This document shows positions 1 to 42,089 of a stretch of 42,089 nt of DNA, in pieces. Numbering within the stretch: the stretch's first letter is position 1; each line of letters starts with the position of its first letter. A program made the position numbers and the translations under genes. Under the pieces are notes generated by a model, which worked only from the letters and a program-made list of their open reading frames with translations, made no database searches and was not told where the DNA came from. Location of the stretch: positions 1 to 42,089 of the forward strand of contig JAHWKI010000003.1 of assembly GCA_019347975.1 (NCBI GenBank). Direction: 5' to 3'. This DNA comes from Gemmatimonadota bacterium. GTDB lineage: Bacteria; Gemmatimonadota; Gemmatimonadetes; Longimicrobiales; RSA9.

Positions 1-145
1 CGGCGAGCTCCATGGCGATGGCACTCGCCTCTCCGGGACCGATCCAGATGGGCAGCACGCGCGTCCCATCCTTCTCCTGGAGGATCACGACCGGGGTGTT
101 CGAGCTACGGTCGAGCCCGAGACTCTGTACGGTGACTTCGATCAT
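1..145 (-). CDS. Bifunctional nuclease (BFN/DUF151) domain protein, N-terminal part (runs off window start)
   Basis: Minus-strand translation from ATG at 145: MIEVTVQSLGLDRSSNTPVVILQEKDGTRVLPIWIGPGEASAIAMELA, typical of the DUF151 N-terminus; not in the ORF track because it is truncated. Confidence 0.85.
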   Translation of the reverse strand, partial: MIEVTVQSLGLDRSSNTPVVILQEKDGTRVLPIWIGPGEASAIAMELA

Positions 146-302
146 CCTGCCCCTCCGCTGCGCCGATCGGGGTCGGGCGGTGCGTCGGCTCGTGTGTCCG
201 GACGCGTGCCACCCGACTCCTGCCGGCCTGCTCTTCCACCGACCCCTCCCCGATATGTACTCCGCAGGGCCGATCCGGTTCACGGCGCCGGCGGCCGTCC
301 GA

Positions 303-1475
303 TCAGTCGGCGGCCCCCTTCAGCGCATCGACGCGATCCGTCCGCTCCCAGGGGAAGAGCCGGACCGTGCGGCCATCGATGGCCTTCTCCGTCGGCTCGC
401 GGCCGAAGTGCCCGTACGCGGCGGTCTCACGGTAGATGGGGGACCGTAGCCCGAGGGTCTCGATGATCGCGCGGGGGCGGAAGTCGAAGACCTCCTTCAC
501 GGCCCCGGCGATCCGGTCGTCGGGGATCCGGCCGGTGCCGAACGTGTCGATGTAGATGGACACGGGCTCGACCACACCGATGGCGTACGCGAGCTGGATC
601 TCGCAGCGCGCGGCGAGGCCGGCCGCGACGATGTTCTTGGCCGCCCAGCGGGCCGCGTACGCGCCGGACCGGTCCACCTTCGTCGCGTCCTTGCCGCTGA
701 ACGCGCCGCCGCCGTGTCGCCCCGCTCCGCCGTAGGTGTCGACGATGATCTTGCGGCCCGTCAGGCCCGCGTCCCCGTGGGGCCCGCCGACGACGAACCG
801 GCCTGTGGGATTGACGTGGAAGATGCAGTCGCCGCGGTCGAAGAGCTCGTCCGGCAAGACGGGAACGATCACCTCCTCGACCACCGCTTCGCGGATCTCC
901 TCGAGACCGATGTCCGGCGCGTGCTGCGTGCTCACGACCACCGTATGGACACGGACGGGACGGTCGCCGTCGTATTCCATGGTGACCTGGGCCTTGCCGT
1001 CCGGGCGCAGCCACGGCAGACGACCGCTCCGCCTGAGCTCCGCCAGCCGCTGGGTGATCCGGTGCGAGAGCAGGATGGGCGCGGGCATGAGCTCGGGCGT
1101 CTCGTCCACCGCGTAGCCGAACATCATCCCCTGGTCCCCCGCGCCGCCCGGATCCACGCCCTGGCTGATGTCCGGGGACTGGCGATCGAGGGAGACCAGC
1201 ACGCCGCAGGTGGCCCCATCGATCCCCCACCCCGACTCGGTGTAGCCGATGGAGGAGATGGTGCCGCGCACCACCGGGCCGTAGTCGGGGAGCTCGTCCG
1301 CCGTGATCTCGCCGGCGACGACGACGAGGCCCGTGGTGACGAGGACCTCGCAGGCGACGCGGGCGTTCGGGTCCATCTCCAGAACCGCGTCCAGTACCGC
1401 ATCGCTGACCTGGTCCGCGAGCTTGTCCGGGTGCCCTTCGGTCACCGATTCGGACGTGAACAGCCTGTTCGCCAC
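303..1475 (-). CDS. metK: S-adenosylmethionine synthetase
   Basis: [29 protein letters not shown]..., [40 protein letters not shown] motifs; GTG start at 1475 rather than the ORF start at 1658. Confidence 0.97.
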
Positions 1476-1521
1476 TGGTCCTGCCTGTTTCAGGGAAAAA
1501 TTGGAGCGGAAGTGTAGGCTT

Positions 1522-3333
1522 TCACTCCTGCGGAGACAAGTTCCAGCGCCCGGAGAAGAGGGAGAGGTCGAGCCACTGGGAAATGCCTTCGGTGAGGATG
1601 GCCGTGATGCTCGCGGAGTCGGACGCCTCGAGCGCCTTCTCGACGTGCGCGCGGGCATCCCCCGCGGGGATCGAGCGGACCACCTTCTTGATCTCGGGGA
1701 GCGCGGACGGGGCGACGCTGAAGGCGGTGATTCCGAGACCCAGGAGCAGGTAGACGCCGAGGGGGTTCCCGGCCATCTCGCCGCACACGCTCACCTCGAT
1801 GCCTGCGTGCCGCCCCGCCCGGGCGGTGCGCTGCAGCAGCTCGACCACGGCCGGATGAAAGGGGGTGAAGCGCGAGGCCAGGCGGGCGTTGTTGCGGTCG
1901 ACGGCCAGCGTGTACTGCGTCAGGTCGTTGCTGCCGATGGAGAAGAAGTCCGCGTAGCGCGTGAGCTCGGCCGCCATGAGCGCCGCCGCGGGGGTCTCGA
2001 TCATCACGCCCAGCTTGTAGCCCGGGTTGAACGCGATGCCGTCCTCGTTGAGACGGTCCTCCTCCTCCTCCAGGATCTTTCGCGCCTGCCGGATCTCGCG
2101 CACATCGCTGATCAGGGGCAGCATGATCCGGACGTCTCCGTGGACGGTCGCGCGGAGCATGGCCCGGACATGGGTGCGGAAGAGCTCCGGCATGTCCAGG
2201 CACAGCCGGATCGCCCGCCAGCCGAGCATGGGGTTCTCTTCGGCCGGCATGTTGAGGAACAGGGGGAACTTGTCACCGCCGAGGTCGAACGAGCGGATCA
2301 CGACCGCGTGGTGCGGGAAGGCCTCCGCCGCCTCCCGGTACGCCTGGTACTGATACTCCTCCTCCGGAAGGACCCGGCGCCCGACGACGAGGAACTCGGT
2401 GCGGAACAGGCCGATCCCCTGGGCGCCGAGCTCCCGTGCCGTCGCCGCCTCTCCCGGCATGTCGATATTGGCCCGGAGCTGAACGGGCTGGCGATCCGGC
2501 GTGACCGGGTCCAGGTGCGCCAGCAGCACCAGCTCCTGCTCCCATTCCCGTACCTGGATATCGCGCTCCCTGTAGACGCGCCGCTCCTGGTCGGTCGGGT
2601 GCAGGATGACCCGCCCGGCCCGGCCGTCCAGCACCACCTCGTCCCCGGACTCCACCTGGGTCGAGAGGTCGCCCAGCCCCACCACGGCGGGGATCCCCAG
2701 GGCGCGGGCCAGAATCGCGGAGTGGGAGGTCCGGGTGCCCGCGTCGGTGGCGAGCCCTAGGACCCGGTCCGGCTCCAGCTGGACGGTAATGCTGGGGGTG
2801 AGGTCGCGGGCCACGATGACGACGGGGCGCTCGATGCCGTGGAGGACGCCGTCCGGATCGCCCACGCCGAGGAGCTTCCGGACGAGGCGCGTCTCGACGT
2901 CGAGCAGATCGTTGAGCCGGTCCAGCACCATGGGGTGGCCGGTCTGCCTGAACTGGGACTGGAATTCGAGGACGCGCAGCTCGAGAGCGCGGGCGGCGGA
3001 GATCCGGTTCTCGGTGATGTAGGACTCCACGTCCCCCACCAGGTCCGAGTCCTGGAGCATCATGAGCTGCGGCTCGAAGATCTGGGCCTCGACGCGGCCC
3101 AGACGCTCGGCGGTCTCCGCCTGGATCTCCAGGATGCGGAGCCGGGTGGCTTCGAGAGCCTCCCTGAACCGCTCGATCTCGGAGTTCAGCTCGTCCGGCT
3201 CCAGCGTCTGGTGCGGCACCTTCGGCCGCTCCCAGGCGAGAACCCGTGCCGGCCCGATCACGATACCGGGAGAAGCGGGCGTTCCGTCGCGGACCGTTCG
3301 CTCGCTCACGTCATTCCTCCCCGAATCTCCCAT
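1522..3333 (-). CDS. ptsI: Phosphoenolpyruvate-protein phosphotransferase (PTS enzyme I)
   Basis: [21 protein letters not shown] phospho-His loop; [32 protein letters not shown] motifs. Confidence 0.96.
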
Positions 3334-3592
3334 CCACGAGGGCCGAAAGGACGTCGACCGCCTCGGCGGCGCCCGGGCCGCTGGCCCGGATCACGATCTC
3401 CGCCCCGCGCTCGGCCGCCAGCATCATCATTCCCATGATGCTCTTCCCGTTGACTTCGAGGTCGGCCTTCCGAACCCATACGTCGCACTCGAAATCATGC
3501 GCCTTCTTGACGAACTCCGCCGCCGGACGGGCGTGCAGCCCGTACTTGTTCTGAATCAGGACGCTCCGCTCGACCGTCTCCGGCCCGTTCAC
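3311..3592 (-). CDS. ptsH: HPr phosphocarrier protein
   Basis: GTG start at 3592; NKYGLHARPAAEFV (His15 site) and NGKSIMGMMMLAAERG (Ser46 site). Confidence 0.95.
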   Translation of the reverse strand: MNGPETVERSVLIQNKYGLHARPAAEFVKKAHDFECDVWVRKADLEVNGKSIMGMMMLAAERGAEIVIRASGPGAAEAVDVLSALVDGRFGEE

Positions 3593-4329
3593 GTCACGAC
3601 TCCCGCCAGGAGCCCGGCCACCGCCGTCACGGCGACCGCGGCGACGCCGAAGCGTCGGGCGCGCTCGCCCCAGCGCGCGCCGGCCGCCGCGGCCAGCACC
3701 GCCATGGGGATCCACAGGTGGCCCGGGCGCATGTCGAGGGTCGGCACGCCGCGGAGCACGACGAGGGCGAGGGCGACCCCCGCGACGAACGACCCCGCGG
3801 CCATCAGGCGCGGCTGGAGGCGGCGGAGCGCCGACCCCCGCAGCCGCTCGGCGACGGAGCGCCCGCCGGCCAGCCCCAGGCGGAGACCCCAGACCATGAG
3901 CACGAGGTGCAGGACGTTGTAGAGCAGGAGGAAGGAGACGATCGCCACCCACCAGGGCGCACCCATGAGGAGCAGGACCAGCGCCGCGAGGACGCAGAGA
4001 GGGCGCCAGCCCGCCCAGATGAGCTGGTCGCCCAGCGTCCCGAGGGAGCCTCTCAACGCTGCCTTGAACCGCTCGATCACAGCGGGATCTTCTCCTTCCT
4101 CTTCCATGCGGATGACCGCCCCGAGCGCCAGGGGCGCCAGGTACGGATGACTGTTGAACGTGCCCTCGTGCCGCCGGATCGCTTCGTGGAGCGCGGCCGG
4201 ATCCGTGTGCAGCCGGCGCAGCGCCGGGAGGATCACGAACGCGAAGCCCGTCCCCATCAGCGTCTCGTAGTTCCAGGAGCCCTGAACGGCGAACGCCCGG
4301 ACCATGACCGGCCACGGCAGCCGCATCAT
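3589..4329 (-). CDS. PTS system mannose/fructose/sorbose-family IID component
   Basis: RAFAVQGSWNYETLMGTGFAFVILPALRR...HEGTFNSHPYLAPLALGAVIRMEEE, IID-like; overlaps neighbours by 4 nt. Confidence 0.9.
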   Translation of the reverse strand: MMRLPWPVMVRAFAVQGSWNYETLMGTGFAFVILPALRRLHTDPAALHEAIRRHEGTFNSHPYLAPLALGAVIRMEEEGEDPAVIERFKAALRGSLGTLGDQLIWAGWRPLCVLAALVLLLMGAPWWVAIVSFLLLYNVLHLVLMVWGLRLGLAGGRSVAERLRGSALRRLQPRLMAAGSFVAGVALALVVLRGVPTLDMRPGHLWIPMAVLAAAAGARWGERARRFGVAAVAVTAVAGLLAGVVT

Positions 4330-4994
4330 CTCACCGCCAGGACCAGGACCACGCCCACGAGGACGCCGGCGATGAGCGACACGCGGGCCGAACGCCCGGC
4401 GCCGAAGAGGGGGACGGCCGTCCCGAGCATCCCCGCGGCCGCGATCCCGAGAATGGCCAGGGTGAGGGGATGCGGGAGGCTCCAGAAGGGGGCCAGGACG
4501 CGCAGGAGCCCGTAGCCGGCGAGCCCACCGATGGCCGCGACCAGACCGCCCCGAACGAAGTCCAGCGTCATGGCGCCGAGATGGCGCCGCTCGAGCACCT
4601 CGGCCGCCAGCGGTCCCCCACGGGTGAGGCGACGGCCGTTGATCTGTCGCTGGAGCACCACGGTCTGTCCGCCGATCCGCTCCCAGCCGAGGGCGAACGT
4701 GAGGGCCAGGAGGAGCGCGCCCGCCTGGAGCCCCGGGGGGGTGGCGGCCAGGTAGGCGGCCGCGGCGGCCACCGTGGCCGTGCCGGACTCGGGGTATCGC
4801 GCGGCCCCGATCGGCAGGATGATCAATGAAAAGGCCTCCACCAGGAATCCGAGCGCCAGCCCCTCGGCGGGCCGGCCGAAGAGGACGCCGGTGAGGACGC
4901 CGGCGACGACGGGACGGGAGATCATGATCTGGGGGAAGGACGTCGCGTCCAGTCCCACGAAGCCGCCCAGGAGCCCGGTGGCGAGCCAGCTCAT
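4326..4994 (-). CDS. PTS system mannose/fructose/sorbose-family IIC component
   Basis: Hydrophobic multi-TM protein, GLLGGFVGLDATSFPQIMISRPVVAGVLTGVLFG..., in IIC position between IIB and IID. Confidence 0.88.
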   Translation of the reverse strand: MSWLATGLLGGFVGLDATSFPQIMISRPVVAGVLTGVLFGRPAEGLALGFLVEAFSLIILPIGAARYPESGTATVAAAAAYLAATPPGLQAGALLLALTFALGWERIGGQTVVLQRQINGRRLTRGGPLAAEVLERRHLGAMTLDFVRGGLVAAIGGLAGYGLLRVLAPFWSLPHPLTLAILGIAAAGMLGTAVPLFGAGRSARVSLIAGVLVGVVLVLAVR

Positions 4995-5476
4995 CGGGTG
5001 CGTACCAGCTCCTCGACGCCGACCCCGCGGGCGTTCGGCAGGTCCCGTGCGACCACCTCCACGCCATTCCGGGCCATTTCCTCGAGCTGCCGCCGCTCCG
5101 CGTCGTTCAGGAATACGTAGTGCAGCACCTGGCTCCTGCCGGGGCCGTGATGGATCCCGCCGATGTTCACCTCGCGCCCGCGAAGGCAGCCCGAAGCAGC
5201 GAGGCGACTCATCGTGCCGATGTCGCGGGTCAGGAGCAGCGCCCGGTCCCTGGAGCCCTCCCATTCCGGCAGACCGTCCACCGCGTCGGCGACGGAGCGG
5301 AACTCGGCCTCGATGCCCGAGGGCACCCCCGCCGCATAGAGCTCCTGCTCCCATGTGGACGCGGCCAGGTCGTCATCCACGACGATGATCCGGGACGGGT
5401 TCAGCCGTCCGCCCCACCCGACCACCACCTGTCCGTGGATCAGGCGCTCGTCGACCCGATAGAGGAGAATGCTCAC
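4991..5476 (-). CDS. PTS system mannose/fructose/sorbose-family IIB component
   Basis: MSILLYRVDERLIHGQVVVGWG (phospho-His DERLIHGQV motif). Confidence 0.93.
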   Translation of the reverse strand: MSILLYRVDERLIHGQVVVGWGGRLNPSRIIVVDDDLAASTWEQELYAAGVPSGIEAEFRSVADAVDGLPEWEGSRDRALLLTRDIGTMSRLAASGCLRGREVNIGGIHHGPGRSQVLHYVFLNDAERRQLEEMARNGVEVVARDLPNARGVGVEELVRTR

Positions 5477-5871
5477 GACGGCCGCAGCTCCACACCGCTC
5501 CCGATGGCCGCGCGGCCGCGCTCCACGAGCCTGGGGACGAGCTCCTCGAGAGGGAGGTGGCGCTTCATGACGAAGTCCAGCAGGACGGGAAGGTTCACGC
5601 CGGTGATGAGAGCGCGCGTCCCTCCGCCCAGGCAGACCTGCCGGGCCGCCAGCCCGCAGCTCCCCTCCCTGAGGTCCGCGAAGACGATCGCGGGACCCTC
5701 ACCCACGAGCTCATCCAGCTTCTCCCGTATGTCGGCGGGGCCGAGCCCCTCGTTGCTCAGCGGGACCAGGGCGCCTTCCTCCGACCCGGCGATCCGCTCG
5801 ACGGCGCCGATGAGAGCGCGGGCGAGCTCGGAGTGGGCGACGACGATGCCGCGGACGCCGTCGTCACTCAT
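5473..5871 (-). CDS. PTS system mannose/fructose-family IIA component
   Basis: MSDDGVRGIVVAHSELARALIGAVERIAG...FADLREGSC; His in the VAHSELA position. Confidence 0.9.
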   Translation of the reverse strand: MSDDGVRGIVVAHSELARALIGAVERIAGSEEGALVPLSNEGLGPADIREKLDELVGEGPAIVFADLREGSCGLAARQVCLGGGTRALITGVNLPVLLDFVMKRHLPLEELVPRLVERGRAAIGSGVELRPS

Positions 5872-6823
5872 AGTCCTCCTCCAGGTAGTCCCGTACGGGG
5901 CGCATGGCCGCCTGCAGGCTCTCATTGAACCGCGCGGCAGAATGCACGCCCGAGTACTTCAGGAGGTGGTTCATCGCGATCACCTCGGAGATCACGGTGA
6001 TGTTCTTTCCGGGGTTCAGCGGCACGGTGACCTGCGGCATCTGAACACCGAGTATGTCCACCTCCTCGGCCTCCAGCCCCGTCCGCTCGTAGGTCTCGCG
6101 GTCGTTCCAGTCGACGAGCCGGACCACGACCTCGATCCTCTTCTGCTGACGGATGGCCCGGACACCGAACAGCGCGGAGATGTCGATGATCCCGATGCCA
6201 CGGATCTCCATGTGGTGCCGCTGGAGCTCGTGACCCCGGGCGATCAGGACGTCGTTTCCGCGCTTGCTCACGAACACCAGGTCGTCGGCCACCAGGCGGT
6301 GCCCGCGCTCCACGAGGTCCAGAACGCACTCGCTCTTGCCGATGCCGCTGCGGCCGACGATGAGCAGACCGACGCCGTAGACGTCCGCCATGGAGCCGTG
6401 CATCGTGGTCGTAGGGGCGAACACGCCCTCCAGATAGGGCTGCAGCCGCCGGTAGAAGTCCCCCGTCTTGAGCGAGGTCCGCAGGACCAGGATGTTCCGC
6501 TCACGGGCGCCGTCGAGGAGCGCGGCCGGAACCTCGAGGGCCTTCGTGACCACAACCGCCGGCATCTCCAGGGCGAAGAGGCGATCGAGCGCATCGTCCA
6601 GCCCCGCCTGGTCGAGGGACCGCAGGAAGGCGACCTCCGTCTCCCCCAGCACCTGGAGCCTGCCGCTGGGCGCCCGGTCGTTGAACCCGGTGAGAATGAG
6701 TCCGGGGCTGGAGATGCTCGGCGCCTCGATGGGCTGGCTCGATGCCACGTCGCCCACGAGGAGCTCGAGGTCCAGCGCGCCGGCCTTGTCCGCCATGAAC
6801 TGCTCGAGGCTCAGTGTCCCCAC
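5864..6823 (-). CDS. hprK: HPr(Ser) kinase/phosphorylase
   Basis: GRSGIGKSECVLDLVERGHRLVADD Walker A; EIRGIGIIDISALFGVRAIR signature; probable GTG start at 6823. Confidence 0.95.
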   Translation of the reverse strand: MGTLSLEQFMADKAGALDLELLVGDVASSQPIEAPSISSPGLILTGFNDRAPSGRLQVLGETEVAFLRSLDQAGLDDALDRLFALEMPAVVVTKALEVPAALLDGARERNILVLRTSLKTGDFYRRLQPYLEGVFAPTTTMHGSMADVYGVGLLIVGRSGIGKSECVLDLVERGHRLVADDLVFVSKRGNDVLIARGHELQRHHMEIRGIGIIDISALFGVRAIRQQKRIEVVVRLVDWNDRETYERTGLEAEEVDILGVQMPQVTVPLNPGKNITVISEVIAMNHLLKYSGVHSAARFNESLQAAMRPVRDYLEEDYE

Positions 6824-6876
6824 ACGCCGCCTTCCGGATGGGTGATCCCCACGTCCATCGCTCTCCTCACTTCCTG

Positions 6877-7989
6877 CTACGCCGGCCGCGCCACTCCGGC
6901 GAGGAAGCTCTCCATCTCCTCGGCCGAGCGGTCCCATGTGAAGCGCTCGGCGAACGCACGCGCCTTTCGCCCCAGCGACTCCCGGAGGGGCTCGTCCGCG
7001 ACCAGCGCCCGCACTCGCCGGGCCAGCGCCGCCACGTCTCCGTGGGGCACGAGGAAACCGGTTTCGCCGTCCACGACAGAGTCCCGCAGCCCCGGCGAAT
7101 CGCTGGCGATCGTCGGCGTCCCGCAGGCGGCGGCTTCCAGGTTCGTGATCCCCCACCCTTCCTTGGGGGAGGTGAGCACGTGGATCCACGCGCGGCGGAA
7201 GAGCTCGATCTTTTCGTCCTCGTCCACGTAGCCGCGCAGCTCCACGGCGTCCTCCACTCCGAGCTTCGCGGCCAGCGCCCGGAGCGCCCGCTCCTGGTCC
7301 CCGGTCCCGGCGATCACCAGCCGGACCTCCATCCCCTCCTCACGCAGCCGGGCAACCGCCCGTATCGGCAGGTCCACGCGCTTGTAGCGCTTCAGCCGCC
7401 CGAGGTAGAGCAGGGTCGGGGTATCGAACCGCCCCGCCGGCGTCCCGGGCGACAGCCGCTCGATCTCGACGCCGTTGGGCACCACCGTGATCGTCTCCTC
7501 CGTCAACCCTCGCCCGACCAGATCCTGCGCCGTGCTCCGGGACACGGCCATCGTCGGGACGCCCCGGTAGACCACGCCCAGCGGCCGCTCGAGCAGCCAG
7601 CTCGCCGCTGCGACCGGCGCGGCGGCCTCCTGAAACGCCGTGGCGCCGAACAGGTGGTGCACCAGCAGGGCCAGCGGGTCCCGGGTCCAGAGCGGGGTGA
7701 ACAGCGGGACCTTGTTCAGGTCCTCCACGACCACGTCGAACTCCCGGTCCCTCAGGGCCCGTCTGTAGTACACCGGGGCGGCCGCGTTGAATGTATAGCG
7801 CCCCCCCACCCTGTGCACCTGCATGCCGTCCAGCTCCGCCCGGGCGGGGGCGCCGCGGGGACGGGAGACCAGGAGGGTGACGCGATGGTCGCGGTCGGCG
7901 AGTCGTCCGAAGATCTGGTGGAGGTGGGTCTCGGCCCCACCGGCCGCCGGGTCGAGCCGATCCTGCCAGTTGAGGACGAGGATCCTCAC
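6877..7989 (-). CDS. Glycosyltransferase family 4 (GT-B) protein
   Basis: GGAETHLHQIFGRLA N-terminus; VVPNGVEIERL; SPKEGWGITNLEAAACGTPTIASDSPGLRDSV C-terminal motif. Confidence 0.92.
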   Translation of the reverse strand: MRILVLNWQDRLDPAAGGAETHLHQIFGRLADRDHRVTLLVSRPRGAPARAELDGMQVHRVGGRYTFNAAAPVYYRRALRDREFDVVVEDLNKVPLFTPLWTRDPLALLVHHLFGATAFQEAAAPVAAASWLLERPLGVVYRGVPTMAVSRSTAQDLVGRGLTEETITVVPNGVEIERLSPGTPAGRFDTPTLLYLGRLKRYKRVDLPIRAVARLREEGMEVRLVIAGTGDQERALRALAAKLGVEDAVELRGYVDEDEKIELFRRAWIHVLTSPKEGWGITNLEAAACGTPTIASDSPGLRDSVVDGETGFLVPHGDVAALARRVRALVADEPLRESLGRKARAFAERFTWDRSAEEMESFLAGVARPA

Positions 7990-8396
7990 GCCCCGTCCAG
8001 ACGACGCATCAGGGCGTCCAGCACCCCGTTTACGAAGCGGGGGCTCTGATCGGTGCCGTACTTCTCCGCCAGCGCGAGCGCCTCCTGGATGGAGACGCGG
8101 GGAGGAATATCCTCGAAATGGATCATCTCGGCGGCCGCGAGCCGCAGGATGGCCCGGTCGATGGCGGAGAGGCGCTCGAGCCGCCAGTTCGTAAGCGACG
8201 CCTGGATCTCCCGGTCCACTCCCGCCACATCAGCGGCGACGGCCTCCACGAGCCGGCGCATGTAGGGCTGCCGCTCCGTCCCGATCCGGCGGCGGAACAT
8301 GAACTCCTCGAGGATCCTCAGCAGGTCGCCGCCGCGGGTCTCCCACGCGTACAGCACCTTCAGCGCCCACTCCCGGGCGCGGCTACGCTCCCGCAC
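7986..8396 (-). CDS. nusB: Transcription antitermination factor NusB
   Basis: RAREWALKVLYAWE..., LSAIDRAILRLAAAEMIHFEDIPPRVSIQEALALAEKYGTDQSPRFVNGVLDAL. Confidence 0.95.
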   Translation of the reverse strand: MRERSRAREWALKVLYAWETRGGDLLRILEEFMFRRRIGTERQPYMRRLVEAVAADVAGVDREIQASLTNWRLERLSAIDRAILRLAAAEMIHFEDIPPRVSIQEALALAEKYGTDQSPRFVNGVLDALMRRLDGA

Positions 8397-8865
8397 GCGG
8401 CCGAAGCCTGTCGTAGAGGTCCGCCACCTCCAGCACGGTCAGCGCCGCCTCCCACCCCTTGTTGCCCCGGTCTCCGCCGGCCCTCGCCACGGCCTGCTCC
8501 CGCGTGTCCGTCGTGAGAACGCCGAACGCGATGGGGATCGTCTCGCGCACCGCGAGATCCTGGAGTCCCCGCGCCGCTTCGCCCGCCACGTAGTCGAAGT
8601 GCGGCGTCTCGCCCCGGATCACGCAGCCCAGGGCCACCACGCCATCCAGGCCGCCGCGCCGCAGGGCCGCCGCCGCGGCGCCGGGGAGCTCCCATGCCCC
8701 GGGCACCCGGATCACCTCGACGTCGTCCTCGGCTACGCCGTGCTCGCGCAGGCACCCGACGGCACCCTCCAGGAGGCGCTCCGTCACCAGCTCGTTGAAC
8801 CGCGAGACCACGATGACGAACCGCTTCCCTTCCCCGCGCGGCGTACCCTCGAGCTCGGCCATCAC
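8383..8865 (-). CDS. ribH: 6,7-dimethyl-8-ribityllumazine synthase
   Basis: VVSRFNELVTERLLEGA, PGAWELPGAA, GCVIRGETPHFDYVAGEAARGL, FGVLTTDTREQA. Confidence 0.96.
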   Translation of the reverse strand: MMAELEGTPRGEGKRFVIVVSRFNELVTERLLEGAVGCLREHGVAEDDVEVIRVPGAWELPGAAAAALRRGGLDGVVALGCVIRGETPHFDYVAGEAARGLQDLAVRETIPIAFGVLTTDTREQAVARAGGDRGNKGWEAALTVLEVADLYDRLRPRAGA

Positions 8866-10196
8866 TCGCCGGCCGCATCGCGGGCCGGGCTTCCGGCCTC
8901 GGCGGGCGCAGGGGCCGCGGCGGGCGCGGCGGGCGCGGCGCTGGCGCCGGGCGAGTCGCCGAGGGCGGGCTGGATCTCATCGCCCAGGATGTGGCCGAGC
9001 TTGGTGCGCTTGGCGTCCAGGTAGGCCCGGTTGTGGTCGGTGGCCTGCACCTGGATCGGCTCGCGTCCGGTGATCCGCAGGCCGTAGCCCTCGAGCCCGA
9101 CCACCTTGCGGGGGTTGTTGGTCAGGATGCGGATGGAGCTGAGCCCGAGGTCCAGCAGGATCTGCGCTCCGATCCCGTAGTCGCGGAGGTCGGGCTTGAA
9201 CCCGAGCACCTCGTTCGCCTCCACCGTGTCCCGCCCCGCGTCCTGGAGGGCGTACGCCCGGATCTTGTTGGCCAGGCCGATCCCCCGCCCCTCCTGTCGC
9301 AGGTAGACGACCGCGCCGGCGCCCTCCTGGTGGATCCGGCGCATGGCGGCGTGGAGCTGCGGTCCGCAATCGCAGCGGGCGGAGTGAAAGACGTCCCCGG
9401 TGAGGCACTCGGAGTGCATCCGGACCAGCACGTTCTTCCGGCCTTCGATGTCGCCCTGCACGAGCGCGACGTGCTCGTGTCCGTCGATCTGGTTCTCGAA
9501 GGCGATGACGCGGAACTCCCCGAACTCCGTGGGGAGGGACGCCTCGGCGACGCGCCGGACCAGGCGCTCGTTGGCCAGCCGGTAGGAGACGATCTGCGCG
9601 ACGGTGATGAACCGGAGGTCGTGGCGCCGCGCGAACTCCTCGAGCTGGGGGCGGCGCGCCATGGATCCGTCGTCGTTCATGATCTCGCAGATCACGCCGG
9701 CGGGCGGGAGGCCGGCGAGCCGCGCCAGGTCCACGGATGCCTCCGTCTGGCCGACGCGGCGGAGCACGCCACCCGGAACGGCCCGGAGCGGGAAGACGTG
9801 GCCGGGGCGCCGGAGGTCCCCGGGCCGCGTTTCCGGATCCACCAGGAGCTGGATGGTGCGGGCGCGGTCGCGGGCGCTGATGCCGGTGGTGACGCCGAAC
9901 CTGGGATGCGCGTCGACGCTGACGGTGAACGCGGTCCGGAACGCCTCGTCGTTCTGCTCGGTCATCAGGGGGAGCCCGAGCTGGTCGGCGCGGGTCTGCG
10001 TGAGGGCGGTGCAGATCAGGCCACGGCCGTGCGTGGCCATGAAGTTGATGATCTCGGGCGTGATGTTCGCCGCGGCGCAGACCAGATCGCCCTCGTTCTC
10101 CCGGTCCTCGTCGTCCGCCACGATCACGAGCCGGCCGGCAGCGATCTCGCGGATCGCGTCGTCGACGCTGTCGAACCCCTTCATGTCCTTGCTCAT
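8862..10196 (-). CDS. ribBA: 3,4-dihydroxy-2-butanone-4-phosphate synthase / GTP cyclohydrolase II
   Basis: VIVADDEDRENEGDLVCAA (RibB); HSECLTGDVFHSARCDCGPQLHAAMRRI and RQEGRGIGLANKIRAYALQD (RibA). Confidence 0.97.
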   Translation of the reverse strand: MSKDMKGFDSVDDAIREIAAGRLVIVADDEDRENEGDLVCAAANITPEIINFMATHGRGLICTALTQTRADQLGLPLMTEQNDEAFRTAFTVSVDAHPRFGVTTGISARDRARTIQLLVDPETRPGDLRRPGHVFPLRAVPGGVLRRVGQTEASVDLARLAGLPPAGVICEIMNDDGSMARRPQLEEFARRHDLRFITVAQIVSYRLANERLVRRVAEASLPTEFGEFRVIAFENQIDGHEHVALVQGDIEGRKNVLVRMHSECLTGDVFHSARCDCGPQLHAAMRRIHQEGAGAVVYLRQEGRGIGLANKIRAYALQDAGRDTVEANEVLGFKPDLRDYGIGAQILLDLGLSSIRILTNNPRKVVGLEGYGLRITGREPIQVQATDHNRAYLDAKRTKLGHILGDEIQPALGDSPGASAAPAAPAAAPAPAEAGSPARDAAGE

Positions 10197-10801
10197 CCAG
10201 GCCTCCCGCGGCCGCTCCGTCGCAGATAGTCGACCACGAACCGGCCCAGCATGTCACCTTCGAGGTTGACCCCGTCCCCGGACCGAAGTTCCCGCAGCGT
10301 GGTGTGGTTCCACGTATAGGGGATCAGCGCCACCTGCGCCACGCCCGGGGCGGGGAGCGCGTTGACCGTGAGGCTCACGCCGGCGACGGCGATGGAGCCG
10401 TGGAGGACGGTCACCTCGTCGACTTCGGGAGGGAGCCGGACGTCCAGCAGCACGTGCTCCCCCTTCCTCTCGATCCGCACGACTTCGCCCACGCCGTCCA
10501 CGTGCCCCTGGACCATGTGCCCGCCGAGCCGGTCCCCGAGCGCCAGCGCCCGCTCGAGGTTGACGGGGCTCCCCTGGGCGAGAGCGCCGAGCGTGGACCG
10601 GGAGAGCGTGGTGCCGATGGCGTCCACGTCGAACCACGCCTCGGCCACGTCGACGGCCGTCAGGCAGACCCCCTCGACCGCCACCGAGTCGCCCTTCCCC
10701 AGCTCGCTGGCGAACGGGGCGACGATGCGGAGGCGGCGGCCGTTCTCCACCGCCTCGGCGGTCTCGATCCGGCCGACCGCTTCCACGATTCCGCTGAACA
10801 T
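10193..10801 (-). CDS. ribE: Riboflavin synthase alpha chain
   Basis: MFSGIVEAVGRIE..., duplicated lumazine-binding fold with SVAVEGVCLTAV and SIAVAGVSLTVN. Confidence 0.96.
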   Translation of the reverse strand: MFSGIVEAVGRIETAEAVENGRRLRIVAPFASELGKGDSVAVEGVCLTAVDVAEAWFDVDAIGTTLSRSTLGALAQGSPVNLERALALGDRLGGHMVQGHVDGVGEVVRIERKGEHVLLDVRLPPEVDEVTVLHGSIAVAGVSLTVNALPAPGVAQVALIPYTWNHTTLRELRSGDGVNLEGDMLGRFVVDYLRRSGRGRPG

Positions 10802-11895
10802 CAGGCGCCCCGGTCCAGCGTGAGCATGGTATCGACGCCCGCGGCCCGGATTCCGGTCAGGCTCAGGCGGGCCCGGCCCTGCTCGCGGACGGGGAACGCC
10901 GGCACGCCCCGATCGCCCATCAGGGAGGGCGCGACGAACAGGAGCAGGCGGTCGACCAGGTCGTTGCGGAGCAGCGCGGCCCCCAGACGGCCCCCGCCCT
11001 CGCAGAGCACGGTGCGCACGTCCATCCCGCCGAGGCGCCGCAGCGCGTCCGCCAGGTCCAGCCTGCCGTCCTCCGCCAGGTCGCACCGGATCACCCGTAC
11101 CCCGGCCGCCTCCAGCGCCTCCACGCGGTCCGCCGGCGCGCCGGCGCCGGCCAGGACACGGACCGGCGTCTCCCGGGCGCCCATCACCAGGGCGCCGCTC
11201 AAGGGCAGGTCGGCGGCCGCGTCCGCCACGACGCGCACCGGCGGCACACGACCGGGCGCGGCGAGCCGGACGGTCAGCCGCGGATCGTCGATGCGCGCCG
11301 TGCGGCCGCCGATGAGGATGGCGTCGAAGCCCGACCTGAGACGGTGGACCTCCGCTTCCGCTTCCGGGCCGGTGACGCGCGTAGACTCGCCCTCGCGCCC
11401 GAGTCGCGCGTCCAGCGTCATCCCGAACTTCAGCGCGACGAACGGCCTTCCCCGCTCGATCGGCCCGAAGAACATGGCGTTCTGCAGGCGTGCCGCGGCC
11501 TCTTCCACGCCGAGGGTCACCTCGATCCCGGCCTCCCGCAGACGGTCGGCGCCGCCGCGGGCCATCGGGTAGGGGTCCGCCGTGGCGATCACCACCCGTC
11601 GGACACCCGCGCGCACCACCGCGTCGGCGCAGGGAGGCGTCTTCCCGTGGTGGACGCACGGCTCCAGGGAGACGTAGAGTGTGGCCCCGCGAGCCCGGTC
11701 CCCCGCCACGCGGAGCGCCTCGACCTCGGCGTGCGCGCCGCCGAACTCGCGGTGGGCGCCCTCGCCGACGATCAGCCCGTCCCGGACGACGACCGCACCG
11801 ACGAGCGGGTTGGGGTGGACGCGCCCCCATCCGACCTCGGCCAGATCGAGCGCCCGCCGCATGAACCGCCCGTCCTCTCCAGGCGTGGCCCACAT
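10801..11895 (-). CDS. ribD: Bifunctional diaminohydroxyphosphoribosylaminopyrimidine deaminase / reductase
   Basis: HAEVEAL ... SLEPCVHHGKTPPCADAVV zinc deaminase motif; C-terminal RibD reductase domain. Confidence 0.96.
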   Translation of the reverse strand: MWATPGEDGRFMRRALDLAEVGWGRVHPNPLVGAVVVRDGLIVGEGAHREFGGAHAEVEALRVAGDRARGATLYVSLEPCVHHGKTPPCADAVVRAGVRRVVIATADPYPMARGGADRLREAGIEVTLGVEEAAARLQNAMFFGPIERGRPFVALKFGMTLDARLGREGESTRVTGPEAEAEVHRLRSGFDAILIGGRTARIDDPRLTVRLAAPGRVPPVRVVADAAADLPLSGALVMGARETPVRVLAGAGAPADRVEALEAAGVRVIRCDLAEDGRLDLADALRRLGGMDVRTVLCEGGGRLGAALLRNDLVDRLLLFVAPSLMGDRGVPAFPVREQGRARLSLTGIRAAGVDTMLTLDRGA

Positions 11896-11897
11896 GG

Positions 11898-12896
11898 CTA
11901 TATGGAGATCCGGAAGGACAGGCCGCCGAACCAGCCGACCGGGTCCAGGTCCACGCTCGAGGGAAGCCCATCCGGGACCGGGGCGTCCTGCCATCCGACC
12001 TCGAGGGCAGCCTGGAAGATCAGGAGCGTCCACGCCGCGTCCCCGTAGGCGGACCAGCGGCCATGCACGGCGTCCCCGCTCACCTCGAGCCGCTGACCCA
12101 GGAGGCCGTCTCGGAACCCGGCGGTGAGGTCGCTGGAATAGCGGTCGTGCGCAGCGCCGGCGGTGAGGCCGATCAGGCCGAGTCGCTTGGTCGCCGCGAC
12201 CTCGATCCGGAGGTCGGTCACGGCGCCTTCGAAAAAGCCGTCGGTGGTCCCGGTGTCCGGGTCCCCGAACGCCGTCCGGGTGATGCGGCCGTAGGTGCCG
12301 GTGATCGATATCCCGGGGAGCGTGAAGGATTCCCGCACAGCGCCGAGCCGGGCGCCCGCGGCGAGGCCCCAGGCGGCCCCGTCGTGGAACCCCTCGGACG
12401 CCGGGAGCGGGAGGAACGCGGCGCGTGCGATCAGGTCGAGGGACAGCACGCCGCCGACGGTGGGAAGGGGGGAGAGGCCGGTGAGGACCCCGAGCGCTGC
12501 GTCCGCGGTCAGGCCGACCAGGAGCGAACGGCTTCCGTCGCTGACGGTGCGGTCGAGGATCGGCGGGCGCTCGGCGGGTGCGCCGGTCACGCGGAATGCC
12601 AGGCTCATGCGCGGTAGAGAGCCGAGGCGCATGCCGAGGGTGCTGGCAGTGCCCGGGACGGGGTTTCCGCCGAAGAGCGCGGCCGCCATGCGCGGCTGGA
12701 TCATCCGGGCGGCGCCCACCGAGAGACGGCATTCGGAGACCGCCGACGGCGACTGGAGGGAGCGGCAGACCGAGTCCGCGTCGTCATCTTGCGCCGCTGC
12801 CGCCGCCGGCAGGGCGCAGAGGACGCCGGCGACCAGCGCCGCCAGGCGGCCGGGGCGCGTCGGCGCCCTACAGCAGCGCGACCGCGTCCCCGCCAT
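11898..12896 (-). CDS. Hypothetical secreted / putative outer-membrane beta-barrel protein
   Basis: Signal-peptide-like N-terminus (LAALVAGVLCALPAAAAAQ), repeated strand-like segments, C-terminal GLSFRISI; start chosen at internal MAGTRSR. Confidence 0.6.
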   Translation of the reverse strand: MAGTRSRCCRAPTRPGRLAALVAGVLCALPAAAAAQDDDADSVCRSLQSPSAVSECRLSVGAARMIQPRMAAALFGGNPVPGTASTLGMRLGSLPRMSLAFRVTGAPAERPPILDRTVSDGSRSLLVGLTADAALGVLTGLSPLPTVGGVLSLDLIARAAFLPLPASEGFHDGAAWGLAAGARLGAVRESFTLPGISITGTYGRITRTAFGDPDTGTTDGFFEGAVTDLRIEVAATKRLGLIGLTAGAAHDRYSSDLTAGFRDGLLGQRLEVSGDAVHGRWSAYGDAAWTLLIFQAALEVGWQDAPVPDGLPSSVDLDPVGWFGGLSFRISI

Positions 12897-13908
12897 CCGG
12901 CCGATCGCGCACCTCGCCGATGATCCAGGCATCTTCTCCCGCTTCCCGTAGCGAGTGGACCGCTCCGTCCGCCTCGGCCGGCGCGACCGCCAGGATCATT
13001 CCGACCCCCATGTTGAAGGTCCGGAACATCTCCGGCTCCGCCACCGAGCCTGCTTGCTGGACACCGCGGAACGGCGCCGGGACGTGCCAGCTCGAGCGGT
13101 CGACCACGCCCTGGAGGCCGGCGGGAACCGACCGCTCCAGGTTGCCGGGGATCCCGCCCCCGGTGATGTGGGCGAGGGCGTGGATCCGATCGCGTTGGAG
13201 GAGCGGCCACACGGAGCCCAGGTAGCTCCGGTGCACGCGGAGCAGAACGTCCCCGACCAGGTCGTCGGTGCCGGGGAACGGGTCGGCCAGGTCCAGCCCG
13301 AGCCGCTCGAACAACAGCCGCCGGAGGAGCGAGTAGCCGTTGGTGTGGAAGCCGCTGGACGCGATGGCGACGAGCGCGTCACCGGCACGGACGCGGGTGG
13401 CGGCCGGGCGACCCTCCTCCTCGACGATCCCCACGATGAAGCCCGCGAGGTCGTACTCTCCGGGATCGTAGAAGTCCGGCATCTCGGCGGTCTCGCCGCC
13501 GAGGAGGGCGCACCCGTTCTCGCGGCAGCCGCGGGTGAGGCCGGTGACCAGCGCTCCCACCACACCCTCGTCGAGGGTCCCCATGCCGATGTAATCGAGA
13601 ACGAACAGCGGGCGGGCGCCCTCGACCAGGATGTCGTCCACGCAGTGGTTCACGAGGTCGTGTCCCACCGTGTCGTGCCGGCCCGCGCGCATCGCGACCT
13701 TCAGCTTGGTTCCGACGCCGTCCGCGCTGGAGACCAGGACCGGAGAGCGGTATCCCGCCGGCACGCGGAACAGTCCGCCGAAGGATCCGACCTTCGAGAG
13801 GACGCCCTCCGTCTCCGTGGACGCCACCAGCTCGCCGATCCGGTTCTTGGCCCGCTCGGCCACCTCCCGATCGACGCCGGCGTCCCGGTAGCTGAGGCCT
13901 TCAGCCAT
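12868..13908 (-). CDS. purM: Phosphoribosylformylglycinamidine cyclo-ligase
   Basis: MAEGLSYRDAGVD..., SADGVGTKLKVA, ALLGGETAEMPDFY, ITGGGIPGNLER. Confidence 0.97.
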   Translation of the reverse strand: MAEGLSYRDAGVDREVAERAKNRIGELVASTETEGVLSKVGSFGGLFRVPAGYRSPVLVSSADGVGTKLKVAMRAGRHDTVGHDLVNHCVDDILVEGARPLFVLDYIGMGTLDEGVVGALVTGLTRGCRENGCALLGGETAEMPDFYDPGEYDLAGFIVGIVEEEGRPAATRVRAGDALVAIASSGFHTNGYSLLRRLLFERLGLDLADPFPGTDDLVGDVLLRVHRSYLGSVWPLLQRDRIHALAHITGGGIPGNLERSVPAGLQGVVDRSSWHVPAPFRGVQQAGSVAEPEMFRTFNMGVGMILAVAPAEADGAVHSLREAGEDAWIIGEVRDRPDGGDAVALL

Positions 13909-14827
13909 GGAGCGCCTGTACAGGGTGGTCGAACGCCGTGAGCCGGCGGAAGGCGCGGACCCGCTCGTGCACCTCGTCGACCTCGACATCCACGAGGCGC
14001 TCCATGCCGAAGCGCTCGCAGACCAGCGATCCGGTGGCCGAGCCGTAGATCATCGCCCGGCGCAGCTCCTCCTCGTTCACGGCGCCGACGTAGCCCAGCC
14101 AGCCCATGAACCCGCCCGCGAAGGAATCTCCCGCCCCGGTCGGATCGAACACCTCCTCGAGGGGGAAGCCCGGAGCGAAGAACGCGCTGTCCCGGGTGAA
14201 CAGCAGCGCGCCGTGCTCCCCCTTCTTGATCACTACGATCCGGGGTCCCTTCTCGCGGATCCAGCGGGCGGCCTGGAACAGGTTGTACTCGCCCGAGAGC
14301 TCCCGCGCCTCGCTGTCGTTCACCAGCAGCGCGTCCAGCCGCGGCAGCAGCTGCAGCAGCGCATCCCGCTTCCCCTCGATCCAGTAGTTCATGGTGTCGC
14401 AGGCGACGAACCGCGGCGCCTCCACCTGCTCCAGAACCTCCAGCTGCAGCTCGGGATCGATGTTCGCCAGGAAGACCCACTCCGAATCCCTGAACTGCGG
14501 CGGGATCTTGGGCTTGAAGTCCGCGAACACGCCCAGGCGCGTCTCGAGGGTGTCCCGCGTGTTCAGGTCGTAATGGTAGCGGCCGGACCAGAAGAAGCTG
14601 GGGCCCTTCGCCCGCTCGAGGCCGCCCAGGTCCACGCCCCGCTCCGACAGGAAGGCGAGCCGGTCCTCGGGGAAGTCGTCCCCGATGACCCCGACGAGCT
14701 GGACGGGGTGGAACAGCGAGGCCGCGGCGGCGAAGTACGTGGCCGCGCCGCCCAGGGCGTTCTCGGCGACCCCGAACGGCGTCTCGATCCGGTCCAAGGC
14801 GACGCTTCCGACCACGAGTATGCTCAT
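13901..14827 (-). CDS. PfkB-family carbohydrate/nucleoside kinase
   Basis: MSILVVGSVALDRIETPFG..., GGAATYFA, DPTGAGDSFAGGFMG signature. Confidence 0.9.
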   Translation of the reverse strand: MSILVVGSVALDRIETPFGVAENALGGAATYFAAAASLFHPVQLVGVIGDDFPEDRLAFLSERGVDLGGLERAKGPSFFWSGRYHYDLNTRDTLETRLGVFADFKPKIPPQFRDSEWVFLANIDPELQLEVLEQVEAPRFVACDTMNYWIEGKRDALLQLLPRLDALLVNDSEARELSGEYNLFQAARWIREKGPRIVVIKKGEHGALLFTRDSAFFAPGFPLEEVFDPTGAGDSFAGGFMGWLGYVGAVNEEELRRAMIYGSATGSLVCERFGMERLVDVEVDEVHERVRAFRRLTAFDHPVQALHG

Positions 14828-16512
14828 TCCTGTTCCTCCCGCTCCATTCGATCCGGGGCCGAGAGCCCCAGAAGACGGAGGCCGTTGCGCAACACGATCC
14901 GGACACCACGGGCGAGGGCGAGTCGCGCCTCCCGCAGCTCCGGATCATCGACGAGCACGGCCAGCTCGGGGCTCCGGCTCGGATTCCCGGCGTGATACCA
15001 GGAATTGGCCGCGCCCGCGGTCTCCTCAAGGTAGTCGCAGACCACGTGGGGCGCACGGTCGGCGGCGGCCCGCTGCACCACTTCGGGGAATCGCGCGAGC
15101 TGCTTGATCAGCTCCCGCTCCGCCTCCGTGTCCAGCCGCGCCAGCGGCGCCGCGCCGTCTCCGGGCTGCTCCGCGGGCGCGCCGGCCTTACGGAAGATGC
15201 TCATCATCCGCGCGTGGGCGTACTGGATCTTGTAGACGGGGTTCTTGTCCGACTGGTCCAGCGCCTCGTCCAGGTCGAAGACGAGGTGTGCCTCCGGTTT
15301 GCGCATCAGGAAGAAATAGCGGGCGACGTCCACGCCCACGATCTCGTACAGCTCCCGCAGGGTCGTATAGCCCCCGGCGCGCTTCGAGATCTTCACTTCC
15401 TGGCCGCCGCGCTCGAGGCGGACCATCTGGTGCAGGACGTACTCGGGATAGCCCTCCGGCAGCCCGAGCGCCCGCAAGCCCGCGTGCACCCGCGGCACCG
15501 TTCCATGGTGATCGGAGCCCTGGACGTTGATCGCGTGCCGAAACCCCCGCTCCCATTTGGACAGGTGGTATGCGACGTCCGGCAGGAAGTAAGTGGGCAG
15601 GCCGTTACTCCGGACCATCACCCGGTCCTTCTGATCGCCGAACTCCGTGGTACGGAGCCACAGCGCGCCCTCGTGCTCGTAGGTGAGCCCCGTCTCCTTC
15701 AGGCCGCGGATCGTGGCGTCGACCCTCCCCTCCGAGTAGAGCGAGGACTCGAGAAAATGCTCATCGAAGCGGACCCGGAAGTCCGTCAGGTCGCGGTCCT
15801 GCTCGGCCCGGAGCATTGCGACCGCGAAGCGGCGCATCGCGTCCAGCACCACGTCGGAGTCGTCGCCGCGGTACGCATCGCCCTCGGCCTCCCGGAACCG
15901 CTCGGCGACGTCCAGCACGTACTCGCCGTGATAGCCCCCCTCCGGCACCTCCGCCGCGTCACCCAGGAGCTGCTGGTATCGCGCCCACACGCTGCGGGCC
16001 AGCAGCTCCATCTGCTTGCCCGAGTCGTTGTAATAGAACTCCCGGTGCACGCTCCAGCCGGTCCACTCCAGCAGAGCACAGATCGCGTCGCCCAGCGCCG
16101 CCTGGCGGCCGTGCCCGAAGTGGAGCGGCCCCGTCGGGTTGGCCGAGACCCACTCGACCATCATGGGCTCGTCGGTGCCAGCCTCGCTCCGGCCGAACGC
16201 GGCGCCGGCAGCCAGGATCCGCTCGAGCAGCGACTCCACCGCGGCGCCGGTCAGGCGGAAGTTGATGAATCCCGGCCCGGCCACCTCCGCGGTGCGGACG
16301 CCGGCGCCCGTCAGGTCCAGCCTCCCGACTAGCTCCTCGGCGATGGACCGGGGCGGCTTCTTCAGCCGTCCGGCCAGCGTCAGGGCCAGGTTGGTGGCCC
16401 AGTCGCCGTGCTCGGCGTTGCGGGGTCGCTCCAGCTGGACCTCCGCCCCCGAGGCCCCGAGCGCCTCCGCGGCCTCCGCCAGCTTGCTGCGCAGGCGGTC
16501 CGTCGCGCTCAC
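14824..16512 (-). CDS. argS: Arginyl-tRNA synthetase
   Basis: VSANPTGPLHFGHGRQAALGD, GSDHHGTVPRVHAGLRALG, VKISKRAGGYTTLREL; C-terminal anticodon-binding domain. Confidence 0.97.
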   Translation of the reverse strand: MSATDRLRSKLAEAAEALGASGAEVQLERPRNAEHGDWATNLALTLAGRLKKPPRSIAEELVGRLDLTGAGVRTAEVAGPGFINFRLTGAAVESLLERILAAGAAFGRSEAGTDEPMMVEWVSANPTGPLHFGHGRQAALGDAICALLEWTGWSVHREFYYNDSGKQMELLARSVWARYQQLLGDAAEVPEGGYHGEYVLDVAERFREAEGDAYRGDDSDVVLDAMRRFAVAMLRAEQDRDLTDFRVRFDEHFLESSLYSEGRVDATIRGLKETGLTYEHEGALWLRTTEFGDQKDRVMVRSNGLPTYFLPDVAYHLSKWERGFRHAINVQGSDHHGTVPRVHAGLRALGLPEGYPEYVLHQMVRLERGGQEVKISKRAGGYTTLRELYEIVGVDVARYFFLMRKPEAHLVFDLDEALDQSDKNPVYKIQYAHARMMSIFRKAGAPAEQPGDGAAPLARLDTEAERELIKQLARFPEVVQRAAADRAPHVVCDYLEETAGAANSWYHAGNPSRSPELAVLVDDPELREARLALARGVRIVLRNGLRLLGLSAPDRMEREEQE

Positions 16513-16877
16513 TCGCTCCCCTTCGAGCCGGACCCGGAGGAGCCGGATGACTTCCCCTTCGACTCCGACTTCGACTCCGACTTCGACTCCGATTTCGACT
16601 CCGATTTCGACTCACCCTTCGACTCGCCCTTGGACGACCCGCTGTCCGCCGTGCCTCCCCCGGACGGCCTGTCCTTCTCCGCCGCCTTCTTGTAGCTGTC
16701 GCTGCGATAGTCGGTGATGTAGAAGCCCTGCCCCTTGAAGAGGAGGCCCGCTCCGCCGGAGAGCACCCGCTCGGCGGGCTTGCCGCACTCGGGGCAATCG
16801 GAGACCGGCGGCTCGCTCATCCGCTGGAACTTCTCGAACTCGTGCCCCTTCGGGCACCGGTACTCGTACGTCGGCAT
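16509..16877 (-). CDS. FmdB-type zinc-ribbon regulatory protein with Ser/Lys/Glu repeat tail
   Basis: MPTYEYRCPKGHEFEKFQRMSEPPVSDCPECGKPAERVLSGGAGLLFKGQGFYITDYRS; C-terminal SKGESKGESKSESKSE repeats. Confidence 0.88.
   Translation of the reverse strand: MPTYEYRCPKGHEFEKFQRMSEPPVSDCPECGKPAERVLSGGAGLLFKGQGFYITDYRSDSYKKAAEKDRPSGGGTADSGSSKGESKGESKSESKSESKSESKSESKGKSSGSSGSGSKGSE
16561..16632. repeat. 12-bp in-frame tandem repeat, six units (gactccgacttc and variants)
   Basis: gactccgacttc x2, gactccgatttc x2, gactcacccttc, gactcgcccttg; encodes the S-K/G-x-E tail. Confidence 0.9.
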
Positions 16878-16910
16878 CGTTGTATGATCGGCTTTCCGAT
16901 ATGGGCGTCG

Positions 16911-18476
16911 CTACGCCCTGTACTCGGCCCACTCTTCCCGCAGTAGGTCGCTGATCTCGCCCAGCGTGGCAAGGACCTTGACGGCCTCCACCATCGGTGG
17001 GAGCAGGTTCCCTCCCCCCCGGGCCGCCGTCCGGATCTCCTCCAGCGCGCGACGGACGGCGCCATCATCGCGGCGGCCGCGGAGCTCGGCCAGCCGCTCC
17101 CGCTGCCCTGCCTCCAGCGCGGAGTAGTCGGGCCGCTCCATCCGCCCGGCGCGCTCCTCCTCACGGTACTCGTTGACCCCGACGATGATCCGCTCCTTCG
17201 CCTCGACCGCCTTCTGGTGGTCGTACGCCGCGCGGTGGATCTCCTCCTGGAGGTACGGGATCGCCCGGGCGGCGCCGCCCCGCTGGTCGACTTCGGCGAG
17301 GTACTCCCTGGCCTTCGCCTCGACGGCGTCCGTGAGGGCCTCGACATAATAGCTGCCGCCGAGGGGATCGGCCGTCCGTGCCGCCCCGGACTCGTGGGCG
17401 AGGACCTGCTGGGTCCGGAGCGCGAGCTTGGCCGATTCGGCGGTGGGGAGCGCGAGCGCCTCGTCGTATGCGTTGGTGTGCAGCGACTGCGTCCCTCCCA
17501 GTACCGCCGAGAGGGCCTGGACCGTGACCCGGACCACGTTGTTCAGCGGCTGCTGCGCCATCAGCGTGACGCCGCCGGTCTGCGTATGGAAGCGCAGGCG
17601 GCACGCCGCGTCCGATGCGTCGTAGCGCTCCCGCATCAGACGCGCCCACAACCGTCGGGCCGCCCGGAACTTGGCCACCTCCTCGAACAGGTCGTTGTGG
17701 GCGGCGAAGAAGAAGGAGAGGCGGGGGGCGAAGTCGTCGACGACGAGCCCCGCGGAGATGGCGCGGTCCACGTACTCGATGGCGTTCGCGAACGTGAAGG
17801 CCACCTCCTGCGCGGCGGTGGATCCCGCTTCGCGGATGTGGTAGCCGCTGATGGAGATCGTATTCCAGCGAGGCACCTGCTCGGCGCAGAAGGCGAACGT
17901 GTCGGTGACCAGGCGCAGGCTCGGCTCCACCGGGTAGATGTAGGTGCCCCGGGCGATGTACTCCTTCAGGATGTCGTTCTGGATCGTGCCGGAGAGCTTC
18001 GCGCGGGGCACGCCCCGCTCATCGCCGAGCGCCACGTAGAGGGCCAGCAGGATCGCCGCGGTAGCGTTGATGGTCATGGAGACGGAGACCCGATCGAGGG
18101 GGATGCCGTCGAACAGCGTCCGCATGTCCTCGAGCGAGTCGATGGCCACTCCCACCCGCCCGACCTCGCCGTCGGCCATGGCGGCGTCGGAGTCGTACCC
18201 CATCTGGGTGGGCAGGTCGAACGCGACGCTCAGCCCCGTCTGGCCGTGGTCCAGGAGGTACCGGTAGCGCTCGTTGGTCTCCTGCGCCGTGCCGAAGCCC
18301 GCGTACTGCCGCATGGTCCACAGGCGGCCGCGGTACATGGTCGGATAGACGCCGCGGGTGAACGGGAAGGCGCCGGGCTCGCCGAGGGACCGGGGATCCG
18401 CAGCGTGCTCGGGTCCGTACACCGGCTCCACGGGGGTGCCGCTGGTCGTCATCACCTGATCGGACCCGTCAGTCAC
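16911..18476 (-). CDS. Methylmalonyl-CoA mutase, catalytic (large) subunit without B12-binding domain
   Basis: [92 protein letters not shown]. Confidence 0.95.
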
Positions 18477-18990
18477 CGGCGTCCCCCTCCTGGGCCTCGA
18501 ACTCGACGAGGACCGCCCCCTTCTCCACCGGCTGACCGGCCTCGACGAGGATGCGGGCGACCACCCCCGCCCGCTCGGCCTTCAGGTCGTTCTCCATCTT
18601 CATGGCCTCGATGATGACCACGCTCGCTCCCCTGGCCACCCGGTCCCCCACCGCCACCTGGACACCCACGATGAGCCCGGGCATGGGCGCCTTCACCGGC
18701 TTCGGCCCCGCCGCCGCCGCCCCGTGCCCCGTCATCGCCCGGATCGCCCGCGTCCGCTCGTCCACCACGTCGACCTCGAAGCGCTCGCCGTCCAGGTGCA
18801 GCTCCCAGCGGCCGCCGCCCTCATTGGACGCGACCAGGACATGGGATCGGCCTTCCACGACCAGGTGACGCGTCGGCGTGCCCGGGACCAGGGAAAGCTC
18901 GGCGGCCACCGGAACACCGTCGACCAGCGGACTCTCCCCCGCGAGCTCGACCTCCAGCGTCCGTCCGCTCACCGTCACGTAGTAGCGCAT
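18469..18990 (-). CDS. Biotin carboxyl carrier protein (acyl-CoA carboxylase biotin subunit)
   Basis: [42 protein letters not shown] (biotinyl-Lys motif). Confidence 0.93.
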
Positions 18991-19002
18991 GCCATCCGTT
19001 CG

Positions 19003-20265
19003 TCAGCCCACCCGCTCGAGCTCGGCCACGGTCTCGACGTGGGCGGTCTGGGGAAACAGGTCGAAGCACCGGAGCCCCGCCAGCCGATACCCCGGGCTCA
19101 GCCGTTCGAGATCCCGCGCCAGCGTGGCCGGGTCGCAGCTCACGTACAGCAGCCGCGACGGTGGCCGCTCCAGCAGCCGGTCCGGGACCACGGCGTGGAG
19201 CCCGGCTCGGGGCGGGTTCAGGACCGCGGCGTCCACCGGCAGCGCCTCGGCGATGCGCCCCTCGACCGTGCCTTCCAGGAATCGACCGGCGGGGGCGGCC
19301 CGGCGGGCCTCCTCCAGCGCCGCGGGATGCGCCTCGATCCCGACCACCTCGATCCCGTCCCTGGTGAGCCGCCGCGCGTACAGCCCGACCCCGCAGTAGC
19401 CGTCCAGCACCGTCCCGGCGCCGGCAGACCGAAGCCGCTCCAGCACGTGCTCCTCCAGCAGGGCGGCGGCTCCGCGGTTCACCTGCGTGAACACGTCTCC
19501 GCTCAGCTCCACGTCCTCATCCGCCCACCGGTCGCGGAGCCCCGCGCCGCCGATCAGCCGGTACTCCCCGGCGCCCGATGGCCGGTGCCAGATCGCCTCC
19601 AGGGAGGGGATCGCGGCGAGGAGCTCCTCGGGGCGTCCGGAGGCGTAGCCGCCGTCCACCGCCAGCGCCACCGATCCGGCTTCCGTCGCCCGCAGCATCA
19701 GCCTCAACTCGTTCCCCGAGGGCAGACGCCGCGCCTCCGGGCCCCACTCGCGTCGCAGCGCGCCCCACGCGTCCGCCACCGGCTCCTCGGGGAGGAGGCA
19801 GTCGGATCCGATATCGACCAGCGTGTCCGGCCGCTCCAGCGCGTGGAACCCCGCCGTCACGCCGCCGCGGTCCCGTCGCAGGGTGAACGTGACCCGGTTG
19901 CGGTACCGGAACTCGGACGGTGACGGCGTGATCGGAGGCTCATCGGCGTCGAGGCCGCCGATGCGTCGGAGGGCCTCGACGACCATGTGGGCCTTGGCGT
20001 GGAGCTGGGCCTCGTACGTGAGGTGCTCCAGCGTGCAGCCGCCGCAGCGGTCGTAATGGGGACATGGCGCCTGCCGCCGGTCCGGCGAGGCCTCGCGCAC
20101 GGCGATCAGCTCCGAGCGGGTCCAGCGCTTCCGCGCTTCCACGACCCGCACCACGACCCGGTCGCCGGGGGCGGTCCGATGCACGAACGTGACCCGTCCG
20201 TCCGGCAGACGCCCGACGCCCGCGCCGCCTGCCGCGATTCCGGTGACTTCGACCTCCACCCCCAT
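19003..20265 (-). CDS. 23S rRNA/tRNA m5U methyltransferase (TrmA/RlmD family) with TRAM domain
   Basis: N-terminal TRAM-like region; CPHYDRCGGCTLEHLTYEAQ Fe-S motif; LDGYCGVGLYARRL; LLYVSCDPATLARDL catalytic Cys. Confidence 0.93.
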   Translation of the reverse strand: MGVEVEVTGIAAGGAGVGRLPDGRVTFVHRTAPGDRVVVRVVEARKRWTRSELIAVREASPDRRQAPCPHYDRCGGCTLEHLTYEAQLHAKAHMVVEALRRIGGLDADEPPITPSPSEFRYRNRVTFTLRRDRGGVTAGFHALERPDTLVDIGSDCLLPEEPVADAWGALRREWGPEARRLPSGNELRLMLRATEAGSVALAVDGGYASGRPEELLAAIPSLEAIWHRPSGAGEYRLIGGAGLRDRWADEDVELSGDVFTQVNRGAAALLEEHVLERLRSAGAGTVLDGYCGVGLYARRLTRDGIEVVGIEAHPAALEEARRAAPAGRFLEGTVEGRIAEALPVDAAVLNPPRAGLHAVVPDRLLERPPSRLLYVSCDPATLARDLERLSPGYRLAGLRCFDLFPQTAHVETVAELERVG

Positions 20266-20281
20266 GAAGGGGCAGAAGATA

Positions 20282-20332
20282 GCCCGTCCGTACCGAGGCT
20301 GAAAGGTACGGACGGGCCGCCGCCGGCGGCGG
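20282..20332. other. Intergenic double hairpin: 13-bp perfect inverted repeat followed by a 16-nt palindrome
   Basis: gcccgtccgtacc(20282-20294)...ggtacggacgggc(20305-20317), then ccgccgccggcggcgg; no T-tract on the minus strand. Confidence 0.8.
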
Positions 20333-20338
20333 GGGCCT

Positions 20339-20899
20339 CTACGACCTCGGGACCGCTTCCTCCTCCTCGGTGGCGGCCAGCTCGGGCGCCGGCCCGAGCT
20401 CGCGCACCACCTGGATCGCCTCCTGGTTCACGACGATGTCCCCGAGCCCCTTCCCCCGCGGGCGCAGCTCCGCCTTCCGGAGCGGGACGAAGGGCGGGGC
20501 GGACTGGAGATAGTCGCTGAGGCGCTGGTTCTGCACGAGGAGGAGCCCGGCCGAGAGGAAGTAGCCTCCCTCGAGCTCCACCTCGACCCTGCGCGCGGCC
20601 GCTGCGGCCTGGGCGCTGGTCAGCGGCAGCTCGCCGTCCTGCGAGGTGGCCCACAGGATCTTGTCTACCTTGAGCGCCATGTGAGGGACCTTCTCTGCCG
20701 TCCCCATCCAGTCGACGGCCGTGAGGTTCACGTAGCGCGTTCGGCTCGCCAGGTATGTCGATAGGAACTGCCCCTGCGGGACCCTGGCGTTCGCGTCCAG
20801 GACACGGTGGTCCCGCAGGAACAGCCGGAGCCGCCGCGGCGGATTGGTCTCGTTCGGATTCACGTTTCTGCCCCCGTTAGCATGGCCTGTCACTGTCAC
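20339..20899 (-). CDS. Hypothetical protein (186 aa)
   Basis: ORF overlaps the Hpt gene stop by 4 nt (GTGA); LRLFLRDHRVLDANARVPQGQFLSTYLASRTRYVNLTAVDW...; family not recognised. Confidence 0.75.
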   Translation of the reverse strand: MTVTGHANGGRNVNPNETNPPRRLRLFLRDHRVLDANARVPQGQFLSTYLASRTRYVNLTAVDWMGTAEKVPHMALKVDKILWATSQDGELPLTSAQAAAAARRVEVELEGGYFLSAGLLLVQNQRLSDYLQSAPPFVPLRKAELRPRGKGLGDIVVNQEAIQVVRELGPAPELAATEEEEAVPRS

Positions 20900-21255
20900 C
20901 TTCCTGAACGCCGCCTCCGCTCCGCCTCCAGCCGCTGCCTCACCTCGTCGTAACGGGCGGCCATCTCGTCGAGAAGAGGTGGGATGCCCGCCGTATCCTG
21001 CGCCGCCGCCCGCCCTTCCACCCGCTCCGCAATCTGCTGCAGCGCGCGCGCGCCCAGGTTCGCCGCCGTCGACTTCAGCGAGTGCGCGGCCCGGTAGAGC
21101 GCCTGGTCGTCTCCCCTCGCGGCCGCAGCGGTGGCGGCGCGAATGCGCTCCGGCGCGTGCTGGAGGAACAGGTCGATCATCTCCAGCAGGAAGTCCTGCC
21201 CGCCGATGCGGAGCAGCCGCTCCAGCGCGGCGCCTTCGAGGACATCGTCGCCCAC
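20896..21255 (-). CDS. Histidine phosphotransfer (Hpt) domain protein
   Basis: QALYRAAHSLKSTAANLGARALQQIAERVE; all-helical, 119 aa; starts immediately after the stop codon of the upstream gene. Confidence 0.93.
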   Translation of the reverse strand: MGDDVLEGAALERLLRIGGQDFLLEMIDLFLQHAPERIRAATAAAARGDDQALYRAAHSLKSTAANLGARALQQIAERVEGRAAAQDTAGIPPLLDEMAARYDEVRQRLEAERRRRSGR

Positions 21256-23685
21256 CTACGTCATCCTCGCCCGGCGCAGCGTGGCCCGCACTCGCGCGAT
21301 GAAGCGTGGCGGGTCGAGAGGCTTGCGGAGGTAGTCATCCGCCCCCGCCTCCATCAGCCGATACTCGTCGTCCGGATCCGGCGAGCCCGTCAGCACGATC
21401 ACCGGAAGAGCGATGGTCGAGCCCGAAGAGCGGAGACGGTGCAGCACCTCCCGCCCGTCCAGCGTCGGCATCTCGAGGTCCAGCACGACCAGCGCGTGCG
21501 TGTCGCCCATCCCGATCATGAGGAGCGCTTCGTCCCCGTCCCGGGCCTCCTCCACCCGGAAGCCGTGCTTCTGGAGGATCGTGCGCACCAGCAGACGGTC
21601 CTCGGGGTCATCATCCACCACCAGGATCGGCGCCTCCTCGCTGCCCCCGCCCAGCGAGAGCCCCGAGGGCGGGCGGGCGGTCCGCGGCAGGGCCTCCTCC
21701 ACCTGCTCGCGAGCGAGCGGCGGGGCCACGGCTGGCGAACCGCCCGTCCCCAGGTCCGCTTCCAGCTGGTCGAGATCGATGATCGGGATGTCGTCATCGT
21801 CCGCGAGGTCCGGCGCGCGCACGCCGGCCCGCAGAGGAGAGGCGTCCGCCGTCACCGGAAGCGGCTCATCCTCCGGCTCGATAGTCTCCGCGGGCGGCGT
21901 GAGGTCTGGCTCGGCACGAGCGGCGGCTGCGGGCTCCGCCCCGTACGCCTCGTCCCTCTGCCGCTCCGGCGCCTCGGAGCTCGCCGCCGTTTCCTCGGCC
22001 TCGAGCCCGAGCACCCTCTCGAGCTCGTCCAGCGTCGTCTCACCGCTCCGGACCCGCTCCAGCCCCACGTGCAGAAGGGGCCGCATGCCGGAAGAGACGG
22101 ACGCCGCGTACAGCTCGGAGTACGTGCCGCCCCCGTTGATCAGATCGCTGATCGTGGTGTTCACCACGAAGACTTCCTGCACCGGGATCCGCCCGCGGTA
22201 CCCGGTCTCGGCGCAGCGGCGGCACCCCACGCTGCGGATCGGCGGGCGCAGGTTGTAGAGCTTGGCCAGGCGGATCTCGTCCTCGGTCATCTCGCCGCGG
22301 ATCGGCTCGCCGCACTCGTCGCAGACCTTCCGGACCAGGCGCTGGGCCAGCGCGCCCCGCAGGGTGGCCGCGATGCTGGCGCGGTCCAGGCCGATGTCGA
22401 GCAGCCGTGCGACGACGCTGACGGCGTCGTTCGTGTGGAGTGTCGCCAGCACGAGGTGCCCGGTCATGGCGGCCTGCACTGCCACCTGGGCCGTGTCCTG
22501 GTCCCGGATCTCGCCCACCAGGATCACGTCCGGATCCTGGCGCAGGATGGCCCGGAGCGCGCCGGCGAACGTCACGCCACGCTTCGGCTGGACCTGGATC
22601 TGCGTGATCCCCGGCAGCTCGTACTCCACCGGGTCCTCCACCGTCATGATGTTGACCTCGCCGGTGGCCAGCTCGCGGATCGCGGCATACAGCGTGGTCG
22701 TCTTCCCGGAGCCCGTGGGGCCGGTGACGCAGACGATCCCGTCGCGGTTCGACAGGAGCTGACGCAGCCGGCCCAGCTCCCAGGCGGGAAGGCCGATCTC
22801 GCTCAGCTTCGCCGCCTGCCCGCCCTTCAGGATCCGGAGCACCACCTTCTCGGCTTCCCGGGTCGGGACCGTCGAGATGCGGATGTCGTACGGCCGACCC
22901 TCCACCATGACCCGGGTACGGCCGTCGTGGGGACGCCATTTGTCCGCGATGTCGAGGTTGCCCATGATCTTGATCCGGGAGACGACCCGGATCAGCGCCG
23001 GCAGCGGCAGCTGCATGTAGTTGCGGAGCACGCCGTCGATCCGGAACCGGACCGTCCCACCGCTGGCCCCCGGCTCGATGTGGACGTCGCTCGCACCGTT
23101 CATGGCGGCGTCGCGCAGGATCAGGTTGGTCAGCTTGATGACCGGCGCGCTTTCCGCTTCGGCCTCCGTCACCGCATCCTGGTCATCCCCCTTCATCACC
23201 GAGACCGAGCTGGCGATGGCTTCATCCACCCGGCTGAGCAGCGACTCGATCACGCCGTCCGGGCTGTAGCTCGCGTTGATGAAGTCGAGGATGAACGGGG
23301 GCGGAGCGACCTCGAAGACGGCCTTGCGACCGGAGATGAAGCCCAGCGCCTGCTCGGCCGCGAAATTGGTGGGGTCGCTGGTCGCGACGGTGAGCTGGCG
23401 ATCGTCTTCCTTCATGGGGAAGATCAGGTACTGCCGCGCGATCTTCTCCGGAACCAGCTTGATGGCGTTCGGCTCGGCCGTGTCGAGCGTGGCGACCTTC
23501 AGCCGGAAGTAATCGGCCACGTGCTGCGCCAGCCGGTCCTGGGTGATGCCGGTCATGTCGCACACCGTCATCCAGGCTTCGGCCGCCGGCATCCCCGGGT
23601 CGAGGTCCAGCTCTTCCGTGTCCGGAAGGCCGCCCCGCCGGAGGACCTGCACGAGCCAATGCTTCTTTTGAAGACCCTTTACCAC
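21256..23685 (-). CDS. GspE/PilB-type ATPase fused to a C-terminal response-regulator receiver domain
   Basis: N-terminal T2SSE_N-like region; GPTGSGKTTTLYAAIRE Walker A; ILRQDPDVILVGEIRDQDTA; CDEC...CRRC zinc motif; C-terminal ILVVDDD...VVLDLEMPTLDG...VLTGS...YLRKPLD receiver. Confidence 0.94.
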   Translation of the reverse strand: MVKGLQKKHWLVQVLRRGGLPDTEELDLDPGMPAAEAWMTVCDMTGITQDRLAQHVADYFRLKVATLDTAEPNAIKLVPEKIARQYLIFPMKEDDRQLTVATSDPTNFAAEQALGFISGRKAVFEVAPPPFILDFINASYSPDGVIESLLSRVDEAIASSVSVMKGDDQDAVTEAEAESAPVIKLTNLILRDAAMNGASDVHIEPGASGGTVRFRIDGVLRNYMQLPLPALIRVVSRIKIMGNLDIADKWRPHDGRTRVMVEGRPYDIRISTVPTREAEKVVLRILKGGQAAKLSEIGLPAWELGRLRQLLSNRDGIVCVTGPTGSGKTTTLYAAIRELATGEVNIMTVEDPVEYELPGITQIQVQPKRGVTFAGALRAILRQDPDVILVGEIRDQDTAQVAVQAAMTGHLVLATLHTNDAVSVVARLLDIGLDRASIAATLRGALAQRLVRKVCDECGEPIRGEMTEDEIRLAKLYNLRPPIRSVGCRRCAETGYRGRIPVQEVFVVNTTISDLINGGGTYSELYAASVSSGMRPLLHVGLERVRSGETTLDELERVLGLEAEETAASSEAPERQRDEAYGAEPAAAARAEPDLTPPAETIEPEDEPLPVTADASPLRAGVRAPDLADDDDIPIIDLDQLEADLGTGGSPAVAPPLAREQVEEALPRTARPPSGLSLGGGSEEAPILVVDDDPEDRLLVRTILQKHGFRVEEARDGDEALLMIGMGDTHALVVLDLEMPTLDGREVLHRLRSSGSTIALPVIVLTGSPDPDDEYRLMEAGADDYLRKPLDPPRFIARVRATLRRARMT

Positions 23686-23845
23686 AGGCGTTCTTCAGCG
23701 GCAGAAGAGATGACCAACCTCGGTCCAGGGGATGTGGCAAGCACCGGAGCGCGCCGATTGGCTAACCCGCGGGAGAGCGCGGCTCTCCATCTTAGAAACG
23801 CTTTCCCGAAAAGGCAAGCAGTGAAAAGGCACCGAAACTCGTGAT

Positions 23846-23861
23846 CCGCAACCGGTTGCGG
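23846..23861. other. 16-bp perfect palindrome downstream of accC
   Basis: ccgcaaccggttgcgg, with flanking gatcc/ggatc arms. Confidence 0.7.
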
Positions 23862-23881
23862 CCTCGAGGATCGGGACTTCC

Positions 23882-25369
23882 TCAGCGCCACCCGGTCGCG
23901 CGCCACCTGGAGCGGGGTGCGGAGGAATCCCCCACGCGGCGAACGGAGCGGCGGTCGCGGTCCTCCTGGGCGAGGAGCGCGGCGGCGACAGCCGCGGCGC
24001 GGATCGCCTCATCGGACGGAGCCGCCGCGCCGAGCTCGGGGTGGCGCTCGAGATACCGGATGTCCAGGCGTCCCGCGCGGAAATCGTCCTCCGCGAGGAC
24101 GCGGCCGTGGAACGCTGCGCTGGTCTCGACGCCGACGACCCGGAGCTCCGCGAGGGCGCGGCTCATCCTGGAGATGGCGAGGGCGCGGGAGGGCGCGTGA
24201 ACGATGAGCTTGGCGAGCATGGGGTCGTAGTGGAGGGAGATGTCGTCGCCCTCCTGTATCCCGCCATCCCAGCGGACGCCGGGACCGGCCGGCACGTGGA
24301 GGAGCTGGATGCGTCCGGTGGACGGCAGGAAGCCGTTTGCGGGATCCTCGCTCGTGATCCGGCACTCGATGGCATGGCCGGTCCAGCGGACGTCCTCCTG
24401 CCGCAGGTCCAGCGGCTCCCCCGCGGCTATGCGGAGCTGCCACTGGACCAGGTCGATCCCGGTGACCAGCTCCGTCACCGGGTGCTCGACCTGGATCCGC
24501 GTGTTCATCTCCAGGAAGAAGAAGTCGCCGTCCTGGAAGAGAAACTCGACGGTCCCGGCGTTCCTGTAGCCGACCGCCTCCGCGGCGGCGACGGCGGCAT
24601 CACCCATGGCCGCCCGCACGGCCGGAGTGATCACGGGCGAGGGCGCTTCCTCGATCATCTTCTGGTGCCGCCGCTGGATGGAGCACTCCCGCTCACCCAG
24701 ATGGATGGTGTGGCCGTGGGCGTCCGCCAGCACCTGGATCTCGATGTGACGGGGTCCGTCCAGGAAGCGCTCCAGGTAGACGCTGCCGTCACCGAACGCC
24801 GCCTTCGCCTCCCTGGAGGCCGACTCGAACGACGCGGCCACCTCGCCGGGCTCCCGTACCACCCGCATGCCCTTCCCGCCGCCGCCCGCCGCCGCCTTCA
24901 GCATCACGGGGAAGCCGATCTCCTCCGCCGTCCGCTCCGCGTCGGCCACGTCCGTGAGCGCCTCGGCGGTGCCCGGGACCACCGGCACCCCCGCCGCCAT
25001 CATGGCCTGCCGCGCCCTGGTCTTGTCCCCCATGGCGTCGATGGCCGCGGACGAGGGGCCCACGAACACCAGCCCGGCCTCCTCCACCGCCGCCGCGAAG
25101 GACGCGCGCTCGGCGAGAAAGCCGTAGCCCGGATGGACGGCGTCGCAGCCGCGCTCCAGGGCCGCCTCGATCAGGCGGTCCGCCCGCAGATAGCTTTCGG
25201 CGGCAGGGGCGGGACCCAGGAGGACCGACTCCCCCGCGGCCAGGACGTGGGCCGCGCGGCGGTCCGCTTCGGAGCAGACCGCCACGGCCCCGATGCCGAG
25301 CTCGTGGCAGGCGCGGATCACCCGCAGCGCGATCTCGCCGCGGTTGGCGACCAGGACCTTCTTCAGCAT
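23882..25369 (-). CDS. accC: Acetyl-/propionyl-CoA carboxylase biotin carboxylase subunit
   Basis: MLKKVLVANRGEIALRVIRACHELGI, KAAAGGGGKGMRVV, ERECSIQRRHQKMIEEAPSP, EMNTRIQVEHPVTE. Confidence 0.95.
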   Translation of the reverse strand: MLKKVLVANRGEIALRVIRACHELGIGAVAVCSEADRRAAHVLAAGESVLLGPAPAAESYLRADRLIEAALERGCDAVHPGYGFLAERASFAAAVEEAGLVFVGPSSAAIDAMGDKTRARQAMMAAGVPVVPGTAEALTDVADAERTAEEIGFPVMLKAAAGGGGKGMRVVREPGEVAASFESASREAKAAFGDGSVYLERFLDGPRHIEIQVLADAHGHTIHLGERECSIQRRHQKMIEEAPSPVITPAVRAAMGDAAVAAAEAVGYRNAGTVEFLFQDGDFFFLEMNTRIQVEHPVTELVTGIDLVQWQLRIAAGEPLDLRQEDVRWTGHAIECRITSEDPANGFLPSTGRIQLLHVPAGPGVRWDGGIQEGDDISLHYDPMLAKLIVHAPSRALAISRMSRALAELRVVGVETSAAFHGRVLAEDDFRAGRLDIRYLERHPELGAAAPSDEAIRAAAVAAALLAQEDRDRRSVRRVGDSSAPRSRWRATGWR

Positions 25370-25400
25370 CCCCGCCTCCGTCCGACACCGGCCCCGTGGC

Positions 25401-25503
25401 GACGGCCCGGCGGGCCGTCGTGGTCGACGCTTCCCCTACGCCCGTACGCGGGGTATGTCCCACCCGGGCGAGGAGAGTGTCGGAGACGGCCCGGCGGGCC
25501 GTC
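25401..25503. repeat. Two identical 19-bp palindromes (25401-25419 and 25485-25503) in the accC/pccB intergenic region
   Basis: gacggcccggcgggccgtc occurs twice, 84 bp apart; also tccgacac (25381-25388) vs gtgtcgga (25477-25484) as an outer inverted repeat. Confidence 0.9.
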
Positions 25504-25504
25504 T

Positions 25505-27049
25505 TTACAGTGGGATGTTCCCATGCTTTTTGGGCGGGTTGACATCCCGTTTGTTCGCCAGCATGTCCAGGCCGCTGATCAGCCGCGGACGCGTTTCGCG
25601 GGGGTCGATCACGTCATCGATGTAGCCGCGAGCGGCGGCGATATACGGGTGAGCGAAGCGCTCCCGGTACTCCGCCTCCCTCGCCTTCGCCGCCGCCTCC
25701 GGATCCTCGGCCTCGCCGATCTCCTTGCGGAACAGGATCTCCACCGCGCCCTTGGGGCCCATCACGGCGATCTCGGCCGTGGGCCACGCCAGGTTGAGGT
25801 CGCCGCGGATGTGCTTGGAGTTCATCACGTCGTACGCGCCGCCGTACGCCTTGCGGGTGATGATCGTGATCCGCGGCACCGTCGCCTCGCAGAAGGCGTA
25901 CAGGAGCTTGGCACCGTGACGGATGATCCCGCCGTGCTCCTGGGCCACGCCGGGCAGGAAGCCGGGCACGTCCTCGAAGACCACCAGGGGGATGTTGAAC
26001 GCGTCGCAGAGCCGGACGAAGCGGGCGCCCTTGTCGGAGCTGTTGATGTCCAGCACGCCGGCCAGGACGGCGGGCTGGTTCGCGACGATCCCGACGCTCC
26101 TGCCGCCGACGTGGGCGAAGCCGACGACGATGTTGCGGGCGTAGTCCCCGTGCACCTCGTAGAACTCGCCGTCGTCCACCACGCGCCGGATCACATCGTG
26201 GATGTCGTACGGGCGGGAGGGCTCGTCGGGGATGACGTCGAGCAGCTCCTCGTCCTGCCGATCGAACGGGTCGGTGGTCTCCCGCGTGGGCGGGTCCTCC
26301 CGGTTGTTCTGCGGGAGGAAGTCGAAGAGGCGGCGGATCCCCTCCAGGCACTCCATCTCGGAGTCCACGGCGAAATGGGCGACGCCGGAGACGGACGCGT
26401 GGACATCGGCGCCGCCGAGCCCCTCCATGTCGATGTCCTCGTGCGTGACCGTCTTCACCACGTTCGGGCCGGTCACGAACATGTAGCTCGTGCCCCGGAC
26501 CATGTAGACGAAGTCGGTGATGGCCGGAGAGTAGACCGCGCCGCCCGCACACGGGCCGAGGATCGCGCTGATCTGCGGGATCACCCCGGAAGAGAGCGTG
26601 TTGCGGAGGAAGATGTCCGCGTACCCCCCGAGGCTGACGACGCCCTCCTGGATCCGCGCGCCGCCGCTGTCGTTGAGCCCGATGACCGGCACGCCGCTCT
26701 CCAGCGCCAGGTCCATGATCTTCACGATCTTCTCCGCGTGGGTCTCGGAGAGAGAGCCGCCGAAGATGGTGAAGTCCTGGCTGAAGACGTAGACCGGGCG
26801 TCCCTTCACGGTCCCGTAGCCGGTGACGACGCCGTCGCCGAGGTACTTCTTCTTCTCCAGCCCGAAGCCGGAGCTGCGATGGGTCACGAACCGGTCCATC
26901 TCCACGAAGCTGGCCTCGTCCAGCAGGAGGTCCAGCCGCTCCCTGGCCGAGAGCTTCCCCCTGTCGTGCTGCTTTTTCACCCGCTCCGGACCCCCGCCCA
27001 GCTCCGACTCCCGACGACGCTCCTCCAGCTCCTTCAGCTTTTCCCGCAT
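25505..27049 (-). CDS. pccB: Acyl-CoA (propionyl-CoA) carboxylase carboxyltransferase subunit
   Basis: [93 protein letters not shown]; start at ATG 27049 (GTG at 27055 also possible). Confidence 0.95.
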
Positions 27050-27051
27050 GC

Positions 27052-28743
27052 TCACCGACGCACCCCCGCCTGACCGGACGTGTCCGAGAGCGGAGCCTTC
27101 GGCTGCGGGAGCGTGTACTCCCAGGGCGCCGGAGCCGGGAGCAGCGCGCCGTCGCGGATGATCACCATGTACGGCGTGCGTACGATCCGACTCGCCCGGA
27201 CCGAGAACGTTCCGGTCGCCCCCCGTATCCCGGCCAGCAGGCTGAACCGCCTGGAAAGCGCCGAAGGGCTGGTGAGCCGGTTCGGAAGCGCCTGGAGCAC
27301 CAGGTTCGCGGCATCGTAGCCCAGCGCCGGGAGCTGGTTCTCCAGTGAGCGGCGATACGTCTCCTCGTAGCGCCGTACGAACTCGGGATCGGCGATGGCG
27401 TCCGCGCGGCCGGGCGGGAAGTGCGACGCGGCGATCACCCCCTCGATATCCTGCCGTGGGACGACCCGGCGCACCGCCGCGCTGGTCCACGCCTCGTCGC
27501 CGAACACCTGGACGCCCGCCGAGTCGAGGCCGTAGAACGCCACCTGAGGGGCGATCTGCCGGACGTCGCGCTCGGGCGCGGCCACGAACAGGGCGAACGG
27601 CTGCTGTGGTGGCCGTCCGTACCAGGGTCCCGGCGAAACGACGGAGGCCGGCGGGAGCGTGTCGGTGCGCGCGCCGTACCCGAGAGAGTCGACCGGGGGC
27701 TGCCGATGGAGCGTGTCGACCGGAGCCACGCGCTCGAGGATGCGCCGCATGTGGACGTCGAACGTCGTCGTCCCCGAATCGTAGGGCATGGCGGCCCGGA
27801 CCACACCGCCCATGGCCTCGAACTCCACCGCGAACGCCCGCGCCTTGCGCTCGTACTCCTCGCCCCTGGGGTAGAGCAGCGCCGCCTGCGTGATCCCCAC
27901 CTCCGCCGCGTAGCGCCCGAGCTCCTGCGCGCCGCGCCCGTCGCCGGTGTTCACGGTGTAGACGTGCGGCCACACCGGGTGATCGGGAACGGTGGGGCTG
28001 ATGGTGACGAGCGCGCCGTCCCTCCGGGCCCCCGCCACCTCCGTAAGCTGCGGCGGGAGGAGCGGCCCGACCACCGCCAGCACGCCGCGGGCCTCCAGCT
28101 CCGCCATCGCCTCGCGGGTGCGGGTACCGCCCGCGTCGTCCGCCACCACCAGCTCGATCGCCCGCCGCTCCCGCGCCTCCGCCTGCCGCGCCGCGATCTC
28201 CATGCCCTCCAGCAGCCAGTCCGCGTACCGCACCATGATCCGCGACCCCGTCCGCGGCAGGACCACGCCCACGCGCACCGGCGCCGTCGAGGCGGGCTCC
28301 AGCTCGTCACGGGCCAGCTCGGCCAGGTCCCTGGCGTCCGCGGCGGCCGCGCTCCCCGCCTCCGCGCGCGCGAACGACTCCGCCAGCTCCACCGCTTCCG
28401 CCCAGCGGCCGAGCGAGAACGCCGCCCGCGCGCCCACCCACGACGCGGCGACGGCGGAAGCCGTGCCGGGATAGTCCCGCATTGCCGTGCGGGACAGGTC
28501 GAGGGCCTCTCCGAGCTCCGCGGCCTCATACGCCAGCCGCGCTCCCGAAAGCAGCTCTCCCGCCGCCCGCTCCGCTTCCTCGGCCGCCGATTCCTCGGGC
28601 GTCACCGCGCCCCCGGGCGTCTCCACCCCCGGCTCCGCCGGAGCTTCTCCACCCGGTGCGCTCGGCCCCTGCGGCGGAGCCTCCCCCACCGTGCAGGCGA
28701 GGAGCACCGCCAGGATCACCACCGGCCACGTTCGCTTCGTCAT
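27052..28743 (-). CDS. Lipoprotein, ABC-type LIV-binding / penicillin-binding-protein-activator-like
   Basis: [20 protein letters not shown] lipobox; helical-repeat-like region, then periplasmic binding fold [32 protein letters not shown]. Confidence 0.8.
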
Positions 28744-28812
28744 CCTCAAGGCAACCCCGCTGCTTCGCTCTGGTCTACGTAGGTCGCGCAACTTACCCGT
28801 ACACCGCCCACG

Positions 28813-28845
28813 AAAAAAGGGAGGCGAGCACGCGGCCCGCCTCCC
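28813..28845 (-). terminator. Rho-independent terminator downstream of rpsA
   Basis: Minus strand GGGAGGCG...CGCCTCCC stem followed by TTTTTT. Confidence 0.85.
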
Positions 28846-28872
28846 CTCCCTCCAGCCCGCAGGCGAAGACGA

Positions 28873-30828
28873 CTACGCCTGTTCCTCCTCCTCGGCCTCT
28901 TCCTCGGCGGCTTCCCCGGCCTCTTCGGCCTCTTCGGCCTCTTGCGCCTCCGACTCCTCCGCCTCGTCCGGCTCGCCAGCCGCCGCGGACGCCTCGGGGG
29001 CTTCCAGCTCCCCCTCGCCCTCCGCCTCCGCCTCCTCTTCCCCGACCGCCGGGGCCGGCGGCGCCGCGCCGGGCTCCATCTCATGGATGTCCGTCACCGC
29101 CAGCACGATCCGCCGGTTCACGGCGTCCGACTCCAGCACCCGGAGCTCCACCTTCTGCCCCTCGGCCACCGCCTGGTTCGGCTCCTTCACGCCGCCCGGC
29201 AGCTGCGTCGTCGGCACGAAGCCCTCGACGTCACCGCCCAGGTCCACCACTACCCCATCATCCAGCAGGCGCGCCACGGTGCCGGACGCTTCCACGCCGG
29301 GCGAGTACTGGTCCACCAGACCGTACCATGGGTCGTCCTGCATCTGCTTCAGCCCCAGCGAGATCCGCTTGTTCTCGGCGTCCACCCCGAGGACTACGAC
29401 CTCGACCTCCTCGCTCTTCCGCAGAACCTCCGACGGGTGCTGGATCCGCTTCGTCCAGCTCATGTCCGAGATGTGGATCAGACCGTCTATACCCGGCTCG
29501 ATCTCCACGAACGCGCCGAACGACGTCAGGTTCCGGACCACGCCCTTCACCTTCGTCCCCTGCGGGTACTTCACCGGCAGCGCCAGCCACGGATCTTCCT
29601 CGATCTGCTTCATCCCGAGCGAGATCTTCTCCTCCTGGCGGTCCACCTTCAGGACCACCGCCTCGATCTCGTCCCCGATCGTCGCCACCTGCGACGGGTG
29701 CTTGATGTTGCGCGTCCAGCTCATCTCGCTGACGTGCACCAGCCCCTCGACCCCCTTCTCCAGCTCCACGAACGCGCCGTAGTTCGTGATCGAGACAACC
29801 CGACCGATGACCCGCGACCCCACCGGGTACTTCTCCGCGACGTCCTTCCACGGGTACGGCAGGAGCTGCTTCAGCCCCAGCGAGATCCGCTCCCGGTCCC
29901 AGTCGATATCCAGGACCTTCACGTCCAGGCTGTCCCCGATGTTCACGATCTCCGACGGGTGCCCCACGCGGCCCCAGCTCATGTCCGTGATGTGCAGCAG
30001 GCCGTCCAGCCCGCCCAGGTCGATGAAGGCGCCGAAGTCCGTCACGTTCTTCACGACGCCCTCCCTCACCTGGCCCACCATCAGCTCCTTCACCAGGTAC
30101 AGCTTCTTCTTCTCCCGCTCCTCCTCCAGGATCACCCGCCGGCTGACGACGATGTTCCGGCGCCGCTTGTTCAGCTTGATGATCTTGAAGCTGTACTTGT
30201 TCCCCACCAGGTCCTCGACGTTCGGCACCCGCCGCAGCGCGATCTGGGAGCCGGGGAGGAAGGCCTCCACGCCCATGAGGTCGACCGTCACGCCGCCCTT
30301 GATCTTCCGCTTGAGGATGCCGGGGACCTGATCGTCCTCCTCGTAGGCCTGCTTGATCTTGTCCCAGACGCGGAGGAAGTCGGCCTTCTTCTTCGACAGG
30401 ACGACGCGGCCCTCTTCATCCTCGAGGCTCTCGAGGAAGACCTCGACTTCGGTGCCGGGCTCCAGCTTCTCCGGCTCGCTGAACTCGTCCCGGGGCACGG
30501 AGCCCTCGCTCTTGAAGCCGACGTCGAGGATCACCGCGGAGTCGGTCAGCCGCAGCACCCGCGCCTTGACGATCTCGCCCTCCACGATCTCCTGGAGGGT
30601 GCCCTCGTACATCGCGAGCATCTCCTCGTACTCGTCGAGGCTGTACTCGTTCTCCTCGAAGAGGTCCGGCCGGATGCCGACCTCGCGCGCCCGCGCGTCG
30701 ATCTGGTCCTGGGTGTATTCACGCTCCGCCAGCGTGGTCGCCGTATTGCCGGCCTCGACGGTGGCTTCTTCGGCCGCCGTCGCCGTCGCGGAGGTGTCCT
30801 GCTCGTTGGGGGTGGGGTTTTCAGCCAT
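28873..30828 (-). CDS. rpsA: 30S ribosomal protein S1 (six S1 repeats, acidic C-terminal tail)
   Basis: Repeats such as VGQVREGVVKNVTDFGAFIDLGGLDGLLHITDMSWGRVGHPSEIV; start MAENPTPNEQD at 30828. Confidence 0.96.
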   Translation of the reverse strand: MAENPTPNEQDTSATATAAEEATVEAGNTATTLAEREYTQDQIDARAREVGIRPDLFEENEYSLDEYEEMLAMYEGTLQEIVEGEIVKARVLRLTDSAVILDVGFKSEGSVPRDEFSEPEKLEPGTEVEVFLESLEDEEGRVVLSKKKADFLRVWDKIKQAYEEDDQVPGILKRKIKGGVTVDLMGVEAFLPGSQIALRRVPNVEDLVGNKYSFKIIKLNKRRRNIVVSRRVILEEEREKKKLYLVKELMVGQVREGVVKNVTDFGAFIDLGGLDGLLHITDMSWGRVGHPSEIVNIGDSLDVKVLDIDWDRERISLGLKQLLPYPWKDVAEKYPVGSRVIGRVVSITNYGAFVELEKGVEGLVHVSEMSWTRNIKHPSQVATIGDEIEAVVLKVDRQEEKISLGMKQIEEDPWLALPVKYPQGTKVKGVVRNLTSFGAFVEIEPGIDGLIHISDMSWTKRIQHPSEVLRKSEEVEVVVLGVDAENKRISLGLKQMQDDPWYGLVDQYSPGVEASGTVARLLDDGVVVDLGGDVEGFVPTTQLPGGVKEPNQAVAEGQKVELRVLESDAVNRRIVLAVTDIHEMEPGAAPPAPAVGEEEAEAEGEGELEAPEASAAAGEPDEAEESEAQEAEEAEEAGEAAEEEAEEEEQA

Positions 30829-31020
30829 GCGCCTGGAGGTTCCTCGCTGCGTCCCGATCCGGTCCTGGCCCCGGGACGGTTGAATGAGACGTGAGGAGAC
30901 CCGCCCGTCGGGGCCCCTCGTTACGCGCCCGCCCATCCGGGCGAGACAGCCCTAAAAGCTACCTATGGGGCGCGCAGGGGTCAACCACCGGGGGGATTTC
31001 TTGGCGTCTTGGCGGCGCAC

Positions 31021-31060
31021 GCCCTAACGCCCTAACGCCCTAACGCCCTAAGGCCTAACC
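31021..31060. repeat. 8-bp tandem repeat (gccctaac)n upstream of rpsA
   Basis: gccctaac x3, gccctaag, then imperfect gcctaacc. Confidence 0.9.
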
Positions 31061-31089
31061 CCCGCCGCCTATACGCCTGAACCGATCCA

Positions 31090-31755
31090 TCAAGCTCGCG
31101 CCCGCGCCAGCTCCAGGATCGCTTCGATCTGCTCGTCGAAAGTCAGCGCCGTCGTATCCACACGCACGGCATCCCCGGCCTTGCGGAGGGGTGCGACCTC
31201 GCGCTCGCTGTCCAGCCGGTCGCGCGCCCTGAGTCGGCCGACCTCCTCCAGCAGCGCCTCGTCGTCGGGGTCGCTGACGCCCTGCTCCGCGAGCCGGCGG
31301 CGGGCGCGCACCTCCGGGTCCGCCTCGAGGAAGATCTTGAGGCCCGCGTCGGGGAAGACCGCGGTGCCGATATCCCGCCCGTCGATCACGACGTCGGTCG
31401 CGGAGGCGAGGTCGTGGAGGCGGCCCAGCAGCCACGTGCGGACCGCGGGGATCCGGGCGACGTGCGAGACGCGTGCGTTCACGTCTGGCGTGCGGAGCTC
31501 GTCCGCGACGGCCTCGGAGCCGACGCGGATTGTGAGGCGTCCGCCGTCGCGCTCCCCGGCGATGCGGAAGCGATCCAGATCCTCGGGGCGGAGACCCTCC
31601 CAGGCGTCTTCGGGCACCCCATCGGAGAGCAGGGCGTAGGTGAGGGCGCGGTAGAACGCGCCGGAGTCGATGTGGAGGAAGCCCAGGCGACGGGCCACCT
31701 CCCGGGCTGTGCTGCTCTTCCCCGATCCGGCCGGTCCGTCGATGGCGATGATCAC
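31090..31755 (-). CDS. cmk: Cytidylate kinase
   Basis: MIIAIDGPAGSGKSSTAREVARRLGFLHIDSGAFYRALTYALL, VIDGRDIGTAVFPDAGLKIFLEADPEVRARRR. Confidence 0.96.
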   Translation of the reverse strand: MIIAIDGPAGSGKSSTAREVARRLGFLHIDSGAFYRALTYALLSDGVPEDAWEGLRPEDLDRFRIAGERDGGRLTIRVGSEAVADELRTPDVNARVSHVARIPAVRTWLLGRLHDLASATDVVIDGRDIGTAVFPDAGLKIFLEADPEVRARRRLAEQGVSDPDDEALLEEVGRLRARDRLDSEREVAPLRKAGDAVRVDTTALTFDEQIEAILELARARA

Positions 31756-33035
31756 GTTCGTCGAAGCTCCGTTGTGACGCGTTGCAGGTCGGTCCAGAAG
31801 GACGGGAAGCTGATGGAGACCGCCTCGCGTCCTTCGATGGCAATGTCGTTGCCGGGGAGCGCGGCGAGGACGCCGAACGCCATGGCGATGCGGTGGTCGT
31901 CGAAGGAGTGGACAGTCCCCTCGAGAGGACCGGGCGCACCGCGAACCGTCAGCACGTCCGGCTCTTCCTCGACCTCGATGCCGAGGGCCCGGAGGTTGGT
32001 CGCCAGGGCGGCGACGCGGTCGGACTCCTTGACCCGCAGCTCCGCCACCCCCTCGAACCGCGTGACGCCGCCCGCCGCCGCGGCGAGCGCGGCGAGGAGC
32101 GGAATCTCGTCCAGCAAGGACGGCACCTCCCGCGCCTCGACCACGGTCCCCGCCAGCGAGGACGGGGCTACGAGGACGCTGCCCACGGGCTCCCCGCTGG
32201 CCTCCGCTCCCCGCTCCACCCGGACGTCCGCGCCCATGCGGGCCAGCACCTCCAGTGAGCCGGTCCGCGCGGGGTTCAGGCTGATCCCGAGCGTCCGGAC
32301 CGGCCCGAGGAGGGCGCCCAGACCCAGGAAGAAGACGGCGGAAGACGGGTCGCCGGGGACATTCGTGTCCAGCGGCTCCAGTCGGGAGGTGGCGCCCAGC
32401 GTCACCTCCGAGCGGCCGTCCCGCCCGGTGACCTCCACCGCGGCGGCCATCGACCTCAGCATCCGCTCGGTGTGGTCCCGGGAGAGCCCCGGCTCGCTCA
32501 CGCGCGCGGGCGCTCCGCCGGTGAGCCCCGCCAGGAGCAGGGCGCTCTTGACCTGGGCGCTGGCCCGGGGTCCGTCATGGGAGATCGGGCCGAGGGGACG
32601 CCGACCGCGGACCCGGATCGGCAGGCGGTCCGACTCCCCGAGCTCCTCGAACGCGGCGCCGGCAGCCGTCAGCGGATCGGTGACGCGCCGCATCGGCCGA
32701 CCCTGGAGCGATGCGTCCCCTGTGACCCGCGTCTCCCACGGGCACCCCGCCAGCGCCCCCAGCAGGAGCCGGGCGGTCGTGCCGCTGTTGCCGCAGTCCA
32801 GCGCCACGGTCGGCGCACGCCAGCCGCGGAGTCCCCTTCCGCGCACGATCATCTCGTCGCCGGCCACGCCGCCGATGTCGGCACCCAGCTCACGGAGGAC
32901 GGCGGCCGTCGAGCGGGTGTCGGCCGAATCCAGCGGCCGTCGGATGCGGCTCACGCCGTCCGCCAGAGAGCCGAGGATCAACGCCCGGTGGGTGATGGAC
33001 TTGTCTCCGGGGACCCGCACCTCGATCGGCTCCAC
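31752..33035 (-). CDS. aroA: 3-phosphoshikimate 1-carboxyvinyltransferase (EPSP synthase)
   Basis: VPGDKSITHRALILGSLADG, LDCGNSGTTARLL, VKESDRVAALATNLRALG, DDHRIAMAFGVLA. Confidence 0.97.
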   Translation of the reverse strand: MEPIEVRVPGDKSITHRALILGSLADGVSRIRRPLDSADTRSTAAVLRELGADIGGVAGDEMIVRGRGLRGWRAPTVALDCGNSGTTARLLLGALAGCPWETRVTGDASLQGRPMRRVTDPLTAAGAAFEELGESDRLPIRVRGRRPLGPISHDGPRASAQVKSALLLAGLTGGAPARVSEPGLSRDHTERMLRSMAAAVEVTGRDGRSEVTLGATSRLEPLDTNVPGDPSSAVFFLGLGALLGPVRTLGISLNPARTGSLEVLARMGADVRVERGAEASGEPVGSVLVAPSSLAGTVVEAREVPSLLDEIPLLAALAAAAGGVTRFEGVAELRVKESDRVAALATNLRALGIEVEEEPDVLTVRGAPGPLEGTVHSFDDHRIAMAFGVLAALPGNDIAIEGREAVSISFPSFWTDLQRVTTELRRT

Positions 33036-33038
33036 CCG

Positions 33039-33959
33039 TTACTCCTCGCCGTCCGGGAAAGGTACGTCGATCTCGAGTCCATCGTGGGCCACGCCGACCG
33101 CAGAAAAGACGTCGGCCGCCTCGCGAGCCAGCATGGATGGGTCGAGGCCGTAGCGCGGCGAAATGTGGGTCAGGATCAGCCGCCTCGCCCGGGCTTTCCG
33201 CGCGACCTCACCGGCCTCTCGGGCGGTCGAGTGGTCGGTTTCGCGGGCGCGGTCGAGCTCTTCATGGGCGAACGTGGCTTCGTGGATCAGCAGGTCGGCC
33301 CCTTCCGCCATCTTCACGGTGGTCGGCGACGGCCGCGTGTCGCCGGTGTAGACGACCCGCCGCCCCGGCCGCGGCGGGCCCACGACCTCCGCCGCCTGTA
33401 TGGTTCGCCCGTCGACGTCCACGGCCTCGCCCCTGTGGAGGCGGCCCCACAGCCGACCCTCCGGCACGCCAAGCTCCCGGGCGCGGTCGGGATCGAAGCG
33501 GCCGAGCCGCTCGTGCTCTATGAGCGCATAGCCCAGCGAGTGCCGGCCGTGCTTCGTTCGGAACGCGACGATGTCATAGCCGTCACGCGCCACGGCTTCG
33601 CCGGGCTCCAGCTCGCGGATCTCTACAGGGAATCCCACCCGCTCGACGCCCAGATGGACCGCCTCGTCCAGGATCTGACCGGATCCCTTCGCTGCATAGA
33701 GCCGCATGGTCTCCTCGCGCCCCTGGAGCCCCATGGTCCGGAGGAGGCCGGGCAGGCCGAGGATGTGATCGGCGTGCATGTGTGAGAAGAAGATGTCGTG
33801 GACGGCGAACCCCGTGCCATAACGCATCATCTGGCGCTGCGTGCCTTCACCGCAGTCGAACAGCAGCGTCTCACCGAGCCGATGGACCGCGACGGCGCTG
33901 ACGCTCCGCGCGACGGTGGGTCGGCTCGCCGCGGTGCCGAGGAAGACGACCCGGATCAC
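33039..33959 (-). CDS. rnz: Ribonuclease Z
   Basis: VIRVVFLGTAASRPT..., LFDCGEGTQRQMM, FFSHMHADHILGLPGLL, HEATFAHEELDRARETDHSTAREAGEVA; GTG start at 33959. Confidence 0.94.
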   Translation of the reverse strand: MIRVVFLGTAASRPTVARSVSAVAVHRLGETLLFDCGEGTQRQMMRYGTGFAVHDIFFSHMHADHILGLPGLLRTMGLQGREETMRLYAAKGSGQILDEAVHLGVERVGFPVEIRELEPGEAVARDGYDIVAFRTKHGRHSLGYALIEHERLGRFDPDRARELGVPEGRLWGRLHRGEAVDVDGRTIQAAEVVGPPRPGRRVVYTGDTRPSPTTVKMAEGADLLIHEATFAHEELDRARETDHSTAREAGEVARKARARRLILTHISPRYGLDPSMLAREAADVFSAVGVAHDGLEIDVPFPDGEE

Positions 33960-34291
33960 GGGGACCTCCTCCCCAGGAACGGCACGGCCCAGAGCACCGC
34001 GTAGGCGGCGTAGATCGGGCGCGCCCACGGGGTGAGAGCCGGGACCGCCAGCAGGGCCAGCCAACCGACGCCCTCGGCGACGGCCCGTCGCCGGCGCCGC
34101 GCGACCTCCGTCGCCCGCCGCTTCGTCTCCTCCAGCGCGGTCACGTCGCCCCGGCGCGCATGCGTTCGGGCGAGCTCATCCGTCCACAGCCCGCTCGCCT
34201 CCTGTCGCAGGAACCGGAAGACGGCTCGCACGACGTGCCAGGCGGCGGCGCCGATCCCCGCCAGCGCGAGAATCGTAAGAATTATTTCCAC
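33956..34291 (-). CDS. Hypothetical small membrane protein
   Basis: 111 aa, hydrophobic N- and C-terminal segments with charged middle; GTGA overlap with rnz. Confidence 0.65.
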   Translation of the reverse strand: MEIILTILALAGIGAAAWHVVRAVFRFLRQEASGLWTDELARTHARRGDVTALEETKRRATEVARRRRRAVAEGVGWLALLAVPALTPWARPIYAAYAVLWAVPFLGRRSP

Positions 34292-34415
34292 CGGGCCAAC
34301 CTACCGGCCGGCCGGCGCGAGCGGCAAGCACGGGCAACCCCGCATTTCGGCTCCGGCATCAAAGGGGCGCACGGCGGCGAGACGCGCCGCGTCCATCGAT
34401 ACACGGAGCACCACC

Positions 34416-35267
34416 ATGAAAGCCAATGAGCTGATTCGGGGGAGCGGACGGCTGACGCCGTTCGCGGCCCTTTCCACCCTCCTCCTCTCGCCGGGCGTGT
34501 CTGCGCAGGAGCCACTGGGAGCTCCCGCCGCCCCGGATCGGGAATGCGTGTGCTCCTGGGAGGGGGACGGGCTGCGGATGATGCCGTCCATCGCGCGGAT
34601 GAACCGTGCCCGGATCGGCGTGGAGCTCGGCGAGACCGCCGAGGCCGACGGCCGCACGGGGATCCGGCTGCACGACGTCGAGGAGGGCGGTCCGGCGGCG
34701 CGGGCCGGAGTCCGCCCGGGCGACATCCTGCTCTCCCTGAACGGTACCGACCTGGGCGACGATCCGACCGACCGGCTCCTGACGCTACTGGCCGATGTCG
34801 AGCCGGGCGATACCGTCACCCTCGGCCTGATTCGGGACGGCCGGGGAGAGACCGCGCGGGTCGTCACGGACCGGGCCCACGGGATCTCCATCTTCGGACC
34901 CGGAGGCCCCTCCAGGGCGTGGAGCTTCCCGTACACGGAGCGGCCGCGCACGGCCATGAGGGCTCCCGAGGCCCGGGTACGCATCCGGCAGCTGCTCGGA
35001 AACGGGCTGGAGCTCGTCGCCATGAACGAGGGGCTGGGCGAGTACTTCGGCATCAGTGAAGGCGTGCTCGTCGCCTCCGTCGACGACGGCTCGACGCTCG
35101 GGCTCCAGGCTGGTGACGTGATCCTCTCCATCGACGGCCGCACGGTCCAAGACCCCGGTCACGCCGTGTCCATCGTCGGGTCCTACAGGCCCGATGAGTC
35201 CATCACGTTCGAGATCATGCGGGAGCGTCGTCGCACCACGGTGACCGGCACCCGCCGGAGCCGCTGA
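34416..35267 (+). CDS. Secreted protein with two PDZ domains
   Basis: Signal-peptide-like N-terminus MKANELIRGSGRLTPFAALSTLLLSPGVSAQ; GGPAARAGVRPGDILLSLNGTDL and GSTLGLQAGDVILSIDGRTV; no protease domain seen. Confidence 0.85.
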   Translation: MKANELIRGSGRLTPFAALSTLLLSPGVSAQEPLGAPAAPDRECVCSWEGDGLRMMPSIARMNRARIGVELGETAEADGRTGIRLHDVEEGGPAARAGVRPGDILLSLNGTDLGDDPTDRLLTLLADVEPGDTVTLGLIRDGRGETARVVTDRAHGISIFGPGGPSRAWSFPYTERPRTAMRAPEARVRIRQLLGNGLELVAMNEGLGEYFGISEGVLVASVDDGSTLGLQAGDVILSIDGRTVQDPGHAVSIVGSYRPDESITFEIMRERRRTTVTGTRRSR

Positions 35268-35278
35268 GCGCCCCGATC

Positions 35279-36715
35279 TCAGAAGCGGTACCGCAGGCGA
35301 AGGGCGAGGGGCGGAAGCGAGAGGCTGCCGCCCCTCGTCGCGTCCGGGAACGGCACCAGGTCCAGCCGCAGAGCGCTCTCATCCCGTGGTCGCTCCGACG
35401 AGCCCTCGCGCCGATCCGGTCGGGGGCGCTCCTCCAGCGAGCCGTACGTGGCGGCGAATCCCGACCAGGCGCCCAGCGTGCTGAGAGAGAGAAAGATCGT
35501 CTCGCTGCTGGATGACTCGTCGGACACGAGCACCGCGACGCCCAGACCCAGGAGGCCCCCTGCGACCGTTCCCAGGTCCACGAGCAGCCCCTGCCCCGCG
35601 CCGATGTCGCGGTCCCGCACCAGCCTGTCCCCGAGGATGAGACCGGCCGTCCCACCGGCGAGGCCCAGTCCGGCGAAGAGCCTCGCCTCGTCCGAGCCGA
35701 CGATGTCGGCGGCCGCGATTCCCGTATACGCGCCGAGCAGACCGGCCGCTCTGAAGACCTCGACGTCTCCCCAGGAGTAGTCCCGGCGCGCGCGGAGGGC
35801 GACACCGCCCCCGACACCGGCTGCGGCGCCGGCGAGGGAGAACCCCCAGTAGGCGCTCGCGCCCAGGTCGTCGGATCCGGCAAGGACGCCCAGCGCCACA
35901 GCGCCCACCGCCCCGAAGTCCGAGGCGACGCCGACCAGGTGCGCGTCACCCGCGGTGGCCTGCGCCGCCTTCGCCCATGCCAGCGCGCCGATCCCCTCCG
36001 AGAGGCTGGCCACCAGCGCCGTCGCGACCCTGCCTCGCTCCCAGCTCTCCCGCTCGGAGCACCCGAAGTCTCCGGGCAGGCACTGGACCTCCCCGGCGAC
36101 GATCCTGTGCAGCCCGATCCCGTGCACGATCCCGCGGGAAGCGCCCCAGAAGGCGCCATTGGCCATGCCCAGGGTGACCGGTCGGTCCGCCGACCAGAGC
36201 CAGGGCCCGAAGAAGCTGGCGGCGGAAACGAGCATGTAGAGCCCGACCTGCCCCTTCGTGTCCTCGATGTCCAGCGCGTACGGGACCGCCCAGCCGTAGA
36301 AGCCGAGCCCGGCCGCCGTGGACGTGGCGAGGAGCACGTAGCGCCCGGACCGGTCCACCAGCGCCGAGGGAGCCCGCAGCGCCAGCGCGCCGCTGACGTC
36401 CGCCCGGAGCCTCGCCACCTCCGCTTCGGACAGCCGGCGCCGCTCCCGGATCAGCACGCCGCCGCGGCGGCGGGTGACCTCCAGGACGTACCCGTCCGCG
36501 GAGCGGAACAGGAGGATCTCCCGCACGTCCGAAAGGTCGCCGAACACGCCCAGCGTCCGGGCGAGCTCCGCGTCCACCCTGAGCAGCCGTCCCCCCTCAT
36601 CGAGCGCGACCTGCTCCTCGATCACGGGCTCCTGGGCGGCGAGGGGCGGAGTGCCCCACAGGCAGACGGCCAGCGAGAGGAGCGGCGCGAATCGCCGCAT
36701 GCGGGCAGTGATCAT
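35279..36715 (-). CDS. Hypothetical membrane/secreted protein
   Basis: Signal peptide (MRRFAPLLSLAVCLWGTPPLAAQ), many Gly/Ala-rich hydrophobic segments, C-terminal LRLRYRF. Confidence 0.7.
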   Translation of the reverse strand: MITARMRRFAPLLSLAVCLWGTPPLAAQEPVIEEQVALDEGGRLLRVDAELARTLGVFGDLSDVREILLFRSADGYVLEVTRRRGGVLIRERRRLSEAEVARLRADVSGALALRAPSALVDRSGRYVLLATSTAAGLGFYGWAVPYALDIEDTKGQVGLYMLVSAASFFGPWLWSADRPVTLGMANGAFWGASRGIVHGIGLHRIVAGEVQCLPGDFGCSERESWERGRVATALVASLSEGIGALAWAKAAQATAGDAHLVGVASDFGAVGAVALGVLAGSDDLGASAYWGFSLAGAAAGVGGGVALRARRDYSWGDVEVFRAAGLLGAYTGIAAADIVGSDEARLFAGLGLAGGTAGLILGDRLVRDRDIGAGQGLLVDLGTVAGGLLGLGVAVLVSDESSSSETIFLSLSTLGAWSGFAATYGSLEERPRPDRREGSSERPRDESALRLDLVPFPDATRGGSLSLPPLALRLRYRF

Positions 36716-36766
36716 TGGCCGAGTCCCATCGTCCCGTGTGAGTCCTGCCGACCCTGTCTGGTCCTT

Positions 36767-36961
36767 CCAATGCCGGGGGTGGGGGTCGAACCCACACGCC
36801 CTTGCGGGCAGAGGATTTTAAGGGCGGACCGGCGCTCGCCGAAAGGGGCTACCCCACAGCAACTCCGCGAGCCGCAGAGGCATTCTTCGGCGGAACTGGG
36901 TGGGGGCGATCTCCGCTCAGTTCCGCGCCGTTTCTGTCAGATTCGGCACGGTCGCGGCACA
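36767..36961. repeat. Direct repeat copy A (195 bp) containing a tRNA-Leu(TAA) 3'-half and a hairpin
   Basis: Aligns with 38898-39092 at an offset of 2131 nt; first 59 bp identical except one t/c difference; rest partly conserved. Confidence 0.85.
36771..36825 (-). pseudogene. tRNA-Leu(TAA) 3'-half fragment (anticodon loop to discriminator)
   Basis: Minus strand GCCCTTAAAATCCTCTGCCCGCAAGGGCGTGTGGGTTCGACCCCCACCCCCGGCA; 5' half not matching (no GAGGA partner for the TCCTC stem, no GCCGGGG acceptor strand). Confidence 0.8.
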
Positions 36962-37057
36962 TTCGTCGAGCGGTTCGAGGCCGCGGGGCCATGACCGGCG
37001 CGCTCGCTCGGCGGAGGTCCGTGCCCGGCTCCTTCCGGCCCCTCGGGCGGGCGCGCG

Positions 37058-37425
37058 TCACCCCTGCACCTCCCCCGACCGCGGCTCCGGGGTGACCGCG
37101 AATTCGTCCTCCTCGCCGGTGCGGATCCGGTACACCCTCTCGACCGGCAGGACGAAGATCTTGCCGTCGCCGACATCGCCCGTGCGCGCGGCCTGCCGGA
37201 TGGCGGCCACCGTCGCGTCGACGAAGGCGTCGGAGACGCCGATCTCGAGGCGGACCTTGTCGTGCAGCTCGACCTTCACCGTGGCGCCGCGGTAGGTCTC
37301 CACGGTCGTCAGCTCGCCGCCGTGGCCCTCGACGCGCGAGACGGTGATGCCGCGCACATCCTCGCGGAACAGCGCTTCCAGGACCTCGTTCAGCCGGTCG
37401 GGCCGGATCACGGCGACGATGAGCT

Positions 37426-37429
<4 letters not shown>
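37058..37429 (-). CDS. glnK: PII-family nitrogen regulatory protein
   Basis: MKLIVAVIRPDRLNEVLEALFREDVRGITVSRVEGHGGE..., TGDVGDGKIFVLPVERVYRIRTGEE; ATGA overlap with amtB. Confidence 0.93.
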
Positions 37430-38745
<1,316 letters not shown>

Positions 38746-38897
38746 GGCGCGGTCCCCGGACGTGGTGACGGGCGCGCTGCGCCTGTCGGGAAGTGGTATG
38801 GGAATGATGTGCGCCCGCGGCTGCGCGCGCCACCACGCGGCGCTCCGGGCTCGCCCTTGTCTTGCGGCCCTCCGCCTTTGCGCTGCCACGCTTTGCG

Positions 38898-39092
38898 CCA
38901 ATGCCGGGGGTGGGGGTCGAACCCACACGCCCTCGCGGGCAGAGGATTTTAAGGGCAGCCTTGTGCTCGCCGGAAGTGCTTCTAACAGGAACTCGGGGAG
39001 CCGCAGAGAGGTTGTTAAGCGGAACCGAGCGGGGTTGAAATGTCCGCTCGGTTCCGCGCCGTTTCTTTAGGCTACGGCACAGTCGCGGCACA
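38898..39092. repeat. Direct repeat copy B (195 bp) containing a tRNA-Leu(TAA) 3'-half and a perfect 14-bp hairpin
   Basis: See copy A; gcggaaccgagcgg (39019-39032) / ccgctcggttccgc (39044-39057). Confidence 0.85.
38902..38956 (-). pseudogene. tRNA-Leu(TAA) 3'-half fragment (second copy)
   Basis: Minus strand GCCCTTAAAATCCTCTGCCCGCGAGGGCGTGTGGGTTCGACCCCCACCCCCGGCA; no matching 5' half. Confidence 0.8.
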
Positions 39093-39142
39093 GCCGCGCG
39101 GGGGAGCGTACGCAGTTCACCGTCGAGAGCCGCCCTGATCCT

Positions 39143-40636
39143 TCACGGTGCGCAGCTCCTGTTCCTGTCGAACGGCACGTGGAAGCCGTTGGGGATGCTA
39201 TCGCCGTCGACGACGAGTGTGTTGTCGTGCCCTGCGAGGTGGGCGTACCAGGCATCCTCCCACGCGAGGTCACCGCCGAGGTGCAGCGTGTAGGTGGACT
39301 GCCGTAGGTAGGGGCGAAGGGGCGCGCTCCAGAGCCCTGAGCCCCGGGTGAAGGCGACGTACAGGTTAGCCTGGCAGCTCGCGGTGATCGTGTTATCCGT
39401 GAGCGTGAGCTCGATGTCACCGCGCAGCTTCGTGTTGGCCCTCGGGAACGCGGCTTCGACATACACGCCGAAGGTATTTCCGACGAAGGTGTTGCCCGAC
39501 GCGGTAACGCGTGAGGTGCTGACGACGTTCGAGCCCAGCACGCCCAACGCGGCGATGCGGAGCCCCGCGCCCGCGGAGGGCTGCCAATGGTTTCGGACCT
39601 CGTTGTTGGTGACCTTCGCGGTGACGAGGGCCTTGGCCGGGAGCACCTGCTGCTCCACCCCCGGCGGGACGGGCATCAGGGAGGTCGGCAGGATGAGGAT
39701 GCCGGGGATCCCGCCCGGCCCCATGAGTCGGTTGCCGGTGACCTCGAAGTCGCCCGGGCCGGCGAGACACAGCGCGCAGCTCCCGCCCCGGCCGCTCAGG
39801 AAGTTCTCCGTCACCTCGGCGCTGGAGGCCAGGAGCTGGATCGGCTCGGTGAATCCGCCGTCGATGCGGTTACCACGCACCACCAGGCCGCGCACGCGAA
39901 TCGCCCACACGGCGTTGCCCCCCGCCGTGGCGCCTTCCGCCTCGTTGCCGGACCGGAACAAGAAGCCCTCGACCACGGCGCCGTCACCGGAGAAGCCATC
40001 CGGCGTATCGGCGACGATGATTAGCGGCTCACCGAGAAAGCTCTGCGCGCCGCCGACCCGGGTCGTCAGCAACCCCGGGGTGGCGACGAGCGTCGTGCCA
40101 TCGGCGCCGTCGTTCTTGCCGATGGCCCGCCCGCCGGCGTCGAGCTGCATCCGGAAGGCGCCCCGGAGCGTCACGTCGGGGACGTCGACGACGAGCGGAA
40201 AGTGCTCGAGCGAGGGGGTCGCGGGCGGCTTGACGCTGCCCTCGAACACGCCCGGGCCGACCGAGATCGTGATGCGGCACGCCCCGGTCCGTCGCTCCTG
40301 GCGCGCAACGCGTGTCTCGCGCGCGGCGGCGAGCGCATCGCCGATACGGGCGAAGTGGACGCCGTCTCCGCGCGCCCCGGCCTGTTTGCTGACGACCATC
40401 CCGGTGACGTAGTCGCCATGTCGCAGGTGCGCCGCGGCCGCCGGTGCGGGGAGCTCCAGAATACGGGCGTCCGGCGGCGAGCCGTGGCACACCGAGACCT
40501 GTTCCACCGACAAATCGTCTCTGCCCGAGGACTCCATTCGCGCCTCGTCGAGCGCAACCCCGCTTGGTGAGTCGGTGCACGCCGACAGGTGGATGAGGCC
40601 AGCGAGCGCCAGGGCGAGAAAATGGTGGGATCTCAT
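39143..40636 (-). CDS. Lipoprotein with right-handed parallel beta-helix-like repeats
   Basis: MRSHHFLALALAGLIHLSACTD lipobox; repeated VRGLVVRGNRIDGG / SSAEVTENFLSG / GDFEVTGNRLMG / SRVTASGNTFVGNTFGVYVE pattern. Confidence 0.8.
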   Translation of the reverse strand: MRSHHFLALALAGLIHLSACTDSPSGVALDEARMESSGRDDLSVEQVSVCHGSPPDARILELPAPAAAAHLRHGDYVTGMVVSKQAGARGDGVHFARIGDALAAARETRVARQERRTGACRITISVGPGVFEGSVKPPATPSLEHFPLVVDVPDVTLRGAFRMQLDAGGRAIGKNDGADGTTLVATPGLLTTRVGGAQSFLGEPLIIVADTPDGFSGDGAVVEGFLFRSGNEAEGATAGGNAVWAIRVRGLVVRGNRIDGGFTEPIQLLASSAEVTENFLSGRGGSCALCLAGPGDFEVTGNRLMGPGGIPGILILPTSLMPVPPGVEQQVLPAKALVTAKVTNNEVRNHWQPSAGAGLRIAALGVLGSNVVSTSRVTASGNTFVGNTFGVYVEAAFPRANTKLRGDIELTLTDNTITASCQANLYVAFTRGSGLWSAPLRPYLRQSTYTLHLGGDLAWEDAWYAHLAGHDNTLVVDGDSIPNGFHVPFDRNRSCAP

Positions 40637-40954
40637 GGGTTACCTCTCATTGGATGTGGGGCGGCACGAGCGAGGAGCGGTCGCTCCCCCTTGGTAGCCG
40701 GATCGTCGCGGGAGGGGAGATGCCATTGCACTGCGGACCGGCCTCCCGGCCGGGTGCCCGTGTCAGCGGCAACGGATCCGACCAACCACGGCTCAGCAGA
40801 AGGCGGTTGCGTTCGCCGATTCATCACCACCCCGATCGTTCCGGCGATCGAACAGGATCGCCACCGGCTGTGGATCTCTACGTCCGTTTGTAGCGGGTGC
40901 ACCTTCCGGTTCGGCTGTTCAACCGGGCACCGCGGCCCTAGTATACGCTAAGCT

Positions 40955-40982
40955 GGTGAACCCTCGGTGAACTGCGATGAAC
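40955..40982 (+). promoter_or_regulatory. Heptamer-like direct repeats at the start of the BTAD regulator gene
   Basis: ggtgaac (40955-40961), ggtgaac (40966-40972, 11-bp period), imperfect gatgaac (40976-40982). Confidence 0.35.
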
Positions 40983-42089
40983 TCCCCGCCGACAGCCCAT
41001 CTCACCCTGTTTGGAAGCCCCTGCGTCGAGGGCGCAGACGGAGCCCCGCTGTCTCCCGGCGTCACCCAACGCCATCGTCTCGCCCTGCTAGCCCTCCTCG
41101 CACTGGCGCCCACCCGGCGATTGAGCCGGGACAAACTGATGTCGTATCTCTGGCCGGAGAGCGATTCGGAGCACGGGCGCAATCTCCTGAAAGCCGCCAC
41201 CTACGTGCTTCGCACGGCGCTGGGCAAAGGCGCACTTCTGTCGGCGGGCGATGATCTGCGGCTCAATCCAGCGATCGTCCGCACCGACGTCGCGGAGTTC
41301 GAGGAAGCGCTCGCGCGAGCGGACTACGGTCACGCGGTAGGGCTCTACCGCGCTCCGTTTCTGGATGGTTTCTTTCTGCAGGACGCGCCGGAGTTCGAGC
41401 ACTGGGTGGAGCGAGAAAGGGGGCGACTGGCAGGCAGGACCGCGAAAGCGCTGGAAGCCCTCGCGGCAACTGCCGAGGCGCACGACGACTTCCCTGCGGC
41501 GTCTGAGTGGTGGCAGGCAAGAGCAGCGCACGATCCGTACGACTCACGCGTTGCACTTCGCCTCATGCAGGTGCTGGAGGCAAGTGGAAACCGGGCCGCT
41601 GCGCTCCAGCACGCCGCCATTCACCAGCGGCTGCTTCAGGAAGAAGTCGGGACGGGAACGGCCCCGGAGGTGCTGGCCCTCGCTGACCGGCTGCGCGGTG
41701 AGCCGCCAGTGGCGTTGGAGCCTCACCGGGAGGGCTTTGCGGCCGGTACGCCGCCTCCGAATACGCCGGAATTCGCGCCGTTGCCGATCCCGCAGGACTC
41801 ACCGGCTCCACCTTCACCCGCGATTGGCCGCCCGGCGCCGCCCCGACGACACTCACCCGTTCGGTCCGGTCTCGTCGCGCTTTTGTTTGGGGCAGCTCTC
41901 TTCGGTGCGCCCTGGCTATGGCGCGCCCGCAGCGTTGTGCCGCCCCCGGCTGTGCAGGAGACCTCGATCGCCGTGCTCCCCCAGCCCGACCGCAGCACTG
42001 CCGCCGGCGACGTCGCTCTGGCGCTCGCCACACTGACGCACCGACCGCACACGCAGAACGTCGCTGCCTACGAGCTCTACCGCCGCGGC
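40977..42089 (+). CDS. BTAD/SARP-type transcriptional regulator with TM segment, C-terminally truncated by window end
   Basis: MNSPPTAHLTLFGSPCVEGADGAPLSPGVTQRHRLALLALLALAP...LSRDKLMSYLWPESDSEHGRNLLKAATYVLRTAL...; RSGLVALLFGAALFGAPWLW TM; ends ...NVAAYELYRR; open to window edge, absent from ORF track. Confidence 0.88.
   Translation, partial: MNSPPTAHLTLFGSPCVEGADGAPLSPGVTQRHRLALLALLALAPTRRLSRDKLMSYLWPESDSEHGRNLLKAATYVLRTALGKGALLSAGDDLRLNPAIVRTDVAEFEEALARADYGHAVGLYRAPFLDGFFLQDAPEFEHWVERERGRLAGRTAKALEALAATAEAHDDFPAASEWWQARAAHDPYDSRVALRLMQVLEASGNRAAALQHAAIHQRLLQEEVGTGTAPEVLALADRLRGEPPVALEPHREGFAAGTPPPNTPEFAPLPIPQDSPAPPSPAIGRPAPPRRHSPVRSGLVALLFGAALFGAPWLWRARSVVPPPAVQETSIAVLPQPDRSTAAGDVALALATLTHRPHTQNVAAYELYRRG

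Follow-up and report, generated by a model that had tools for sequence, protein, structure and literature searches.

A PilB-type ATPase with its own receiver domain in Gemmatimonadota, a candidate pilus motor at the end of a proposed phosphorelay

A gene of a Gemmatimonadota bacterium encodes a PilB/GspE-type ATPase that carries a receiver domain (REC) at its C-terminus and is immediately followed by a gene for a stand-alone HPt protein. The gene is located in a window of 42,089 nucleotides (contig JAHWKI010000003.1, assembly GCA_019347975.1), which is the whole stretch of DNA analysed here. As judged from comparison with its relatives, the fusion protein, designated PilB-REC, belongs to an old and conserved Gemmatimonadota family, and gene context leads us to predict, as a reading that is on balance probable, that a multistep phosphorelay has this motor as its final output.

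The features of the locus are collected in Table 1. A first-pass annotation of the sequence had described one continuous 809-aa frame, and this was confirmed: the 809-codon minus-strand frame has no internal stop, it opens with a GTG start, and its orthologues have the same domain order. A frameshift or stop between ATPase and receiver, which the annotation had named as one possible refutation, is rejected, since dozens of genomes show the same order in an uninterrupted frame. From N- to C-terminus, a degenerate MshEN domain is followed by a complete PilB/GspE ATPase, then by a disordered linker and finally by REC, with the MshEN, T2SSE and Response_reg matches all above the Pfam cut-offs. The T2SSE match scores 395 bits against a Pfam gathering score of 24.9, which assigns the protein to the GspE/PilB (T2SSE) family, while the NCBIfam equivalog cut-offs were not reached for either GspE (503 of 630 bits) or PilB (461 of 676 bits). 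The ATPase contains a Walker A motif GPTGSGKTTT (residues 322-331), a GEIRD box (391-395), an Asp box, a His box and a zinc tetracysteine motif (Cys455/458/488/491). These motifs are nearly invariant in an alignment of 50 family members, which together with the Pfam match bears out the earlier view of an intact GspE/PilB ATPase. Compared with solved structures, the PilB-type ATPase part matched the Myxococcus PilB entry 3jc8 (phmmer, 1.6e-106), and the best Foldseek matches include GspE, PilF and PilB at 36-43% identity.

The phosphorylation residues expected in a receiver (DD, D, T/S and K), which had likewise been noticed in the first reading, are present as D691-D692, D736, T766 and K788. 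A residue other than Asp at the D736 position occurs only in pseudo-receivers, in a GGDEF variant or at a contig end; the K788 position is Lys in 44 of the 50 members, and the phospho-acceptor Asp is retained with the conserved Thr and Lys in about 90% of the family. In a full-length AlphaFold2 model (30-row alignment, mean pLDDT 80), the check that had been proposed for the architecture, the N-terminal domain, the ATPase and REC were all predicted with confidence and residues 563-682 were disordered; the pTM of the model is low (0.57), and for this reason the placement of REC on the ATPase is not readable from it. Two details of the annotation had to be changed. The linker, put at roughly 180 aa, measures about 120-125 aa according to the model and to a survey of linkers, and the Pfam match to the receiver, which had been put at about 21256-21627, covers 21286-21627. 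Among 48 family members, linker length ranges from 12 to 137 aa (median 17.5), and half of the loci have a linker of 19 aa or less. A 920-aa antisense ORF at 21082-23844 (+) overlaps the fusion gene; it most likely arises mechanically from the high G+C content.

Table 1. Features of the PilB-REC locus, with positions in the window, strand and supporting evidence.
Feature	Position	Strand	Details and evidence
RlmD-type rRNA methyltransferase	19003..20265	(-)	downstream flank; NCBIfam TIGR00479 above cut-off, synteny
DUF6812-like protein	20339..20899	(-)	Pfam 5.5e-05, below cut-off; overlaps HPt stop
Stand-alone HPt protein, 119 aa	20896..21255	(-)	Pfam PF01627 1.4e-15, 57.7 bits; junction sequence
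Predicted phospho-acceptor His58 codon of HPt (AHSLKS)	21082..21084	(-)	sequence; HPt domain alignment
PilB-REC fusion gene	21256..23685	(-)	809 aa, GTG start; open frame, Pfam, orthologues
C-terminal receiver (REC)	21286..21627	(-)	residues 687-800; Pfam PF00072, 1.5e-25; beta-alpha fold, high pLDDT; active-site residues
Predicted phospho-acceptor Asp736 codon	21478..21480	(-)	Asp in 46/50 family members
Disordered low-complexity linker	21640..21999	(-)	residues 563-682; pLDDT about 30-50
T2SSE/PilB ATPase	22015..23160	(-)	residues 176-557; Pfam PF00437, 2.6e-118; invariant motifs; Foldseek to PilF/PilB/GspE
MshEN-like N1 domain	23257..23478	(-)	residues 70-143; Pfam PF05157, 4e-15
Biotin carboxylase (accC type)	23882..25369	(-)	upstream flank; Pfam/NCBIfam, synteny

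The MshEN-like domain and the HPt gene are additions to the earlier description. The GTG start of the HPt gene begins at the base right after the TAG stop codon of the fusion (21258-21256), and the phospho-acceptor His is aligned in all rows of the HPt domain alignment. Three more Hpt matches are present in the genome of the window. The scan of window genes with Pfam and NCBIfam identified no histidine kinase, and the surrounding genes are metabolic. Also noted in the window were, in this high-G+C Gemmatimonadota genome, sugar phosphotransferase genes at 1522-7189 (with enzyme I, HPr, an EII-Sor component and HPr kinase) and an 822-aa ORF at 25505-27973, which fits a carboxyltransferase model from residue 311 onward only; because the match begins there, the real start of this ORF is probably near 27073.

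The site of insertion could be recognized by synteny with a related genome (G007), in which the order mmdA-accC-DUF6812-rlmD-BCCP-mutase is unbroken and PilB-REC is absent; in the window, this order is interrupted by PilB-REC and HPt, placed between accC and the gene for DUF6812. The DUF6812-like gene was considered as a possible part of the PilB-REC module, and this was rejected, since in G007 it is found between accC and rlmD with no PilB-REC there; by synteny, it is assigned to the host locus. The accC-rlmD gap is a variable spot across the window and loci L181, L183, L184, L185 and L186. In G003 and G005 it is occupied by HPt and REC genes without PilB-REC, in G004 by a subtilisin-like gene and in G001 by a REC-GGDEF-REC-type gene (these last three identified by eye from the sequence). 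The presence of HPt at this site also without PilB-REC weakens any claim of an exclusive pair, and the HPt of this site can have other partners.

Among Gemmatimonadota, the family is widespread. About 134 of 298 genomes contain a member when a match of the full query at E <= 1e-119 is taken as a proxy, the counts coming from a 297-row table and being good to a few units. Members were found in 61 of 65 genomes of family f4, 52 of 102 of f5 and all four of f6; they are few in f1, the family of the window itself (2 of 9 in the sampled draw), and in f2 (15 of 73), and none was seen in families f3 and f7-f11 of this Gemmatimonadota draw at the same threshold. One of the f1 matches outside the sampled draw is a variant with PAS-GGDEF. 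When 50 members were examined in full, 48 had a REC or REC-like tail; of the other two, L143 is cut off by the end of its contig and L006/L090 has a different tail. None of the non-Gemmatimonadota ATPases retrieved carries REC in the same frame, as judged by blastp, and a search with REC alone in 30 genomes outside Gemmatimonadota found REC everywhere and is therefore not informative on the fusion.

A tree of 120 ATPases places the receiver-bearing proteins, together with the PAS-GGDEF variant and a truncated copy, on one side of a single branch and 69 receiver-less PilBs on the other. A single origin of the receiver-bearing ATPases is therefore likely, although short of proven because the tree was built by a quick method with a midpoint root and has several long branches. 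The distances between ATPase parts correlate with those between REC parts (Mantel r 0.62, with none of 2000 permutations as high), as expected if both parts evolved as one protein, and REC identity across the family averages 46%, with the active site conserved. Two groups can be distinguished. Group I, which includes the window, comprises 39 distinct loci with signalling surroundings. Group II comprises 11 loci, the ten with wide flanks being conserved beside clpP-clpX, and no HPt is found near any of the 11. At group II loci L146-L155, which show the clpP-clpX synteny, the neighbour is an uncharacterised, secreted-looking protein of about 700 aa with a weak DUF5686 match. At five loci of family f2, from several genomes (L092, L093, L094, L095 and L096), secD and secF are directly downstream of PilB-REC.

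The signalling genes around the group I fusions were compared with those around receiver-less PilB genes of Gemmatimonadota. An HPt domain is encoded within 1.5 kb at 19 of the 39 group I loci and at none of 23 receiver-less loci (Fisher 2.6e-5), and an HPt or GGDEF domain at 27 of 39 against none of 23 (Fisher 1.7e-8); these values are upper bounds on significance because related genomes are not independent, and the counts were obtained with HMMs built from these same loci and with shorter flanks at some control loci. A kinase ATPase domain is encoded within 1.5 kb at 13 of 39 group I loci and at one of the 23. At L036, L137, L142 and L145, a hybrid kinase of the HisKA-HATPase-REC-REC-HPt type overlaps the fusion gene or is directly upstream of it. 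Pfam architectures of individual neighbours are PAS-HisKA-HATPase-REC-REC-Hpt at L036 and, upstream of the fusion, at L039; CHASE3-HAMP-HisKA-HATPase-REC-REC-Hpt downstream at L038; and MHYT-PAS-HisKA-HATPase-REC-REC at L037. At L091 the gene order is kinase-REC, PilB-REC, HPt, REC. Read from gene content, the layout of group I is that of a multistep phosphorelay, in which PilB-REC is the obvious last receiver.

This reading rests on the intact ATPase and REC motifs throughout the family, on the folding of REC at the end of a flexible tether, on the HPt gene that adjoins the fusion and encodes the conserved His, on the recurrence of HPt and kinase neighbours in group I, on the correlated ATPase and REC distances, on the position of the receiver-bearing ATPases in the tree and on prepilin-like genes upstream of some fusions. 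Against it count the HPt genes without PilB-REC in G003 and G005, the group II loci with no HPt nearby, the three copies with degenerate receivers described below and the genomes in which PilC was not found. According to the mechanism that we propose, PilB-REC would be a hexameric assembly motor of the PilB type. Phosphate would pass from a sensor hybrid histidine kinase to its own receiver(s), from there to HPt, and finally to Asp736 of the motor; for the window, the kinase would be encoded elsewhere in the genome. Phosphorylation of the tethered REC may then change the activity of the motor, its assembly or its recruitment to the pilus base, and sensory input would act directly on the motor protein, without transcription. 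The suggestion of the first-pass annotation that a receiver in cis controls an assembly motor by phosphorylation is thus strengthened by the family-wide REC active site and by the HPt and hybrid-kinase genes that adjoin the fusion in half of the subgroup of the window; a pilus role is likely, though in the genome of the window PilC was not found and the gene is outside any pil operon.

The relaxed MshEN c-di-GMP motif (Wang et al., 2016) was found in none of the 50 fusions, against 33 of the 89 other ATPases retrieved, and the motif being absent, canonical c-di-GMP binding is not predicted for the N-terminal domain of the fusion and was rejected. Genes for c-di-GMP synthesis are close, since a REC-GGDEF gene adjoins eight of the 39 group I members (e.g. 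L093) and none of the 23 receiver-less loci. The sister of the window protein in the ATPase tree (G001, support 91) has PAS-GGDEF in place of REC, an exchange that marks the C-terminus as the place where the motor is regulated. In the product of this gene (L090, 1139-3838, contig C366 of G001), a pilus-type motor is joined to a predicted diguanylate cyclase. Three copies of the fusion, at L138 (6821-8983 and 9119-11422), L139 (4976-7042) and L108 (1123-3237), have degenerate receivers, in which the phospho-acceptor Asp and/or the Lys is lost, yet genes for an HPt, a single-domain REC or both are found close to them; of the two genes given for L138, one is degenerate and is in tandem with an intact one. 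Phosphorylation of the fused REC may thus not be needed everywhere. A wider evolutionary picture can be drawn only tentatively, and we consider it plausible but short of probable: an ancient Gemmatimonadota motor family would have become the terminal response regulator of a phosphorelay, with C-terminal phospho-input replacing N-terminal c-di-GMP sensing, one descendant with PAS-GGDEF for the receiver, and tandem pairs of motors with active and pseudo-receivers.

Whether the motor acts on a pilus must be judged from the company of the gene. Prepilin-like genes are directly upstream of PilB-REC at about six loci (L035, L040, L041, L097, L124 and L143); the L097 prepilin has a Pfam N_methyl match, and the L124 and L041 sequences are near-identical. 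PilB-REC never lies within the canonical pilB-pilT-pilC cluster, nor in a pil or gsp operon; where contiguous genomes were checked (e.g. G222 and G032), it is an additional motor beside one such cluster. In the genome of the window, which is 87% complete, there are two PilT-like matches and, on contig C319, a second PilB, but no PilC was found as a T2SSF match. PilC was likewise not found in G040 and G161, both of which carry PilB-REC and are more than 90% complete, while most relatives have at least one PilC. PilB-type ATPases without a T2SSF match occur in four genomes (G000, G040, G161 and G009), which could reflect gaps or real loss. Because PilB-REC is extra to the canonical cluster and PilC was not found in some genomes, it could share a platform as an alternative motor, or could in some lineages have been repurposed.

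The repurposed case deserves consideration as a rival explanation of the whole family. The ATPase would then not be a pilus motor, but a PilB-like hexamer serving as response-regulator output for another process or secretion-like system, and the pilus would be built by the canonical PilB of pilB-pilT-pilC. The supernumerary position of the gene in G222 and G032, the undetected PilC in G040, G161 and the genome of the window, and the secD/secF neighbours of some members would all agree with this. However, all the catalytic and zinc motifs are retained, the nearest matches in sequence and fold are PilB/PilF/GspE, about six loci have the prepilin gene directly upstream, and gaps could explain the missing gene in the PilC-less genomes, which are 87-97% complete; we therefore regard this explanation as unlikely, though not so much that it can be passed over. 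A different objection concerns the receiver, which might be mainly a docking or localisation module (e.g. for recruitment to the pole or for binding of an HPt or REC partner), with phosphorylation secondary. The wide range of linker lengths is easier to reconcile with a tether than with a rigid allosteric joint, and pseudo-receiver copies exist, but the retention of Asp, Thr and Lys in about 90% of members and the short linker at half of the loci argue against it, and we consider it improbable.

That the fusion is an assembly error, a frameshift or a recent accident without function might be suspected from the fragmented genome of the window (360 contigs), but this is refuted by dozens of independent assemblies, some of them single-contig genomes, in which the architecture recurs, and by the conservation of REC and its active site reported above; its probability is negligible. 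The phosphorelay remains the reading that we prefer.

PilB-REC resembles the known PilB, PilF and GspE (T2SSE) ATPases in having the full T2SSE domain with all motifs and 35-43% identity to the solved proteins, and differs from them in its C-terminal REC and its location outside pil and gsp operons. With MshE of Vibrio cholerae and the other MshEN c-di-GMP receptor ATPases, as presented in the main text of Wang et al. (2016, PMC5013675), it shares an MshEN-type domain preceding the ATPase, whereas the c-di-GMP motif described there is missing from all 50 fusions. The same main text reports MshEN together with REC, HD-GYP, CheA and other domains, and does not state whether any MshEN-REC protein also has an ATPase. 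In Synechocystis, PixE, a response regulator of the PATAN-CheY type, binds PilB1 (PMC7690835); this is likewise a receiver-containing regulator that acts on a pilus extension motor, but PixE and PilB1 are separate proteins, the signal comes from the photoreceptor PixD, and the described model has no HPt partner gene. The Pil-Chp and PdeK-PdeR-FimX-PilZ-PilB pathways (PMC11656802) also carry two-component input to pilus extension, but they act through separate regulators, c-di-GMP or transcription, with no receiver within PilB; this review of PilB describes control by separate factors, and the word 'receiver' does not occur in it. Genes for type IV pili have been noted in Gemmatimonadota (PMC10581226). 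The open-licence literature searched yielded no paper on a PilB or GspE that has a receiver fused to it; the association of MshEN with REC was already reported in 2016. The annotation had foreseen that the architecture might prove widespread and well characterised: widespread it is, within Gemmatimonadota, but a characterisation was not found in that literature.

The known control of pilus extension by sensory input mostly passes through intermediaries, i.e. separate regulators, c-di-GMP or transcription. If the proposed mechanism is true, a motor that bears a receiver and shares an operon with its HPt donor would be the shortest known path from a sensor to a pilus, and would offer a simple system for understanding how phosphorylation alters a PilB hexamer. 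Natural experiments on this motor are provided by the PAS-GGDEF variant and by the copies with pseudo-receivers, in a family that is widespread in a common phylum of soil and water, the surface behaviour of which is almost unstudied.
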